Positions 1 through 64,000 of a stretch of 64,000 nt of DNA are shown one piece after another. Source of the stretch: Streptomyces scopuliridis RB72 (GTDB lineage: Bacteria > Actinomycetota > Actinomycetes > Streptomycetales > Streptomycetaceae); contig NZ_JOEI01000005.1 of the NCBI RefSeq assembly GCF_000718095.1, positions 496,001-560,000 of the forward strand, written 5' to 3'. The position numbers and the translations under genes were made by a program. Position 1 is the stretch's first letter. The number at the start of each line of letters is the position of its first letter. Under the pieces are notes generated by a model, which was not told the origin of the DNA, did no database searches, and saw only the letters and a list, made by a program, of their open reading frames with translations.

Positions 1-75
1 TTCCAGAAGGAGCGCGAGGACGGCGAGCGCTTCGCCAGCTGGGCGGCGCGCGCGTCGGAGGAGGCGCTGTCGTGA
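1..75 (+). CDS. Sulfite/nitrite reductase, C-terminal end (partial)
   Basis: Only the last 24 codons are inside the window, ending in TGA at 73-75. The residues are charged and helical (KEREDGERFASWAARASEEA). The family is assigned from context: the reading frame leads directly, with a 4-base GTGA overlap, into the sulfate assimilation genes. In Streptomyces that position is held by a sirohaem [4Fe-4S] ferredoxin-sulfite reductase, which makes sulfide from sulfite. The catalytic part lies upstream of the window, so this identification is inference. Confidence 0.55.
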   Translation, partial: FQKEREDGERFASWAARASEEALS

Positions 76-248
76 GCGAGCGCGCGGCACCCTTCTACTG
101 CCCGTACTGCGGTGACGAGGACCTGCGTCCGAACGAACAGGGCCATGGCGCCTGGGAATGCGCGGCATGCAATCGCGCCTTCCAGTTGAAGTTCCTCGGG
201 CTGCTGTCCCGTGGACTCCAACGGAGCGATGGAGGCGAAGAGATATGA
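72..248 (+). CDS. Small Zn-ribbon protein of the sulfite reductase operon (58 aa)
   Basis: The GTG start at 72 overlaps the TGA of the preceding gene by 4 bases, and its own TGA overlaps the cysH ATG (ATGA), so it is translationally coupled on both sides. The 58-aa product has two CxxC knuckles, C10-P-Y-C13 and C30-A-A-C33, 16 residues apart. That is a zinc-ribbon or rubredoxin-like metal site. Streptomyces genomes usually carry a small protein here. Its function is unproven; a role with sulfite reductase (metal, electron or cofactor handling) is inference from the fixed position. Confidence 0.8.
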   Translation: MSERAAPFYCPYCGDEDLRPNEQGHGAWECAACNRAFQLKFLGLLSRGLQRSDGGEEI

Positions 249-946
249 CGGCACGGACGGAGACCGACGATCCCCGGGCCCTCGCCGAGCGTGCGGGCCG
301 GGCGCTCGAAGACGCCTCGGCCCTGGAGATCCTCACCTGGGCCGTCGACACCTTCGGCGCGCGGTTCTGTGTGACGTCCTCGATGGAGGACGCGGTGGTC
401 GCCCATCTCGCCTCCCGGGTACGGCCCGGTGTCGATGTGGTCTTCCTCGACACCGGCTACCACTTCCCCGAGACCCTCGGCACCCGGGACGCGGTGGAGG
501 CGGTGATGGACGTCCGTCTCATCACGCTCACCCCGCGCAGGACCGTCGCCGAGCAGGACGCGGAGCACGGCCCCCGGCTGCATGACCGCGACCCCGATCT
601 GTGCTGCGCCCTGCGCAAGGTCGCGCCCTTGGAGGAGGGCCTGGCGGAATACGACGCCTGGGCCACCGGACTGCGCCGCGACGAGTCCCCGACCCGGGCC
701 AACACCCCGGTCGTGGGCTGGGACGAGAAGCGCGGCAAGGTCAAGATCTCCCCGATCGCCCGGTGGACGCAGGACGATGTGGACGCGTATGTCGCCGAGC
801 ACGGAGTGCTCACCAACCCGCTGCTGATGGACGGTTACGCCTCCGTAGGCTGTGCCCCCTGCACCCGCCGGGTGCTGGAGGGCGAGGACGCGCGCGCCGG
901 CCGCTGGGCCGGACGCGCCAAGACCGAGTGCGGGCTGCACGGATGA
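245..946 (+). CDS. cysH: APS reductase, [4Fe-4S] assimilatory type (phosphoadenylyl-sulfate reductase family)
   Basis: Reduces adenylyl sulfate to sulfite and AMP in sulfate assimilation, in the cytoplasm. The 233-aa product has an N-terminal ATP-sulfurylase-like fold with the SSMED loop near residue 45. The cluster ligands of the Fe-S subgroup are all present: C120-C121 (CCALRK) and C203-A-P-C206. The catalytic tail ECGLH has C229. The paired cysteines point to APS rather than PAPS as substrate, by family knowledge. The ATG at 245 is preceded by GGAGGCGAAG and overlaps the upstream TGA. It sits in a chain with cysC, cysD and cysN. Confidence 0.96.
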   Translation: MTARTETDDPRALAERAGRALEDASALEILTWAVDTFGARFCVTSSMEDAVVAHLASRVRPGVDVVFLDTGYHFPETLGTRDAVEAVMDVRLITLTPRRTVAEQDAEHGPRLHDRDPDLCCALRKVAPLEEGLAEYDAWATGLRRDESPTRANTPVVGWDEKRGKVKISPIARWTQDDVDAYVAEHGVLTNPLLMDGYASVGCAPCTRRVLEGEDARAGRWAGRAKTECGLHG

Positions 947-975
947 CGGGCCGTCAGGAGGAGGGGCGTTCGAGC

Positions 976-1575
976 GTGCCGGAGACGACAGGGACATCGG
1001 GGATACCGGGGACAGCGACGACCGGCACGGCGGGGACAACGGAGCGGGGCGCCACGGTCTGGCTCACCGGACTGCCGAGCGCGGGCAAGACGACCATCGC
1101 GAACGCGCTGGCGGACCGGCTCCGCGCGGAGGGCCACCGCGTCGAGGTGCTCGACGGCGACGAGATCCGGGAGTTCCTCTCCGCGGGCCTCGGCTTCAGC
1201 CGCGAGGACCGGCACACGAATGTGCAGCGCATCGGCTTCGTCGCCGAGCTGCTCGCGTCGAACGGCGTCAAGGCGCTGGTGCCGGTGATCGCACCGTACG
1301 CGGACAGCCGTGAGGCGGTGCGCAAGCGCCATCAGTCCGAGGGCACCGGATATCTGGAGGTGCATGTGGCCACGCCGGTCGAGGTGTGCTCCGTACGCGA
1401 TGTGAAGGGGCTGTACGCCAAGCAGGCGGCCGGCGAGATCTCCGGGCTGACCGGGGTGGACGACCCCTACGAGGCGCCGGACTCGCCCGATCTGCGGATC
1501 GAGTCGCACACCCAGTCCGTACCGGAGTCCGCCGCCGCGCTCCACGCGCTGCTCGCCGAGAGGGGTCTCGCGTGA
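976..1575 (+). CDS. cysC: Adenylyl-sulfate kinase (APS kinase)
   Basis: Phosphorylates APS to PAPS with ATP. Walker A is GLPSAGKTT, followed by the family motifs DGDEIREFLSAGLGFS and RIGFVAELL, and FVEV-type residues appear later (LEVHVATPVEVC). I place the start at GTG 976 because AGGAGGAGGGG lies about 10 bases upstream. An ATG at 943 overlapping the cysH stop is in frame and would add 11 residues, so it is a real alternative. The extra N-terminus is rich in Thr/Gly and is not part of the kinase fold. The gene ends in a GTGA overlap with cysD. Confidence 0.95.
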   Translation: MPETTGTSGIPGTATTGTAGTTERGATVWLTGLPSAGKTTIANALADRLRAEGHRVEVLDGDEIREFLSAGLGFSREDRHTNVQRIGFVAELLASNGVKALVPVIAPYADSREAVRKRHQSEGTGYLEVHVATPVEVCSVRDVKGLYAKQAAGEISGLTGVDDPYEAPDSPDLRIESHTQSVPESAAALHALLAERGLA

Positions 1576-2510
1576 CCACCACCGTCGCCGCCGTCACCGA
1601 GGGTACGGACGCCCCGTACGCGCTGAGCCATCTGGACGCCCTGGAGTCCGAGGCGGTGCATATCTTCCGCGAGGTGGCGGGCGAGTTCGAGCGGCCGGTG
1701 ATCCTCTTCTCCGGCGGCAAGGACTCGATCGTCATGCTCCATCTGGCGCTGAAGGCGTTCGCGCCCGCGCCGGTGCCGTTCTCACTGCTCCATGTCGACA
1801 CCGGGCACAACTTCCCCGAGGTGCTCGAATACCGCGACCGCACGGTGGCCGCGCACGGACTGCGGCTGCATGTCGCGTCCGTACAGGAGTACATCGACGC
1901 GGGGAAGCTGCGCGAGCGGCCCGACGGCACCCGTAACCCGCTCCAGACCGTGCCGCTCACGGAGAAGATCCAGGCCGAGCGGTTCGACGCGGTCTTCGGC
2001 GGTGGCCGGCGCGACGAGGAGAAGGCCCGCGCCAAGGAGCGGGTGTTCTCGCTGCGCGACGAGTTCTCGCAGTGGGACCCGCGCCGTCAGCGGCCCGAGC
2101 TGTGGCACCTCTACAACGGCCGGCACGCCCCCGGCGAGCATGTCCGGGTCTTCCCGCTCTCCAACTGGACCGAGCTGGACGTCTGGCAGTACATCGCCCG
2201 CGAGGGGATCGAGCTCCCGGAGATCTACTTCGCGCACGAGCGGGAGGTCTTCCGGCGCAGTGGCATGTGGCTGACCGCCGGGGAGTGGGGCGGGCCCAAG
2301 GAGTCCGAGACCGTCGAGAAGCGCCTGGTGCGCTACCGCACGGTCGGTGACATGTCCTGCACGGGCGCCGTCGACTCCGACGCCACCACGCTCGACGCGG
2401 TGATCGCCGAGATCGCCGCCTCCCGGCTCACCGAGCGCGGCGCGACCCGCGCCGACGACAAGATGTCCGAGGCCGCGATGGAAGACCGCAAGCGCGAGGG
2501 GTACTTCTAG
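1572..2510 (+). CDS. cysD: Sulfate adenylyltransferase subunit 2
   Basis: ATP sulfurylase catalytic subunit. It forms APS and pyrophosphate from sulfate and ATP and works as a heterodimer with the GTPase CysN. The 312-aa product carries the PP-loop SGGKDS at residues 47-52 and the family blocks HVDTGHNFPE and FGGGRRDEEKARAKER. The conserved C-terminal stretch ending EDRKREGYF is complete. The GTG start at 1572 overlaps the cysC stop. Only 2 bases separate it from cysN, which fits co-expression of the two subunits. Confidence 0.97.
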   Translation: MTTTVAAVTEGTDAPYALSHLDALESEAVHIFREVAGEFERPVILFSGGKDSIVMLHLALKAFAPAPVPFSLLHVDTGHNFPEVLEYRDRTVAAHGLRLHVASVQEYIDAGKLRERPDGTRNPLQTVPLTEKIQAERFDAVFGGGRRDEEKARAKERVFSLRDEFSQWDPRRQRPELWHLYNGRHAPGEHVRVFPLSNWTELDVWQYIAREGIELPEIYFAHEREVFRRSGMWLTAGEWGGPKESETVEKRLVRYRTVGDMSCTGAVDSDATTLDAVIAEIAASRLTERGATRADDKMSEAAMEDRKREGYF

Positions 2511-2512
2511 CC

Positions 2513-3928
2513 ATGACGAGCACGAGCAACATCGCCGCGGAGCAGTTCGCGGAGGGGCTGCCGGCCACCACACTGCTGCGGTTCGCCACCGCGGGCTCCG
2601 TCGACGACGGCAAGTCCACGCTCGTCGGCAGGCTGCTGCACGACTCCAAGTCGGTGCTGACCGACCAGTTGGAGGCCGTCGAGCACGCCTCCCGCAGCCG
2701 CGGCCAGGAGGCACCGGACCTGGCGCTGCTCACGGACGGGCTGCGGGCCGAGCGCGAGCAGGGCATCACGATCGATGTCGCCTACCGCTACTTCGCCACG
2801 CCCCGGCGGCGGTTCATCCTCGCCGACACCCCCGGGCATGTGCAGTACACCCGGAACATGGTGACCGGAGCCTCCACCGCCGAGCTGGCCGTGGTGCTCG
2901 TGGACGCCCGTAACGGTGTGGTCGAGCAGACCCGTCGCCATGCAGCGGTGGCCGCCCTGCTACGGGTCCCGCATGTGGTCCTGGCCGTCAACAAGATGGA
3001 CCTCGTCGGGTACGCGGAGCCCGTCTTCGCCGCGATCGCCGAGGAGTTCACGGCGTACGCGGCCTCCCTGGGCGTCCCGGGCTGGGGGTCTGGGGGGAAC
3101 CCCCGGGAAAATTGGTGCACCGCGATCCCGATCTCCGCGCTCGCCGGTGACAATGTCGTGGAGCCGTCCGCGCACATGGACTGGTACGGCGGCCCGACCG
3201 TGCTGGAGTATCTGGAGACCGTCCCGGTCAGCCATGACCTGGCCGACTGCCCCGCGCGCTTCCCGGTGCAGTACGTGATCCGCCCGCAGAGCGCCGAGCA
3301 CCCCGACTACCGCGGCTACGCGGGCCAGATCGCCTCCGGGGTGCTGCGCGTCGGCGACCCGGTGACCGTCCTGCCCTCGGGCCGTACGAGCACGATCGAG
3401 GGCATCGACGCGCTCGGCGTCGGCGCGGGCGCGGGCACCACCGTGGACCTCGCCTGGGCGCCGCAGTCCGTGACGGTCCGGCTCGCCGACGACATCGACG
3501 TCTCGCGCGGCGATCTGATCGCGCCCACCGCGCAGCTGCCCGCCACGACCCAGGATGTCGAGGCGACGGTCTGCCATGTCGCCGACCAGCCGCTGACCGT
3601 GGGGCAGCGGGTGCTGCTGAAGCACACCACCCGTACGGTCAAGGCGATCGTGAAGGACATCCCGTCCCGGCTGACGCTGGACGATCTCTCCCAGCACCCG
3701 GCCCCCGGACAGCTGGTCGCCAATGACATCGGGCGGGTGAAGGTCCGTACCGCCGAGCCGCTCGCGCTCGACAGCTACGCCGACTCCCGGCACACCGGCT
3801 CCTTCCTGCTGATCGACCCCGCCGACGGTACGACGCTGAGCGCCGGCATGGCGGGCGACGCCTTCGCCGACGCGGCCACCGCGCCCGACGCGGCCCCGGC
3901 CGCCGGCGAAGAAGGCTGGGACTTCTGA
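2513..3928 (+). CDS. cysN: Sulfate adenylyltransferase subunit 1 (GTPase)
   Basis: Regulatory GTPase of ATP sulfurylase; GTP hydrolysis drives APS formation by CysD. The 471-aa product has an EF-Tu-like G domain with G1 GSVDDGKST (residues 28-36), G3 DTPGH (105-109) and G4 NKMD (160-163), followed by two beta-barrel domains. The C-terminus is Ala/Asp-rich. No fused CysC domain is present, in keeping with the separate cysC. Unusually, about 11-13 residues (GWGSGGNPRENW, near 190-201) interrupt the normally continuous stretch from LGVP to TAIPISALAGDN. They are encoded by a G/C-rich palindromic repeat (see repeat at 3081). Confidence 0.96.
   Translation: MTSTSNIAAEQFAEGLPATTLLRFATAGSVDDGKSTLVGRLLHDSKSVLTDQLEAVEHASRSRGQEAPDLALLTDGLRAEREQGITIDVAYRYFATPRRRFILADTPGHVQYTRNMVTGASTAELAVVLVDARNGVVEQTRRHAAVAALLRVPHVVLAVNKMDLVGYAEPVFAAIAEEFTAYAASLGVPGWGSGGNPRENWCTAIPISALAGDNVVEPSAHMDWYGGPTVLEYLETVPVSHDLADCPARFPVQYVIRPQSAEHPDYRGYAGQIASGVLRVGDPVTVLPSGRTSTIEGIDALGVGAGAGTTVDLAWAPQSVTVRLADDIDVSRGDLIAPTAQLPATTQDVEATVCHVADQPLTVGQRVLLKHTTRTVKAIVKDIPSRLTLDDLSQHPAPGQLVANDIGRVKVRTAEPLALDSYADSRHTGSFLLIDPADGTTLSAGMAGDAFADAATAPDAAPAAGEEGWDF
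3081..3114. repeat. REP-like palindromic repeat inserted in frame within cysN
   Basis: The stretch contains two G5 runs separated by TCT, then AAC and a C5 run (GGGGGGAACCCCCG hairpin at about 3092-3105), ending in GGGAAAATTG. The local AAAATT is unlike the surrounding codons. Streptomyces chromosomes carry many short interspersed elements with this GGGGGTCTGGGGG pattern, usually between genes. Here one lies inside a conserved coding sequence and keeps the frame. That this copy arrived by insertion is inference from the disrupted protein alignment as I recall the family. Confidence 0.6.
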
Positions 3929-4038
3929 TGGCGCTGACGGTCTACGACGTCTTCGCGACGTTCGCGAAGGAGGGCGGCCGGGTGGGCAGCGGCGCCCTCG
4001 GCGCGGGAACGGGCGGGGTGGCGCGATGTGCGCGATGA
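3928..4038 (+). CDS. Possible 36-aa ORF overlapping the cysN stop
   Basis: ATG at 3928 overlaps the cysN TGA (TGATG) and opens a 36-codon frame beginning MALTVYDVFATFAKEGG. The position invites coupled translation with cysN, but I recognise no family and the second half is Gly/Ala-rich. It may be a small real protein or chance. It fills part of the 255-base gap before the sulfonate binding protein. Confidence 0.3.
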   Translation: MALTVYDVFATFAKEGGRVGSGALGAGTGGVARCAR

Positions 4039-4142
4039 CGTACGCGCACCGCATGCGCGCCCGCACCCCCCACCCGCCGTACCCGTACGACCCGTTCCGC
4101 CGAAGACCTGCCGACTTCCCGGCCGCGCCCCCGACTCCGTAG
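4026..4142 (+). CDS. Possible Cys-containing leader ORF (38 aa) before the sulfonate importer
   Basis: ATG at 4026 opens a 38-codon frame beginning MCAMTYAHRMRART and ending in TAG at 4140-4142, about 40 bases before the ssuA-like start. A cysteine at codon 2 directly upstream of a sulfur-uptake operon would fit a cysteine-sensing leader peptide, as described in actinobacteria for sulfur genes. However, the usual Streptomyces leader motif (His-x-Asp-Leu-x-Arg followed by Cys) is not visible. Treat this as speculative. Confidence 0.2.
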   Translation: MCAMTYAHRMRARTPHPPYPYDPFRRRPADFPAAPPTP

Positions 4143-4183
4143 AAAAGGGCGTGAGCACCGGGCCAACGAGAGGAACCCCTCCC

Positions 4184-5296
4184 GTGCCTGTCTCCCGCAC
4201 CACCGCCCGCCGCGGACTCGCCCTCGTGGCCGCACTGCCGCTGCTCGCCGTCGCGCTCACCTCCTGCGGCTACGGCTCCGAGGCGGACAAGAGCGACAGC
4301 GCCGCCGTCCCGGCCGCCAAGGGCAAGGCGCTCTCCGCCGACACGGTGAAGATCGGTTACTTCCCGAACCTCACCCACGCGACCGCCCTGGTCGGGATCC
4401 AGGAGGGTCTCTTCCAGAAGGAGCTGGGCGGTACGAAGGTGGCGCCCTCGACCTTCAACGCGGGCCCCTCCGAGATCGAGGCGCTCAACGCGCGCAGCAT
4501 CGACATCGGCTTCATCGGCCCCTCGCCGGCCATCAACGGCTACACCCAGACCGGCGGCAAGAGCCTGCGCATCATCGGCGGCTCCGCGTCGGGCGGGGTG
4601 AAGCTCGTCGTCAACCCGGCGAAAATCAAGACCCTGGACGACGTCAAGGGCAAGAAGATCGCCACCCCGCAGCTGGGCAACACGCAGGACGTGGCGTTCC
4701 TCAACTGGATCTCCGAGAAGGGCTGGAAGGTCGACGCCCAGTCCGGCAAGGGCGATGTCTCCGTCGTCCGTACGGACAACAAGATCACCCCGGACGCCTA
4801 CAAGTCCGGTTCCGTCGACGGCGCCTGGGTGCCGGAGCCGACCGCGTCCAAGCTGGTCGCGGAGGGCGCCAAGGTACTGCTCGACGAGTCGGACCTGTGG
4901 CCGGACAAGAAGTTCGTGATCACGAACATCATCGTGTCGCAGACGTTCCTCAGCGAGCACCCGGACGTGGTCGAGGCCGTGCTGCGCGGCTCGGTGAAGA
5001 CCAACGAGTGGATCAACGCGAACGAGGAGAAGGCGAAGGCGTCCGCCAACCAGGCGCTGAAGACGCTCTCCGGCAAGGCGCTGCCGCCCGAGGTCCTCGA
5101 CCCGGCGTGGCAGTCGATCCAGATCACCAATGACCCGCTGGCCGCGACGCTCCAGGCGGAGGCCGATCACGCGGTCAAGGCCGGACTGCTCAAGAAGCCG
5201 GACCTGAACGGCATTTACGACCTGGGGCCCCTCAACAAGGTGCTCAAGGCCGCCGGTCAGCCCGAGGTGGCCGACGCCGGTCTCGGCGTCAAGTAA
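4184..5296 (+). CDS. Aliphatic sulfonate-type ABC transporter, substrate-binding lipoprotein
   Basis: Extracellular binding lipoprotein of an SsuA/TauA-type importer. The signal segment GLALVAALPLLAVALTSC has a lipobox LTSC with the lipidated C28. The mature protein opens with VKIGYFPNLTHATALVGIQEG and has the two-lobed periplasmic-binding fold of the NMT1/THI5-like group. The start GTG 4184 follows GAGAGGA; GTG 4151 in frame is possible. The ATPase and permease follow at once, and the sulfur genes lie upstream. The ligand could be sulfonates, taurine or sulfate esters; the sequence alone does not decide. Confidence 0.88.
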   Translation: MPVSRTTARRGLALVAALPLLAVALTSCGYGSEADKSDSAAVPAAKGKALSADTVKIGYFPNLTHATALVGIQEGLFQKELGGTKVAPSTFNAGPSEIEALNARSIDIGFIGPSPAINGYTQTGGKSLRIIGGSASGGVKLVVNPAKIKTLDDVKGKKIATPQLGNTQDVAFLNWISEKGWKVDAQSGKGDVSVVRTDNKITPDAYKSGSVDGAWVPEPTASKLVAEGAKVLLDESDLWPDKKFVITNIIVSQTFLSEHPDVVEAVLRGSVKTNEWINANEEKAKASANQALKTLSGKALPPEVLDPAWQSIQITNDPLAATLQAEADHAVKAGLLKKPDLNGIYDLGPLNKVLKAAGQPEVADAGLGVK

Positions 5297-5342
5297 GCCC
5301 AGGACCCGGACCGTATCCACCCGTTCCCAGGAGGTGACGACC

Positions 5343-6134
5343 ATGGCCACAACCTTCGCCAAGGCCGCCGAGAGCACCCCGGCGGTGGACCACGCCGCCC
5401 GTATCGCGCATGTCTCGAAGTCCTTCGTGACACCGGCCGGGCAGCAGCTCGTCCTGGACGACATCACGCTCGATGTCGCACCGGGCGAGTTCGTCACCCT
5501 CCTGGGAGCCTCGGGGTGCGGTAAGTCGACCCTGCTCAATCTGGTCGCGGGGCTCGACCGGCCGTCCGCCGGGTCCATCGAGACCCCCGGCGGCCGGCCC
5601 GCCCTGATGTTCCAGGAGCACGCGCTGTTCCCGTGGCTGACCGCGGGCAAGAACATCGAGCTGGCGCTGCGGCTGCGCGGCGTGCCCAAGCAGGAGCGGC
5701 GCGGCGAGGCGGAGCGGCTGCTCGGTCTCGTACGGCTGGAGGGCTCGTACGGCAAGCGGGTGCACGAACTGTCCGGCGGGATGCGGCAGCGGGTCGCGCT
5801 GGCCCGCGCGCTCGCCCAGGACAGCCGGCTCCTGCTGATGGACGAGCCGTTCGCGGCGCTCGACGCGATCACCCGGGACGTCCTGCACGACGAGCTGACC
5901 CGTATCTGGCACGAGACGGGCTTGTCGGTCCTCTTCGTCACGCACAACGTGCGCGAGGCGGTACGGCTCGCGCAGCGCGTCGTCCTGCTGTCGTCGCGCC
6001 CCGGCCGGGTGGCCCGTGAGTGGCGGGTGGACATCCCGCAGCCGCGCCGTATCGAGGACAGCGCCGTCGCGGAGTTGTCCGTCGAGATCACCGAAGAACT
6101 GCGTGGGGAGATCCGCCGCCATGGCCAGCACTGA
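5343..6134 (+). CDS. Sulfonate-type ABC transporter ATP-binding protein
   Basis: Cytoplasmic ATPase of the importer, 263 aa. It has Walker A GASGCGKST near residues 58-66, the signature LSGGMRQRVALARAL, Walker B LLLMDEPFAALDA and the switch histidine in FVTHNVREA, all intact. It is typical of the SsuB/TauB subgroup. AGGAGGTGACGACC precedes ATG 5343 at good spacing; the in-frame GTG at 5334 lies inside that ribosome binding site and is rejected. The 3' end overlaps the permease start by 14 bases, which supports coupled translation. Confidence 0.94.
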   Translation: MATTFAKAAESTPAVDHAARIAHVSKSFVTPAGQQLVLDDITLDVAPGEFVTLLGASGCGKSTLLNLVAGLDRPSAGSIETPGGRPALMFQEHALFPWLTAGKNIELALRLRGVPKQERRGEAERLLGLVRLEGSYGKRVHELSGGMRQRVALARALAQDSRLLLMDEPFAALDAITRDVLHDELTRIWHETGLSVLFVTHNVREAVRLAQRVVLLSSRPGRVAREWRVDIPQPRRIEDSAVAELSVEITEELRGEIRRHGQH

Positions 6135-7062
6135 GACGACGCGGAAGGACACGTCGCCCAAGGGCACGTCGCCGGGGGACGCCTCACCGGAGGACGTCTC
6201 GCCGCACGGCGACATGGCCGGCCTGGAGGCCGGGCTCGACGCGCTGGACACCGTACAGACCGGGCGTACGCCGCTGCGCCGGACGCTCGTCCAGAAAGTG
6301 CTGCCGCCCGTCGTCGCCATCGCGCTGGTGCTGGTGGTGTGGCAGCTGCTCGTCTGGGCCAAGGTCACCGACGACTACAAGCTCCCCTCGCCCGGCGCGG
6401 TGTGGGCCGAGGTGTCCGACGCCTGGGCGCAGGGCACCCTGCTCGGCTATATCTGGACCAGTGTGTCGCGCGGTCTGCTGGGCTTCCTGCTGGCGCTGGT
6501 GATCGGCACGCCGCTCGGACTGCTGGTCGCCCGGGTGAAGTTCGTCCGCGCGGCCATCGGCCCGATCCTCTCCGGACTCCAGTCGCTGCCGTCGGTGGCC
6601 TGGGTGCCGCCGGCCGTGATCTGGCTGGGGCTCAACGACTCGATGATGTACGCGGTCATTCTGCTCGGCGCGGTCCCCTCGATCGCCAACGGCCTGGTCT
6701 CCGGCGTCGATCAGGTGCCGCCGCTCTTCCTGCGGGCCGGGCGTACGCTCGGCGCCACCGGGCTGCGCGGTACCTGGCACATCGTCATGCCGGCCGCGCT
6801 GCCCGGTTATCTGGCCGGGCTGAAGCAGGGCTGGGCGTTCTCCTGGCGCTCGCTCATGGCCGCGGAGATCATCGCGTCCTCGCCCGATCTCGGTGTGGGG
6901 CTCGGGCAGTTGCTGGAGAACGGCCGTACGGTCGGCAGTATGCCGATGGTGTTCCTCGCCATCTTCCTGATCCTGATCGTCGGTATCGCCATCGACCTGC
7001 TGATCTTCAGTCCGCTGGAGCGTCGGGTGCTGCGCGGCCGTGGTCTCCTGGTGAAGAGCTGA
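6121..7062 (+). CDS. Sulfonate-type ABC transporter permease
   Basis: 313-aa inner-membrane permease of the SsuC/TauC type. A hydrophilic N-terminal arm of about 60 residues with repeated S/T-P-x-D-x-S-P units precedes the first membrane segment (VLPPVVAIALVLVVWQLLVW). About five further hydrophobic segments follow, with the EAA-like loop (LRAGRTLGATGLRGTWHIVMPAALP) that docks on the ATPase. The ATG at 6121 lies inside the ATPase gene. The long acidic arm is longer than in most family members. Confidence 0.93.
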   Translation: MASTETTRKDTSPKGTSPGDASPEDVSPHGDMAGLEAGLDALDTVQTGRTPLRRTLVQKVLPPVVAIALVLVVWQLLVWAKVTDDYKLPSPGAVWAEVSDAWAQGTLLGYIWTSVSRGLLGFLLALVIGTPLGLLVARVKFVRAAIGPILSGLQSLPSVAWVPPAVIWLGLNDSMMYAVILLGAVPSIANGLVSGVDQVPPLFLRAGRTLGATGLRGTWHIVMPAALPGYLAGLKQGWAFSWRSLMAAEIIASSPDLGVGLGQLLENGRTVGSMPMVFLAIFLILIVGIAIDLLIFSPLERRVLRGRGLLVKS

Positions 7063-7066
7063 TCCC

Positions 7067-7894
7067 ATGCACCACACGCACCACTCGCACTCCAGGCACC
7101 CCAGACACTCCAGGCACCTCATGGACCACGCGCACCCTCCTGTACTGCTGGTCATCGCCCACGGCAGCCGCGACCCCCGGCATGCCGCGACCGTGCACGC
7201 CCTCGCCGGGCGGCTGCGGTCGCTGCGGCCGGGGCTGCGCGTGGAGACCGGCTTCCTGGACTTCAACGCCCCGTCCGTGCCCCAGCTGCTGGACCGGCTG
7301 GCGCTGGAGGACGTACGGGACGTGATCGCCCTGCCGCTGCTGCTGACGCGCGCCTTCCACGCCAAGTCCGACATCCCGGCGGTGCTGCGCGAGGCCTCGG
7401 CCCGCCACCCGCTGCTGCGGATCCGGCAGGCCGAGGTGCTCGGCCCCTCGGCGCTGCTGACGGTCGCGCTGGAGCGGCGGCTGTACGAGGCGGGGCTCAC
7501 CCCCGCCGACAAGGGCTCGACCGGGGTCGTCCTGGCCTCGGCGGGCTCCTCCGACCCGGAGGCGATCGCAGTGATCGCTGAAATCGCGCGGGAGTGGCGG
7601 CACACCGGTTGGTGCGCCGTGCGGCCTGCGTTCGCCTCCGCATCACTCCCCCGTACCGAGGACGCGGTGCGCGCGCTGCGCGCGGAGGGCGTACGGCGGG
7701 TCGCCGTCGCGCCGTACGTCATCGCCCCCGGCTTCCTGCCGGACCGCATCGCGGCCGGTGCCCGGGAGGGCGGCGCGGAGGTGCTGGCCGGGGTGCTGGG
7801 CGCCGCCCCCGAGCTGGCACGGCTGCTGCTGCGCCGTTACGACGAGAGGGCGGCGGCCCCGGAACGCATCACACCGCTGGCGCGTCCCGCGTAG
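7067..7894 (+). CDS. Sirohydrochlorin chelatase-like protein (CbiX/SirB family) with His-rich N-terminus
   Basis: 275-aa class II chelatase with two CbiX-type halves. The first begins VLLVIAHGSRDPRH, where the His of AHGS is the metal/active-site residue. The second begins GVVLASAGSSDPE, with the equivalent His lost. It probably inserts Fe(II) into sirohydrochlorin to make sirohaem for the sulfite reductase of the same operon; a cobalt role cannot be excluded. The first 23 residues contain 10 histidines, a likely metal-binding tail. Start ATG 7067 has GAAGAG upstream; ATG 7121 would remove most of the His tail. It begins 4 bases after the permease stop. Confidence 0.88.
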   Translation: MHHTHHSHSRHPRHSRHLMDHAHPPVLLVIAHGSRDPRHAATVHALAGRLRSLRPGLRVETGFLDFNAPSVPQLLDRLALEDVRDVIALPLLLTRAFHAKSDIPAVLREASARHPLLRIRQAEVLGPSALLTVALERRLYEAGLTPADKGSTGVVLASAGSSDPEAIAVIAEIAREWRHTGWCAVRPAFASASLPRTEDAVRALRAEGVRRVAVAPYVIAPGFLPDRIAAGAREGGAEVLAGVLGAAPELARLLLRRYDERAAAPERITPLARPA

Positions 7895-8031
7895 CCACGC
7901 CGCCCAGTGACGGGCCGGGTCCTGTGGGGTTCGCGGGGACCCTGTGACATTCCTGTGCTCGCGCGCGCTGATCATCATGAGAGGCAGTGGCACGGGGGGG
8001 ACTGTGCCGTACCGGCACGGATAGGGAAGCT

Positions 8032-8649
8032 TTGAAACAGGCAGGCGAGGGCCGCCGCGCCCACCAGCACGACGAGGAACTGGGGGCGGCGGTCGCGCGT
8101 GCCCAGGAGGGGGACGAGGCCGCCTTCGCCATCGCGTACCGTCTGGTCCAGCCCGGACTGCTCGGTTATGTGCGCGGGCTGGTCGGAGACGAGGCGGAGG
8201 ATGTGGCGGCCGACGCATGGCTGGAGATCGCCCGCGATCTGGGGCGCTTCCGCGGCGACGGCGCGGGCTTCCGGGGCTGGACGGCGACCATCGCCCGGCA
8301 CCGCGCGCTCGACCATCTGCGCCGGCAGAAGTCCCGGCCGCGCCCTTCCGCCTTCGAGCAGGATTTACTCGAACTCCCCGGCACCCACAGCACCCAGGAC
8401 GAGGCGTTCGAAACCATCTCGACCCAGCAGGCGCTCGCGCTGATCGCCGAACTGCCCCGGGACCAGGCGGAGGCGGTACTGCTCCGTGTCGTCGTCGGAC
8501 TCAACGGTCCCGCCGCCGCCCGGGTCCTGGCCAAGCGTCCGGGCGCCGTACGGACAGCCGCGTACCGCGGTCTCAAACGGCTGGCGCAGCGACTGCGCAT
8601 ACCGACTGTGACGGATGAGTCCTCTCCCACGCTGGGGAAGTCAAGATGA
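8032..8649 (+). CDS. ECF-type sigma factor (sigma-70 family)
   Basis: 205-aa two-domain sigma factor. Region 2 lies at about residues 20-95 (AFAIAYRLVQPGLLGYVRGLVGDEAEDVAADAWL..., then FRGWTATIARHRALDHLRRQ, the -10 recognition helix). A short linker leads to region 4 at about 130-190, with the helix-turn-helix ALIAELPRDQAEAVLLRVV. The TTG start at 8032 follows AGGGAAG; GTG 7987 in frame would add 15 residues and has a weaker site. The stop overlaps the next gene (ATGA), a putative membrane partner, the usual layout for a sigma/anti-sigma pair. Confidence 0.93.
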   Translation: MKQAGEGRRAHQHDEELGAAVARAQEGDEAAFAIAYRLVQPGLLGYVRGLVGDEAEDVAADAWLEIARDLGRFRGDGAGFRGWTATIARHRALDHLRRQKSRPRPSAFEQDLLELPGTHSTQDEAFETISTQQALALIAELPRDQAEAVLLRVVVGLNGPAAARVLAKRPGAVRTAAYRGLKRLAQRLRIPTVTDESSPTLGKSR

Positions 8650-9404
8650 ACACACACCAGTCGGGCGGCACGGGCGGTACGGGCGGCGCACCGCACGAAC
8701 CGTCCGTCGAGGACATCCTCGCCGCCGCCGTACGCGCGGAATCCCCCGCCCACGAGTCACAGGACCAGGCCCTCGCGGCCTTCCGCGCCGCCCGCGACGC
8801 CGGGGCGCTCACCGCACGCACCCGCCGCAGGGACGACTGGCGCCCGCACCGCCCCCGGCGGTTCACCGCACGCGCCTGGCGCGCCACGGCGGGCGCGCTC
8901 CTCGCGAGCCTCACCCTCGGCGGGGTGGCCGTCGCCACGTTCGGCGTCCCCCACGTCCCCGGCCGCCCCGCCAAGAGTCCGGAGAGTCCCCCGCCGAGTA
9001 CCGCTTCGCCCCCCGCCTCCTCCACCGGCTCCGGGACGCCCGGACAACAGACCGGCGAGTCCACGCCGTCGTCCTCCGCGCCGGCCCCGTCCGTCAGCGC
9101 CTCACCCGACGACACCCCGCGGGGCTCCCCTCCCCGGTCGAGGTCCACCGAGGTGCACTGCCGCAACTTCGAGAAGGTCACCGGCCGGGGCAACGCCCTG
9201 AACGCGACGGCCTGGCAGCGCCTCGTCCAGGCGGCGGGCGGCGAGGAGCACGTACCGGCGTACTGCGCCGCCCTCCTGGGGTACACGCCCTCCCCGGAGC
9301 CCACACCGGAGAAGACGCCGGAGAAGACCCCGGAAAACAAGCCGGAGGACGAGACCGGGAAGGGCCCGGCCGAGAACGGCAAGGGGCAGCAGCAGACCTC
9401 CTGA
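8646..9404 (+). CDS. Putative membrane partner (anti-sigma-like) of the ECF sigma factor
   Basis: 252-aa protein coupled to the sigma gene by an ATGA overlap. A cytoplasmic N-terminal part of about 75 residues is followed by one membrane segment (AGALLASLTLGGVAVATFG) and a long Pro/Ser/Thr-rich outer region. The protein ends in a repeated P-E-K-T motif (residues about 225-240). There is no zinc-binding HxxxCxxC of the ZAS type, so it is not a classical ZAS anti-sigma. A sensing role is inferred from gene order and topology only. A conserved Cys pair near residues 176 and 207 could form a disulfide outside the cell. Confidence 0.75.
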   Translation: MNTHQSGGTGGTGGAPHEPSVEDILAAAVRAESPAHESQDQALAAFRAARDAGALTARTRRRDDWRPHRPRRFTARAWRATAGALLASLTLGGVAVATFGVPHVPGRPAKSPESPPPSTASPPASSTGSGTPGQQTGESTPSSSAPAPSVSASPDDTPRGSPPRSRSTEVHCRNFEKVTGRGNALNATAWQRLVQAAGGEEHVPAYCAALLGYTPSPEPTPEKTPEKTPENKPEDETGKGPAENGKGQQQTS

Positions 9405-9504
9405 GAACGGCCCCGAGGTGACGGTTCGGGACCGCCCCGCGCTGGGTCATTCGGGCAACCGGACGAAAGGGGAACCCAGTGCGTACGAGAACGAGGCGGG
9501 GCGC

Positions 9505-10308
9505 GTGACGGGCCCGGCGCCGGACTGGGCCGCCGGCTTAGCCGGTTCACCGCACGCGCTGCCACCGGGCCGGTTCATCCTCCGCGACGGAACGGAACGT
9601 TCCGCTGAGGAGGCCGACGAGGCCGACGACTGCGTGATGTGGCTCTCCGACGAGCCCGTCGACGACATCGTCCGCTGGTGGGGCGCGGCCCAGGAGCGGC
9701 AGGACGAGACGGGCCTGCGGCCGGTGTTCGTGGGATGGCCGGACATCGGCCCGGCTCCGGGCGCGAGCGCCGATGCCGACGCCATCGACGGGGAGGAGTG
9801 GCTGGCGACGTCGTGGGAGGAGTACCGACAGACCCGGTACAAGCCCCGGTACGACCCCGGTCCACCGTACGAGTCATGGCCAGGACTCGCCCCGGCACCG
9901 GCGAGGATCCCCGACCCGGAGGCCGCGGCCCGGCGTGCTGTCGCCGACACCTGCCCCCGGCTGCCGCAAGGACGCCAGCACCTGGGCCTGGTCGCCGCCG
10001 CGCGCAGCGCCGACATCCCGGCGGTGGCCGGCTGGCCCGGCTCGGCGAACCATATTCGCCCCGCCGCGCTGTCGGCCGTTCTGCGCACCTGGGAGGACCG
10101 GTTCGGCGCGCGGGTGCTCGGGATGACGGGGTCGATGCTCTACGTCTCCGTAGCGGCACCGCCGACCGGCCCCGAGCAGTCCGTGCACATGGCGCTGGAG
10201 CATCTGCTGCTCTGCCCCGCCAACATCTACCAGAGCTTCAGCGAGACGTTCCCGCGGTATGCCGTGCAACTGCGCGACGAGCCCGTCTGGTCGTTCTGGT
10301 GGGACTGA
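9505..10308 (+). CDS. DUF4253 domain protein
   Basis: Function unknown. The C-terminal half (from about HLGLVAAARSADIPAVAGWPG through DRFGARVLGM to the end EPVWSFWWD) matches what I know of the DUF4253 family, which often occurs among immunity-like and bacterial SMI1-neighbour proteins. The N-terminal half has LPPGRFILRDGT and VMWLSDEPVDDIVRWW. The true start is uncertain: GTG 9505 has GAGGCGGGG upstream, while GTG 9418 would add 29 residues without a good ribosome site. No toxin partner is visible beside it. Confidence 0.75.
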   Translation: MTGPAPDWAAGLAGSPHALPPGRFILRDGTERSAEEADEADDCVMWLSDEPVDDIVRWWGAAQERQDETGLRPVFVGWPDIGPAPGASADADAIDGEEWLATSWEEYRQTRYKPRYDPGPPYESWPGLAPAPARIPDPEAAARRAVADTCPRLPQGRQHLGLVAAARSADIPAVAGWPGSANHIRPAALSAVLRTWEDRFGARVLGMTGSMLYVSVAAPPTGPEQSVHMALEHLLLCPANIYQSFSETFPRYAVQLRDEPVWSFWWD

Positions 10309-10429
10309 GTGACATGGGTCACTCCTTCCCCTGGTGACGTTCGGGCGGGGGCGCGCGCTGGGTGAGCCATGGCCCGTCCATCGTTCATGACGGCGCGCCG
10401 CATCGTGACAGCAACCGAGGGGTGGGGCA

Positions 10430-13150
10430 TTGAGCCCGCGTACGTCGCACGCGTATCGACCACTGAGTATCAAACGCCGGGCCTGGCTGACCATCGGCGC
10501 CGTCGTACTGGGGGGCGCGGGGGTGGTGACCTATGCCGTCGCCACCCCTTCCGGTGACCGTCCGGCGCCGGGCGCCAGAGCCGCGTCCGTGCGGACTCTG
10601 AAGCTTGACGGCCAGGGAACGGACCGGCGGAATCTGCCCAAGAAGGAGACCCAGCGGTTCAGCGCGGTACTGCTGACCTGGCCCGATGCCGAGGCAGAGC
10701 TCAAGGGCAGGGCGGAGGTGCGGTCCCGGGATCTCGCGACGGGCGAGTGGTCGGGCTGGCAGCCCCTGCCGGACGACCCGTTCTCCGCGGACGGCGCCGA
10801 GGGCGAGCGTGCCGTCACCCGCGGCGGAACCGCCTCGGTGTGGACCGGTGACTCGGACGGGGTGGAAGTGCGCGTGGTGGCCGAGGACGGCTCCACGGCC
10901 TCCGCCCTGCCGGCCGGGATGGACGTCAAGCTCCTCGACCCCGGTACGGACCCGAAGGGCGGGAAGCCGCTCGCCGCCGCGCCCGCCGCGTACGCGGAGG
11001 AGACCACGCCCGCCGCGACCCCGACCGACAGCACCGCACCGACCGACAGCACTACACCGTCCGACCCGCCATCCCCCGCCGAATCGGCGCCCCCGTCCGA
11101 GTCCCCCTCCGCACCGGCTTCGCCGAGCGCCTCCGCCTCCCCCGGCGACACCGTCCCGCCGTCCCCCTCGCCGTCGGAGACCGTGCCGGCGCCCCGCCCC
11201 TCGACCGTCGTCAAGCCTCCGGTCATCTCCCAGGCGCGGTGGGGCGCCTCCACGGACTACGACGGCACCCCCACGTACGGCCAGGAGATCAAGGCGGCCG
11301 TCGTCCACCACACGGGCGTCGACAGCGACAACGGGGTCTCCTGCGCCCAGTCGCGTGCCCGGCTGCGCACCATCCAGCAGGACCATTTCGCGCGCGGCTA
11401 CTACGACATCGGCTACAACTTCGTCGTCGACCGCTGCGGGCAGATCTTCGAGGGCCGCAGCGGAGGCATGGATCTCCCGGTGACCGGCGCCCACGACATC
11501 GGTTTCAACACCAACACGGTCGGCGTCTCGTACATCGGCAACACCGAGAAGCTGAAGCCGACCCGGGCGGGTCTCGACGCCATCGCCCGGGTCGTCGCCT
11601 GGAAGTTCGGCATGTACGGCATCAGCCCGACCGGGACGGTGGCGCTCACCTCGGGTTCGGACAAGGGCGTTGACGGCAATCTCGTCGCCAAGGGCACCTC
11701 GGTCACGCTGCCGCGGGTCTTCGGCCACCGCGACACCAACGCCACCGCCTGCCCCGGCGCGGGTCTCTACGCGAAGCTGCCGCTGATCCGCACCCTGGCG
11801 GCGACCCCCGGTATCTCGCACGCGCTCGCCACCTCGGACGTGACCGGCGACGGGGTGCCCGACCTGGTGGCCGGCACCCCGGGTGTCTCGGGCGGCGGGT
11901 CGCTCACGCTCGTACCCGGCGGCGCGGACGGCCCCGTGGCGTCCCTGAAGAAGACCCTCACCCAGAGCAGCTCCGGGGTGCCCGGCACCTCGGAGACCGG
12001 CGACGAGTTCGGCAGTTCCCCCGCGTACGGTGATGTGAACGGCGACGGATACGCGGACCTGGCGATCGGCTCCCCGGGCGAGGACGACACCACCGGCCAC
12101 GCCGACGCCGGAGCGGTCACGGTCCTGTACGGCCCGAATCTCAGCTCCGGTACGTCCTACACCACCGCCACCGCCACCCGCGCCGCGGGCGAGAAGCTCG
12201 GTACGGCCGTCTCGGTCGCCGACTTCAACGCCGACGGCAGGGCCGACATCTTCTCCGTCGCTCCCGGCAAGCCCGGTCGCTGGTGGTCCTACGACTCCAA
12301 GTCCGGTGCGGCGAAGTCCGGTTACCTGAACACCTCGGCGTACACCTCGTCCGTCGCGTACGCGGACACCACGACCGGCGACTTCAACCGCGACGGCTAC
12401 GCGGACGCCGCCGTCACCTTCCGCGATCCCGGCGGCGTCGGGCGCGTCCTGTGGCTCAAGGGCTCGGCCACCGGTCTCCAGCGCGTGGGCATCCTGGCCG
12501 CGAAGGGCGGCAGGTCGATCGCCTCGGGCGACATCAACGGCGACGGCATCAGCGACCTCGTGGTGGGCCAGCCGTCCTCCACCGAGTCCGGCACCACCGC
12601 CAAGGGCGGCGCGGTGACAATGATCAAGGGCGCCACGTCCGGTCTGACATCGACCGGCGCGATCACCCTGCACCAGGACTCCACCGGCGTCCCCGGCACC
12701 GGCGAGACGGGCGACGATCTCGGCGCTTCGGTCGCCGTGGGCGACTACAACCTCGACGGTTACGACGACGTACTGGCCGGCGCCCCGAACGAGGACATCA
12801 CCCGCGACGGTGCGTCCCGTACGGACGCGGGAACCGCGCTCCTGTTCCGGGGCAGCGCCACCGGCATGACCGGCACCGGCGCGCTCTCGTACTCGCAGGA
12901 CACGACCGACATCGCCGGTGCCACCGAGTCCGGCGACCGGCTCGCCTCGTCCGTCGTCCTGCACGATCTCTCCGGCTTCGGCCGCGCCGATCTCGCGATC
13001 GGGGCGGACGGCGAGGACGGCGGCGACGGAGTCATCCTGCAGCTGGACAGCGGGAGCGCGGGCATCTCGGCGAAGGGCGGCGTCTACTACAGCCGCTCCA
13101 ACCTGGGCACCCCGGCGACCGCGCGCCTCGGCCGGACGCTGGCTCCGTAG
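10430..13150 (+). CDS. Secreted PGRP-type N-acetylmuramoyl-L-alanine amidase with FG-GAP repeats
   Basis: 906-aa exported protein. A TTG start and a basic N-terminus precede a membrane/signal segment (LTIGAVVLGGAGVVTYAVA). Next come a WxxW-bearing region (about 45-170) and a long Pro/Ser/Thr linker (185-258). The peptidoglycan-recognition/amidase-2 domain spans about 262-460. Zn ligands H293, H433 and C441 are present (HHTG; FGHRDTNATACPG). The C-terminal 440 residues hold about seven FG-GAP/VCBS repeats with Ca-binding DxNxDGxxD motifs (DVNGDGYADL, DFNRDGYADA, DINGDGISDL), forming a beta-propeller. It probably cleaves stem peptides in the cell wall. A strong terminator follows. Confidence 0.93.
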   Translation: MSPRTSHAYRPLSIKRRAWLTIGAVVLGGAGVVTYAVATPSGDRPAPGARAASVRTLKLDGQGTDRRNLPKKETQRFSAVLLTWPDAEAELKGRAEVRSRDLATGEWSGWQPLPDDPFSADGAEGERAVTRGGTASVWTGDSDGVEVRVVAEDGSTASALPAGMDVKLLDPGTDPKGGKPLAAAPAAYAEETTPAATPTDSTAPTDSTTPSDPPSPAESAPPSESPSAPASPSASASPGDTVPPSPSPSETVPAPRPSTVVKPPVISQARWGASTDYDGTPTYGQEIKAAVVHHTGVDSDNGVSCAQSRARLRTIQQDHFARGYYDIGYNFVVDRCGQIFEGRSGGMDLPVTGAHDIGFNTNTVGVSYIGNTEKLKPTRAGLDAIARVVAWKFGMYGISPTGTVALTSGSDKGVDGNLVAKGTSVTLPRVFGHRDTNATACPGAGLYAKLPLIRTLAATPGISHALATSDVTGDGVPDLVAGTPGVSGGGSLTLVPGGADGPVASLKKTLTQSSSGVPGTSETGDEFGSSPAYGDVNGDGYADLAIGSPGEDDTTGHADAGAVTVLYGPNLSSGTSYTTATATRAAGEKLGTAVSVADFNADGRADIFSVAPGKPGRWWSYDSKSGAAKSGYLNTSAYTSSVAYADTTTGDFNRDGYADAAVTFRDPGGVGRVLWLKGSATGLQRVGILAAKGGRSIASGDINGDGISDLVVGQPSSTESGTTAKGGAVTMIKGATSGLTSTGAITLHQDSTGVPGTGETGDDLGASVAVGDYNLDGYDDVLAGAPNEDITRDGASRTDAGTALLFRGSATGMTGTGALSYSQDTTDIAGATESGDRLASSVVLHDLSGFGRADLAIGADGEDGGDGVILQLDSGSAGISAKGGVYYSRSNLGTPATARLGRTLAP

Positions 13151-13170
13151 GGGCTGTCTGTCAGGCGGAC

Positions 13171-13212
13171 AGGGGTCCCCGCGGGCCGGAGAACCGGCCC
13201 GCGGGGACCCCT
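13171..13212 (+). terminator. Strong hairpin terminator after the amidase gene
   Basis: A perfect 19-bp stem (13171-13189 with 13194-13212) closes a 4-base AGAA loop. It begins 20 bases after the amidase stop. No U-tract follows, as is usual in Streptomyces. It separates the amidase from the DUF1876 gene. Confidence 0.85.
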
Positions 13213-13282
13213 GCCGGTACCGTTCGGCCCTATTCACGGCGCGCGTCCGTCCGGAGACTCGGAAGAGCGGAAGGTGATAGCC

Positions 13283-13549
13283 ATGGAATCCAAGGACTGG
13301 ACCGTGCAGATCCACATCACAGAAGAGGGTGACGAGACCAAGGCCGATGCCATCCTGACCACCCAGGACACCTCACGTCTCGCGGGCAGAGGCATGGCCC
13401 GGCGCAATCCGATCGACCGGACCGTACCCGAGATAGGCGACGAACTCGCCGCCAGCCGCGCGCTGGAGGATCTGGCCATCCGCCTGCACGATGTCGCCTC
13501 CGACGACATCGTCGAGCTGGCCGGCCCCGCGGACTCCTCCCGAAAGTGA
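13283..13549 (+). CDS. DUF1876 (dsRBD-like fold) protein
   Basis: 88-aa cytoplasmic protein beginning MESKDWTVQIHITEEGDETKA, the typical opening of the DUF1876 family, small alpha/beta proteins common in actinobacteria. The middle (LAGRGMARRNPIDRTVPEIGDELAASRAL) is the conserved core. GGAAGGTGATAGCC places the ribosome site correctly for ATG 13283; GTG 13274 lies within that site. Function is unknown and no operon partner is visible. Confidence 0.88.
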   Translation: MESKDWTVQIHITEEGDETKADAILTTQDTSRLAGRGMARRNPIDRTVPEIGDELAASRALEDLAIRLHDVASDDIVELAGPADSSRK

Positions 13550-13590
13550 CACCGCCCGGCCAACCCAGCGGCGGTGTCCGCGGAGAGCGG

Positions 13591-14043
13591 TTACTCGGGC
13601 AGTGGGCGGTCGTCGACGACGTGCTTCATGACGAGGGTCGAGGTCAGGCGCTGAACGCCGGGCAGGACGGCCAACCGCTGGTCGTAGAGCCGCTGGAAGG
13701 CGGCCAGGTCGGTGGTGGCCACGCGCAGGAGGTAGTCGGGTTCGCCGAACAGACGCTGGGCCTGGATGACGTGCGGGACGGCGGCCACGGCCTGTTCGAA
13801 CGTGGTGACGGTGTCGCGGTCCTCCCAGCGCAGGGTGGCGAAGACGAGGGCCTCGAAGTTCAGGCCGATGGCCGCCGGGTCCACGACGGCGCGGTAGCCG
13901 CGGATCGCGCCCGCGCGTTCGAGGTCGCGTACGCGTCGGTGGCAGGGCGAGACGCTCAGCTTCACGCGGGCGGCCAGCTCGGTCACCGTAAGGCGGCCGT
14001 CCACTTGCAGCTCGGCAAGAATCTTCCGGTCCAAGGCATCCAT
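13591..14043 (-). CDS. Lrp/AsnC family transcriptional regulator
   Basis: 150-aa regulator. The N-terminal winged helix (MDALDRKILAELQVDGRLTVTELAARVKLSVSPCHRRVRDLE) is followed by a RAM/AsnC ligand-binding domain (residues about 65-150). GGGAGAATC lies 9 bases before the ATG. It is divergent from a LysE-type exporter across 111 bases. The usual arrangement is that the regulator binds an amino acid and activates or represses the exporter. The target and ligand are inferred from this layout. Confidence 0.93.
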   Translation of the reverse strand: MDALDRKILAELQVDGRLTVTELAARVKLSVSPCHRRVRDLERAGAIRGYRAVVDPAAIGLNFEALVFATLRWEDRDTVTTFEQAVAAVPHVIQAQRLFGEPDYLLRVATTDLAAFQRLYDQRLAVLPGVQRLTSTLVMKHVVDDRPLPE

Positions 14044-14154
14044 GCGGAAGATTCTCCCTCTCATCGCTGGCTCTCGGGGTAAAGACGGAAACATTTTCGG
14101 GCAGATCGGACGTAATCTTTCCTCTCCTGTCGAAGAACGGAGAGGGATCGGTCC
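14044..14154. promoter_or_regulatory. Divergent control region, Lrp regulator / LysE exporter
   Basis: This 111-base intergenic region must hold both promoters. It has an A/T-rich core (GGTAAAGACGGAAACATTTTCG) in otherwise G/C-rich DNA. A related motif occurs on both flanks, GAAGATTCTCCCTC at the left and GTAATCTTTCCTCTC at the right, which could be paired Lrp sites. No exact operator is claimed. Confidence 0.5.
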
Positions 14155-14772
14155 ATGGACCCGACCACGCTGGCGGCCTTCCTGGCAGTGGATCTTCTGC
14201 TGGTGTTCACCCCCGGCGCGGACTGGGCCTATGCGATCGCGGCGGGACTGCGGGACCGGTCGGTCGTTCCCGCGGTCGCCGGGCTGATAGCCGGATACGC
14301 CGGTTACACCCTGCTCGCCGTGGCCGGCCTGGTGGTGATCGTCGCAAGCTCGGCGAGCCTGCTGACCGCGCTGACCGTTCTCGGGGCCGCCTACCTGATG
14401 TGGCTCGGCTGGAACGTCCTGGCCCGGCCGGCCGGGCTGAGCGCGTCCACGGAGGCGGTGGCCTCCTCCCGTCGGCAGATCATGCTCAAGGGCGCGGGGA
14501 TCAGCGGTCTGAACCCCAAGGCGCTGTTGCTGTACTTCTCGCTGTTCCCCCAGTTCATCGACCCCGGAGGCAGCTGGCCCGTCGCCGCCCAGACGGGTCT
14601 GCTGGGCACGCTCCACATGACCAGTTGCGCGATCGTCTACCTCGCCGTCGGCGTGCTCGCCCGCACCGTGCTGAAGACGCGGCCCTCAGCGGCCCGTGCG
14701 GTGACCCGTGCCTCCGGTGCCATGATGATCGCCATCGGCGGCTTCCTCCTCGTGGAACGCCTGACCCGCTGA
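14155..14772 (+). CDS. LysE family amino-acid exporter
   Basis: 205-aa membrane protein with about six hydrophobic segments. It has the LysE/RhtB motif near the N-terminus (LLLVFTPGADWAYAIAAGL) and the central GLNPKALLLYFSLFPQFI. It exports an amino acid or derivative. It is divergent from the Lrp-type regulator, which probably controls it. The thioesterase gene follows after 18 bases and may share the transcript. Confidence 0.93.
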   Translation: MDPTTLAAFLAVDLLLVFTPGADWAYAIAAGLRDRSVVPAVAGLIAGYAGYTLLAVAGLVVIVASSASLLTALTVLGAAYLMWLGWNVLARPAGLSASTEAVASSRRQIMLKGAGISGLNPKALLLYFSLFPQFIDPGGSWPVAAQTGLLGTLHMTSCAIVYLAVGVLARTVLKTRPSAARAVTRASGAMMIAIGGFLLVERLTR

Positions 14773-14790
14773 CGGACGGAAGGAGAGCAC

Positions 14791-15296
<506 letters not shown>

Positions 15297-15300
<4 letters not shown>

Positions 15301-15662
15301 TCGAACAGCGTGCCCTGGTGGAAGAAGAGCAGCCAGCGGCCATCGGTCAGCCGCCACAGTGAACTGCGGTGGGCCCGGCGGCCGTTGGAGTCGCTGTCGT
15401 ACGTCAGCTGCACCACATCGGGGGCGAGCCGCACGCCCCGCATCTTGGAGGTGGTGATCGGCGGGGGCGCCGAGGCCCCGCCCTGCTCCGTGAGCATCGC
15501 GATGACCGAGGCGCGGTCCCACTCCCGGCCGGAGGAGCCGAACTCCCTGAAATCCGGGTGGAGAAGCTCCGCGAGAAGGGCCGGCGAGGACCGTACCGCC
15601 CGGTCGAGCAGCCGCAGTTCGGCCCGGATGGCGGCGGAGATCGCGGACGTTCGGTCAGTCAC
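15297..15662 (-). CDS. SnoaL/NTF2-like protein (DUF4440 type)
   Basis: 121-aa protein of the NTF2-like superfamily. It begins with a helical segment (AAIRAELRLLDRAVRSSPALLAELLHPDFREFGSSGREW) and continues with the beta-sheet part ending SSLWRLTDGRWLLFFHQGTLFD. These are small ligand-binding or enzymatic cups of unknown role. The GTG start at 15662 overlaps the end of the DUF1697 gene by 8 bases, so the two are cotranscribed. Its stop overlaps the convergent thioesterase stop. Confidence 0.87.
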
Positions 15663-16203
15663 GGGTGAGCTCCACCAGTTTGAGTACGGTGTTCCAGTTG
15701 CGGGTGGTGGCGGTGACGCCCTTGAACAGGGCGGGCCTGGCCAGCGCTCCGGCGAGCTTGGAGCGGCCGAGGCCGTCCGGCGCGTACAGATACAGCGCGC
15801 GGTCGCCCAGCCGGAATTCCTCGGGGAGATACGCGGCCGGGTCGAGCGACGCGAGCCGCTCGGGGCCCACCGGCTCGGAGAAATACGTGAGATGGAGCTG
15901 CTTGCCCGCCAGCGTGTGTGCCGGGAAGGGGCAGGCCTCGGTGACCGCCCGCAGATACGGGGCGCCGCGCACCAGGCAGTCGACGGTGAACCCGAAGCGC
16001 TGCTCGATGGCGCGCTCCAGAGCGGCGCCGAGGGCGCTCTCGTCGTCCGATTCGCTGGTGAAGACGGCGTTGCCGCTCTGGAGGTAGGTACGGACATCGC
16101 CGTGGCCCAGCTCCGAGAGCAGCTCACGGAGGTCTGCCATCGGGACTCGTCTGTGGCCGCTCACATTGATCCCGCGCAGGAGGGCGGCGTACGTCGTGCT
16201 CAT
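15655..16203 (-). CDS. DUF1697 family protein
   Basis: 182 aa. The N-terminal signature MSTTYAALLRGINVSGHRRVPMADLRELLSELGHGDVRTYLQSGNAVF is diagnostic for DUF1697, a widespread small alpha/beta family of unknown biochemical role. The C-terminal TTRNWNTVLKLVEL is also typical. Complete. It is followed with an overlap by the SnoaL-like gene. No ligand is known. Confidence 0.92.
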   Translation of the reverse strand: MSTTYAALLRGINVSGHRRVPMADLRELLSELGHGDVRTYLQSGNAVFTSESDDESALGAALERAIEQRFGFTVDCLVRGAPYLRAVTEACPFPAHTLAGKQLHLTYFSEPVGPERLASLDPAAYLPEEFRLGDRALYLYAPDGLGRSKLAGALARPALFKGVTATTRNWNTVLKLVELTRD

Positions 16204-16423
16204 GAGCACACGATAGGACGGGAGGCCGCGCGCGGGGCTCCCGGCGCGAGCGGATCGCGGCGGGCCAGGCGCGGCAAGGCGGGCGCGGCGCGGCGGGCGC
16301 CGCGCTCCGCGAGGGAGAAAGCGACGGCCGCCGGACGCACTGAGCCAGCCGGGTGGGCCGGAGGGGACCCCGCTCCCGGACCGCCGGCGCGCGGGACGAT
16401 CCGGCTTGAACCCGCCCATGCCC
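16204..16423. other. Intergenic, no gene seen
   Basis: About 220 G/C-rich bases between the DUF1697 gene and the repeats at the end of the glycosyltransferase. It is rich in GCG/GGC runs. No convincing ORF, promoter or terminator was found. Confidence 0.5.
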
Positions 16424-16477
16424 CGCCGCTCAAACCGCACGCGCCGTTCAGACCGCACGCGCCGTTCAGATCGCGCC
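16424..16477. repeat. Three tandem 18-bp repeats at the glycosyltransferase 3' end
   Basis: Units start at 16424, 16442 and 16460. Core unit: CGCCGTTCAGACCGCACG. Unit 1 has two changes and unit 3 differs in its last bases. The glycosyltransferase stop codon lies inside unit 3, so the repeats extend from the last three codons into the 3' flank. The likely cause is replication slippage. Confidence 0.75.
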
Positions 16478-17677
16478 CGCAGGCAGGGCCTCCTCGATCA
16501 GGTCCGCCGCCCGTCGCGTACCGCCCTCCTTCGCCATCTCGCGCCCGATCTCCCCCAGCCGCCTGGCCACTTCGGGGTCCGAGGCCACGGCGAGGACCGC
16601 CGCGCGCAGGGCCTCGGGGGTGGCCGCCTCCGTGTCGAGACGGCGGGCCACACCCAGCGCGACCAGCATGTCCGCGTTGCCGAACTGGTCGACGGCCTGC
16701 GGGACCGCGACCATCGGCGTGCCCGTCGCCAGGCCCTCCTGGCTGCCGCCGGCGCCCGCGTGCGTGATGAACGCGTCGGCCTGCTTGAGGACGGCCAGTT
16801 GCGGCACCCAGCGGTGCACCTCCACATTGGCCGGTACGTCGCCCAACTCGGCCTCGTCGACGTTCGCGCCGATCTGCAGGACGACATACCAGCCCGGCAG
16901 ATCCCCGAACGCCTCGACACAGGCCCGGTAGAAGGCGGGCTGCTTGGTGAAGGCCGAACCGAGCGAGACGAGCAGCACCCGCTCCGCCCCGGCGGGCCGC
17001 CGCCACTCCCCCTGCTCGGCGCGGTCCCCCTGACAGGCACCGACGAAGGTGAACACGGACTCGTCCACCGCCTCCGCGTTGTACTGGAGCGCCCTGGGGA
17101 TCAGTACGAGGGAACGGGCGGGCCTGGCGACCAGCCGGTCCGGGTCGGTGTGGTCCATGTGGTGCTCGTCCAGCCACTCCTGGAACCGCGCGCGGTACGC
17201 CCTGCCGCGTTCGGAGGCGTCGAGCTCGGCGAGCATCGGCTCGGCGACGTCCTTCTCGTACCCCTCCCAGGCGACCATGTGCGTCGAGAACTGGAGATAC
17301 GGAACGCCCCAGCGGTGCGCGAGCACGGGCGCCGGATAGGAGATGGTGTCACCGAGGACCAGCTCGGGGCGGTCGCCCTCGAACGCCTCGGCCAGCTGAG
17401 GCAGCGCCTGGACGGCGTCATCGAGGAACGGCTCCAGATTGTCGATCAGCTCCGTGCCCCAGGCTTCGGGATCGTCGTCGGGGCCGGGCAGTACGGAGGT
17501 GTAGATCACCGGTTCCGCGCCGGTGGCCGCGACCTTCGCGGCGAAGGAGGCGGGGATCGCGTAACTGACGCGGTGCCCCCGGGCGACCAGTTCCCGGATG
17601 ACCTCCAGGCTCGGGTTCACATGCCCGTGGGCGGCGATGGAGAACATGGCGATATGGGCACGCTTCGACGCTGTCAT
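16466..17677 (-). CDS. Macrolide-type glycosyltransferase (OleD/MGT family, GT1)
   Basis: 403-aa GT-B enzyme. The acceptor-side motif [12 protein letters not shown] holds H19, the position of the catalytic base in OleD. The donor-side signature [27 protein letters not shown] runs into [13 protein letters not shown], with the DQ pair that binds the sugar of UDP-glucose. Family members glucosylate macrolides and other phenolic or hydroxylated drugs, giving self-protection. It is divergent from an aminoglycoside-phosphotransferase-fold gene. The acceptor cannot be read from the sequence. A host natural-product cluster is not adjacent. Confidence 0.92.
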
Positions 17678-17802
17678 GGGCCGACCGTAGGCGAGACGAG
17701 ACGTCTCGTGCAACTCAATTGAGCCCCAGGAACAGGCCCGCGTTCCCGAATGCGAGACTTTGCCGGACGGGTGCGATCACCGGAAGCAAGAGAGAGTCAT
17801 CG

Positions 17803-18675
17803 ATGGACGAGGCGCGGGCGCGGGAGATCCTGGCCGCGACGGGGCTGCCGCGCGACGCGGAGCTGCTGGCCCTGGGGGAGAACGCGGTATTCGGTACGGC
17901 CGGACTGGTCGTCAAGGTCGGCCGGGACGCGACGGACCACCCCGAACTGCTGGAGCGGGCGCGGCGCGAGGTCTCCCTCGCGTCCTGGCTCGCGGAGTGC
18001 GGGATTCCGGCCGTACGGGCGGCCGAGCCGGAGGCCCGGTCGGTGGACGGTCATCCGGTGACGCTCTGGCACCGGTTGCCGGCCGCCGTACGGCCCGCCG
18101 GGCCCGGCGATCTGGCGTCCCTGCTGCGGCTGGTGCACGCCCTGCCCGCCCCGGACCCATCGCTGCTCACGCTCCCCCGCCGGGAGCTGCTCGGTGGTGT
18201 CGAGCGCTGGCTGCGGATCGCCGGGGACGCGATCGACCCGGCCGACGCCGACTATCTGCGCGGCCGCCGCGACGGCTTCGCCGAGGCCGCGGCCACGCTC
18301 GTCCCCCGGCTGCCGATGGGCCCGGTCCACGGCGACGCGCTGCCGCGCAATGTCCATGTCGGCCCGGACGGCCCCGTCCTGGTCGATCTGGAGACCTTCT
18401 CCTCGGACCTGCGGGAACACGATCTGGTGGTCATGGCGCTCTCCCGCGACCGGTACGGTCTGCCCGCCGAGGCGTATGACACCTTCACGGCGGTCTACGG
18501 CTGGGACGTACGCGAATGGCCGGGCTGCCCGGTCCTGCGCGGCGCCCGCGAGACGGCCAGCTGCGCCTGGGTGGCCCAGCACGCCCCGGCCAACCCCAAG
18601 GCCCTCGACGAGTTCCGCCGCCGGGTCGCCTCGCTGCGCGACGACGATCCCGAGGTCCGCTGGTATCCGTTCTGA
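17803..18675 (+). CDS. Aminoglycoside phosphotransferase (APH) fold kinase
   Basis: 290-aa kinase-like protein. It has a short ATP-loop region LLALGENAVFGT with the probable Lys in VVKVGR (about residue 38). The Brenner motif is H176-G-D178-x4-N183 (HGDALPRN), and the metal-binding Asp is D195 in LVDLETFS. All catalytic residues are present. It phosphorylates a small molecule; substrates of this family include antibiotics, sugars and choline. It is divergent from the OleD-like gene. The start at ATG 17803 has only a weak AGAGAG site. Confidence 0.85.
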   Translation: MDEARAREILAATGLPRDAELLALGENAVFGTAGLVVKVGRDATDHPELLERARREVSLASWLAECGIPAVRAAEPEARSVDGHPVTLWHRLPAAVRPAGPGDLASLLRLVHALPAPDPSLLTLPRRELLGGVERWLRIAGDAIDPADADYLRGRRDGFAEAAATLVPRLPMGPVHGDALPRNVHVGPDGPVLVDLETFSSDLREHDLVVMALSRDRYGLPAEAYDTFTAVYGWDVREWPGCPVLRGARETASCAWVAQHAPANPKALDEFRRRVASLRDDDPEVRWYPF

Positions 18676-18708
18676 CCGGCCCGGCACGCGACCGTTCCCG
18701 GGGCCGCT

Positions 18709-19020
18709 TCAGGGCTGGAGATGGGTGCGCTGTCCTTCTTGGTCCAGGATGCAGATGATCTCCGCCGGACCGTCGTGGGCCCCGAAGGCATGGGGAATCA
18801 TGGTGGAGAACTCCGCTGCCTCACCGGCCTCCACCAGGACGGTCCGCTCCCCCAGCAGCAGTTCGACCGTTCCCGACAGGACGGTGAACCAGTCCCGGCC
18901 GGGATGGACCCCCAACGCGTCGGTGCCGCGGGGCGCCGGCTTGGCGAGACGGATCCTGGCCACGGTCACACCGTGCGGCCCGGCCTCCCGGCTCAGCAGC
19001 CAGGTGGTCCTCCCCCGCGC
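18709..19020 (-). pseudogene. XRE-cupin regulator remnant (C-terminal cupin half only)
   Basis: The frame encodes the cupin end of an HTH-cupin regulator (REAGPHGVTVARIRLAKPA, then HPGRDWFTVLSGTVELLLGE and EFSTMIPHAFGAHDGPAEI), closing in TGA at 18709-18711. No start codon with a ribosome site and no helix-turn-helix are present. Upstream of about 19020 the DNA becomes the opposite-strand coding sequence of a methyltransferase. The N-terminal half has evidently been deleted. Confidence 0.75.
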
Positions 19021-19023
19021 CAC

Positions 19024-19564
19024 ACGCAGCCTGGACGCGGAGTGGCCGGCCCTCGACACCGTCGACCTGGTGTGGGCGTCCGCGTCGCTCCACCACATGG
19101 CGGACCCCGATCGCGCCCTCGCCCAGGTCTCCGCCGCGCTCCGCCCCGGCGGGCTCCTGGCCGTGGCCGAGATGGACTCCTTCCCGCGCTTCCTCCCCGA
19201 CGACCTCGGCCTCGGCCGCCCGGGACTCGAAGCGCGCTGCCATGCCGCTCTGGGCGAGGAACACGCCGTGCGGGTACCGCATCTGGGCTCCGACTGGGGC
19301 GCGCGGCTGACCGGGGCCGGCTTCACCATCGAGGCCGAGCGGGTCTTCGCCATCGAGCTGACGCCCCCGCTGCCCGCCTCGGCCGCCCGCTACGCGCAGG
19401 TATCCCTGCGACGCCTGCGGACCGGAATGGCGAGCCGGCTGGACGCCGACGATCTGGCCACGCTCGACACGCTCCTCGACGGCGAAGGACCGGACAGCCT
19501 GTCGCGCCGCGACGACCTCACCGTCCGCCACACGCGCACCATATGGGCGGCCCGGCGGCCCTGA
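19024..19564 (+). pseudogene. SAM methyltransferase remnant (C-terminal part only)
   Basis: From DLVWASASLHHMADPDRAL onward this is the post-motif-II half of a class I SAM-dependent methyltransferase (ALRPGGLLAVAEMDSFPRF and further), ending TIWAARRP-stop. The SAM-binding DxGxGxG half is missing. The sequence joins directly to the cupin remnant on the other strand near 19020. It probably formed by one deletion that removed the 5' halves of two divergent genes and their shared promoter. Confidence 0.75.
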
Positions 19565-19601
19565 ACGAGCAAGTCCGAAGTCCCGTCAACCTCACACGGC
19601 A

Positions 19602-20312
19602 TCAGCGGGCCGAGGGCTCGGCCGCCGGCTCGCGCAGCGGCCAGATCCCGTCGATCACCGCGTCCTCGTTGCCCTTCTTCCGCAGGAACTTCTGGAAGTC
19701 GGCCGCCCACTCGGCGTACCAGCCGATCTGACGCTCATGCAGCAGCGCCGGGGTCAGCCCGGCCACCGAGGCATGCCGCTCCGCTATCGCCGTGGCCACC
19801 CGGACGGCCGCCAGCGCGTCCGCGCCCGCTTCGTGCGCGGCGTCGAGCACCACGCCGTACTCCGCGCAGACCGCCTCCAGCGTGCGCTTGCCACGGCGGT
19901 AGCGGTCCACGGCGCGGTCGATCGTATACGGGTCGATCACCGGCCCGACCGGCCCCAGCGGCGGCAGTCCGTACCGGCGCAACTCGGCGGAGAGCAGCGT
20001 CAGATCGAATGGCGCGTTGTACGCCACGACGGGCACCCCGCGCGTCCAGTACCCGCCGAGGACCCCGGCGATCTCCGCCGCCACCTCGGGCGCCGGGCGG
20101 CCGTCCGCCGCGGCCCGTTCACTGCTGATGCCATGCACGGCGGACGCCTGGGCGGGGATCCGGATGCCCGGGTCGGCCAGCCAGCTCCGCTGCCGTATCA
20201 CCTCACCGCCCCGCACCTCGACCACCGCGGCCGTCACGATCCGCGCCTCCAGCGGCTCCGTGCCCGTGGTCTCCAGATCGAAACCGACCAGTGATTCCCC
20301 ATGCCAAGTCAT
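19602..20312 (-). CDS. DEDD-family 3'-5' exonuclease (DNA Pol III epsilon-like)
   Basis: 236 aa. Exo I FDLETTG gives D12 and E14, Exo II VVAYNAPFDL supplies the next Asp, and Exo III H-x4-D appears in AHEAGADALAAV, so the DEDDh residues are complete. It probably trims single-stranded DNA or RNA ends. The C-terminal 60 residues (ERQIGWYAEWAADFQKFLRKKG) are an extension seen in Streptomyces homologues. It stands alone as a single gene. Confidence 0.92.
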   Translation of the reverse strand: MTWHGESLVGFDLETTGTEPLEARIVTAAVVEVRGGEVIRQRSWLADPGIRIPAQASAVHGISSERAAADGRPAPEVAAEIAGVLGGYWTRGVPVVAYNAPFDLTLLSAELRRYGLPPLGPVGPVIDPYTIDRAVDRYRRGKRTLEAVCAEYGVVLDAAHEAGADALAAVRVATAIAERHASVAGLTPALLHERQIGWYAEWAADFQKFLRKKGNEDAVIDGIWPLREPAAEPSAR

Positions 20313-20435
20313 CGTGGCCCTCCCTCATGGTGCGGTGGTGCTTCCCCCGTTGGACATTCACCCTGCCACGCACCACTGACAGTGCCCCGGCGCGGGCTCC
20401 GTTCCCGGCCCCCGCTCGTGGCTCGAACCGCCGGC

Positions 20436-21668
20436 TCAGGAGACCGGCCTGGAGTCGGTCCAGACCGACTCGAACTCCTCGCGGTAGGTCTGGAAGAGAC
20501 CGTGCTCGGAGTCCTGCCCCGTGCGCACCACCTCACGCCCGCCGCCCCGCAGCACCAGCACCGGCGCCTCCATCCCCCGGGCCCGGCGCAGATAGGACTG
20601 GACGACAGCCAGCCCGTCGGGGCCGTCCCCGTCGACGAGATACGCGGTGAAGCGCGGGGTCTCGTCGAAGACATGGATCTCGAAGGCGCCCGGATCGCGC
20701 AGTTTGGAGCGCACCCGGCGCATATGAAGGATGTTCATCTCCACCGACCGGCTCAGCTCGCCCTTCTTGAGCCCCAGCTCGCGCTCCCTGCGCTTGACCG
20801 CGCTGCTCGCCGGGTTGAGGAAGACCAGCCGTATCCGGCAGCCCGATTCGGCGAGCCGGATCAGCCGCCGTCCCGAGAAGTTCTGTACGAGCAGGTTCAG
20901 CCCGATCCCGATGGCGTCGACACGCCGGGCGCCGCCGAAGAGATCCTCGGCCGGGATCTGCCGTTGCAGCCTCACCCGGTCGGAGTGGACGGAGACCACG
21001 TCCGCGTACCGGTCGCCGACCAGATCCTCCACCGCGTCGACCCGGAGCCGCGCCGCCGAGGGCACCCCGCTGCCGCCGCCCAGGATCTCCAGGAGCCGGG
21101 CCGAGGCCCGCTCCGCCTGGGCGAGGACCGTCTCGGAGAGCGCGCGATTCCGGGAGACCACATTGCGCGCGACCTCCAGTTCGTCCAGCGCCAGTTCCAC
21201 ATCCCGGCGGTCGTCGAAGTACGGCTCGAAGCAGGGCCAGTGCTGAACCATCAGCTCCCGCAGTTGCGGGAGGGTGAGAAAGCTCAGGACGTTGTCGTCG
21301 GCCGGGTCGAGCAGATACCCCTTGCGCCGCGACACCTCCCGTACGGCGACGGCGCGCTGCACCCACTCCTGTCCGGCGGGTCCCGCGGCGGCGACCACCC
21401 ATTCCTCGCCGTGCACGGGCTCGTAGATGGGCCGCAAAACCGCGGCGACCACGGCGCGCAGCCGCTGTTCCACGAGATTCAGCCAGATATAGGCGCGTCC
21501 GGCCCGCTGCGCGCGCGTACGCACTTCACTCCAGGCGTCCGCGCCCCACTCCAGTTCCGCCCCGATCTCCATCGGTCGCGCGAGGGAGACCGCTCCGGGC
21601 GGGATGTCGCCGGATTCCCCCGTATGACCTGCGTCACCAGGGGGCAACTCCAGCCCTCCCGAGCTCAC
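20436..21668 (-). CDS. SAV2148-type HEPN domain protein
   Basis: 410-aa protein that I recognise as the Streptomyces SAV2148 family, described as HEPN-containing. The N-terminal 180 residues are helical (WSEVRTRAQRAGRAYIWLNLVEQRLRAVVAAVL; DVELALDELEVARNVVSRNRAL). The C-terminal half (IGLNLLVQNFSGRRLIRLAESGCRIRLVFLNP) resembles the PLD-like sensor folds found with HEPN effectors; that comparison is mine. I see no certain R-x4-6-H ribonuclease motif. GTG 21668 has AGAAGGCGG upstream; TTG 21695 in frame has no ribosome site. It is divergent from glgX. Confidence 0.8.
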   Translation of the reverse strand: MSSGGLELPPGDAGHTGESGDIPPGAVSLARPMEIGAELEWGADAWSEVRTRAQRAGRAYIWLNLVEQRLRAVVAAVLRPIYEPVHGEEWVVAAAGPAGQEWVQRAVAVREVSRRKGYLLDPADDNVLSFLTLPQLRELMVQHWPCFEPYFDDRRDVELALDELEVARNVVSRNRALSETVLAQAERASARLLEILGGGSGVPSAARLRVDAVEDLVGDRYADVVSVHSDRVRLQRQIPAEDLFGGARRVDAIGIGLNLLVQNFSGRRLIRLAESGCRIRLVFLNPASSAVKRRERELGLKKGELSRSVEMNILHMRRVRSKLRDPGAFEIHVFDETPRFTAYLVDGDGPDGLAVVQSYLRRARGMEAPVLVLRGGGREVVRTGQDSEHGLFQTYREEFESVWTDSRPVS

Positions 21669-22098
21669 CCGCGCACCGCCTTCTCTCCCCTTCAACGATC
21701 AAGGAAGGGTACTCCGCATCCCGGAGGCGGTGCAGCAGGATGCACAGGCTCCTTTCCCAACTCCCTTATTCGTGAGGCTTGTTCCTGGCGCCGAGATCAG
21801 CCGGAGTGAGGTGATTCATAGCGGTTGGACCTGGTCCGTCCCCGGGTCCGCCGGGACGCCAGGAGACGCGCGGGACAGCCGGGGCCGTCGCCGCGATCCC
21901 GGCGACGGCCCGTCACGCGAGGTTGACGCCGGGCCCTCTCCCTGCCGCCGCCACGGCGCCTCCCCGCCGCCGCCCCGGCCGAGAACCGGCAAGAAGAGGC
22001 AAGAACCCATCGGGTTCCTAGGTGGTTGCCCTTCTTTCGGGGAAGATCTGGCTCAAGAGCCCCGCAGCACCCGGATCAGAAATGGAAGAGTCTTATCT
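21669..22098. other. Long divergent intergenic region, HEPN gene / glgX
   Basis: 430 bases without a gene. The plus-strand frame stays open through it but has irregular codon use, so it is not part of glgX. It contains A/T-richer segments (CCCAACTCCCTTATTCGTGAGGC near 21757; GGTGATTCATAGCGG near 21809) that may hold promoters for both directions. No clear operator was recognised. Confidence 0.45.
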
Positions 22099-24219
22099 AT
22101 GCAGGTCTGGCCGGGACAGACGTATCCCCTCGGCGCCACGTACGACGGCGCCGGTACCAACTTCGCGGTCTACTCAGAGGCCGCCAACCGAATCGAGTTG
22201 TGCCTGCTGCACGACGACGGTTCAGAAACGGCGGTGGAGCTGCGCGAGACGGACGCCTTCGTACGGCACGCCTATCTGCCGGGCATCATGCCCGGTCAGC
22301 GCTATGGCTTCCGGGTCCATGGCCCCTATGAGCCGGAGCGCGGACACCGCTGCAACTCCGCCAAGCTGCTTCTCGATCCGTACGCGCGTGCGATCAGCGG
22401 CAGTATCGACTGGGGCGAGTCGGTGTACGGCTATCACTTCGGCAAGCCGGACTCGCGCAATGACATGGACTCGGCCCCCCACACGATGTCCTCCGTCGTC
22501 GTCAATCCCTACTTCGACTGGGGCGACGACCGGCTGCCCCGTACGGACTATCACCGCACGGTGCTCTACGAGGCCCATGTGAAGGGCCTGACCATGCTCC
22601 ATCCGGAGCTGCCCGAGGAGCTGCGCGGCACGTACGCCGGACTCGCCCATCCGGCGGTGATCGAGCACCTGACGGAGCTGGGCGTGACCGCGCTGGAGCT
22701 GATGCCGGTGCATCAGTTCGTCAACGACCACCGGCTGGTCGACGCCGGCCTCGGCAACTACTGGGGCTACAACACCATCGGCTTCTTCGCCCCGCACAAC
22801 GCGTACGCGTCCTGGGGCGACCGGGGCGAACAGGTCCTGGAGTTCAAACAGGCCGTACGGGCGCTGCACCGCGCCGGGATCGAGGTCATCCTCGACGTGG
22901 TCTACAACCACACGGCGGAGGGCAACCACCTCGGCCCTACGCTCTCCTTCCGCGGTCTCGACAACGCGCAGTACTACCGGCTCGCCGACAATCCCCGCTA
23001 CTACACGGACACCACGGGGACCGGTAACTCCCTGCTGATGCGCAGCCCGCACGTACTCCAGCTGATCATGGACTCGCTGCGGTACTGGGTGACCGAGATG
23101 CATGTCGACGGCTTCCGCTTCGACCTCGCGGCGACGCTGGCCCGTCAGTTCCACGAGGTGGACCGGCTGTCGTCGTTCTTCGACCTCGTCCAGCAGGACC
23201 CGGTGGTCAGCCAGGTGAAGCTGATCGCCGAGCCGTGGGACGTGGGCGAGGGCGGCTACCAGGTGGGGAACTTCCCGCCGCTGTGGACGGAGTGGAACGG
23301 CAAGTACCGCGACACCGTACGGGACCTGTGGCGGGGTGAGCCCAGGACCCTGGCGGAGTTCGCGTCCCGGCTGACCGGCTCGTCCGATCTCTACCAGGAC
23401 GACGGGCGCCGCCCGCTCGCCTCCATCAACTTCACCACCTGTCATGACGGCTTCACACTGCACGATCTCGTCTCGTACAACGAGAAGCACAACGAGGCCA
23501 ACGGCGAGTCCAACCGGGACGGCGAGAGCCACAACCGGTCCTGGAACTGCGGGGTGGAGGGCGACACCGACGACCCCGAGGTCCTGGAGCTGCGCAACCG
23601 CCAGATGCGGAACTTCATCGCGACGCTGATGCTCTCGCAGGGCGTCCCGATGCTCAGTCACGGCGACGAGTTCGCCCGTACGCAGGGCGGCAACAACAAC
23701 GCGTACTGCCAGGACAACGAGGTCTCCTGGGTCCGCTGGCCGGAGAAGGGCGCGGAGACCGACACCACCATGCTGGCGTTCACCCAGGCGATGGTGTGGC
23801 TGCGGCGCGACCATCCGGTCTTCCGGCGCCGGCGCTTCTTCCACGGGCGCCCGGTGGAGGGCACGCACGACGATCTGTCGGACATCTCGTGGTTCACGCC
23901 GGAGGGCGAGGAGATGACCCAGCAGGACTGGCAGGCCGCGCATGCCAAGGCCATGACGGTCTTTCTGAACGGTGGCGCGATCTCCGAGCCGGGGCCGCGC
24001 GGCGAGCGGATCTCGGACGACTCGTTCCTGCTGATGTTCAACGCGAGCGCCGAGAAGCTGGAATTCGTGGTGCCGGTGAACCACGGCGAGCAGTGGCAGA
24101 TCATGGTGGACACGGCCCGGCCGGAGGGAGTGACTCCGGGGCAGGGCGAGAAGGTCGACGGGGGCGAGCGGATCACCATGATCGGCCGCAGTATGACGGT
24201 GCTGATGCGTCTGGAATAG
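22099..24219 (+). CDS. glgX: Glycogen debranching enzyme (isoamylase type, GH13_11)
   Basis: 706-aa alpha-1,6-glucosidase that trims branches from glycogen and releases maltodextrins. An N-terminal CBM48-like domain (residues 1-120) precedes the GH13 barrel. Region I is DVVYNHTAEGN (about 267-277). The nucleophile is D342 (GFRFD), the acid/base is E378 (IAEPWD) and the third acid is D450 (TCHDGF). Start ATG 22099 has GGAAGAG upstream and gives the normal GlgX N-terminus MQVWPGQTYPLGATYDG. With treY and treZ nearby it supplies the TreX step of trehalose synthesis from glycogen. Confidence 0.96.
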   Translation: MQVWPGQTYPLGATYDGAGTNFAVYSEAANRIELCLLHDDGSETAVELRETDAFVRHAYLPGIMPGQRYGFRVHGPYEPERGHRCNSAKLLLDPYARAISGSIDWGESVYGYHFGKPDSRNDMDSAPHTMSSVVVNPYFDWGDDRLPRTDYHRTVLYEAHVKGLTMLHPELPEELRGTYAGLAHPAVIEHLTELGVTALELMPVHQFVNDHRLVDAGLGNYWGYNTIGFFAPHNAYASWGDRGEQVLEFKQAVRALHRAGIEVILDVVYNHTAEGNHLGPTLSFRGLDNAQYYRLADNPRYYTDTTGTGNSLLMRSPHVLQLIMDSLRYWVTEMHVDGFRFDLAATLARQFHEVDRLSSFFDLVQQDPVVSQVKLIAEPWDVGEGGYQVGNFPPLWTEWNGKYRDTVRDLWRGEPRTLAEFASRLTGSSDLYQDDGRRPLASINFTTCHDGFTLHDLVSYNEKHNEANGESNRDGESHNRSWNCGVEGDTDDPEVLELRNRQMRNFIATLMLSQGVPMLSHGDEFARTQGGNNNAYCQDNEVSWVRWPEKGAETDTTMLAFTQAMVWLRRDHPVFRRRRFFHGRPVEGTHDDLSDISWFTPEGEEMTQQDWQAAHAKAMTVFLNGGAISEPGPRGERISDDSFLLMFNASAEKLEFVVPVNHGEQWQIMVDTARPEGVTPGQGEKVDGGERITMIGRSMTVLMRLE

Positions 24220-24292
24220 CTCGATGCGTGAGCGCGGCCCCCACGCGCGGAATCCGGTTGCCGCGCCGCCCCGCTGGTGTTCAACTCGCCGG

Positions 24293-25117
24293 ATGGATCA
24301 CGATGGGGTACTCAGAGAGTTCGACCGGCAGATGCGGGAGGGCGCGCGCGCCGACGGCCTCCCCGGCGTCCGCGTCGAGCGGGCGGGCGCTGTCGTACGC
24401 GCGGGCGGCTCCGAGCACGACTGGCACGGTGTCCTCTGGTCGGCCCCGGACCTGAACGAGGACGCGGCCGACGCGGCGATCGCCACGCAGATCGCCCACT
24501 TCCGCTCGCTCGGGCGCGAGTTCGAGTGGAAGCTGTACGGCCACGACCGACCCGTCGATCTCGCGGCGCGCCTGCTGGCGGCCGGTTTCAGCGCCGAGCC
24601 GACGGAGGCACTGATGGTGGCGGAGACCGAGGCGCTGACCGCCGACGTCGAGCTGCCCGAGGGGCTACGGCTGCTCCCGGTGACCGACGCGGCGGGCGTG
24701 GAGCTGATGGCGCGGGCCCAGGAGCGTGCGTTCGGCGCGGACCGCACGGATCTGAGCGCGCGGCTGAAGGTCCAGCTGGCCGAGGCCCCCGACAGGGTCT
24801 CGGCGGTCGTCGCGATGGCGGGCGACACGCCGGTGAGCGCGGCCCGGATGGAGCTGCCGCCGGGCACCGAGTTCGCCGGGCTGTGGGGCGGCGGCACGGT
24901 CGAGGAGTGGCGCGGCAAGGGGCTCTACCGGGCGCTGGTCGCGTATCGCGCCCGGATCGCCGCCGCCCGTGGTTACCGCTATCTCCAGGTCGACGCGACG
25001 GACATGAGCCGCCCGGTCCTTCAGCGCCTCGGGTTCACGGTGCTCAGCACGACCACACCGTTCACGTACCGGCCGCAGGCCCCCGGCTCATCCGGCTCAC
25101 CCGGCGCCCGCGGGTGA
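24293..25117 (+). CDS. GNAT family N-acetyltransferase
   Basis: 274 aa. The C-terminal GNAT domain has motif A (GGGTVEEWRGKGLYRALVAYRARIAAARGYRYLQVDAT) with the acetyl-CoA pyrophosphate loop, then PVLQRLGFTVL at the end. The N-terminal 140 residues look like a second, degenerate GNAT half (HFRSLGREFEWKLYGHDRP). The substrate is unknown. It lies between glgX and treY and may be carried on their transcript. Confidence 0.88.
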   Translation: MDHDGVLREFDRQMREGARADGLPGVRVERAGAVVRAGGSEHDWHGVLWSAPDLNEDAADAAIATQIAHFRSLGREFEWKLYGHDRPVDLAARLLAAGFSAEPTEALMVAETEALTADVELPEGLRLLPVTDAAGVELMARAQERAFGADRTDLSARLKVQLAEAPDRVSAVVAMAGDTPVSAARMELPPGTEFAGLWGGGTVEEWRGKGLYRALVAYRARIAAARGYRYLQVDATDMSRPVLQRLGFTVLSTTTPFTYRPQAPGSSGSPGARG

Positions 25118-25188
25118 CCTCGTATGACACGGGTCTCGTACGGATCCCGGATGACACAGATACCGAGAAGCGGGGTACGTACGACCGT

Positions 25189-27543
25189 ATGACTCCCACC
25201 GCGACCTATCGGCTCCAGCTCCAGCCGGACTTCCCGTTCTCGGCCGCCGCCAAGGCCGTCCCGTATCTCGCCGCGCTCGGGGTCTCGCATCTGCATCTGT
25301 CGCCGGTCCTGGAGGCCGTACCGGGCTCGACGCACGGCTATGACGTGGTCGACCACTCCACCGTACGGGCCGAGCTGGGCGGCGAGGAGGGGCTGCGGCG
25401 GCTGGCCGGCCGGGCCCGTGAGCACGGCCTCGGGATCGTCCTCGACATCGTGCCCAACCACATGGCCGCCGAGCCCCGGCACAATAAGGCGCTCTGGGAG
25501 GTGCTGCGCGAGGGCCGGAACTCCCCGTACGCCCGCTGGTTCGACATCGACTGGGCCGCGGGCGACGGCAAGCTGCTGCTGCCGGTGCTGGCCGGGCCGA
25601 TCGGCGAGGAGCTGGACGCCGGCGGGCTGAGCGTCGAGGACGGGGTGCTCCACCACGGCGACCAGCGCTTCCCGCTCGCTCCCGGCAGCGAACACCTGGG
25701 GCTGCCCGAGCTGCTCGACGCCCAGCACTACCGGCTCGCCTGGTGGCGGCTGGCCCGTACCGAGCTCAACTACCGCCGCTTCTTCACCATCTCCGAGCTG
25801 ATCGGCCTCCGGGTGGAGGACCCGGAGGTGTTCGCCGCCACCCACGCCAAGATCATCGAACTGGTACGGGACGGCGTCGTCCAGGGGCTGCGTATCGACC
25901 ACCCGGACGGTCTCGCCGACCCGGAGGAGTATCTGCGCCGGCTGCACGAGGCGACGGCCGGGCAGTGCTGGACGGTCGTGGAGAAGATCCTCGCCGACGA
26001 CGAGGTGCTGCCCGCGGGCTGGCCGGTCGCCGGCACCACCGGCTATGACGCGCTGCGCCATATCGACGGCGTGTTCACGGACCCGGTGGGCGCCGAGGCG
26101 CTGGAGATGCGCTACCGCGATGTCGCCGCGCCCGTCGGGGACCGGGGCGGCTACTGGGAGGGGACGGTGCGCCGGGCCGCGTACAAGGTCGTCTTCCATG
26201 AACTGGCCGCCGAGATCTCCACCCTGGTCCGTACGGCGCAGCGCGTCTGCGCCGCCGACCCCGCGCTGCGCGACCACGCGCCCTGGGCGCTGCGCGCCGC
26301 GATCCGCGAGCTGCTGGTACGGGTCCCCGTCTACCGCCCCTACACGACGGCGGGCGGACCCTGCCCCGAGGCGGCCGAGGCGGCGGTCTCGGCGGAGTCG
26401 GCACGGCAGGCGAAGACGGTCTTCCCGGTGGAGCGGGAGGCGACGGCCGTGGACGTGGTGCGGGAGCTGGCCCTCGGCAGGCTCGGTACGGGCCCGGACC
26501 ATACGGCCTTCTGCGCGCGCTTCGCCCAGACCGCGTCCGCGCTGCGCGCCAAGTCGGTGGAGGACACGGCGTTCTACCGCTATGTGCCGCTGATCTCCGC
26601 GAACGAGGTGGGCGGCGATCCGGGCAGTCCCGCGGTGAGCCCCGAGCGGTTCCACGCGTACTGCGCCCGGCTGGCGCGCGACTGGCCGGCCACCGGCACC
26701 GTACTGACCACGCACGACACCAAGCGCAGCGCGGACGTCCGGGCGGGGATCGCCGTCCTGTCCGAGTGCCCCGAGCGCTGGGACGAGCTGCTGGAGGAGC
26801 TGGCGGGGGCCGTCCCGATGCCCGCGCCGGATCCGCAGGTGGCCTGGCAGGCATGGCAGACGGCGGTGGGCTTCACCCCGGCCGCCGAGGGCATCCTCCC
26901 GGAGGGCTCGCGGATGGTGCCCGCGCTGCTGAAGTCCGTACGGGAAGCCGGGCTGCACACGAGCTGGACGGAGGCGGAGCCGCTGTACGAGCAGGCGGTG
27001 GCAGCGTTCGTGGAGGCCGGTCCCGCCGGTCCCGCGCGGCGTACGGTCGCGGCGCTCAGCAGCGCGCTGGCGCCGTACGCGCGGGCCAGTGCGCTGGGCG
27101 CGGCGCTGGTGCAGCTGACCATGCCGGGGGTGCCCGATCTCTATCAGGGCACGGAGCGCGCGTACTTCGCGCTGGTGGACCCGGACAACAGGCGGCCGTT
27201 CAGGACCGGGCCGCCGGACGACAAGACGGTGATCACGACGGCGGCGCTCCGGCTGCGCGGTGAACGGCCCGAGCTCTTCGGCGAGTCGGGTACGTACACC
27301 CCGCTGCCCGCGGCCGGTCCCGCCTCCTCGCACTGCCTGGCCTTCGTCAGGTCGGGGCGCGTGATCACGCTAACCACCCGGCTGCCGTACGGACTTGAGC
27401 GCTCGGGAGGGTGGCGCTCCACGGAACTGGCGCTGCCGCCCGGCCGCTGGCGGGATGTGCTGACGGGGCGTGAGGTGTCGGGCGCGCCGCGGCTCACGGA
27501 GCTGCTCGACCAGTTCCCGGTGGCGCTGCTGACGGCCGACTGA
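25189..27543 (+). CDS. treY: Maltooligosyl trehalose synthase (GH13_26)
   Basis: 784-aa intramolecular transglycosidase that converts the reducing end of maltodextrins to a trehalose unit. The N-terminus TATYRLQLQPDFPFSAAAKAVPYLAALGVSHLHLSPVL is diagnostic. GH13 regions are DIVPNHMA (86-93), LRIDHPDGLADP (nucleophile region near 236) and VEKIL (E265), with TTHDTKRS late in the barrel. Start ATG 25189 is chosen by homology; the upstream open frame is the GNAT shadow. It works between GlgX and TreZ. Confidence 0.95.
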   Translation: MTPTATYRLQLQPDFPFSAAAKAVPYLAALGVSHLHLSPVLEAVPGSTHGYDVVDHSTVRAELGGEEGLRRLAGRAREHGLGIVLDIVPNHMAAEPRHNKALWEVLREGRNSPYARWFDIDWAAGDGKLLLPVLAGPIGEELDAGGLSVEDGVLHHGDQRFPLAPGSEHLGLPELLDAQHYRLAWWRLARTELNYRRFFTISELIGLRVEDPEVFAATHAKIIELVRDGVVQGLRIDHPDGLADPEEYLRRLHEATAGQCWTVVEKILADDEVLPAGWPVAGTTGYDALRHIDGVFTDPVGAEALEMRYRDVAAPVGDRGGYWEGTVRRAAYKVVFHELAAEISTLVRTAQRVCAADPALRDHAPWALRAAIRELLVRVPVYRPYTTAGGPCPEAAEAAVSAESARQAKTVFPVEREATAVDVVRELALGRLGTGPDHTAFCARFAQTASALRAKSVEDTAFYRYVPLISANEVGGDPGSPAVSPERFHAYCARLARDWPATGTVLTTHDTKRSADVRAGIAVLSECPERWDELLEELAGAVPMPAPDPQVAWQAWQTAVGFTPAAEGILPEGSRMVPALLKSVREAGLHTSWTEAEPLYEQAVAAFVEAGPAGPARRTVAALSSALAPYARASALGAALVQLTMPGVPDLYQGTERAYFALVDPDNRRPFRTGPPDDKTVITTAALRLRGERPELFGESGTYTPLPAAGPASSHCLAFVRSGRVITLTTRLPYGLERSGGWRSTELALPPGRWRDVLTGREVSGAPRLTELLDQFPVALLTAD

Positions 27544-27665
27544 CGGGCCGCTGACGGGGCGGCCCCGGCGCGTCCCTTACCGCGTCCTTTACGTACGCGC
27601 CCTTACGTACACGTTCTCACGTACACGAAGCGTTTACAGAGTGGGCCGGCCGCGCTACGTTCCGA

Positions 27666-27683
27666 AATGGGAGCGCTCCCATT
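27666..27683. promoter_or_regulatory. CebR operator (perfect 18-bp palindrome) upstream of the LPMO
   Basis: AATGGGAGCGCTCCCATT is fully palindromic and contains the 14-bp CebR box TGGGAGCGCTCCCA. CebR is the cello-oligosaccharide-responsive LacI-type repressor of cellulose genes in Streptomyces. It lies 42 bases before the LPMO start, so the gene is probably induced by cellobiose or cellotriose. Confidence 0.9.
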
Positions 27684-27725
27684 CACCCATTCGCTTGTCA
27701 TGATCACGTCGAAGGGACTCGCGTG

Positions 27726-28799
27726 ATGAAGCACCCCCCACGGCGGCCGCGGTGGCTGTCGCATCCCCGGAGAGCCGTCCTCCTCGCCCTGCTCGCCGTA
27801 CTCCCCGCCCTGCTGCTGGTCGTCGGCAACAGCGGGACCTCGTCCGCCCATGGCACCCCCATGCAGCCGGCCAGCCGTACGTTCATGTGCTGGAAGGACG
27901 GTCTGAGCAGCACGGGTGAGATCAAACCCATCAACCCCGCCTGCAAGGCCGCCGTCGCCGCGGGCGGCACGACCCCGCTCTACAACTGGTTCTCCGTGCT
28001 GCGCTCCGACGGCGCGGGCCGGACCCAGGGCTTCATCCCCGACGGGCAGTTGTGCAGCGGTGGCAACACCACGTTCACCGGCTTCGACCTGGCCAGGAAC
28101 GACTGGCCGCTGACCCATCTGACCTCGGGAGCGTCGCTCGACTTCTCGTACAACGCCTGGGCGGCGCACCCCGGTTGGTTCCGGGTCTATGTCACCAAGG
28201 ACGGGTTCGACCCCACCAAGACCTTCACCTGGGCCGACCTGGAGTCACAACCCTTCCTGACGGTCGACCACCCGCAGGTCACCGGGCCCGTCGGGACGGT
28301 CGAGGGCGCCTACAAGTGGACCGGCAACCTGCCGGGCGGAAAGTCCGGCCGGCACATCATCTACATGGTGTGGGAGCGCTCGGACAGCAAAGAGACCTTC
28401 TACAGCTGCTCCGACGTGGTCTTCGACGGCGGCAAGGGAGAGGTGACCGGCGTCGGTGACCCCGGGAACCCGACCGACCCGCCCACCGACCCCACGGCCA
28501 CCTGCACCGCCACCCGCGCGACCACCGGCACCTGGACGGGCGGCTACCAGGCGGAGGTCACGGTGAAGAACACCGGCGCCCACCCGATCCTCGGCTGGAT
28601 GGTGGAGTTCACCCTGCCGAGCGGCCAGCGGGTGGACAGCCTCTGGAACGGCAACGCCACCTATGGCGGCCAGGAGGTGATGGTCCATAACGCCGACTGG
28701 AACGGCTCGTTGGCGGCCGGGGCCTCCACCACCTTCAGTTACGTGGCCACCGGAGGACCGCCGGACACCGCGTCCGCATCGCCCTGCTCCGTGCACTGA
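27726..28799 (+). CDS. Secreted AA10 lytic polysaccharide monooxygenase with CBM2
   Basis: 357-aa exported copper enzyme. A basic N-terminus and signal peptide end at SSA before H42-G-T-P-M. H42 becomes the N-terminal histidine of the Cu brace, and H148 (AWAAHPGW) is the second ligand. The catalytic domain is about 42-235, followed by a PTDPPTDP linker and a CBM2 cellulose-binding module (260-357). The architecture fits the cellulose-active AA10 group. GTG 27723 directly before ATG 27726 is an alternative start; GAAGGGA is upstream. It lies downstream of a perfect CebR box. Confidence 0.94.
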   Translation: MKHPPRRPRWLSHPRRAVLLALLAVLPALLLVVGNSGTSSAHGTPMQPASRTFMCWKDGLSSTGEIKPINPACKAAVAAGGTTPLYNWFSVLRSDGAGRTQGFIPDGQLCSGGNTTFTGFDLARNDWPLTHLTSGASLDFSYNAWAAHPGWFRVYVTKDGFDPTKTFTWADLESQPFLTVDHPQVTGPVGTVEGAYKWTGNLPGGKSGRHIIYMVWERSDSKETFYSCSDVVFDGGKGEVTGVGDPGNPTDPPTDPTATCTATRATTGTWTGGYQAEVTVKNTGAHPILGWMVEFTLPSGQRVDSLWNGNATYGGQEVMVHNADWNGSLAAGASTTFSYVATGGPPDTASASPCSVH

Positions 28800-28852
28800 C
28801 CGCGTCGCTCGGGGCACTGACCCACACGGTTCCGTGCGCTGACCCGCGAACC

Positions 28853-28898
28853 ACCCGGCCCGCCGTTCCCCACCCCCACCCGGAACGGCGGGCCGGGT
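28853..28898. terminator. Bidirectional hairpin terminator between LPMO and FHA gene
   Basis: A perfect 17-bp stem (28853-28869 with 28882-28898) and a 12-base C-rich loop. It lies between convergent genes (LPMO stop 28799, FHA protein stop 28921) and can end both transcripts. Confidence 0.85.
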
Positions 28899-28920
28899 CC
28901 TCTGTCTCACTTCCGTCCGC

Positions 28921-29469
28921 TCAGTGCGAGGCGAGCCGAAAGCTCATCGTCCCGAAACTCACCAGATCACCGTCCCGCACCTCGGCCGTCGTGGTCACCC
29001 GCCGGCCGTTGACGGTCGTGCCATTGGTCGAGCCGAGATCGCGCAGGATCCACCGCCCGCCCCGCATGCTCAGTTCGGCGTGCAGCCGCGAGACCGTGTC
29101 ATGGCTGAGCCGCAGCCCGTTGACCGGATCGCGGCCGATCCGCAGCGGATACGCGCCGGGATGGGGCAGCAGCAGCTTCGGCAGCCGCTCCGCCTGCCAG
29201 GCCCTGCGCAGCCGCTGCGAGAACGCGGATATCCGGCCCACCGTGCCGAACACCCTCCGGGACCAAGGGCCTTCGGATTCCAGATCCGCGGTGAGCAGCT
29301 TCAGCTCTTCGGCCCGGCGCGCGGCCAGCGCCAGATCCATCCGGCGCAGGAAGGTGTCGTGCGACAGCTTGCCCTGCGCGGCGCCTTCCCGGAGTACCGC
29401 GAGGACACGGTCGCGCTCGGCGTCGGAGAGCCGCGCGGGATACGTGTGGAACTCGAAGGAGGACGTCAC
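28921..29469 (-). CDS. DUF1707 and FHA domain protein
   Basis: 182 aa. The N-terminal DUF1707 segment (PARLSDAERDRVLAVLREGAAQGKLSHDTFLRRMDLALAARRAEEL) is followed by a basic linker and an FHA domain (about 105-180). The FHA domain has the phosphothreonine-binding elements IGRDP, SRLHAEL and LGSTNGTTVNG. It probably reads Ser/Thr kinase signals and may attach to the membrane. Start GTG 29469. No kinase is adjacent. Confidence 0.9.
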   Translation of the reverse strand: MTSSFEFHTYPARLSDAERDRVLAVLREGAAQGKLSHDTFLRRMDLALAARRAEELKLLTADLESEGPWSRRVFGTVGRISAFSQRLRRAWQAERLPKLLLPHPGAYPLRIGRDPVNGLRLSHDTVSRLHAELSMRGGRWILRDLGSTNGTTVNGRRVTTTAEVRDGDLVSFGTMSFRLASH

Positions 29470-29629
29470 AGATGTGATTGTCCTTCCGACGTATGTGAGG
29501 TGTCCAGACGGTCAGGGGTTCCCGCCGCTTCCACCGCGCCACCGCGGGTGCCCGCCCCGTTCGCCCGTCGCCGCGCCTCGCGCCGTCTCGCTTGTCACGA
29601 CGGAATTTGTCACCGTGTGGAGGAGACGA

Positions 29630-31453
29630 GTGGACAGTGCCGACGACGAGGGGGAACCACCCGTGCGGTTCGAGGTGTGGGCGCCGCAGGCGCAGGACGG
29701 GATCGTACTCCAGCTGGCGGACGGCGGGGACGACCGGGACGGCGGGAACGGCGCGGACGGCGCGCGCGCCGGACTGCCCATGGAGCGCGATCCGGAGCGG
29801 GCGGGCTGGTGGACCGCCGAGGCGCCCGCCGCCGACGGTACGCGGTACGGCTTCGCGCTCGACGGCGGGCCCGTACTGCCCGATCCGCGCTCCCGCCGCC
29901 AGCCGGACGGCCCCGACGGCCCGAGCGCCGTCGTCGACCAGACGGCGTACGCGTGGCACACGCCGTGGCAGGGCCGTGCTCTGCCCGGCGCGGTCCTGTA
30001 CGAGCTGCACATCGGCACGTTTACCCGCGAGGGCACCTTCGACGCGGCGGCCGAGCAGCTCGCTCCGCTGGCCGAACTGGGGATCACCCACGTCGAGCTG
30101 ATGCCGGTGTGCCCCTTCCCCGGGACCCACGGGTGGGGGTACGAGGGCGTCTCGCTGTGGGCGGTCCATGAGCCGTACGGCGGCCCCGCGGGGCTCAAGC
30201 GCTTTGTGGACGCGGCACACCGGCTGGGCCTGGGCGTGGTGCTCGATGTGGTGCACAACCATCTCGGCCCGGCCGGCAACTATCTGCCGCGCTTCGGCCC
30301 GTACTTCACCGACACGCACCACACGCCATGGGGCGCCGCCGTCAATCTGGACGCCCCGGGGTCGGACGAGGTGCGCGCGTATCTGCTGGGCAGTGCCCTC
30401 GCCTGGCTGCGGGACTTCCGGCTCGACGGGCTGCGGCTCGACGCCGTGCACGCGCTCGCCGACCAGCGCGCGCTGACCTTCCTCGAAGAGCTGTCGACGG
30501 CCGTCGACGCGCTCTCCGCCGAGCTGGGGCGGCCGCTCTTCCTGATCGCCGAGTCCGACCTCGGCGACCCGCGCACCACCACCCCGCGCGCGGCGGGCGG
30601 CCTGGGGCTGCACGCCCAGTGGAACGACGATTTCCATCACGCGCTGCACACGGCGCTCACCGGTGAATCCCAGGGCTACTACGCCGACTTCGCGCGCGCG
30701 CCGCTCGCCGCGCTGGCCAAGACGCTCACCCGCGTCTTCTTCCACGACGGTACGTATTCGAGCTTCCGGGGCCGGACGCACGGCCGCCCCGTCGACCGTA
30801 CGAGAACGCCCGCTCACCGCTTCCTCGGCTACGCCCAGACCCATGACCAGATCGGCAACCGCGCGCTGGGCGACCGGCTCTCCGCCACCCTCTCCCCCGG
30901 GCTGCTCGCCTGCGCCGCCACACTCGTCCTGACGGGTCCGCACACCCCGATGCTCTTCATGGGCGAGGAGTGGGGCGCGACCACCCCCTGGCAGTTCTTC
31001 ACCGACCACCCCGACCCGGTGCTCGCCGAGGCCGTACGCACCGGCAGGCGCCGGGAGTTCGCGGCGCACGGCTGGGCGGCGGAGGACATCCCCGACCCGC
31101 AGGACCCGGCGACGCGGGAGCGCTCCTGTCTGGACCGCTCCGAGGCCGGGAAGGAGCCGCACGCGCGCCTGCTGGCCTGGTACCGCGAACTGATCGCCCT
31201 TCGGCACACCCATCCGGATCTCTCCGATCCGGATCTGGCGGCGGTCCGGGTGGCGTACGACGAGGAGGCACGCTGGCTCGCGTACCGGAGGGGGGATCTG
31301 CGGGTCGCGGTGAATCTCTCCGGAGAGCCCGCGGAGATCCCACTCGGCGACGCGGGCCGGGTCCTGGCCTCCTGGCAGCCGACCGAGCCGCTGGGCCCCG
31401 ACGGCGTGCTGCGCCTGCCGCCGGAGTCGTGCGTGGTCCTGGCGGACGGCTGA
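29630..31453 (+). CDS. treZ: Maltooligosyl trehalose trehalohydrolase (GH13_10)
   Basis: 607-aa enzyme that cuts free trehalose from maltooligosyl trehalose. A CBM48-like N-terminus (FEVWAPQAQDGIVLQLAD) carries an Asp/Gly-rich insertion (about 28-42). The barrel motifs are VVLDVVHNHLGPAGNY, LRLDAVHAL (nucleophile Asp), LIAESDLGDP (acid/base Glu) and TTTP...HDQIGNRALGDRL. GTG 29630 follows GTGGAGGAGACGA, a strong ribosome site. It completes the TreX-TreY-TreZ route, but two unrelated genes separate it from treY. Confidence 0.95.
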   Translation: MDSADDEGEPPVRFEVWAPQAQDGIVLQLADGGDDRDGGNGADGARAGLPMERDPERAGWWTAEAPAADGTRYGFALDGGPVLPDPRSRRQPDGPDGPSAVVDQTAYAWHTPWQGRALPGAVLYELHIGTFTREGTFDAAAEQLAPLAELGITHVELMPVCPFPGTHGWGYEGVSLWAVHEPYGGPAGLKRFVDAAHRLGLGVVLDVVHNHLGPAGNYLPRFGPYFTDTHHTPWGAAVNLDAPGSDEVRAYLLGSALAWLRDFRLDGLRLDAVHALADQRALTFLEELSTAVDALSAELGRPLFLIAESDLGDPRTTTPRAAGGLGLHAQWNDDFHHALHTALTGESQGYYADFARAPLAALAKTLTRVFFHDGTYSSFRGRTHGRPVDRTRTPAHRFLGYAQTHDQIGNRALGDRLSATLSPGLLACAATLVLTGPHTPMLFMGEEWGATTPWQFFTDHPDPVLAEAVRTGRRREFAAHGWAAEDIPDPQDPATRERSCLDRSEAGKEPHARLLAWYRELIALRHTHPDLSDPDLAAVRVAYDEEARWLAYRRGDLRVAVNLSGEPAEIPLGDAGRVLASWQPTEPLGPDGVLRLPPESCVVLADG

Positions 31454-31535
31454 TCCCGGCTCGGGCGCCGCGAGGCCCACAGCGGGCCCGCGGCGGCGGG
31501 CCACGCCAGAACCTCGGGGACCCGCCCCGGGGCCG

Positions 31536-32456
31536 TCAGGGGCGGGTGACGTCGAGTACGGCCTTTCCCCGGACGCGGCGGCCGAGCAGCGCCTCCGCCG
31601 CCTCCGCCGCGCGTTCCCAGGGGCCGCGCCAGCCGATCTGCGGGTCCAGCAGGCCCTGGTCCAGGAGGCCCACCAGATACGCCAGATCGGCCCCGAACGG
31701 CGACTCCACGGTGAAGACCTCGATCCGCCGCCGTCCGCCGCGCAGCCGCTCCTCCTCGAAGTCGATGACGGTCGGCCGGCGGGACGCCTTGCCGATGGCC
31801 TGGACGGAGCCGCCCGGCTCAACCTGCGAGAAAGCCACGGCGAGTTGGGCGCCGCCCACGCTGTCCAGCGCACCGAAGACGGGTGCCGTGACGTTCTCCG
31901 GACCGATGACGACCTCCTCCGCGCCCAGTTCACGCAGCCCTTCGCCACGGGCCGGGCTCCCCACCGAGGCCACGACCCGCGCGCCCGCGAGCGCGGCCAG
32001 CTGCACCGCGTAGCGCCCGACGCCACCCGACGCGCCGGTGATCAGCACCCGGCGGCCCACCACGCCCCCGAGGCGCCGCAGCGCCTGGAGCGCGGTGACG
32101 CCCGCGACGGGCAGGGCGCTCGCGGCGCCGAGGTCCACCGCGTCCGGCACGACCGCCAGCTCGCCGGTCTCCACCGCACGGAGCGCGGCCCAGGCCCCCG
32201 TCCAGCCGAAGGTCACCACGCGCTCCCCCGCCGACGGCCCGGAACCATCGGCGGCGGCCCGTACGACGACGCCCGCCGCGTCCCAGCCGGACACCTGACC
32301 GGGGCTCAGCACCCCTTCCCGGTAAGCGATTTCGCCGAAGTTGAACGAGACCGCGTGGACCTCGACCAACGCCTGCGATTCCGCCGGCACCGGATCCGGG
32401 GCCTCCCCGATGCGGAAACCCTGGGGTGCCTCGGGGTCGTACAGGAGCGCTCGCAT
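31536..32456 (-). CDS. Zinc-type alcohol dehydrogenase family oxidoreductase (quinone oxidoreductase-like)
   Basis: 306-aa MDR enzyme. The catalytic GroES-like half (MRALLYDPEAPQGFRIGEAPDP; VSGWDAAGVVV) lacks the structural zinc loop. The nucleotide-binding half has the NADPH motif VLITGASGGVGRYAVQLAALAGARV. It probably reduces quinones or enones. The substrate is not predicted. The peptidase gene lies about 100 bases upstream on the same strand. Confidence 0.9.
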   Translation of the reverse strand: MRALLYDPEAPQGFRIGEAPDPVPAESQALVEVHAVSFNFGEIAYREGVLSPGQVSGWDAAGVVVRAAADGSGPSAGERVVTFGWTGAWAALRAVETGELAVVPDAVDLGAASALPVAGVTALQALRRLGGVVGRRVLITGASGGVGRYAVQLAALAGARVVASVGSPARGEGLRELGAEEVVIGPENVTAPVFGALDSVGGAQLAVAFSQVEPGGSVQAIGKASRRPTVIDFEEERLRGGRRRIEVFTVESPFGADLAYLVGLLDQGLLDPQIGWRGPWERAAEAAEALLGRRVRGKAVLDVTRP

Positions 32457-32559
32457 GTCCGTTCCATCCCTTTCGATCGCCGCGCCGATACGCGGTCCCT
32501 CTCCCGACAACGCGTGGCGCTCGTGGAGGATGCGCGGGGCAGGGCAAGGCGGGGCAGGA

Positions 32560-33690
32560 CTACTCGACGATCGCCATCTCGTGCGGGGTGTTGTTGAGGC
32601 GCCGGCCGCCGTCCTCCGTGACCGTGACGATGTCCTCGATCCGCACCCCGAAGCGCCCCGGCAGATAGACACCGGGCTCGACCGAGAAGCACATGCCCGG
32701 CACCAACGGACGCTCCTCGCCCTCGATCATGTACGGCGGCTCATGGGTGGTGACCCCGATGCCATGGCCAGTGCGGTGGATGAAGTACTCGCCGTACCCC
32801 GCCCCGGAGATGACCGCGCGGGCCGCCCGGTCGACGTCCTGGCAGGCGGCTCCGGGCCGGACCGCTTCGAACCCGGCCTGCTGTGCCTCGCGTACGAGAT
32901 CGTGGACGCGCCGCTCCTCGGCGCCGGGCTCGCCGACATGGACGGTACGGGTCGTGTCGGAGCCGTAGCCGTATTTGAGGCCGCCGAAGTCGAGGACGAC
33001 CATGTCGCCGTGGACGATGACGCGGTCATCGGCCTCGTGGTGCGGATCGGCGCCGTTCGGGCCCGAGCCGACCACGGTGAAGTCCACCTGGGAATGGCCG
33101 TGTTCGAGAAGGAGCGCGGCGAGGTCGGCGGCCACGTCCGTCTCCCTGCGTCCGGCGAAGCGGACCTTCAGGATGTCGCCGTACGCGGCGTCGGCCGCCG
33201 CGCCCGCCGCCGCGAGCCGGGACAGCTCCCGCGCGTCCTTGACGGCGCGCAGCATCGGCAGCGCTTCGGTGAGCGCCACGTACGAGGTGCCGGGCAACGC
33301 CTGTTGCAGCCCGAGCAGATGCATCGCCCAGGCGTTGTCGCTGACGCCGAACCGCCCGGCGGGGTCGAGCAGCGGGGCCGTCACCGCGTACGGATCCTTG
33401 CCGTCCGTCCAGTCGCGCAGGGTGAGCGCCGGGGCGCCGGGGGCCCGCGCCGCGTCCGGCGCCTCCAGCGTGGGCACCACGAGCACCGGGTCCTGGCCCG
33501 CCGCGACGACGAGCATCGTGAGCCGCTCGGTGTCGGCGGTCGGCCGGTAGCCGGTGAGATACGTCAGATCCGGGCCCGGCGCGATCAGCACACCCGCCAG
33601 CCCGGCCTCGGCGGCGGACCCGGCCGCGCGGGCCATCCTGGCGCGGTAGTCGTCAGCGGTGAAAGGCGGGGGCGGGGCGGGGGCGGGCAT
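32560..33690 (-). CDS. M24 family metallopeptidase (Xaa-Pro aminopeptidase/prolidase type)
   Basis: 376 aa. The N-terminal creatinase-like domain (residues 1-130) precedes a pita-bread catalytic domain with all five metal ligands: the two Asp in VVLDFGG and YGSDTTRTV, the His in HRTGHGIG, and Glu in FSVEPGVY and RIEDIVTV. It releases N-terminal residues ahead of proline or cleaves X-Pro dipeptides in the cytoplasm. The start is ATG 33690 and the N-terminus is Pro-rich. Complete. Confidence 0.94.
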   Translation of the reverse strand: MPAPAPPPPFTADDYRARMARAAGSAAEAGLAGVLIAPGPDLTYLTGYRPTADTERLTMLVVAAGQDPVLVVPTLEAPDAARAPGAPALTLRDWTDGKDPYAVTAPLLDPAGRFGVSDNAWAMHLLGLQQALPGTSYVALTEALPMLRAVKDARELSRLAAAGAAADAAYGDILKVRFAGRRETDVAADLAALLLEHGHSQVDFTVVGSGPNGADPHHEADDRVIVHGDMVVLDFGGLKYGYGSDTTRTVHVGEPGAEERRVHDLVREAQQAGFEAVRPGAACQDVDRAARAVISGAGYGEYFIHRTGHGIGVTTHEPPYMIEGEERPLVPGMCFSVEPGVYLPGRFGVRIEDIVTVTEDGGRRLNNTPHEMAIVE

Positions 33691-33737
33691 GGGTGCTCCT
33701 TCTCGATCTCGATCTCTCGCGGACCGGGATGTCGTCC

Positions 33738-34694
33738 TCAGATGTCATCCGGCGACTCCTGGCGGGCCAGCCGTTCCAGCAGCTCGTGGAAGTCGTCGCC
33801 GACGACGATCCGCAGCCCCTCGCCGTCCCTGGCGCTCAGCTGCGTGAGCGCCCCGGCGCGCCACCAGTAGACGTACGGGCTGACCGCCCCCGGGGCGTCC
33901 TCGTACCCGGAGGCGGCGAACGCGGTCATGGCGGTGAGGGTCGGGATGATGGAGGTGTCGTGGATGACATGGAAGGCGAGCTGGTGCCGGAAGGGCATCG
34001 CGACCAGCGCGCCGTCCGGCGGGATCGGCCGGCCGGTGACTTTCCGTACGACCGCGTCCAGGGACAGGACCCGGCTGGCCGTGTAGAACGAGTCGCCGAG
34101 GAGCACCTCGAAGCGCGTCCCGTCGGAGTCCTTGACGGTCTCGTGCCCCTCGATCGGCAGCTCCTGGAGATTGCTCAGGGCCCGCTCACGGAGGTGCTGG
34201 AGCCGGCCGAGCGGCTCCAGGGCCTCGTCGGTGAGCATCATGACGCTCTCGGGGAGATCGAGGGCGAGCACTTCGTACAGCCCGGGGGCGACGGAGCGCG
34301 CGTAGCCGAAGGTCTGCGGGTCGAGGCCGTCCTCGCTGATCACCCGGGGGTAGAGCTGGGCCCGGATCTGCTCGGGCGGCAGCGTGTCCAGCGCGGACGG
34401 GGAGTCCATGGTGCGCAGCACCATCCCCGCGTGCCGCCGGGCCAGATCGCCCCAGACGCGGGGGCCGCGCTCGTCGTGGTGGCAGACGGCGGCGAGATTG
34501 CTTAGGCCGAACTGACGGCCGGAGCTGTCGGTCACCTGGTCCGCGTAGAGGGTGACCTCAAGGCCGTGCTCGGCGAAGGCCTCCCGGACCTGGCTGCGGA
34601 ACCGCGCGGCCTCGTCGACCGAGAAGAAGGGGAACGCGAGGTCCCGGGGCGCGTCGCGGCTGTCGCGCTTCGGCCCTCGTCGGAACAGCCCCAC
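33738..34694 (-). CDS. Conserved actinobacterial protein, DUF1444/YtpQ-like
   Basis: 318 aa, beginning MGLFRRGPKRDSR. GTG 34694 has AGGAGG six bases upstream. The middle and C-terminal parts (YPRVISEDGLDPQTFGYARSVAPGLYEVLALDLPESVMML; FEVLLGDSFYTASRVLSLDAVV) resemble the DUF1444/YtpQ family, in which the pattern Y-P-x-I, L-x-x-D-L and an S-R near the end recur. That link is by eye only. Function is unknown. No membrane segment is visible, so it is likely cytoplasmic. Confidence 0.8.
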   Translation of the reverse strand: MGLFRRGPKRDSRDAPRDLAFPFFSVDEAARFRSQVREAFAEHGLEVTLYADQVTDSSGRQFGLSNLAAVCHHDERGPRVWGDLARRHAGMVLRTMDSPSALDTLPPEQIRAQLYPRVISEDGLDPQTFGYARSVAPGLYEVLALDLPESVMMLTDEALEPLGRLQHLRERALSNLQELPIEGHETVKDSDGTRFEVLLGDSFYTASRVLSLDAVVRKVTGRPIPPDGALVAMPFRHQLAFHVIHDTSIIPTLTAMTAFAASGYEDAPGAVSPYVYWWRAGALTQLSARDGEGLRIVVGDDFHELLERLARQESPDDI

Positions 34695-34818
34695 ACCATC
34701 GCCTCCTGCCCGATCGTCCGGTGATCGCCCGTCCCGGTGATCGCCCAACCTCTGATGCTAGTCGCAGGGGGTGACAGCGTGGCGGGCCGCACCCTGTCAC
34801 GTCTGCTCCCGCGCGGTC

Positions 34819-34845
34819 TTGCTGGGGGCCGGTCATACGTATAAC
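34819..34845 (+). promoter_or_regulatory. Possible leaderless promoter of the VOC gene
   Basis: TATAAC at 34840-34845 lies 9 bases before the ATG, with TTGCTG at 34819-34824 as a -35 at 15-base spacing. A TACGT-ATA-ACGTA palindrome (34836-34848) overlaps the -10, so a repressor could act here. No ribosome site precedes the ATG, which fits a leaderless message. Confidence 0.4.
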
Positions 34846-34854
34846 GTACGCCGC

Positions 34855-35265
34855 ATGCCTTATATCGCCCTGGCCACTCTCGTCGTGGACGACTACGACA
34901 AGGCGCTCGCCTTCTATACGCGGGTCCTCGGCTTCGAGCTGATCGAGGACACCGAGCGGGGCGACGGCTCGCGCTGGGTCGTGGTCCGCCCGCGCGCTGT
35001 CAGCAGCGATTCGAGTAGTTCAGCGGGCTCCGTGGGCCTGCTGCTCGCGCGCGCCAAGGACGACGCCGAGCGCGCGAGCATCGGTGTGCAGACCGGCGGC
35101 CGGGTCGGCTTCTTCCTCCACACCGAGGACTTCGCCCGCGATCACGCCCGGATGCGCGCCGCCGGGGTCCGCTTCCTGGAGGAGCCGCGCCATGAGCCGT
35201 ACGGCTCGGTCGCCGTCTTCGAGGACCTCTACGGCAACCGCTGGGACCTGATCCAGCCCGCCTGA
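34855..35265 (+). CDS. VOC (glyoxalase/bleomycin resistance) family protein
   Basis: 136 aa with two beta-alpha-beta-beta-beta units, beginning MPYIALATLVVDDYDKALAFYTRVLGFELIEDTE and ending VAVFEDLYGNRWDLIQP with the metal-ligand-type Glu. A Ser-rich loop (SSDSSSSAGS, about 50-60) is an insertion. It may be a small-molecule lyase, dioxygenase or drug-binding protein; the substrate is unknown. A hairpin follows the stop. Confidence 0.9.
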   Translation: MPYIALATLVVDDYDKALAFYTRVLGFELIEDTERGDGSRWVVVRPRAVSSDSSSSAGSVGLLLARAKDDAERASIGVQTGGRVGFFLHTEDFARDHARMRAAGVRFLEEPRHEPYGSVAVFEDLYGNRWDLIQPA

Positions 35266-35321
35266 AAAGATCCCGGCCCGACTCCCGGCCCCGGCCGCAG
35301 CCCCGTCCGCGCGCGCCGTCG

Positions 35322-35350
35322 GGGCCGTACGGAGTCTTGCCGTACGGCCC
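35322..35350 (+). terminator. Hairpin terminator after the VOC gene
   Basis: Perfect 11-bp stem (GGGCCGTACGG at 35322-35332 with CCGTACGGCCC at 35340-35350) around a 7-base loop, 57 bases after the VOC stop. Confidence 0.7.
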
Positions 35351-35765
35351 TGACGGCCCTGCGCCTCCCGCCCGGCCCCGCCCCCTTCCAGGGGGACTTC
35401 CGCAGCAGCCATAAGCGGGATTCCTACACCCTCCAGGACGCTTTCCTCAGCACGTCCACGCTCCCGCACCGAGCCCGCGAGCGCAGGAGGGCGGCCCCCC
35501 GAACCGGGGGTTCAGCGCACCGTTCCTGGGCAGTGAGCAGGAGTGCGTCCTTGCTCACCGGCACGTCCCGAACGGTCTTGGACGCTCCCCCACAGCCTGT
35601 GCGAACCCCCGCGAACGCGGGTGTGATTCCCTGTCTCCGCCCGTGCGGGACCGGGGGTCCGTGCGCGCGAGCCCCTCGCCGGACGGTACCTTCGTGCTGC
35701 CGAACTCGACGCCGCCCGAGCCGGGTTGATGGCCGGGGCACGCAAGGAACGAAGGGGGCCGGCGC
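35351..35765. other. Gene-free stretch before the GAP1 gene
   Basis: About 415 bases without a convincing gene. It contains several small inverted repeats: a TGAGCAGGA/TCCTTGCTCA pair near 35533-35556, and a CCCGCGAACGCGGG hairpin near 35608-35621 that superficially recalls a type I-E CRISPR repeat but occurs only once. It probably holds the GAP1 promoter. Confidence 0.45.
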
Positions 35766-38141
35766 ATGAGCCTGGCGCAGCTGCACTACACCTCGGCCCC
35801 GCAGGGACCGGACGGACCCGATGGGCCCGACGGACCGGACGGACCGGGCTCCCGGTTCACTGCGGTCACCCCGGGCATACCGCGGTCGCTGCTCAACGAG
35901 GCCGAGCCGCTGCTCGGGTACGAGCCGCCGCGCGATGCCCCCGAACACCCCGGCGCCGCCGAACTCGCCGCGTTTCCCCAGGCGTTCAGCCACACCCTGC
36001 TCTCCGACGGTACGCGTCTGCTCGCCCGCGCGGTCCGTACGGGCGCGAACGGCGGCGGCCCGGCCGGCTCCCACACCCACGCCGTGCTGCTCCCGGGGGA
36101 CGCGGGCCTGCCCGGCGGAGGGCTGCCCATCTCCGCCTGGAACTCCTCGCGATGGGCCTCCGCCGCCCCAGTCGGCGGGTCCCCGGCGCAGCTGGAGGCG
36201 CTTCCCCCGTCGGGTCTCCTCGGCCGGGAGGCGCTGGTCGGATTCGCCGCCTCGCGCGGCCCCTGGCTCCCCGGCTTCCTGGCCAGTCTGCGCGAGCTGA
36301 CCGAGGAGGCGCCCGGGCCCCGGGACGCGGACCGGGCGGCGCGGATCGTCCTCGTGGAGCGGGACAGCGCCGATGTGGCGCTGTGGATCGCGCTGGCCTG
36401 CGCCGTACTGCCGCGCGACCGCGCCGACCTGCTGACCTTCACCACCTATACGCGCCGGCCGCGCGACGCCCGGCAGCGGATCGTCGGCGTACTGCCCGGG
36501 GACGCGCCGGAGCCGGACGGGTTCGACCACCGCTGCCGGGTGCACGACTGCACCGCCCCCGTACCCGCCGAGCGCACATCGACGGACATCTGGGCCGGGA
36601 TCGCCGCGCGCGTCTGGCTGGGCCGGGCCCCCGAGCTGTTCGCGGAGGCGGCGGCGCTGCCGGGCGGCGTCTTCTCCCCCGGCGCCCTGGCCGTCGTGGC
36701 GCTCTGCGCGGATCTCGCGCCGGGCCCCGACGGCCGTACGGCGGCGGCCGGCTGGGCGCAGACGCATGCGCGGGCCCTGGGCGAGGCCCGGCTGCACCGG
36801 CTCGTCGAGGCGTTCCAGGCGGGCGCAGAGGACCGGACGGCGGCCGAATTCGCCGCGCTGACACGGCTGTTCACCGCGCTCCCCGAAGACCTCGGACAGC
36901 GGCTCGCCGCCGGGCTCGCGCTCGAACTGCGCGCGGGCGTCGCGGACTCCGGACCCGGCATCACCCGGCCGGTGGAGCTGCTGCGCGTCGCCGATGTGCT
37001 CGGGGTGGACTGTACGGATCTGCTGCCCGGTCTCGCCCGCCGGCTGGCCCGCTCCCTGCTCGCCGACCCGGAGGCCGCCGACACCCCGGGGCTGCTCACC
37101 GTCCTGGAGGAGCATTTCGAGCTGCGCACCGCGCTGCTCAGCGCGCTGGACGCCCTCGCCGCCGAGGATCCGCCCGCCGCCGTCCGGCTGCTCGGCCGTA
37201 CGTCCCTGGCTCTCACGGGGGTCCAGGCCCTGCCGCATCTGCGGATGTGCGCCGGTGCGCCCTGGACACCGGCCGCCGGAGGCGGCGACGGCCTCGCGGC
37301 GCTGCATGCCGCGCTGCGCGCCTGCGGGGTTTCGCCGTTCACCGATCCGCTGGTGCTGCGGACGGCCGTACGGCTGGTGTGGGACGGCGGGGCGCCGGCC
37401 CCGGGCGAGGCGCGGCGGCTGCTCAGCGAGACGGGTTCCGACGCGCACCGCGCCGCGGGCACCTGGCGCACGCTGGTACGGGCCGCGCTCGACACCCCCG
37501 CCGGCACCGCCCCCACCGACACCGGCGTCGACGACGCGGACGCCGCCGCGCTCGCCCACGATCTGCTGCGCTGCTTCCCCGACGAGCTGGAGCCGCGCGT
37601 ACGGGGCGCCCTGCTGCTCCTGGAGTTCGCCGGCGAGATCGGCGCGGGCCGGGCCGGACCCCCGTGGACCGAGCGGGTGCTCGCGCTGCGCGCGGAGGCG
37701 GAGCCGGTGGAACCGGCCGTACTGGCCCGGGTGTTCGGGACCCTGACGCGCCGGCTGCTCTCCGAGGAGCGGCCGGAGGGCGAGCTGTACGCCCTGATCC
37801 ACTGCGGCGAGCCGGAACTGCTCACCGCGTACGCGACCGCCGCCCAGGAGGAGCGGGTACGCGACCGGCTGCGTACCGCCCCGGCCTACGCGGCCGACTG
37901 CTTCATCGCGTGGAGCTCCCTCCCCGGCGCGAACCGGGCATGGGACAGGACCCGTACCTCACTGCTCGACAAGGTGCTGCGCCCGGCCGTGCGCGCGCTC
38001 TCCGAGGAGGACACCGCCTCCGTCGAGCGCTGCCTTGAGCGGGCCGGGCTTCACCGCGCGGAGGAGTTCAGGGCCTGGAACCGCCCGGGGGCCCTCAGCC
38101 GGCTGAGCCGCCGCTTCGGCGGCCTCGGACGGCCCCGTTAG
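35766..38141 (+). CDS. GTPase-associated protein 1 (GAP1)-type large protein
   Basis: 791 aa. The N-terminus (MSLAQLHYTSAPQGPDG... FTAVTPGIPRSLLNEAEPLLGYEPPRDAPEHPG; FSHTLLSDGTRLLARAV) matches the GAP1-N2 domain as I know it. A middle domain and a helical, repeat-like C-terminal region follow (many Leu/Ala/Arg helices). In other genomes GAP1 is found with a GTPase and GAP2 in a predicted conflict system. Here neither partner is adjacent, so it is an orphan. A GPD tripeptide repeat sits at residues 15-28. No membrane segment. Confidence 0.82.
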   Translation: MSLAQLHYTSAPQGPDGPDGPDGPDGPGSRFTAVTPGIPRSLLNEAEPLLGYEPPRDAPEHPGAAELAAFPQAFSHTLLSDGTRLLARAVRTGANGGGPAGSHTHAVLLPGDAGLPGGGLPISAWNSSRWASAAPVGGSPAQLEALPPSGLLGREALVGFAASRGPWLPGFLASLRELTEEAPGPRDADRAARIVLVERDSADVALWIALACAVLPRDRADLLTFTTYTRRPRDARQRIVGVLPGDAPEPDGFDHRCRVHDCTAPVPAERTSTDIWAGIAARVWLGRAPELFAEAAALPGGVFSPGALAVVALCADLAPGPDGRTAAAGWAQTHARALGEARLHRLVEAFQAGAEDRTAAEFAALTRLFTALPEDLGQRLAAGLALELRAGVADSGPGITRPVELLRVADVLGVDCTDLLPGLARRLARSLLADPEAADTPGLLTVLEEHFELRTALLSALDALAAEDPPAAVRLLGRTSLALTGVQALPHLRMCAGAPWTPAAGGGDGLAALHAALRACGVSPFTDPLVLRTAVRLVWDGGAPAPGEARRLLSETGSDAHRAAGTWRTLVRAALDTPAGTAPTDTGVDDADAAALAHDLLRCFPDELEPRVRGALLLLEFAGEIGAGRAGPPWTERVLALRAEAEPVEPAVLARVFGTLTRRLLSEERPEGELYALIHCGEPELLTAYATAAQEERVRDRLRTAPAYAADCFIAWSSLPGANRAWDRTRTSLLDKVLRPAVRALSEEDTASVERCLERAGLHRAEEFRAWNRPGALSRLSRRFGGLGRPR

Positions 38142-38171
38142 CAGGGCCGTCCACACCGTGCCTCGGACAGG

Positions 38172-38579
38172 TCAGCTCTCGTCCGGGGCCAGCCGCAGCG
38201 AGATGCTGTTGATGCAGTACCGCTGGTCCGTCGGGGTCGGGTAGCCCTCGCCCTCGAAGACATGGCCGAGGTGCGAGCCGCAGCGTGCGCAGCGGACCTC
38301 GACCCGGACCATGCCGTGGGAGCGGTCCTCGATCAGCTCGACCGCGTCCGTGTCCTTCGGGTCGTAGAAGGACGGCCAGCCGCAGTGCGACTCGAACTTC
38401 GTGTCGGAACGGAAGAGATCGGCGCCGCACGCGCGGCAGGAGTAGACGCCGGTCGTCTTGGTGTCCGTGTATTCGCCGGTGAAGGCGGGCTCGGTGCCGG
38501 CCTTGCGGAGTACCTGGTACTCCGCGTCGGTCAGCTCCGCGCGCCACTGCTCGTCCGGCTTGTCGATGTCGTACGGCAT
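38172..38579 (-). CDS. msrB: Peptide-methionine (R)-S-oxide reductase
   Basis: 135-aa repair enzyme that reduces methionine-R-sulfoxide in proteins. Structural zinc is held by C48-x2-C51 and C97-x2-C100, the catalytic cysteine is C122 in RYCINSISL, and C66 (SHCGWPSF) is the probable resolving residue. All are present. Length is normal. It lies 44 bases downstream of murC on the same strand. Confidence 0.96.
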   Translation of the reverse strand: MPYDIDKPDEQWRAELTDAEYQVLRKAGTEPAFTGEYTDTKTTGVYSCRACGADLFRSDTKFESHCGWPSFYDPKDTDAVELIEDRSHGMVRVEVRCARCGSHLGHVFEGEGYPTPTDQRYCINSISLRLAPDES

Positions 38580-38623
38580 GCGCTCTCCTCAGTCGGTCGG
38601 ACGGGCCCGGCTGCCCGGCGGGC

Positions 38624-40027
38624 TCAGTCCCCCAGCCGGGCCAGGATGTCGGGACCGAGGTCCGTGACATCGCCCGCGCCCATGGTGAGAACGAGATCAC
38701 CGGGGCGTGCCATTCCCGCGACCGCGTCGGGGACGGCTCCCTTGTCGTGGACGGCGGTGACGGTGGCGCCCGCCTCCTCGGCCGCGTCGGTGATCAGGGC
38801 GCTGGTGACACCGGGCAGCGGGTCCTCGCGGGCCGGGTAGATGTCCAGCACCAGCGAGGCGTCGGCGAGGGCCAGGGCCTGGCCCATCTCCGTGGCCAGC
38901 TCCTGCGTACGGGAGAACAGATGCGGCTGGAACACCACCAGCAGCCGGGAGCCGGGGGCCGCCGCAGCCCGCATCGCCTCCAGGTCGGCGGTCATCTCGG
39001 TGGGGTGGTGCGCGTACGAGTCGATCACCTGCACGCCCGCGGCCTCGCCCTTGAGCTGGAGGCGGCGCTTGACCCCGGTGTACGTGCCGAGGGCCGAGGC
39101 CAGATTGTGCGCCGGGATACCGAGGGCGATACCGGCGGCGAGGGCGGCGACCGCGTTGTGGGCATAGTGCCGGCCGGGGACCGAGACGGTGAAGGTCAGG
39201 AAGCGGCCGTCGAGCAGGACGGTGACCTCGCTGGTCAGACCGCGTGCGGTGACCTTGTGGACGCGTACGTCGGCGCCCTCGGCCTCCCCGTAGGTGACGA
39301 CCTCGATCGTGCTGAGACCCCGGACCCGGGAGGCCAGCTCGACGGCGCCGGGCTGGTCGGCGGCGATCACCAGCGTGCCACCGGGGACGATCTTGCCGGT
39401 GAACGCCTCGAACGACTCGTAGATCTCGTCCATCGACGCGTAGTTCGCATGGTGGTCCAGCTCGACATTGAGGACGATCGCGACCTCGGGGTCGTACTTC
39501 TGGAAGCTGCGGTCGCTCTCGTCCGCCTCGGCGACGAAGATCTCGCCCGCGCCGTGCCGGGCGTTCGTGCCGGGCCCCGCGAGGTCGCCGCCGATGGCGT
39601 ACGAGGGGTCGAGGCCCAGTTCGGTGAGGGCGACGGCCAGCATGGAGGTCGTGGTGGTCTTGCCGTGGGTGCCCGCGACGGCGATCGCGCGCAGCCCGCC
39701 CATCAGCGAGGCCAGCGCGTCGGAGCGGTGCACGACGGGTACGGAGAGCTCGGCGGCCCGGGCCAGCTCGGGGTTGTCGGCCCGGATCGCGCTGGAGACG
39801 ACCACGCACGAGGCGTCGTCCGCGAGGTGCTCCGCGGCATGGCCGATATGCACGGTGGCCCCCAGCGCCCGCAGCGCCTCGGCGGTCTCCGACTCCTTCG
39901 CGTCACTGCCCGCGACCTTGGCGCCGCGCTGGGCGAGGATCTTGGCGATACCCGACATTCCGGCGCCGCCGATACCGATGAAGTGCGGCCGTTCCATGGC
40001 TGCGGGGATACCGGGTGCCGGTGCCAT
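38624..40027 (-). CDS. murC: UDP-N-acetylmuramate--L-alanine ligase
   Basis: 467-aa cytoplasmic Mur ligase that adds the first amino acid of the peptidoglycan stem. It has the N-terminal GIGGAGMSGIA loop (about 18-28), the ATP site GTHGKTTT (119-126), DESDRSF and HHANY in the middle domain, and YAHHPTEM in the C-terminal domain. The first 12 residues precede the usual MERPHFIGIGG start, so the true start could be ATG 39997. It is separate from a dcw cluster. msrB follows. Confidence 0.95.
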   Translation of the reverse strand: MAPAPGIPAAMERPHFIGIGGAGMSGIAKILAQRGAKVAGSDAKESETAEALRALGATVHIGHAAEHLADDASCVVVSSAIRADNPELARAAELSVPVVHRSDALASLMGGLRAIAVAGTHGKTTTTSMLAVALTELGLDPSYAIGGDLAGPGTNARHGAGEIFVAEADESDRSFQKYDPEVAIVLNVELDHHANYASMDEIYESFEAFTGKIVPGGTLVIAADQPGAVELASRVRGLSTIEVVTYGEAEGADVRVHKVTARGLTSEVTVLLDGRFLTFTVSVPGRHYAHNAVAALAAGIALGIPAHNLASALGTYTGVKRRLQLKGEAAGVQVIDSYAHHPTEMTADLEAMRAAAAPGSRLLVVFQPHLFSRTQELATEMGQALALADASLVLDIYPAREDPLPGVTSALITDAAEEAGATVTAVHDKGAVPDAVAGMARPGDLVLTMGAGDVTDLGPDILARLGD

Positions 40028-40085
40028 ACGTGTTCTCTCCCAAGGTGCAGGCGGGGTACAGCGTGCAGCTGTAGCGGACCCCAGC

Positions 40086-40556
40086 TTATTCGCTGTGCGC
40101 GAAGAGTTTGAGCACCGGTACGCCGACCTTGTGGCGCGCCCGGGACGCCCAGTCGCGGTGGAAGAACTCCTCCACGTAGTGCGGCTCGGTGAGGACGATC
40201 ACCTCATCGGCCCCGGCTTCGTCCACGACCTCCTTGAGCCGGTCGAGCGGATGCTCCTCCACGACCTGGCCGGTGGCCGCGGATCCCTGGCCGCGCAGCG
40301 CAGCCAGCGAGTGTTCGAGAGCGAGTTCGGCGGGCTGTCTGGCTTCCTCGCCCTCCGGCACCTCGTCCTCCCTGGCCGCGTCCCGCAGTTCGCCGATCGC
40401 GATGTCGTCGATGGCGCGCAGCAGCAGATCCGCCTGGTCGCCGCGCGGCTGCATGAGCACCACGAACGAGATCTCCTCGTCGCCGTGGAGGGTGGTGACG
40501 AACTCCACGTCCTCCCGCGACAGGGGCTTCTCGATCATCAATACGCTTGTGAACAC
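40086..40556 (-). CDS. Conserved small protein, sometimes mislabelled indole-3-glycerol phosphate synthase
   Basis: 156 aa, start GTG 40556 with AAGAGGGG upstream. It begins MFTSVLMIEKPLSREDVEFVTTLHGDEEISFVVLMQPRGDQADLLLRAIDD and ends DEVIVLTEPHYVEEFFHRDWASRARHKVGVPVLKLFAH. That alternation fits a universal-stress-like alpha/beta fold. I recall this family carrying a tryptophan-synthesis name in databases; none of the TrpC catalytic motifs is present, so I do not support it. Function is unknown. It is 58 bases upstream of murC on the same strand. Confidence 0.8.
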   Translation of the reverse strand: MFTSVLMIEKPLSREDVEFVTTLHGDEEISFVVLMQPRGDQADLLLRAIDDIAIGELRDAAREDEVPEGEEARQPAELALEHSLAALRGQGSAATGQVVEEHPLDRLKEVVDEAGADEVIVLTEPHYVEEFFHRDWASRARHKVGVPVLKLFAHSE

Positions 40557-40710
40557 GACAGGTGCCCCTCTTCTTCCAGGGCCGTGCGGCCCACTGCTGA
40601 AACCATCCTTCCCCGTGCCCGCACGGGGTCTGTGACAGTAAGTCTGCCCAGCGGAAGCTAACCGGAACGGCAAATTCCGCTGATTGTCAGACACGCGGGT
40701 GCCGGGTGGT

Positions 40711-41529
40711 TCAGACGCGCCGGTACCGGGTGAAGAGGAACCCGTCCTGCTCCAGCAGCGACGCCAGGGCGAACCGTTCGGGCACGGCGGGAGCCGGCCC
40801 GCCCGCGATGCGCTGCGCGTACCCCGAAGTGAGCATCGGAGACACGGTCAGACAGAGTTCGTCCAGCACCCCCGCCGCCACGAACTGTCCGAGCAGCCTC
40901 GGTCCGCCCTCGGTGAGCAGCCGGACCAGTCCGCGCTCCGCCAGGGCGTGTACGACCCGCTCCGGGTCCGCCCCGGGGCCGTCCCCGGCGATCACCACCC
41001 CCACGCCCGCCTTCTCCGCGGCGAGGATCCGCTCCGGAGGCGCCGCGGCGCCGGTGAGAATGAGCGTCGGGACGACGGGGGCGGTGAACAGCGGCAGCGA
41101 GAAGTCCAGCGCCAGACTCGCGCTGACCACGGCGATCACCGGCGCGGGCGCCTGACCGGCCGCCGCCCGGCGCGCCGCGAAGGCGTCGCGGGCGCGGGCC
41201 GGCCCGTACTCCTCCAGGCGAACCGTTTCCGCGCCCACCACCACCGCGTCGGCGAGCGCCCGCAGGGTGCCGAAGATCCGCATATCGGCGGCGGAGGAGA
41301 TGGACTGCGAACGGCCCTCGTGGTGGGCGGCGCCGTCCAGCGTGGACACCATGTTGGCGCGCAGCCAGGGCCGTGCGATGCCGCCGGTGCCGGCGGCGCG
41401 GGGGTACGCGTAGGCGTCCGCCAGCTCGTCGAGCGTCCAGTCACGGTCCGTGCCGGACACAACCGCTGAATCCCCTCCGGAAGCCGCGGCGGAGTGTGTC
41501 TGATCGGTCACAGGGAACAGGCGTCGCAT
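40711..41529 (-). CDS. RibD C-terminal-type pyrimidine reductase family protein
   Basis: 272 aa, dihydrofolate-reductase-like fold. The typical RibD-C elements are RPWLRANMVSTLDGAAHHEGRS, ADAVVVGAETVRLEEYGPAR and VRLLTEGGPRLLGQFVAAGVLDELCLTVSPML. It lacks the deaminase half of RibD. It may reduce a pyrimidine intermediate of riboflavin or F420-related metabolism; the substrate is uncertain. ATG 41529 gives the conserved start MRRLFPVTDQT; an ATG at 41553 adds 8 residues. Divergent from the ZapE-like gene. Confidence 0.88.
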   Translation of the reverse strand: MRRLFPVTDQTHSAAASGGDSAVVSGTDRDWTLDELADAYAYPRAAGTGGIARPWLRANMVSTLDGAAHHEGRSQSISSAADMRIFGTLRALADAVVVGAETVRLEEYGPARARDAFAARRAAAGQAPAPVIAVVSASLALDFSLPLFTAPVVPTLILTGAAAPPERILAAEKAGVGVVIAGDGPGADPERVVHALAERGLVRLLTEGGPRLLGQFVAAGVLDELCLTVSPMLTSGYAQRIAGGPAPAVPERFALASLLEQDGFLFTRYRRV

Positions 41530-41566
41530 GCGAAGCAGTCTGGCATGGCGCATAGAGTTACGAACT

Positions 41567-42664
41567 GTGTCGTCCTCCACCGCGGCGTCCGGCCGTCAGT
41601 CGATAACCGAAGCGGCCCCGCTCTCCCTCCGCGCACGTGAGCCACGCGTCCCCGCCGACCGGCTGGTCGCGGAGATGGTGCCGCCGCCGCGCTTCGACTC
41701 CGTACGGTTCGACACGTACGTACCCGACCCCCAGCAGCCCAGCCAGACCGAGGCGGTCTCGGTCCTGAGCACGTTCGCGGCGGGGCTGGGCGGAGCGCAT
41801 CCGGCCGGCGGCGGACACGGAAAGCGGCGCTGGTTCGCCAGAAAGCCCGCGGCGCCCACCGGTCCGCGCGGTGTCTATCTGGACGGCGGCTACGGCGTCG
41901 GCAAGACACATCTGCTGGCGTCCCTCTGGCACGCCACTCCGGCCGCGCCGGGGCAGAAAGCTTTCGGCACGTTTGTGGAGCTGACGAACCTGGTCGGCGC
42001 GCTGGGCTTCCAGGAGACCGTACGGACGCTCAGCGGGCATCGGCTGCTCTGCATCGACGAATTCGAGCTGGACGATCCGGGCGACACCGTCCTCGTCTCC
42101 ACCCTGCTCGGCAAGCTCGTCGACGCGGGAGTGGCCCTCGCCGCGACCTCGAACACCCTCCCGGGCAAGCTCGGCGAGGGCCGGTTCGCCGCCGTCGACT
42201 TCCTCCGGGAGATCCAGGGCCTGTCGGCGCGGTTCCGCCCGCTGCGCATCGACGGCGAGGACTACCGGCACCGCGGACTGCCCGCGGCTCCCGCTCCGTA
42301 CTCCGACGAACAGGTGACCAGGGCCGCGTACGCGACCGAGGGCGCCAGCCTCGACGACTTCCCCGGGCTGCTCGAACATCTCTCCCGGGTCCATCCGAGC
42401 CGGTACGGAGCGCTCACGGACGGGGTGCGGGCCGTCTGCCTCACGGATGTCGCGCCGGTGCCCGATCAGTCGACCGCGCTGCGGCTCGTCGTCCTCGCGG
42501 ACCGGCTGTACGACCGGGAGGTGCCGGTGCTCGCCTCCGGGCTCCCCTTCGACCGGCTGTTCAGCGAAGAGATGCTGAACGGCGGCTACCGGAAGAAATA
42601 CTTCCGGGCGATCTCGCGGCTGACGGCCCTGGCGCGGGACGCGAAGGGGCTGGTCGCCCAGTAG
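41567..42664 (+). CDS. zapE: AFG1/ZapE-like ATPase (cell division protein ZapE)
   Basis: 365-aa P-loop ATPase. Walker A is GGYGVGKTH (107-115), Walker B is LLCIDEFEL (about 161-168), and the arginine-finger region lies in DFLREIQGLSARF. The conserved end is DRLFSEEMLNGGYRKKYFRAISRL. In proteobacteria ZapE interacts with FtsZ under stress; the Streptomyces role is not shown. GTG 41567 has no ribosome site, but TAGAGT lies 8 bases upstream, so a leaderless transcript is likely. Confidence 0.92.
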   Translation: MSSSTAASGRQSITEAAPLSLRAREPRVPADRLVAEMVPPPRFDSVRFDTYVPDPQQPSQTEAVSVLSTFAAGLGGAHPAGGGHGKRRWFARKPAAPTGPRGVYLDGGYGVGKTHLLASLWHATPAAPGQKAFGTFVELTNLVGALGFQETVRTLSGHRLLCIDEFELDDPGDTVLVSTLLGKLVDAGVALAATSNTLPGKLGEGRFAAVDFLREIQGLSARFRPLRIDGEDYRHRGLPAAPAPYSDEQVTRAAYATEGASLDDFPGLLEHLSRVHPSRYGALTDGVRAVCLTDVAPVPDQSTALRLVVLADRLYDREVPVLASGLPFDRLFSEEMLNGGYRKKYFRAISRLTALARDAKGLVAQ

Positions 42665-42785
42665 GTTCGGTGCCGTAACTCCGTAAGTCCGTAACGCCGC
42701 TTAACCTCAAAGCCGTAACACCTCGCGTCATCACACCGCTGTACTCACACCCGTATCACCACGAACCAAGCAGAAGGGTTCCACC

Positions 42786-43211
42786 ATGGCCACCACGCGC
42801 CAGGCGCACACGGTCTGGGAGGGCAACCTCCTCCAGGGCACGGGCACCGTCACCTTCGACTCCTCCGGCATCGCCGACCAGGCAGTCTCCTGGCCCTCCC
42901 GCGCGGAGGCGGCGAACGGCAAGACCAGCCCGGAGGAGCTGATCGCCGCGGCCCACTCCAGCTGCTTCTCGATGGCGCTCTCCAACGGTCTCGCGAAGGC
43001 CGGCACGCCGCCGACCAGGCTGACCACCCAGGCCGATGTCACCTTCCAGCCCGGCACCGGCATCACCGGTATCCACCTCACCGTTCAGGGCGAGGTCCCG
43101 GGTATGGACGCCGCGGACTTCGAGAAGGCGGCCGAGGACGCCAAGGTGAACTGCCCGGTCAGCCAGGCGCTCACCGGCACGACCATCACGCTGAGCGCGT
43201 CGCTGGTCTGA
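42786..43211 (+). CDS. OsmC family peroxiredoxin
   Basis: 141 aa. The two redox cysteines are present: the first in AAAHSSCFSMALSN (C60) and the second in AKVNCPVSQALTG (C122). It reduces organic hydroperoxides. Start MATTRQAHTVWEGNLLQGTGTVTFDSSG is typical and GAAGGG lies upstream. Complete and monocistronic. A MITE-like element starts 17 bases after the stop. Confidence 0.95.
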   Translation: MATTRQAHTVWEGNLLQGTGTVTFDSSGIADQAVSWPSRAEAANGKTSPEELIAAAHSSCFSMALSNGLAKAGTPPTRLTTQADVTFQPGTGITGIHLTVQGEVPGMDAADFEKAAEDAKVNCPVSQALTGTTITLSASLV

Positions 43212-43228
43212 CGCGACACCCGAGGCTC

Positions 43229-43403
43229 GGGCGTGTTGCGAAAGTCCCGCCTGGCCCGCGACGCCCGGCACGCGCGCTCGCCGCGTTGTCGGAGTCGTCC
43301 AAGTACGTCCAGTACGAGGACGATCCTCCGCCTTGCAATCACACGCACCGGACGCCGCGAGCCCCGCCCTGCGGGCGGACGGCGCTACTTTCGCAACGCG
43401 CCC
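43229..43403. mobile_element. 175-bp MITE-like element with terminal inverted repeats
   Basis: Ends GGGCGTGTTGCGAAAGT (43229-43245) and ACTTTCGCAACGCGCCC (43387-43403) are inverted copies with one mismatch in 17. The interior contains a second hairpin around 43287-43332 (CGGAGTCGTCC...GGACGATCCTCCG) and no ORF. I recognise this as a dispersed Streptomyces element that would need a transposase in trans. No clear target duplication flanks it. Confidence 0.75.
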
Positions 43404-43490
43404 TGGTGACCCGCATGGTTCACGTGGTCACACCACACGTGCTACACACATGCGGGTCACGTCTCCTGTCCGCCAACAGGGAGTTGCCTC

Positions 43491-44879
43491 ATGTCAGCAA
43501 CACGGCGTCAGATCCTCGCCCGCACCGGCGCCATCGCCGCGGGTATCACCTTCAGCGGAGCCGTCTCCGAGCTCTTCTCCGGCACCGCCGCCGCCCAGGG
43601 ACTCGGCCGCCGCGGCTACGGTCCGCTGGTCACCGACCCGGACGGCCTGCTCGATCTTCCCCGGGGGTTCCGCTACAAGGTCCTCTCCAGGGAGGGCGAT
43701 CCGCTGCGCTCCGGCGAGGGCCGGGTCCCCAGCAACCACGACGGCATGGCCGCCCTCCCGGGCCGCCGGGGCCGCGTACACCTGGTCCGCAACCACGAGA
43801 ACCGCGCCACCGCCCCGATCCCCGTCCCCGCCGTGCCCGGCCTCACCTACGACCCGATGGGCAAGGGCGGCTGTACGGCGCTGGAGCTGGACGGCCGCAA
43901 CAACGTACTCGGCGAACGCGTCGCCATCGCCGGAACCGCCGTCAACTGCGCGGGCGGCCCCACCCCTTGGGGCACCTGGCTCACCTGCGAGGAGACCGAG
44001 GACAGAGCCGGCACCAACGGCTACACCAAGGACCACGGCTTCATCTTCGAGGTCGACGGCGCCGATCCGCGCCGTACCGGCGCCGTACCGCTGACCGCCA
44101 TGGGCCGCTTCCAGCACGAGGCGATCGCGATCGATCCCGGCACGGGCATCGTGTACGAGACGGAGGACGCGTTCGACCGTCCGTTCGGGCTCTTCTACCG
44201 TTTCCTGCCCCAGAAGCCGCACGGCGGGACCGGATCACTGCGCGCGGGCGGCGCCCTGGAGGCCATGCGGGTGCCGGGGGTGCCTGATCTGTCGGCCGTC
44301 CAGGAACCGGGCACGTCCTTCGACCGGGTGGAGTGGGTCCCCGTACCCGACCCACTGGCGCGGGAGACCCCGATCCGGCTCCAGGACTTCGGCCCCCGGG
44401 GCATCACCCACGCGCAGAAGCTGGAGGGCTGCTACTGGGGCGAGCGCGCGGTCTACTTCGTGTCGAGCTTCGCGCGCAGCGCGGAGGGCTCGGCGGCGGA
44501 TCACTACGGGCAGGTGTGGAAGTACGAGCCGAAGCGGCGCCGGCTCACGCTGGTGATCGTCTTCGGCCCCGACACCGATATCCAGCTGCCCGGCGAGTCC
44601 CCCGACAACATCTGCCTCGCGCCGAGCGGCGGCCTGATGGTGTGTGAGGACGGCGGGGGCGCCCAGCATGTGTTCGGCGTGACCCGCGGGGGCGAGGTGT
44701 ACGCACTGGCCAGGGGCGCCCAGGCCCTCACATCAGCCGCTGCCGCGGCGGGCGGCACCCCGGAGGAGCCCGAGTGGGGCGAGTTCGCGGGCGTCACCTT
44801 CTCGCCGGACGGCGCGACGATGTACGTGAACTGCTATACGCCGGGGACCACGTTCGCGGTGACCGGCCCCTGGGAGTAG
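43491..44879 (+). CDS. PhoX-type (DUF839) secreted phosphatase-like protein
   Basis: 462 aa. A twin-arginine-type N-terminus (MSATRRQILARTGAIAAGITFSGAV, cleavage near AAAQG) suggests Tat export. The PhoX/DUF839 propeller follows, with the motifs VPSNHDGMAA, LVRNHEN, GTWLTCEE, GRFQHEAIAIDP, ESPDNICLAPSGGL and EFAGVTFSPDGATMYVNC. PhoX enzymes hydrolyse phosphate monoesters with Fe/Ca; the ligand Glu and Asn positions appear to be present. AGGGAGTTGCCTC precedes the ATG. It is followed by ppk2, a second phosphate gene. Confidence 0.9.
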   Translation: MSATRRQILARTGAIAAGITFSGAVSELFSGTAAAQGLGRRGYGPLVTDPDGLLDLPRGFRYKVLSREGDPLRSGEGRVPSNHDGMAALPGRRGRVHLVRNHENRATAPIPVPAVPGLTYDPMGKGGCTALELDGRNNVLGERVAIAGTAVNCAGGPTPWGTWLTCEETEDRAGTNGYTKDHGFIFEVDGADPRRTGAVPLTAMGRFQHEAIAIDPGTGIVYETEDAFDRPFGLFYRFLPQKPHGGTGSLRAGGALEAMRVPGVPDLSAVQEPGTSFDRVEWVPVPDPLARETPIRLQDFGPRGITHAQKLEGCYWGERAVYFVSSFARSAEGSAADHYGQVWKYEPKRRRLTLVIVFGPDTDIQLPGESPDNICLAPSGGLMVCEDGGGAQHVFGVTRGGEVYALARGAQALTSAAAAAGGTPEEPEWGEFAGVTFSPDGATMYVNCYTPGTTFAVTGPWE

Positions 44880-44954
44880 TCCCCGGCGGCGTCAGCGGTC
44901 GCAGAACGCGCCGATCCGACGCACTCTCTAAGGAGCCGACCTAAGGGGTGCGCA

Positions 44955-45839
44955 GTGGCCAAGAAGGACAGGAAAGCCGGAAGGCGGAAACAGCCACCAC
45001 CGGCCCTCCGTGAGCTGCTGCGCATCCCCGAGGGCGAGCCCGTCGACCTCGCTTCGTACGACTCCCGGGCCACCCCGGGCGGCCCGGCGGACAAGGCGGC
45101 GGCGCTCGCGGCCGTCCCTCCGCTGGCGCAACGTCTGGCCGGTCTCCAGGAACGGCTGTACGCGGCCAGCACGGCGGGCGGCGGCCGCCGGGTGCTGCTG
45201 ATCCTCCAGGGCATGGACACCAGTGGCAAGGGCGGCACGATCAAGCATGTGATCGGCCATTTCAACCCGGCGGGCTGCCGGATCAGGGCCTTCAAGACCC
45301 CGACCCCGGAGGAGCGGAGCCACCCCTTCCTGTGGCGCGTCAGACGGGCGCTGCCCGAGCCGGGCGAGATCGGGATCTTCGACCGTTCGCAGTACGAGGA
45401 CGTCCTGATCACCCGCGTACGCGAACTGGTCCCCCGCCGCGATCTGGGCCGCCGCTACGGCCAGATCAACCGCTTCGAACAGGGGCTCGCCGACAACGGC
45501 GTGACGCTCGTGAAGGTCTTCCTCCACCTCGGCCACGAGGAGCAGCGCGACCGTCTCCTGGCCCGGCTCGACAACCCGGACAAGCACTGGAAGTTCAGCC
45601 CGTCCGATATCGAGGACCGCGCGCTGTGGCCCGCCTACCAGGAGGCCTACGAGCTCGCCCTGCACCGCTGCTCGACGTCGGCGGCCCCCTGGTACCTGGT
45701 CCCCGCGGACCGCAAGTGGTACCGCAACTGGGCGATCAGCACGCTGTTGCTGGAGCATCTGGAGGCGCTGGACCCGGCGTATCCGGAGGCCGACTTCGAC
45801 GTCGAGGAGAGCCGCCGGCTGCTGCTGGCGACGGGCTGA
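44955..45839 (+). CDS. Polyphosphate kinase 2 family protein
   Basis: 294 aa. It has Walker A GMDTSGKGG (86-94), Walker B-type DRSQYEDVL (143-151), a lid region RFEQGLADNGVTLVKVFLH, and KHWKFSPSDIEDRALW, typical of class I PPK2. It uses polyphosphate to phosphorylate nucleoside di- or monophosphates, or the reverse. GTG start 44955; AAGGGG lies just upstream. It stands next to the PhoX-type gene (75-base gap), so the two may act together in phosphate supply. Confidence 0.93.
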   Translation: MAKKDRKAGRRKQPPPALRELLRIPEGEPVDLASYDSRATPGGPADKAAALAAVPPLAQRLAGLQERLYAASTAGGGRRVLLILQGMDTSGKGGTIKHVIGHFNPAGCRIRAFKTPTPEERSHPFLWRVRRALPEPGEIGIFDRSQYEDVLITRVRELVPRRDLGRRYGQINRFEQGLADNGVTLVKVFLHLGHEEQRDRLLARLDNPDKHWKFSPSDIEDRALWPAYQEAYELALHRCSTSAAPWYLVPADRKWYRNWAISTLLLEHLEALDPAYPEADFDVEESRRLLLATG

Positions 45840-45924
45840 TTCCGGGCGTGAGCGTACGGGGCGACTTCGGCCTGGGCGAGTGCCGTGCGACCGTTCCAGG
45901 TGGATCATCATATATTTTCCGTGA

Positions 45925-46782
45925 GTGACCACATATGTACGTATTCTCGCCACCACCACCGCCGCCGTCGCCGTCCTGGGCGCCACCCTCGCCGGTTGCG
46001 CGGACGGCGCCGGCAAGGCCGTGACCTCCGGCTCCTCCGCCGCGCGCGCCGCCGCGACGTCCAGTCCCGGGGCAGTGAAGGGGCCGCCGACCCTGGCCCC
46101 CGGCCCCGGCGGGCTGACCCCGGTCTTCAAGCGCGGGAACCCGGCCGCCGGCAAGACCGTGGCGCTCACCTTCGACGCCGATATGACGGCGGATCAGGGC
46201 ACGCGCGCGGCGCGCGGCGAGCGGTTCGACAACCCTTCGCTGATCGCCCTGCTGCGCCGGCTGGAGGTGCCCTCGACGGTCTTCATGACGGGCCGCTGGG
46301 CCGAGGAGTACCCGACGCAGGCGAAGGCGATCGGCGAGGACCCGCTCTTCGAGATCGCCAACCACTCCTACAGCCACTACGCCTTCACGGCCGACTGCTA
46401 CGGGTTGCCACGGGTCGGCGAGACCAAGATGAACGAGGACGTGCAGCGGGCCTTCACCGCGTTCGACGAGGCCGGGGCGCGCAATGTGGTGCCGTACTTC
46501 CGCTTCCCCGGCGGCTGCTACGACGACGCGGCGCTCCGGGCTCTGGCGCCCTCGAAGGTGACCGCGGTCCAGTGGGACGTCGTGAGCGGCGACGCCTTCG
46601 CCACGGACGCGGAGGCGGTCGCGCAGCAGGTGCTGGAGGGCGTGAAGCCCGGGTCGCTGGTGGTGATGCACTGCACGCGCAGCGCGGCGCCGGTGACGGA
46701 GGACGCCGTACAGCAGATCGTCCCCGAGCTGCGGAAGCAGGGCTACCGGTTCGTCAAGGTCTCGGAGCTGATGAGCCACTGA
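45925..46782 (+). CDS. Polysaccharide deacetylase (CE4) lipoprotein
   Basis: 285-aa lipoprotein: LAGC lipobox with C25, then a Pro/Ser linker. The NodB domain begins ALTFDADMT (D84, D86) and has the metal pair H147-SYS-H151 (ANHSYSH) plus RFPGGCYDD. It probably deacetylates peptidoglycan or chitin-type sugars outside the cell. The start is GTG 45925. An A/T-rich CATATATTTTCC about 10 bases upstream may be the -10 region. Confidence 0.92.
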   Translation: MTTYVRILATTTAAVAVLGATLAGCADGAGKAVTSGSSAARAAATSSPGAVKGPPTLAPGPGGLTPVFKRGNPAAGKTVALTFDADMTADQGTRAARGERFDNPSLIALLRRLEVPSTVFMTGRWAEEYPTQAKAIGEDPLFEIANHSYSHYAFTADCYGLPRVGETKMNEDVQRAFTAFDEAGARNVVPYFRFPGGCYDDAALRALAPSKVTAVQWDVVSGDAFATDAEAVAQQVLEGVKPGSLVVMHCTRSAAPVTEDAVQQIVPELRKQGYRFVKVSELMSH

Positions 46783-46815
46783 CCGGGCGCGGCCCGAGGG
46801 GCGGCGGGACGGCGG

Positions 46816-46986
46816 TCAGCCCGAGCACGCCGTCCGCTGGGCCTCCTGCCACTCGCAGACGGGACAGAGCGTCGCTCCCTTGACCGTCTCCGGGTACTCG
46901 GTCGGTTCCGCGCACAGCACGCAGTCCGCGTACGCGACCCCGTCCGCCGCCTCTTCCCCTGCTTCTTCCACCGCTTCGTCCGCCAT
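46816..46986 (-). CDS. Small Cys-pair protein (56 aa)
   Basis: Complete 56-aa ORF with an acidic N-terminus (MADEAVEEAGEEAADG) and two CxxC pairs, CVLC and CPVC, 15-16 residues apart, so a Zn-ribbon is likely. ATG 46986 precedes; the AIM24 gene upstream is on the same strand, 23 bases away. Conserved small proteins of this type exist in actinobacteria, but the function is unknown. Confidence 0.75.
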   Translation of the reverse strand: MADEAVEEAGEEAADGVAYADCVLCAEPTEYPETVKGATLCPVCEWQEAQRTACSG

Positions 46987-47009
46987 ACCGCGAGCGTACT
47001 CAGCCCCGG

Positions 47010-47687
47010 TCAGTGCGCGGCGGCCTTCTGCGGGGTGGCCTCGCTCGGCCGGACGATGACGAAGCCGTCGCCCTGGAGCATCAGCTGGACGGCCTCGCCC
47101 GAGCCACCACGGATCATCGAGCCGACGGACTGCGAGCGGTGCAGCGAGGTGGAGAGCTGCGCGCTCCATCCGACGACCGCGTCGGTGTCGACGTACACCG
47201 GGGCCTGGCCCGTGACGGGGATCACTATGGGGTTGCCCTCGCATATGACGCCGAGCTTCCCGTAGCCGGTGAAGAGGCTGTTGAAGAGCCCGCCGCCGGT
47301 CATCCCGGCGCCCTTCACCGTCTTGATCTCGTACGAGAGCGTCGGGTCGAAACAGAGCACATTGCGGCCGTTGATGGTGAGCGCGTCGCCCTGCTCGATA
47401 TCGACGATGAAGCAGTTGGCGGCCTCCTGCGCGAACCACGCCTCGCCCTGGCCCTTGACGCTCATCAGCGGCAGGCCCTCGCCCGTGACGGCCCGCTTGA
47501 GCAGTCCCCCTATGCCCTGGCCCTTGCGTTCGAACTGGAGGCTGCCGCGGAAGGCGATCATGGATCCCTGCCGTGCGTACATCTCGCCTTGGACGGCGTA
47601 CTTGATCGATTTGGTGTTCTGCAGCGTCATCCCGGGGGCGGCGGCCGGCTGCGCCAGGTACTCGGCGGAAAAGAGATCGCTCTTCAT
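47010..47687 (-). CDS. AIM24 family protein
   Basis: 225 aa, beta-rich AIM24/DUF124 fold (MTLQNTKSIKYAVQGEMYARQGSMIAFRGSLQFERKG; GQGEAWFAQEAANCFIVDIEQGDALTINGRNVLCFD; GGLFNSLFTGYGKLGVICEGNPIVI). Bacterial members are of unknown role and some bind ligands at the membrane. Start ATG 47687 is chosen because GGGTGAG lies about 10 bases upstream; ATG 47696 is possible. Confidence 0.9.
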   Translation of the reverse strand: MKSDLFSAEYLAQPAAAPGMTLQNTKSIKYAVQGEMYARQGSMIAFRGSLQFERKGQGIGGLLKRAVTGEGLPLMSVKGQGEAWFAQEAANCFIVDIEQGDALTINGRNVLCFDPTLSYEIKTVKGAGMTGGGLFNSLFTGYGKLGVICEGNPIVIPVTGQAPVYVDTDAVVGWSAQLSTSLHRSQSVGSMIRGGSGEAVQLMLQGDGFVIVRPSEATPQKAAAH

Positions 47688-47774
47688 GCCGTGCATACTC
47701 ACCCGGACGCACCCATTCCGCCAAGAAAGGTTTGCCCAAGAAAGCAGGACCGGGGCTGCTGGCAGACTGGACCC

Positions 47775-48512
47775 GTGAGCAGTGACATCAGCGACCGCAG
47801 TGACCGCGTGCCCGACGGGACCTCCCGCGACGAGGCTCCCCAGTTCGTACTGCCGCTGGTGGTCCGGATCGAGAAGGCCGCGCCGCCCGCCCGTACCGAC
47901 GCCCTGGAGACGGCCGCCCGCGCGGTGCTCGTGATGCTCTCCGACGAGCGGTCGGTGGGCGAGGGCGAGTGGGCGCGGGCCATGCGGGACTGGCAGGACG
48001 CCCGGATCCGCAAGGTGGTACGGAGGGCGCGCGGCGCGGAGTGGCGCCGCGCCTCCGCGCTCCCCGGGCTCACGGTCCTGGGCGCGGGGCCCACGACGGA
48101 GACGGCGTCCACCGCCGAGGTACGCGTCTTCCCGCCCGTCCCGCTCGACGGCTGGCCCAAGGAGCTGGCCAAGCTCCAGGTCTCCGGCACCGAACTGGAC
48201 GACGCCGAGCCGCCGCCCGCACCGGACCCGGCGCTGCCCGTGCTCTGGATCGCTCCCGGCCTGGACATGTCGGCGGGCAAGGCGATGGCCCAGGCCGGGC
48301 ACGGCGCCCAACTCGCCTGGTGGGAGCTGTCGGAGACGGAGCGCAAGGCCTGGCGCGAGGCCGGCTTCCCGCTCGCCGTCCGTACCCCCGACGCGGGGCG
48401 CTGGCGCGAACTCACCGCCAGTGGACTGCCGGTGGTCCGTGATGCCGGATTCACGGAGATCGCGCCCGGCTCCTGCACCGTGGTCGCTGATCATCCGGCG
48501 CTGCGGAGCTGA
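47775..48512 (+). CDS. PTH2-type peptidyl-tRNA hydrolase-like protein
   Basis: 245 aa. The C-terminal half (LWIAPGLDMSAGKAMAQAGHGAQLAWWELSETERKAWREAGFPLAVRTPDAG ... VVRDAGFTEIAPGSCTVVA) is the PTH2 fold that releases peptides from peptidyl-tRNA; the N-terminal 120 residues are an actinobacterial addition of alpha/beta type. Catalytic activity is not assured. GTG 47775 has no ribosome site, which suggests a leaderless message. Confidence 0.85.
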   Translation: MSSDISDRSDRVPDGTSRDEAPQFVLPLVVRIEKAAPPARTDALETAARAVLVMLSDERSVGEGEWARAMRDWQDARIRKVVRRARGAEWRRASALPGLTVLGAGPTTETASTAEVRVFPPVPLDGWPKELAKLQVSGTELDDAEPPPAPDPALPVLWIAPGLDMSAGKAMAQAGHGAQLAWWELSETERKAWREAGFPLAVRTPDAGRWRELTASGLPVVRDAGFTEIAPGSCTVVADHPALRS

Positions 48513-48622
48513 ACACTCCGGCCGGGCCGTACGTATCTCCCGGTACCGCGAAGCGGGTTGAACAGCCGGTCAGGCCGGCGGTGGGTTCAGCGGTGTCGGA
48601 ATTCGGTTCGGGAGGCAGCACA

Positions 48623-49405
48623 TTGTTGCGACGCATCAACGGTACGGCGCTCATCATCGCGGCACTGGTCGTCACGGTCGGGGCCCTGGCCTTCCCCGTC
48701 TGGTCGTACGCCGACCGCTCCGGCACTGGTCAGGCGAACCTCAACGCGTCCAGTGTGGCCACCCAGTGGGGCCCGCTCTCCGCGACCGACCGCGATCTCC
48801 TGGTGAAGGTGCGGCTGGCGGGGCTCTGGGAGCTGCCGGCCGGGCAGCAGGCCATCGAGCGCGCACCCAGCCAGGCGATCAAGGAGTGCGGTGACCATCT
48901 GGTCGTCGGCCACACCGATCTCGACAAGCGGGCCCGCGATGTCGCGGCGAAGCTCGGGGTCGAGCTGCCGAACCAGCCGAACGAGCAGCAGCAGGGCTGG
49001 CTCAGGGAGTTGTCGGCGGCCACCGGCCAGGAGTACGAGCAGAAGTTCGCCAATCTGCTGCGCAATGCCCACGGCAAGGTCTTCGCGCTGATCGCGCAGG
49101 TCCGGCACACCACCAGGAACACGCTGATACGGCAGCTGGCGAGCGACGCCAACCAGACCGTCCTGGACCACATCACGATGCTGGAGGCCACCGGCATGGT
49201 CGACTTCGACGCGCTCGCCAACGAGGCGGCGGGCACCACGACGGCCAGCCCGACCGGACCGCCGCCCCCGAACGGGAATCTGCCGCCCGCGCCGGACGCC
49301 CTGGCGCCCAGCGGCAATGACACCTTCACCTCCCGGCCCTCCACCCAGCCGGGCGCCCCGACGGCGATCAACACCGACCGGCCGGCGCCGGGGACCGACC
49401 CGTAG
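48623..49405 (+). CDS. DUF4142 (ferritin-like) secreted protein
   Basis: About 260 aa. The start is TTG 48623 or 48626 (GGGAGG lies 8-10 bases upstream); GTG 48593 is less likely. A signal/membrane segment (LRRINGTALIIAALVVTVGALAFPVW) is followed by a helical DUF4142 domain (LSATDRDLLVKVRLAGLWELPAGQQAIERAPSQAIKECGDHLVVGHTDLDKRARDVAAKLG). The Pro/Thr-rich tail (from about 205) is disordered. Function is unknown. Confidence 0.85.
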   Translation: MLRRINGTALIIAALVVTVGALAFPVWSYADRSGTGQANLNASSVATQWGPLSATDRDLLVKVRLAGLWELPAGQQAIERAPSQAIKECGDHLVVGHTDLDKRARDVAAKLGVELPNQPNEQQQGWLRELSAATGQEYEQKFANLLRNAHGKVFALIAQVRHTTRNTLIRQLASDANQTVLDHITMLEATGMVDFDALANEAAGTTTASPTGPPPPNGNLPPAPDALAPSGNDTFTSRPSTQPGAPTAINTDRPAPGTDP

Positions 49406-49574
49406 AAACCCGTCCCCGGCGTTCCGTCCCGTACGCGCCGGCGCCGCCGTGGAACCTCAAATCATCCTCTGAACGTCCCCCTCTGCGGATTCACCGGCGC
49501 GCCGCGGGGTCATCACCTCTGCACCGCGCCCGTCGCGGACAGGGGAACACCTCGGACACCGAGGAGGGGGAGCC

Positions 49575-50891
49575 ATGAACGACACACCACAGCTGGGGAT
49601 CGGCATCGGCTGGCGCCCGGAGATCGCGGACACGGTCGAGGCGCTGTCCGGTGTCGACTGGGTCGAGGCCGTCGCGGAGAATCTCTGCCCCGGCCATCTG
49701 CCCGACTCGCTGGTACGGCTGCGGGAGCGCGGCGTGACCGTCGTACCGCACGGGGTCTCGCTCGGCCTCGGCGGAGCGGACCGTCCGGACGCGCGGCGGC
49801 TCGCGGATCTCGCGGAGCGCGCCGAGGCCCTCGGCTCCCCTCTGGTCACCGAACACATCGCGTTCGTACGGGCCGGCGGGGCGCTGACCGCGTCCCCCGT
49901 CCTGGAAGCCGGTCATCTGCTGCCGGTCCCGCGCACCCGGGACGCCCTGCGCGTGCTCTGCGAGAACATACGCATCGCCCAGGACTCGCTGCCCGTGCCG
50001 CTCGCCGTGGAGAACATCGCCGCGCTGATCCGCTGGCCGGACGAGGAGATGAGCGAGGGTCAGTTCCTCGCGGAGCTGGTCGGGCGCACGGGCGTGCGGC
50101 TGCTGATCGATGTCGCCAATCTGCACACCAACCAGGTGAACCGGGGCGAGGACCCGGCGAAGGCCCTGGACGAACTGCCGGTCGAGGCCATCGCGTACGT
50201 CCATGTCGCGGGCGGGACCGAGCGCGACGGTGTCTGGCACGACACCCACGCGCACCCGGTCACCGCGCCGGTGCTGGACATACTGGCCGAGCTGCGCGCC
50301 CGGGTCGCCCCGCCGGGCGTCCTGCTGGAACGGGACGACGACTTCCCGCCCGCCGCCGAGCTGGCCGGTGAACTCACCACGATCCGGGAGACGATCACGG
50401 CCGCGGCGGCCGTCGCGTCTCCACGCCCGCGGAAGGGGGCGGGGGCAAGGGGTGCGGAAGAGCGCGAGGCGGGCGACACCGACGCCGCCCGCGGCCGGCT
50501 CGCGCTGAGCGAGGCCGCCCTGCTCTCCTCGCTGGTCGCCGGTACGCCCGTACCCGAGGGGTTCGATCCGCGGCGGCTGCGGGTCCAGAGCCGCGCCCTC
50601 GCCGCCAAGCGCGCCGGGGTCGTGGCCAAGGTCGCCCCCGAGCTGCCGGAGATCCTCGGCGAGGGCTTCCGCCCGGCGTTCCTGGCGTACGCCGCGCACA
50701 CACCCATGCGCGCCGGATACCGCCGTGACGCGCTCGACTTCGCCGAGAGTCTGCTGATCGAGGGGCGCCCCGAGGACTCCGCCGCCCGGCGGCGGCTGAC
50801 TCTCTGGTGGCGTGAGCGGGCCGCCTCGCGACCGCCGCGCCGGGCGACCCGTCTCATCCGCGTGGCCCGTGCCGCGCTCGTGGGGAGGTGA
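49575..50891 (+). CDS. MNIO (DUF692) family protein fused to a C-terminal helical domain
   Basis: 438 aa. Residues 1-275 are a DUF692 barrel opening with [13 protein letters not shown]. Candidate iron ligands are H59 (VPHG), E93-H94 (TEH), E146-N147 (VENI), D179, N182, H184 (DVANLH), H210, D223/H225/H227 (WHDTHAH) and E252 (LLERDDD), all intact. MNIO enzymes use two or three irons and O2 to modify cysteines in peptides (MbnB, TglH, ChrH). The C-terminal part from about 308 resembles a fused helper domain; that is inference. GGAGGGGGA precedes the ATG. The next gene begins 6 bases after the stop and encodes a membrane protein with a Cys-rich tail. Confidence 0.9.
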
Positions 50892-50897
50892 GGGACG

Positions 50898-51890
50898 GTG
50901 ACGGCCTTCCTTCTCAGCGCGGTCCCTCTCGCGGTGGCCGTCTCCTCCGTCCTGCTGATCACGGGGGTGGTCCGGTCGCGCGGCGGGGTGACGGGCACGC
51001 CCGCCGTCCATGACGTGTGGGAGGCGGCGTTCCTCGGCGGCGGTCCCGGCAGGGTCGTGGACGCGGCGCTCGCCGGGATGCGGGAGGACGGCCGAGTGGC
51101 CATCGGCGGCCCCGGCATCGTCGCCGTACTCCAGCCGACCGCCCGTCACCCGGTGGAGCGGGCCGTGCTCCAGGAACACGCCATGGCGCCCAGCGGCGCT
51201 CTGCACGCGCTCCGCCTCGCGGTGATGCGCGCCCCGGCCGTACAGCAGGTGGGCGACGCGCTCGCGGCGCGCGGGCTGGTGGTGCCCCGCGCGCGGACGC
51301 GGCCGTGGCGGACGTGGGGCGTCACCCAGGGGGTGCTCTGCTTCGTGGCCCTGCCCGTGTCGTTCATCGCGGGCGCGCTGGCGACCTTCGGATCCCCGGG
51401 GTCCGGTCCCGGCGGGATGTGGGCGTTCTCCCTGCTGCCGGTCCTGTTCGGGGGCGCGATCGCGGGGTTCGTCTGCGCGGCGTTCGCCGGGCGGCGGATC
51501 ACCGGAGCGGGGCGGCGGGCGCTGCGCGACTTCGTCGCCGGGCTCGCGTACACCGGCGCCTCGGCGGCGCACCAGGTCGCGGCGCACGGGGTGGCGGGGG
51601 TGCCGGACCCGGAGCTGCGGGGGCAGTTGCGCACCGCCGCGCGGATGCGGCCGGGGCGTGACTTCGCACCGGCGGCGCATATGTCCGCCGCCGTGGTGGC
51701 CTGGTGCTCCGGCGCGGAGCCCGGCTCGGGGAGTGGATGCGGCGGTTCGGGGTCGGGCTGTGGCGCGAGCTCCTGCGGAGGCGGAGGTTCCAGCGCTTCC
51801 AGCGGTTCCGGCGGGGACGGGGGCGGCGGGGGCGGCAGCAGTTGCGGTGGAGGCGGTGGAGGCGGCTGTGGGGGCGGCGGGGGCACGTAA
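50898..51890 (+). CDS. TIGR04222-type membrane protein with Cys/Gly/Ser-rich tail
   Basis: 330-aa membrane protein. It has an N-terminal hydrophobic segment (LLSAVPLAVAVSSVLLITGVV), a cytoplasmic region with winged-helix-like sequence (residues 37-127), and two membrane segments (about 142-166 and 174-196). From about residue 271 the tail is Gly/Ser-rich, with Cys at 270, 281, 288, 293, 316 and 324 and nothing hydrophobic. TIGR04222 proteins commonly end in such tails. Coupled to the MNIO gene (6-base gap, GAGGTGAGGGACG upstream of GTG 50898). The tail is the likely substrate of the enzyme; that is inference. Confidence 0.85.
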   Translation: MTAFLLSAVPLAVAVSSVLLITGVVRSRGGVTGTPAVHDVWEAAFLGGGPGRVVDAALAGMREDGRVAIGGPGIVAVLQPTARHPVERAVLQEHAMAPSGALHALRLAVMRAPAVQQVGDALAARGLVVPRARTRPWRTWGVTQGVLCFVALPVSFIAGALATFGSPGSGPGGMWAFSLLPVLFGGAIAGFVCAAFAGRRITGAGRRALRDFVAGLAYTGASAAHQVAAHGVAGVPDPELRGQLRTAARMRPGRDFAPAAHMSAAVVAWCSGAEPGSGSGCGGSGSGCGASSCGGGGSSASSGSGGDGGGGGGSSCGGGGGGGCGGGGGT

Positions 51891-51931
51891 GGACCGGGGT
51901 TCCCAAGGATCCGGCCGGGCACATCCCGTAC

Positions 51932-51970
51932 CGTACGGCCACCCCTCAGACCCTTCGGAGTGGCCGTACG
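51932..51970 (+). terminator. Hairpin terminator after the MNIO/TIGR04222 unit
   Basis: Perfect 11-bp stem (CGTACGGCCAC at 51932-51942 with GTGGCCGTACG at 51960-51970), 17-base loop, 42 bases after the stop. It separates the two-gene unit from the peptidase. Confidence 0.65.
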
Positions 51971-52085
51971 ACGCATCGGGGTCATTGCGACCGACACCGC
52001 GCACGGATGCTTGTCCGGCCCCGCCGCTCTGCCGACCCTCTGTCTGCGGATCATCCTCCGGTCCGTACGCACCGAAGGGAAAGCG

Positions 52086-53717
52086 ATGAGAGCAGTAGCG
52101 AAATACGGGGCTCTGACCACCCTCGGCTCCGTGGTCCTGTCGGCCCTCGTCGCCGCCCCCGCGGACGGGGCCGACGCCACCGGCGACACCACCACCAGCG
52201 CGGCCCGCGGTGTCGTCCTCGCCGCCCAGCGCGCCGCCACCGACGGGATCACCTTCGGCGCGTGCCCCAAGGCCGAGCAGCTGCCCGACCCCATCGCCTG
52301 CGGCACGGTCGAGGTCCCGCTCGACTACACCGAGCCCGACGGCCGGACGATCAGCCTCACCGTCAGCCGTGTGCCCGCGAGCGGGAGTCCGGAGCAGCGG
52401 CAGGGCGCGCTCGTCTTCAACCCCGGCGGCCCCGGCGCCTCCGGCATGTACTTCCCGATGGCCGCCGAGGTGCCCCACTGGAAGCGGATCGCCGAGGCGT
52501 ACGACCTCATCGGCTACGCCCCTCGCGGAGTGGGCCGCTCCGCCCCGCTCTCCTGCGGGGATCCGGCGGACTTCGGCAAAGCCCCGACGCAGTCCCCGGT
52601 CCACCCCTCCGAGTCGTACAAGCGGGAGCGGATCGCCGAGGCCAAGGCGTACGCGCGGGGCTGCGCCAACGCCGCCGGCCCCGCGCTCCCCCACTACAAC
52701 TCGCTGAACAACGCCCGCGATCTGGATGTGCTGCGCGCGGCGCTCGGCGAGCAGAAGCTGACCTTCATGGGCGCCTCGTACGGGACCTACTTCGGCGCGC
52801 TCTACGCGACGCTCTTCCCCTCGCACGTGGGCCGGATGGTCTTCGACTCCGTCGTGAACCCGGACCCCGAGCAGATCTGGTACCGCAACAACCTCGACCA
52901 GTCCGTCGCGTTCGAGCGGCGCTGGGAGGACTTCCGCACCTGGGTGGCCAAGCATGACGCGACGTACCACCTGGGCACCGACGCCGAGGCGGTGCGGCAG
53001 AGTTACGAGAGGGTACGCGCCGGGGTCGCGCACAAGCCGGCCGGCGGGAAGGTCGGGCCGGGCCAGCTGCAGGCGGCGATGCTCGGAGCCGGTTACTACG
53101 ACGACTACTGGCCGACGCGCGCCTCGGCCCTCTCCGAGTATCTGAAGGGCAATCAGAAGCCGCTGATCGACCAGGCCGCGCCCCGTCCGGCCGCCGCCGC
53201 GGAGAGCGAGAACGCCACGGCGGTCTATACCGCGGTCGAGTGCAATGACGCGCCCTGGCCCACGGACTTCGCGGTGTGGGACCGCGACAACACCGCGCTG
53301 GCACAGCGCGCGCCGTTCGAGACCTGGGACAACGCCTGGATGAATCTGCCGTGCGCCTACTGGACCGGGCCCCGGCAGCGGCCGACAGAGGTCCGCGCCC
53401 TGCCGGGCCAGTTGCCCCCGACGCTGATCCTGGCCGCGGAGCGGGACGCGGCGACGCCGTACGAGGGGGCGGTGGAGCTGCACAAGCGGCTGGCCGGTTC
53501 GGCCCTGGTGACCGAACGGGACGCCGGTACGCACGGGGTGTCGGGCGGCGGCAACGCCTGCGTCACCGCCTATGTGGAGGACTACCTGCTGCACGGAAAG
53601 GCGCCGGTGCGGCGCGCGGATTGCGCGCCGCACGCGGAGCCGGACCCGGCGTCGGCGAAACCGGCCGACAGGCTGGTCGACCTGCGCAGGAGGCACAATC
53701 CGGGGGCTCGTTTCTGA
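52086..53717 (+). CDS. Secreted alpha/beta-hydrolase peptidase (tripeptidyl aminopeptidase type)
   Basis: 543 aa with a signal peptide (MRAVAKYGALTTLGSVVLSALVAAPADGADA). The catalytic Ser lies in GASYGTYFGALYA, the Asp in AAERDAATPYEG and the His in GTHGVSGGG. The N-terminal cap-like block CGTVEVPLDYTEPDGRTISL and the oxyanion segment NPGGPGASG are typical of the Streptomyces SlpD/Tap group. It clips N-terminal tripeptides from exported proteins. The start ATG 52086 has GAAGGGAAA upstream. Confidence 0.94.
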   Translation: MRAVAKYGALTTLGSVVLSALVAAPADGADATGDTTTSAARGVVLAAQRAATDGITFGACPKAEQLPDPIACGTVEVPLDYTEPDGRTISLTVSRVPASGSPEQRQGALVFNPGGPGASGMYFPMAAEVPHWKRIAEAYDLIGYAPRGVGRSAPLSCGDPADFGKAPTQSPVHPSESYKRERIAEAKAYARGCANAAGPALPHYNSLNNARDLDVLRAALGEQKLTFMGASYGTYFGALYATLFPSHVGRMVFDSVVNPDPEQIWYRNNLDQSVAFERRWEDFRTWVAKHDATYHLGTDAEAVRQSYERVRAGVAHKPAGGKVGPGQLQAAMLGAGYYDDYWPTRASALSEYLKGNQKPLIDQAAPRPAAAAESENATAVYTAVECNDAPWPTDFAVWDRDNTALAQRAPFETWDNAWMNLPCAYWTGPRQRPTEVRALPGQLPPTLILAAERDAATPYEGAVELHKRLAGSALVTERDAGTHGVSGGGNACVTAYVEDYLLHGKAPVRRADCAPHAEPDPASAKPADRLVDLRRRHNPGARF

Positions 53718-53828
53718 GCGTGCGGGAGCACGAGCCGATCGCCGGACCCGAACAGCGGCGTCGCGGGAACCCACAGGCACCCGCGACGCCCCTGTGCGGC
53801 GCCGCTCATAACGCGGCGATCGCCCGCT

Positions 53829-54965
53829 TCACATCCATGCCGTCGAGCCGTCGGGGCGGACCGGTACCTTCCGTTTCCAGCTGATCCAGTCGTCGGTCGT
53901 GAGCGCGGCCTCGTCGATCTCGATGCCCCACCCGGGGCGGTCCGGGCGCAGTGCGAGGTGGCCGTCGACCGGGAGGTAGGGGTCGGGGCACCACGACACG
54001 TCGTCCGGCTTGTACTCAAGGATGCTGAAGTTGGTCGTCGCGGCCGCGAAGTGCACGTTCGCCGCGGTCGCGAGCGGACCGAGCGGGTTGTGAGGCGCGA
54101 CTGGGACGTAGTGCGCGTCGGCGAGGGTGGCTATCTTCACCATCTGGGTGAGGCCCCCGACCACGCAGATGTCCGGCTGCACGATGTCGGCTCCGCCCGC
54201 GCCGAGCAGCGCCAGGAACTCATGCGGGGAGTACAGGCACTCCCCTGTCGCCAGCGGCACCGCGATCTCGGACCGGATCCTGCCCCAGGCGGGGATGTGC
54301 TCGGGCCGTATGGGCTCCTCCAGGAAGAGTGGCTGGTTGGGGGCGAGCGCGGCGCCGAGTTCGATCGCCTGCCGCGGTTCCCACAGACACGCGTGCGCGT
54401 CGAACGCGAAGTCCCACTCCGCGGGGTGACTGTCGCGGACCTCGCTGAAGTACTCGCCCAGTTCGCGGACCACGAGCCCGAACCGGGTCCGGTGCGGCTC
54501 CGTCCGGTAGGGGCTGAGTTTGAACGCCGTGAAGCCGAACCGGTCGTGCAACGCCGCGGTGGTGTCCCGCAGTTCGCCGACGTCCGGCGCGGAGTACAGA
54601 CCGGCGTAGACCCGCACCCGGTCGCGTACCGCACCGCCGAGCAGCTGGTAGACCGGCACGCCCACGGCCTTGGCCGCGATGTCCCACAGTGCGTGGTCGA
54701 TGGCGGCGATGGCGGCGAGGCCCAGCGCCCCCTGGGGGAAGCGGCCCGACTGGAGGAGGAACTGGTTGACCCGGCTCGGGCACCGGGCGTCCATGCCCTT
54801 GATCTGCTCGAACAGGTAGTCCAGCAGCGGCGGGTAGGCCAGGTCGGGGCCGTGGTTGTACACCTCCGACCAGCCGTCGACCCCGTCCTCGGTGCTGATC
54901 TTGACCAGCACTCTGGGCCGGTCGCCCACCCGCTGGAGGAAGGTTTGCAGCGACTCGATCCTCAC
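53829..54965 (-). CDS. Enolase-superfamily sugar-acid dehydratase (mandelate racemase/galactonate dehydratase-like)
   Basis: 378 aa. Metal ligands are D189 (FDAH), E216 (LEEP) and E242 (TGE). H191 and H292 (PHNPLGP) occupy the two-histidine positions of galactonate-dehydratase-type enzymes, and K149 lies in FKLSP. It probably dehydrates an aldonic or aldaric acid. The GTG start at 54965 overlaps the aldolase stop (GTGA). The exact sugar acid is not predictable from sequence. It is the last gene of a three-gene minus-strand unit. Confidence 0.92.
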   Translation of the reverse strand: MRIESLQTFLQRVGDRPRVLVKISTEDGVDGWSEVYNHGPDLAYPPLLDYLFEQIKGMDARCPSRVNQFLLQSGRFPQGALGLAAIAAIDHALWDIAAKAVGVPVYQLLGGAVRDRVRVYAGLYSAPDVGELRDTTAALHDRFGFTAFKLSPYRTEPHRTRFGLVVRELGEYFSEVRDSHPAEWDFAFDAHACLWEPRQAIELGAALAPNQPLFLEEPIRPEHIPAWGRIRSEIAVPLATGECLYSPHEFLALLGAGGADIVQPDICVVGGLTQMVKIATLADAHYVPVAPHNPLGPLATAANVHFAAATTNFSILEYKPDDVSWCPDPYLPVDGHLALRPDRPGWGIEIDEAALTTDDWISWKRKVPVRPDGSTAWM

Positions 54966-55906
54966 GCCGCACGCTCCCCGGCCACCTCGGGCACCGCGGA
55001 GCGCCACCGCGCGATGGACTCGGCGACCTCACGGGCGAGGGCGTCGGACAGCGGGTGGCTGGGCGGACGGACATCGCGCCGGCACAGACCGAGCTGGTGC
55101 ATGGCTTCCTTCACCACCGACACGTTGTTGGCCGAGGCGTCGCGGGCCCGCAGCTCTTCGAAGTGCCGGATCTGCCGCCAGACCCGTGTGGCGGCGCCGT
55201 AGTCACCGCGCCGGAGCGCTTCGAGCAGTTCCAGGGACACGGCCGGAGCGACGTTGACCAGGCCCGAGGTGAAGGCCCGTGCCCCCGCCTGCCAGTAGGC
55301 CGGGGCGTACGACTCCGCAAGGCCGGCGATCCACAGCAGTCCGTCCGCCGCCTCCGCCCGCGTCGTGGCGAACACGACCGGATCGGATACGGAGTACTTC
55401 AGCCCGACGACGTTCGGCGCCCGTTCCGCCAGGCGCGTGATGTGGGCACCGGTGACCGCGCGCTTGGTGAGGTAGGGCAGCACTCCGATGTCCGGCACGG
55501 CCGCCGCGATCCTCGCGTTGTACTCGATCCAGCCGCTCGGCGTCAGATACGGCAGGACAGGCTGATGGATCATGATCGCGTCCGCACCCGAATCGCGGGC
55601 GAAGCGTGCGTCGGTGATGGCCGTGCCGAGGTCGAACCCCACTCCGGCGACGATCGTCGTGGCGCTGCCGCGCGCCGAGAGGACGCTCGTCAGAACGTGG
55701 CGGCGTTCGTCCGGGGTGAGGGCGTAGAACTCACCGGTGTTGCCGTTGGGCGTCAGCGCGGTCACTCCGTTGCGGATCAGACGTGCGGTCAGAGCGACCG
55801 TCAGGTCCTGGTCGACCGCGCCGTCCTCGTCGTACGGGACGACGGGGATCCCGATGACGGTGCTGAGCTGCTCGACCAGGCGGCCGGCGTTCAACGAGGT
55901 GGTCAC
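54962..55906 (-). CDS. DHDPS/NAL-family aldolase or dehydratase for keto-deoxy sugar acids
   Basis: 314-aa DapA-fold barrel. The Schiff-base lysine is K170 (GLKYSVSD), the carboxylate-binding TPNGNTGEFYAL lies at 52-63, and Y145 is in VLPYLTKR. It probably acts on the product of the dehydratase (2-keto-3-deoxy acid or dehydrodeoxyglucarate). Bound by ATGA and GTGA overlaps on both sides, so the three genes form one operon. A C-terminal extension, VAESIARWRSAVPEVAGE, is typical. Confidence 0.92.
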   Translation of the reverse strand: MTTSLNAGRLVEQLSTVIGIPVVPYDEDGAVDQDLTVALTARLIRNGVTALTPNGNTGEFYALTPDERRHVLTSVLSARGSATTIVAGVGFDLGTAITDARFARDSGADAIMIHQPVLPYLTPSGWIEYNARIAAAVPDIGVLPYLTKRAVTGAHITRLAERAPNVVGLKYSVSDPVVFATTRAEAADGLLWIAGLAESYAPAYWQAGARAFTSGLVNVAPAVSLELLEALRRGDYGAATRVWRQIRHFEELRARDASANNVSVVKEAMHQLGLCRRDVRPPSHPLSDALAREVAESIARWRSAVPEVAGERAA

Positions 55907-57273
55907 GAGGTGGTCCTTTCACCGTGCTCGGTAAGGTCGGCGGGAAGATCGTGATGCGGCGTGACGGGCTTGACGCGTACCCAGAACAGGTAGATCGCCG
56001 CGCTTCCCAGAGAACACGCCGCCGCGCCGAGCAAGGGGCCCACATAGGACCCGTTGCTGGAAGCCAGGAACAGCCCGATGGCGATGGGGCTGAGGAGGTT
56101 GCCCACCTGGGAGCCGAAGTTCTGGAAGCCGGCCACCGCACCGACGGAATCCGACGAGGGCGCCACTTCCGCCGGCAGGCTCAGGATCGCCGCCCCCGCG
56201 AACGAGTGCGCGGCGCTGCTGACGGTGAGTACGACCATCAGCACCAGATTGATCTCGATGAACGGGGCGAAGCCGATGCACGCGCTCAGGGCGAGCCCGG
56301 AGACGATCGGAACCTTCCGGGCCAGATTCGCGGAGACTCCGGACGCCAGCATCCGGTCGGACACGATGCCGCCGAGCACGGTGGAGCCGATCGCGATGAG
56401 CGCCGGGATCCAGCCCACCATGCCGAAATCCTTCTCGGAGAATCCGCGGTCGTCGAGCAGATAGCTGGGATACCAGGTGAGGAAGAACGCCCCGGCGAGC
56501 GAGCGGAACACATAGCCGGTCATCAGTGCCCACACCTGTGGCTCGCTCAGCAGCTCCCGCCACGGCACGTTGGCACCGACCGACTCCGCCGGGGCCGTCG
56601 CGCCCTGATCGGAGCGGATGTGGGCCAGTTCGGCCGCGGAGACACGCGGATGCTCCTCGGGGTCGCGGTACACGGCCGCCCAGCCCACGAGCCACAGCAG
56701 CCCGGCGACACCGATCACGACGAAGGACAGGCGCCAGCCGCCGAAGAGGGCCAGCGCCGTCACCACCGGTATCGACAGCGCCGTTCCGATCTGCTGGCCC
56801 ATGTCGAACAGGCTTGACGCGAAAGCCCGTTCCTTGCGCGGGAACCACCGTGAGACGACCTTGATGTTCGCCGGCTGCACCGGCGCCTCACCGATCCCCA
56901 GGCCGAGGCGGAACAGCATGACGGATCCGACGCCCTGCGCGAGGGCGGTCAGCGCCGTCCAGATCGACCACCAGCCGACGGCGACGGGGTAGACGATCCT
57001 CGGGCCGAAACGGTCGAGCAGCCAGCCGGAGGGAATCTGGAACAGCGCGTACGTCCAGAAGAACGCCGAAAGCATCACGCCCTGAACGGAAGGGCTGATG
57101 TGGAATTCCTTCGACATGTAGGGCATGGCCACGCTCAGCGCGGCGCGGTCGAGATAGGCGATCGTGAGGCCGAGGGCCGAGAAGCCGACGATCGTCCAGC
57201 GCATACCGCTGCGCTGCCGAGCCGGTGATCTCCCTGTCTTGGACAAGGGCACGGGGGAAAGAGGGGGCACCAT
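55903..57273 (-). CDS. MFS transporter, ACS family (sugar-acid importer)
   Basis: 456 aa, about 12 membrane segments. The anion:cation symporter group is indicated by TIAYLDRAALSVAMPYMSKEF in TM1, GWLLDRFGPR between TM2 and TM3, and LGIGEAPVQPANIKVVSRWFPRKERAFA (motif after TM4). Homologues import galactonate, glucarate or tartrate. First gene of the operon. ATG 57273 is preceded by GGGAGCG. The N-terminal 20 residues are Pro/Ser-rich. Confidence 0.93.
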   Translation of the reverse strand: MVPPLSPVPLSKTGRSPARQRSGMRWTIVGFSALGLTIAYLDRAALSVAMPYMSKEFHISPSVQGVMLSAFFWTYALFQIPSGWLLDRFGPRIVYPVAVGWWSIWTALTALAQGVGSVMLFRLGLGIGEAPVQPANIKVVSRWFPRKERAFASSLFDMGQQIGTALSIPVVTALALFGGWRLSFVVIGVAGLLWLVGWAAVYRDPEEHPRVSAAELAHIRSDQGATAPAESVGANVPWRELLSEPQVWALMTGYVFRSLAGAFFLTWYPSYLLDDRGFSEKDFGMVGWIPALIAIGSTVLGGIVSDRMLASGVSANLARKVPIVSGLALSACIGFAPFIEINLVLMVVLTVSSAAHSFAGAAILSLPAEVAPSSDSVGAVAGFQNFGSQVGNLLSPIAIGLFLASSNGSYVGPLLGAAACSLGSAAIYLFWVRVKPVTPHHDLPADLTEHGERTTS

Positions 57274-57526
57274 CGCTCCCGAAGTTGGGTAGGCTCCCCG
57301 AAGGGAGCATCGGAACTCTCCTGTCGCGGCCCGGGATCTTGGCGGTGAACGGGCCGCATCTCGCCTCGTCGGTCAATGAGCGGCTGTTGTCCGATCAGTC
57401 GGCCGGGCCATCCGCCGAAGCCCCCAAGGGGTGGCAGGATCCCGCGCCGTTGAGCCCTCAAACGCGCGAGGCGACCCCCAAGCGGACATAACAGCCACAG
57501 GCCCCCCACTCCCTTCATAACGGGCC

Positions 57527-57543
57527 TCGTATATGACGTACGA
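57527..57543. promoter_or_regulatory. Operator-like palindrome upstream of the sugar-acid operon
   Basis: TCGTA-TATGACG-TACGA, a 5+7+5 inverted repeat in A/T-richer DNA, about 254 bases before the MFS start. Spacing fits a GntR or IclR-type dimer site. No such regulator gene lies in the window next to it. Confidence 0.35.
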
Positions 57544-57761
57544 TGTGCGACGCGATGAAGGTAGGAGCGCCCGAAGAGATTCGTCAACGCTTCTGACAAA
57601 ATCTGTTTCCGGGGAACGGCGGACCGCACCGCAGGACCGCGACGGCCTGGTGGTGGGTTCAGTGGCGCGGAAACGGACGAAGGCCCGGCGGACACCGCCG
57701 AGCCTTCGGACTGTCTGTCCCCGGTATTCCGGGGTGCGCTCCCACAGGGAACACCGACTCG

Positions 57762-57798
57762 GGTTCCATCGGCCGCGATCGGCGCGGCCGATGGACCC
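57762..57798. other. Imperfect intergenic hairpin
   Basis: The 14-base arms GGTTCCATCGGCCG and CGGCCGATGGACCC pair with one G-U wobble around a 9-base loop. It may be a terminator or a regulatory structure; the position does not decide. Confidence 0.5.
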
Positions 57799-57874
57799 GG
57801 AGCCGGACCCGGTGTCGCTGGACGAGCGGGTGAGCGGCCGTAAGCTGCCGCCGATCGTCTGATCTTCCGGGCGG

Positions 57875-57913
57875 GGTGACCGGGCCGGCCCACGGCGGGC
57901 CGGCCCGGTCACC
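57875..57913 (-). terminator. Strong hairpin terminator after chdC
   Basis: Perfect 17-bp stem (57875-57891 with 57897-57913) around a 5-base loop. Located 28 bases beyond the chdC stop on the minus strand. Confidence 0.85.
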
Positions 57914-57940
57914 ACATCCACATCGCTCGCAGAAGCGGAG

Positions 57941-58657
57941 TTACGCGAGCCCCGCCACGAGGTCCGCGACCGACTTGCGGCGGCCCGTGTAGAACGGGAC
58001 CTCTTCCCGGACGTGCATCCGGGCCTCGGAGCCGCGCAGATGGCGCATCAGGTCGACGATCCGGTAGAGCTCGTCGGCCTCGAAGGCCAGCACCCACTCG
58101 TAGTCGCCGAGCGAGAACGAGGCGACCGTGTTGGCGCGCACGTCGGGGTAGCCGCGGGCCATCTTCCCGTGGTCGGCGAGCATCCTGCGGCGGTCCTCGT
58201 CGGGCAGCAGGTACCAGTCGTAGGACCGTACGAAGGGGTAGACGCTGACATAGTCGCGGGGCGTCTCGTCGGCCAGGAAGGCCGGTACGTGTGACTTGTT
58301 GAACTCGGCGGGGCGGTGCAGCGCCATGTTCGACCAGACCGGCTCCAGCTGCCGTCCGAACCGGGTGCGGCGGAAGCGGTTGTACGCGTCCTGGAGTTCG
58401 TCCGCGGTCTCCGCGTGCCACCAGATCAGGACATCGGCGTCCGCGCGCAGTCCGGACACGTCGTAGGTGCCGCGTACGGTGACGTCCTTGGCGCCGAGCT
58501 GGTCGAACAGCTCCTGGACCTCGTCCGCGAGGCCGGTCCGGTCCTCGGGCAGCACATCGCGCAGCTTGAAGACGGACCACAGCGTGTAGCGGATGACCTC
58601 GTTGAGGTCCTTGGCCTTCTTGCCCGCGTTCGGGGTCTTCTCTGGTGCAGCAGTCAT
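57941..58657 (-). CDS. hemQ: Coproheme decarboxylase (HemQ/ChdC, chlorite dismutase family)
   Basis: 238 aa. It converts coproheme to haem b in the last step of the actinobacterial coproporphyrin pathway. The proximal heme histidine is H163 ([13 protein letters not shown]). The catalytic Tyr lies in [17 protein letters not shown] (Y136 or Y140 region, as in actinobacterial HemQ). N-terminal residues ([25 protein letters not shown]) are normal. 4 bases downstream of cgoX, so cotranscribed. A 17-bp-stem terminator follows. Confidence 0.95.
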
Positions 58658-58661
58658 GGGG

Positions 58662-60116
58662 CTATTCTCCCGCGCCCCGGCCCGTGCCCCGCGCCAGGGT
58701 CGACGTGGCGATGATCTCGTCGGCGGCGCGCCGGGCGGACGCGACGCACGCCGGGATGCCGACGCCGTCGTACGCCGCGCCGCACAGCCGCAGCCCCGGG
58801 AGCTTGGCGACGGCCTCGCGGATCCGGGCGGTCCTGGCCTGGTGGCCGACGGGGTACTGCGGCAGGCCGCCGATCCAGCGGGTCACTTCCGTGGCCACCG
58901 GCTTCGCGGTGAGCCCGACCGCGTCGCCGAGGTCGCGCAGCGAGACGCCCACGAGATCGGCGTCCTCGCGCTCCAGCTGCTCCTCCTCGCCGTACCGTCC
59001 GATGGAGGTGCGCAGAAGGAAGAGTCCGGGCGCGGCGTCCGCGACCCATCCCCACTTCCGGGTGGAGAAGGTGGACGCCTTGATCGTGCGGCCGTCCACG
59101 GGCGGTACGAGAAAGCCGCTGCCCTCGGGCATCGCGCCGAGATCGGCGCGCCGGAACGCCATCGTGACCAGCGCCATCGAGGCGTACTCGACCCCGGCGA
59201 GTTCGGCGGCGGCGGCCGGTGACTCGTCGGAGAGCAGCGCCGAGGCGGACCAGGCGGGGGTGGCGAGCACCACGCCGTCGGCGGCCAGGGTGGTCCGCTC
59301 GGTACGGATCAGCCAGCCGTCGGGGGTGCGCCGGAGGCCGAGGACGGGCGTCTCCAGGAGGATCTCGCCGCCGCCCGCCCGTACGGCGTCCGCGACGGCG
59401 CCCGGCAGTCTGCCCACACCGCCGGCGATGCCCGCGAAAACCGCGCCCGGCGCCCCGCCGTCGCGCTGCGTGGCCGCGACCGCGGCCTGGAGCTCGCGCA
59501 CACCGGCCAGCAGGGAGTCATGGGTTCTGGCCATATCGAAGAGCTGGGGGACGGCCGCCTTCATGGAGATGCGGTACGCGTCGCCCGCGTAGACCCCGCC
59601 GAGCAGCGGTTCCACCAGCCGGTCGACGACCTCGCGGCCGAGCCGCTCCGCGACGTACGCGCCGACCGAGACATCGTCGCCGACCTCGGTGGGCGGCAGT
59701 TCCGGTTCGCGGGCGATCCTGGCGAGCCCTTCGTCGGAGAGCAGCCCGGCGAGGGCGGCGGGGTCGCCCGGCACGCCCATCACATGGCCCTTGGGCATGG
59801 GCCGCAGCTCCCCGCGCGTCCACACCGACGCGGTGGTGGCGGTGGGCGGCTGGAGCAGCTCCCCGAGCCCGACGGCCTCGGCCAGATCGACGGCCTCGGG
59901 CCGGCGCGCGAGCATCGACTCGGCCCCGAGGTCGACGGGCGCGCCCTCGATCTCGCCGGTCCGCAGCTTGCCGCCGAGCCGGCCTGTGGCCTCCAGCAGC
60001 GTGACCCGGATCCCGGCGCCCAGCAGCCGGTGCGCGGCGGCGAGACCGGCGATACCGCCCCCGATGACGACGACATGGCCCGTATGCGTGTCCACGTGCT
60101 GCGCGCTCGACTCCAT
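58662..60116 (-). CDS. hemY: Coproporphyrinogen III/protoporphyrinogen oxidase
   Basis: 484-aa flavoprotein. The Rossmann FAD motif [21 protein letters not shown] lies at 16-36, the ADP-binding helix follows at [12 protein letters not shown], and the C-terminal FAD contact is [20 protein letters not shown]. It oxidises coproporphyrinogen III in the same pathway as ChdC (CgoX in newer naming). The start is ATG 60116. It is followed by chdC with a 4-base spacer. Confidence 0.94.
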
Positions 60117-60259
60117 GCCCCCACTCTCTCAAACCGGCAGGGACGTTCCATAACGAGTCCCGACCGTGACCGCTTCGGAACCGTAAATGAGCATCCGTGC
60201 ACGGGCCTCGCACGTCGAACGGGCATCACACTCTCATCAACCGTCCCTGGGGGGCCGAC

Positions 60260-61240
60260 ATGCGCGCGATGCCAGCATTCGCGGCAGCACTACTCACCGT
60301 CTCGCTCGCTCTCGCCGGATGCAGCGCCTCCGACGGCGGTGACAACAAGTCGATGGCGGACAGCGCCGCGAAACCGGTTCAGGCGGGGCGGGCGGACGCG
60401 GCGGACGCCGAGTCGGGGGCCGGTGCGCCGGCGTCCGGCAGCGAGGGGACGGGGGCCAAGCAGCAGCCCGCGAAGGCCGGTACGCATGTGATCCGTACCG
60501 CCGAACTCACCGTGCGCGTCAAGAACACGGAGAAGGCGCTCGCCACGGCGCGGGCCGCGGCCGTGAACTCCGGTGGTCTCATTGAGAACGAGTCCACCGA
60601 GCGGATCGAGGGCGACCATGTCGGCTCGCGCATCGTGCTGCGCGTGCCGCAGGACGCGTACGACGAGGTCCTGGCCGAACTGGCGGGCACCGGCACGCTG
60701 GTGGCGCGCAAGGCCAACGCGAAGGACGTCACCGACCAGGTGGTCGACGTGAACAGCAGGATCGCCTCGCAGCGGGCGAGCGTCGCGCGCGTACGGGAGT
60801 TGATGGACCAGGCGACCAGGCTCAGCGATGTGGTGTCGCTGGAAGGCGAGTTGAGTACGCGTCAGGCCGCCCTGGAGTCACTGCTCGCGCAGCAGGCGTC
60901 GCTCAAGGACCGCACGTCCCTGGCCACCATCACGCTGGAGCTCACCGAGGCCCCGGTCGTCAAGAAGGAGAAGAAGGAGGACGATCCCGGGTTCCTGGAC
61001 GCGCTGGGCGGCGGCTGGGACGCGCTGACCACGACGGTGCGCTGGATCGGGGTGGTGATCGGTGCGGTGGCGCCGTTCGCCGCCGTGCTCGCGGTGCTCT
61101 ATCTGCTGTGGCGGCTGGTACGCGGCCGGCTGCCCCGCAGGCCGGAGCCCGTACCCGCGCCCTGGCCCACCCCCGCGCCCTCGGCCGAGCCCTCGCCCGC
61201 TCCCGACGGGCCGGCCGCCGAGGGGACACGCGAGGACTGA
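60260..61240 (+). CDS. DUF4349 lipoprotein
   Basis: 326 aa. Lipobox LALAGC gives lipidated C20. A linker rich in Ala/Gly is followed by the DUF4349 domain (VIRTAELTVRVKNTEKALATARAAAVNSGGLIENESTERIEGDHVGSRIVLRVPQDAYDEVLAEL...). A coiled-coil segment (LMDQATRLSDVVSLEGELSTRQAALESLLAQQASLKDRTS) comes next, with a membrane segment near the end (WIGVVIGAVAPFAAVLAVLYLLWRLV). Function is unknown; it may link the envelope to a partner. ATG 60260 has GGGGGG upstream. Confidence 0.88.
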   Translation: MRAMPAFAAALLTVSLALAGCSASDGGDNKSMADSAAKPVQAGRADAADAESGAGAPASGSEGTGAKQQPAKAGTHVIRTAELTVRVKNTEKALATARAAAVNSGGLIENESTERIEGDHVGSRIVLRVPQDAYDEVLAELAGTGTLVARKANAKDVTDQVVDVNSRIASQRASVARVRELMDQATRLSDVVSLEGELSTRQAALESLLAQQASLKDRTSLATITLELTEAPVVKKEKKEDDPGFLDALGGGWDALTTTVRWIGVVIGAVAPFAAVLAVLYLLWRLVRGRLPRRPEPVPAPWPTPAPSAEPSPAPDGPAAEGTRED

Positions 61241-61294
61241 CCCGGTCCGCCCGCGTAGCGTTCCCCTGGCACACGGAAGCGAGAGGGGCGCGCA

Positions 61295-62674
61295 ATGGCG
61301 GCGGAGCGCATGGTGGTCATCGGCGGCGATGCGGCGGGCATGTCCGCCGCATCGCAGGCCCGCAGGATGAGGGGCCCGGAGGAGCTGGAGATCGTCGCGT
61401 TCGAGCGCGGCCACTTCAGCTCGTACTCCGCGTGCGGCATCCCGTACTGGGTGGGCGGCGACGTGTCCGGGCCCGGCGACCTGATCGCCCGTACGCCCGA
61501 GGAGCACCGGGCACGCGCCATCGATCTGCGGATGCGCACGGAAGCCGTGGAGATCGACGTGGCCGGGCAGCGGGTACGCGTACGCGATCTCTCCGACGGT
61601 ACGGAGGGCTGGACCGGCTTCGACAAGCTGGTCATCGCGACGGGCGCCCGTCCGGTGCGCCCGGCGCTGCCCGGGATAGACGCGCCGGGCGTGCACGGTG
61701 TGCAGACGCTCGACGACGGCCAGGCACTGCTGGACACCCTCGGCTGTACGGAGGGCCGGCGCGCGGTCGTCGTCGGCGCGGGCTATATCGGTGTGGAGAT
61801 GGCGGAGGCGCTGCTGAAGCGCGGCTATCAGGTCACCGTGGTGTACCGCGGCGACCAGCCGATGGCCACGCTCGACCCCGACATGGGCCGGCTGGTCCAC
61901 GAGGCGATGGACGGGCTGGGCATCACGGCGGTGGGCGGCACGGCGGTCACCGGCGTCCGCACCGGCGCGGACGGCCGGGTACGGGCCGTGGTCACCGACG
62001 CCGGCGAGTACCCGGCCGATGTGGTCGTGCTCGGCATCGGCGTGGAGCCGGAGACCACCCTCGCCCGCGCCGCGGGGCTGCCCCTCGGGCCGCACGGCGG
62101 GCTGCTCACCGATCTGGCGATGCGGGTGCGCGGCCACGAGAACATCTGGGCGGGCGGGGACTGCGTGGAGGTCCTCGACCTGATCTCGGGCTCGACCCGG
62201 CATATCGCGCTGGGCACCCACGCCAACAAGCACGGCCAGATCATCGGCGCGAACGCCGGCGGCGGTTACGCCACCTTCCCCGGGGTGGTCGGTACGGCCG
62301 TCAGCAAGGTCTGCGACCTGGAGATCGCCCGGACCGGGCTGCGGGAGAAGGACGCCCGCCGGGCGGGCCTCCAGTTCGTCACCGCGACCATCGAGTCCAC
62401 CAACAGCGCCGGTTACTACCCCGACGCCGCCGTCATGACGGTGAAGATGCTCGCGGAGCGCCGTACGGGCCGGCTGCTGGGCACGCAGATCGTCGGCCGC
62501 GAGGGCGCGGCGAAGCGGGTGGACATCGCGGCGGTGGCACTGACGGCCGGGATGACGGTGGAGGCGATGACCACCCTGGACCTGGGCTACGCCCCGCCGT
62601 TCTCCCCGGTCTGGGACCCGGTACTGGTCGCCGCGCGCAAGGCGACGACGGTGGTACGGAAGGCGGGGGTGTAG
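61295..62674 (+). CDS. CoA-disulfide reductase-like FAD/NAD(P)H oxidoreductase
   Basis: 459 aa. FAD motif VVIGGDAAGMSAASQARR, redox Cys C47 in SSYSACGIPYW, NAD(P)H motif VVVGAGYIGVEMAEALLKRG, FAD motif 2 ENIWAGGDCVEV, and a dimerisation domain from about 330. The single Cys fits the CoADR/NADH oxidase group; the exact electron acceptor is not known. Start ATG 61295 with GAGAGGGG upstream. Convergent with hemE after 11 bases. Confidence 0.93.
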   Translation: MAAERMVVIGGDAAGMSAASQARRMRGPEELEIVAFERGHFSSYSACGIPYWVGGDVSGPGDLIARTPEEHRARAIDLRMRTEAVEIDVAGQRVRVRDLSDGTEGWTGFDKLVIATGARPVRPALPGIDAPGVHGVQTLDDGQALLDTLGCTEGRRAVVVGAGYIGVEMAEALLKRGYQVTVVYRGDQPMATLDPDMGRLVHEAMDGLGITAVGGTAVTGVRTGADGRVRAVVTDAGEYPADVVVLGIGVEPETTLARAAGLPLGPHGGLLTDLAMRVRGHENIWAGGDCVEVLDLISGSTRHIALGTHANKHGQIIGANAGGGYATFPGVVGTAVSKVCDLEIARTGLREKDARRAGLQFVTATIESTNSAGYYPDAAVMTVKMLAERRTGRLLGTQIVGREGAAKRVDIAAVALTAGMTVEAMTTLDLGYAPPFSPVWDPVLVAARKATTVVRKAGV

Positions 62675-62685
62675 CCGCGGGCCAT

Positions 62686-63750
62686 TCAGCGGGCGGTCTG
62701 GGTGTGGACGTACTCCACGAGCCGGGTCAGGGAGTCCGGGTCCATGGTCGGCAGCACACCATGGCCCAGATTGAAGATATGGCCCTCCAGACCGGCCGCC
62801 GCGTCCAGCACCTCGCGGGTCTTGGTCTCCACCGCCGCCGTCGGGGCGAAGAGCACGGCCGGGTCGAGGTTGCCCTGGAGCGCCTTGCCGGGGCCGACCC
62901 GGCGGGCCGCCTCGTCCAGCGGGACCCGCCAGTCGACGCCGACGACATCCGCGCCGGCCTCGCCCATCAGGCCGAGCAGCTCGCCCGTACCGACCCCGAA
63001 GTGGATGCGCGGGACGTCGTACGCGGCGATGGCGTCGAAGACCTTCGCGGAGGCGGGCAGCACGGAACGGCGGTAGTCGACCGGGGCCAGGGCGCCCACC
63101 CATGAGTCGAAGAGCTGCACGGCGCTCGCGCCCGCCTCGATCTGCACCTTGAGGAAGGCGGAGGTGATGTCCGCGAGCCGGTCGAGCAGCTCGGCCCACA
63201 GCTCCGGGTCGCCGTACATCATCGCTTTGGTGTGCTCGTGGTTACGGGACGGGCCGCCCTCCACGAGATAGCTGGCGAGCGTGAACGGCGCGCCGGCGAA
63301 GCCGATGAGCGGGGTGGCGCCCAGCTCGCCCATGAGCATGCCGATCGCTTCGGTGACATAGGAGACGTCGTCCGGGGTGAGTTCGCGCAGCCGGGCCAGA
63401 TCGGCGCGGGTCCGGATCGGCTCGGCGACCACGGGGCCGATCCCGGGCTTGATGTCGAGGTCGAGGCCGATGGCCTTGAGGGGGACGACGATGTCGCTGA
63501 AGTAGATCGCGGCGTCGACCTTGTGGCGCCGTACCGGCTGGAGGGTGATCTCGGTGACCAGCTCGGGCCGCATGCAGGACTCCAGCATCGGAATCCCCTC
63601 GCGCACCTTCAGATACTCCGGCAGCGAGCGCCCCGCCTGTCGCATGAACCACACCGGTGTGTGTGGCACCGGTTCGCGCCTGCAGGCCTTCATAAAGGGC
63701 GATTCGTACGTCTTCGTCTGCTGGCCCGAGGGGCGGTCAATGGCGCTCAC
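62686..63750 (-). CDS. hemE: Uroporphyrinogen III decarboxylase
   Basis: 354 aa, removes four acetate carboxyls to give coproporphyrinogen [18 protein letters not shown] and the Asp-containing [18 protein letters not shown] are the substrate-binding segments, with [17 protein letters not shown] and [11 protein letters not shown] further on. GTG 63750 is chosen because the upstream frame has no ATG with a ribosome site; the site itself is weak. In the same pathway as chdC and cgoX 4 kb away. Divergent from a DUF3000 gene. Confidence 0.95.
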
Positions 63751-63841
63751 GACCAGAATCTTCGCATGTACGGGGAAGCCGCTGCCCCGGCCCGGGTGTC
63801 CTTCCCTGCGCGAGGCGCGCGTTCCGCCTACTCTTCCCCGC

Positions 63842-64000
63842 ATGGCTGCGGCTCAGGGACAGTTTTCCGATCATTCCAACGGCACCGAGGGAACGGGGGG
63901 CGCGGAGGGGGATTCCGGTCCGGCCACGTTCCGTTCGGCGGTCGAAGCACTGCGAACGGCGCGGCTGCGTCCCGAGATCGAGGTCGACCCGACACCGCCG
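63842..64000 (+). CDS. DUF3000 domain protein, N-terminal part (cut by window end)
   Basis: The 53 codons visible begin [18 protein letters not shown] and run into [24 protein letters not shown], the start of the DUF3000 family common next to hemE in actinobacteria. The gene continues beyond the window. Function is unknown. The 91-base gap to hemE contains both promoters. Confidence 0.85.

Follow-up and report, generated by a model that had tools for sequence, protein, structure and literature searches.

The window, a 64,000-nucleotide stretch of the Streptomyces scopuliridis RB72 genome, contains a gene for an MNIO (DUF692) enzyme followed closely by one for a TIGR04222 membrane protein with a cysteine-bearing tail. 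The genes of the locus and the two parts of the enzyme are as follows.

47775..48512, + strand: PTH2-like protein, 245 aa, at the published 'adjamnio-II' position (PF01981, 3e-8)
48581..49405, + strand: DUF4142 protein, encoded between the genes for the PTH2-like protein and the MNIO (PF13628, 1.5e-19)
49575..50891, + strand: MNIO (DUF692) enzyme, 438 aa, with its partner domain fused at the C-terminus (PF05114, E 1.8e-78)
49575..50411, + strand: TIM barrel of the MNIO, residues 1-279
50475..50888, + strand: fused partner domain of the MNIO, PF26136 'SCO6045-like C-terminal domain', residues 301-438
50898..51890, + strand: TIGR04222 membrane protein, 330 aa, GTG start (TIGR04222, 1.8e-35)
51960-53717, + strand: TAP-like alpha/beta hydrolase, downstream of the TIGR04222 gene

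The enzyme has the TIM barrel and the conserved His/Asp/Glu multi-iron site of the MNIO/DUF692 family (PF05114), and the solved structures nearest to it are TglH and MbnB. An initial annotation of this DNA had reported that the MNIO keeps its iron ligands and carries an additional domain at its C-terminus, and both points stand: every ligand listed is present (H59, E93, H94, E146, D179, H184, H210, D223, H225, H227 and E252), and AlphaFold2 models residues 302-437 as a separate domain of six helices (mean pLDDT 91.8, lower toward the end). Eight of these ligands (H59, H94, E146, D179, H210, D223, H225 and E252) are identical in all 68 related MNIOs that we compared; E93 is found in 65 of the 68, and H184 and H227 are each conserved in fewer than 95%. 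The coordinates also agree with the reported spacing of 6 bases, as the MNIO stop codon ends at 50891 and the GTG of the TIGR04222 gene lies at 50898.

This pairing is conserved, as the annotation had required of it. We searched for TIGR04222 in 394 genomes of the class, of which 106 exceeded the cut-off, and in 150 genomes of the genus, of which 129 did. From these, 120 regions of up to ~12 kb were taken, making 121 with the window. An HMM built here found a TIGR04222 ORF in 120 of the 121 (132 ORFs in total); the remaining region (L175, genome G590) had no match to it and was excluded. A full MNIO is encoded in 68, which are the TIGR04222-linked MNIO loci counted below. Among the 43 pairs of MNIO and tail gene for which gene calls were recovered for both partners, 25 overlap or lie within 20 bp of each other, and none are on opposite strands.

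The suggestion that the pair might represent a new system did not survive comparison with the literature, because MNIO-TIGR04222 clusters, their tails and the substrate idea have been published (Antoine et al. 2025, PMC12452194). That survey describes more than 3,500 TIGR04222 proteins, frequently linked to MNIOs and with Ser/Gly tails bearing Cys, and proposes subsets of them as MNIO substrates; more than a quarter of the proteins have no C-proximal Cys, and a third of the genomes with TIGR04222 have no MNIO. An entry in its Table 2 reads 'Adjamnio-II (peptidyl-tRNA hydrolase) - MNIO - TIGR04222', for which the paper names PF01195. Our locus matches these clusters in its enzyme family, its membrane protein, the type of tail and the order of the genes, but has a DUF4142 gene interposed. 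What looks new is the helper domain built into the enzyme, the prediction that the tail faces inward, and a group of very small membrane proteins that carry the same tail. Neither an MNIO-partner fusion nor one-TM tail proteins were found in the parts of that paper's main text covered here, although the very small 'adjamnio-V' proteins it lists could perhaps be the latter.

The extra C-terminal domain of the window MNIO is the enzyme's partner. A C-terminal extension of 163-321 aa is present in 38 of the 68 MNIOs, and the other 30 stop 4-22 aa past the barrel. A search with an iterated profile of the extension revealed a separate partner ORF adjoining the MNIO in every one of the 30 unfused loci and in 0 of the 38 fused ones (Fisher p 6e-20), so that none of the 68 loci has both forms and none has neither. 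This bears out the earlier proposal that the fused domain replaces a separate partner protein. Among the 53 regions that lack a full MNIO, the sole match to the partner domain was weak, covering 21 residues (L180, E 4.5e-4). The fused or separate label requires at least six changes on the MNIO tree, so fusion or fission has occurred repeatedly. Precomputed Pfam matches agree: among those listed, PF26136 is common to fused proteins (at least 120) and stand-alone ones (at least 75), and the source records of the stand-alone proteins name it 'SCO6045-like C-terminal domain'. Beyond these loci, the partner domain was found in 15 of 20 further MNIO loci; it was not seen in the bufferin-type L206-L208 (L206 has DUF2063), in L218, whose genes are incompletely called, or in L223. 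Using the TIGR04222 protein as the related-locus query yielded two loci, both with an MNIO, a separate partner and a Cys-tailed TIGR04222 protein; these were left out of all counts.

By its role in these 68 loci, fused in 38 and separate in 30, the domain belongs with the MNIO partners (PMEs). It is not PME-type 1, as it has no Pfam DUF2063 match; this family is touched by only 3 of 51 partner-domain members (best E 0.093), and the weak hhalign match between the two (probability 36, E 3.7e-4, 88 columns) makes a relationship only suggestive. Against PDB chains, the partner-domain profile gave five weak matches with E from 0.27 to 1.3, including FlgJ, OTX2 and a transaminase. Structure comparison of the fused MNIO model by VIA-align and Foldseek covered essentially the barrel (residues 5-282), so the absence of NGO1945 or TglI among its matches says nothing about the partner domain. 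A possible parallel is PME-type 2, a class defined by structural relation to NGO1945/TglI without the DUF2063 signature; its members are helical and lie beside MNIOs in actinomycetes, with examples of 115 and 158 residues (PMC12452194). Here, however, the partner in Streptomyces and the f90 family frequently forms the C-terminal part of the MNIO chain. PME-type 2 partners were predicted in at least 10% of the published clusters, and many clusters appeared to have no partner gene (PMC12452194), whereas a partner is present in 68 of 68 loci sampled here, either fused or as a short neighbouring ORF. For the sampled loci, this offers an answer to the published puzzle of TIGR04222-linked MNIOs without partners.

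Single-chain enzymes of this kind have some precedent. MovX and ChrH, the exceptions to the rule of a separate partner (PMC13419390), are likewise an MNIO with an added domain, by description a winged-helix/RRE in MovX and a domain of unknown function in ChrH (PMC12452194, PMC13419390). Joining HvfB artificially to the N-terminal end of HvfC, its partner, is reported to give higher activity than co-expression of the two (PMC13419390), and by analogy the fused actinomycete enzymes look like a natural version of this construct: single-chain MNIO-partner enzymes in the format that others have engineered.

The neighbouring protein passes the TIGR04222 threshold comfortably (122.7 bits against a cut-off of 43), and its parts are as follows.

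50901..50981, + strand: TM helix 1, residues 2-28, predicted N-out
51015..51269, + strand: helical soluble domain, residues 40-124, which separates TM1 from TM2 and is predicted to be cytosolic (AlphaFold2 model)
51288..51488, + strand: TM helices 2 (residues 131-165) and 3 (residues 171-197), with the loop of their hairpin predicted to lie outside
51681..51887, + strand: six-Cys Gly/Ser tail, residues 262-330, disordered and predicted to be in the cytosol; candidate region for modification

Checking the residues confirmed the Gly/Ser tail and the positions given for its six Cys: the protein has Cys at 148, 193, 270, 281, 288, 293, 316 and 324, the last six of which lie in the tail, and its final 61 residues include 34 Gly, 14 Ser and 6 Cys. 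A tail held at the membrane, as the annotation had proposed, is likewise supported. A PDB fold search with the model of this protein gave nothing convincing (best E 0.32). By hhalign (probability 97, E 5e-11), its soluble domain has homologues in the C-terminal part of DUF2207 proteins. The two families have in common this domain, the TM hairpin that follows it and a C-terminal tail rich in Gly and Ser; DUF2207 proteins differ in carrying a further, N-terminal DUF2207 domain, and the five of their tails that were seen contain no Cys.

Across genomes, Cys-rich tails track the MNIO. We classed a tail as Cys-rich if it had no fewer than 3 Cys and a G+S content of at least 45%, and tabulated 104 of the 106 over-cut-off genomes of the class (G620 was left out, and an MNIO fragment at a contig edge in L173, genome G603, was scored as no MNIO). 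Such a tail occurs together with an MNIO in 61 genomes and alone in 1 (G683); 17 have only the MNIO and 25 have neither, an association with a Fisher p of 7e-12 that is not corrected for relatedness. Where a Cys-rich tail and an MNIO share a region (57 tails), the residue after Cys is mostly Gly and the one before it Gly or Ser. Loss of the tail Cys from most homologues that keep the enzyme, which the initial annotation had named as contrary to its reading, is thus not the overall pattern (61 keep them, 17 do not). Joint loss of MNIO ligands and tail Cys was looked for and not seen.

Could the tails be unmodified thiol or His/Cys metal sponges that accompany the MNIO through shared ancestry or genome content? 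The low-complexity, Cys-less G/S tails of the homologous DUF2207 proteins are in keeping with this idea, as is the fact that our association tests are uncorrected for relatedness. However, adjacent or overlapping genes, a fused partner and a switch of tail carrier with retention of the MNIO, described next, all speak against it, and we regard it as very unlikely.

The exceptions led us to a second tail carrier. Two of the 17 MNIO genomes without a Cys-rich TIGR04222 tail are non-Streptomyces (G681 and G568, in which the MNIO is present and which both lie outside the mini-protein search described below). The other 15 are Streptomyces; in 13 of these the MNIO lies inside the fetched region, and these 13 MNIOs form one clade on the MNIO tree (support 99/94) with the eight ligand positions intact. 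Searching within ~5 kb of the Cys-less Streptomyces loci for Cys/G/S tails yielded one spurious ORF and then none at a second set of thresholds, and the tails proved to be unlinked. In the f90 family, 6 of 9 loci with an MNIO away from TIGR04222 (L215, L216, L217, L218, L222 and L224) have an adjoining mini-protein of 83-119 aa, which combines a single N-terminal TM helix and a basic stretch with the same kind of G/S/H/C tail. L225 has a different Cys-tailed ORF upstream, and no Cys tail was found next to the MNIO in L214 and L219.

In Streptomyces, the corresponding mini-proteins (57 counted, 76-136 aa) are encoded at an unlinked site whose neighbours are conserved in the 15 regions compared; we take these to be an aminotransferase gene on one side and DUF2617/spermidine-synthase-like genes on the other. 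The window genome has its own mini-protein of 110 aa (G000:C16:45624-45953). A WW motif is present in 56 of the 57, a common ending is SCGGG...CGGG, and none of those scanned matched an NCBIfam or Pfam family above the cut-off. Several of the tails have added His clusters. In the literature searched, 'chorion class high-cysteine' was not found together with Streptomyces, nor was SCO6046 found.

The occurrence of these mini-proteins was compared with that of the MNIO in 80 Streptomyces genomes: 11 without an MNIO (from the class and genus samples) and 69 with one, comprising 37 from the class sample (in G784 the MNIO match is only weak) and, from the genus sample, 32 that are mostly in few contigs. 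A profile search found a candidate in 54 genomes, 53 of them real on inspection (G870 was rejected), and the 18 MNIO-positive genomes without a mini-protein and all 11 MNIO-negative genomes were then searched by synteny. A mini-protein with at least 3 tail Cys is present in 63 of the 69 genomes with an MNIO and in 2 of the 11 without (p 1e-6, relatedness not corrected). Cys were first counted over the whole profile-matched proteins, and a recount after the TM helix gave identical figures. Of the MNIO-negative genomes, 5 have no mini-protein, 4 have two-Cys forms and 2, both fragmented drafts (G491 and G403), have more. Among MNIO-positive genomes, profile and synteny searches found no mini-protein in G855, G891 or G870, in the last of which the locus is near a contig end, and G776, G784 and G839 have only two mini-protein Cys. 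The TIGR04222 proteins of G855 and G891 do have Cys; G870 and G776 yielded no tail protein that reaches 3 Cys. It is the tail rather than the anchor that goes with the enzyme.

These data also bear on the possibility that the tail proteins are anchors or metal suppliers for an MNIO that modifies some other protein or a small molecule. Such a role would accommodate the Streptomyces clade in which intact-ligand MNIOs persist beside Cys-less TIGR04222 proteins, as well as G870 and G776. Yet all 15 Streptomyces in which the MNIO is accompanied only by Cys-less TIGR04222 (the clade plus two more genomes) encode a mini-protein with at least 3 Cys elsewhere, MNIO-negative Streptomyces mostly have no mini-protein or a two-Cys form, and what TIGR04222 and mini-protein carriers have in common is the Cys tail, not the anchor. 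We therefore consider this explanation distinctly unlikely.

On which side of the membrane the tails lie is a point on which we differ from published work. Antoine et al. 2025 place them outside the membrane, in the periplasm, from AlphaFold2 models and TM topology (PMC12452194). Combining helix count, hairpin and flank charges, mini-protein charges and DUF2207 homology, we instead predict that they lie in the cytosol with the enzyme. The AlphaFold2 model of the window TIGR04222 protein (pLDDT 82) has long helices at 2-28, 131-165 and 171-197; a fourth, at 223-234, has 12 residues and is too short to cross the membrane. Over 68 aligned TIGR04222 proteins, the hairpin averages 0.46 K+R, compared with 2.6 and 2.9 in its flanks, and is below both flanks in 51 of the 68 and not in the other 17. 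The odd number of helices and this charge pattern put the C-terminus of the window protein inside. In the mini-proteins, K/R after the helix exceed those before it in 57 of 57 (mean 6.5 against 0.2).

An alternative keeps the same enzyme and substrate but has the tail exported, through a fourth segment or post-translational translocation, to bind metal outside as bufferin does. Besides the published prediction (PMC12452194), this could draw on the 10 of 68 aligned proteins in which a fourth segment is hydrophobic (mean of at least 1.6 over 19 residues) and would turn the tail outward. In the window protein, however, the maximum 19-residue hydropathy of that segment is only 0.59 and its helix is short, the helix count and charges point inward, and all 57 one-TM mini-proteins have a tail predicted by charge to be cytosolic. 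Export of the tail is, in our view, unlikely.

Starting from the intact catalytic site, the identity of the partner domain, the co-occurrence of tail Cys and MNIO and the mini-proteins, all computed directly, we infer topology, modification, chemistry and function as follows. The 438-aa protein would be a self-contained maturase, an MNIO barrel covalently joined to a partner that is elsewhere separate. As substrates it would use disordered tails, rich in [G/S]-C-G, on proteins tethered to the membrane: the product of the next gene, TIGR04222, in cis, and the 110-aa one-helix protein encoded elsewhere in the genome in trans. A cytosolic enzyme would act on tails that face the cytosol and stay put, within its reach because they lie on that face, with no need for leader removal or export. 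By analogy with bufferins and oxazolin, tail Cys may be oxidised to thiooxazole-like ligands, and the product may be a fixed multi-site buffer, probably for copper, or a thiol/redox device at the inner membrane face. We think it probable that such a self-contained maturase modifies membrane-tethered Cys tails in place on the cytosolic face to yield a fixed metal or thiol device. The fuller picture is more tentative and, on balance, falls somewhat short of an even chance: a widespread actinomycete system in which an MNIO with a built-in partner rewrites tail Cys from the cytosolic side, releases no peptide and creates a metal or redox buffer on interchangeable anchors, which would be three-helix TIGR04222 proteins or one-helix mini-proteins, linked or unlinked.

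The nearest characterized systems are the bufferins and oxazolin/captophorins (BufABC, HvfABC), in which an MNIO and a partner likewise act on Cys of repeated motifs. There, MNIO-partner pairs make 5-thiooxazoles from Cys, and the thiooxazoles of bufferin and oxazolin bind copper (PMC12452194, PMC12668002, PMC13419390). Those precursors have Sec signal peptides and their partners are PME-type 1 (DUF2063-RRE), whereas our candidate precursor is a resident membrane protein and the partner is fused and has no Pfam DUF2063; the window protein thus lacks the type 1 partner that marks the bufferin/oxazolin (captophorin) group. Our analysis gives reason to expect MNIO chemistry on resident membrane proteins of the cytosolic face, and the small size of the mini-proteins (at most 136 aa) makes the modification directly testable.

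As PF26136 is named after SCO6045, we take this to be the fused MNIO of S. coelicolor. SCO6045 was upregulated 3.0-fold by H2O2 in the wild type, among cysteine-biosynthesis genes, and was deregulated without HbpS-SenS-SenR (PMC4991794). Handling of metals or thiols at the inner face of the membrane, suggested by analogy, would fit. Finally, an MNIO match was present in 141 of the 150 Streptomyces genomes searched, so this would be near-core physiology of the genus.

The cysteine-rich tail does not occur on every TIGR04222 membrane protein that accompanies an MNIO enzyme. In five sampled loci (L099, L107, L109, L121 and L125), MNIO is followed by two TIGR04222 genes side by side, of which the first encodes a Cys-rich tail and the second a short tail with no or one Cys. 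Across one entire Streptomyces clade, the TIGR04222 protein near MNIO remains solely as the Cys-less form.

Two neighbouring genes of the window were compared between Streptomyces loci with Cys-tailed and Cys-less TIGR04222:

47013-47696, - strand, AIM24-family gene
47775-48512, + strand, gene for a PTH2-like protein

The AIM24 family is present at 9 of the 15 Cys-tailed loci versus none of the 15 Cys-less ones, a bias that may simply mark a clade. The PTH2-like family is found about equally in both classes (9/15 and 10/15, respectively).

Similar tails also occur on a family of mini-proteins, recognizable by a single transmembrane helix, a SWWAG-like motif and a SCGGG...CGGGS tail. The genome of the window encodes one member, and the same family recurs in other Streptomyces (L229-L291):

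G000:C16:45624-45953 (loci L298, L240), one-TM mini-protein

Downstream lie what we take to be a DUF2617 gene and one for a spermidine-synthase-like membrane protein. Pfam and NCBIfam gave nothing above cut-off for the mini-proteins scanned. In the mini-proteins of L271 and L315, Ser replaces Gly between the cysteines (SSSSCSSSSC...), which suggests that Gly itself may be dispensable. In four MNIO-less Streptomyces (L327, L338, L339 and L341), the mini-protein locus encodes a two-Cys tail protein whose C-terminal residue is Cys (...GGGGGC or similar), whereas most MNIO-containing genomes differ.

Among 246 genomes of the class, just one has a match at or above the cut-off for DUF2063, the signature of partner proteins in bufferin and oxazolin systems. 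A true DUF2063 partner accompanies MNIO at one sampled locus:

L206, 3170-4838, bufferin-type MNIO with DUF2063 partner (Nocardiopsis gilva by name)

There, a 223-aa protein with 10 Cys precedes the enzyme.
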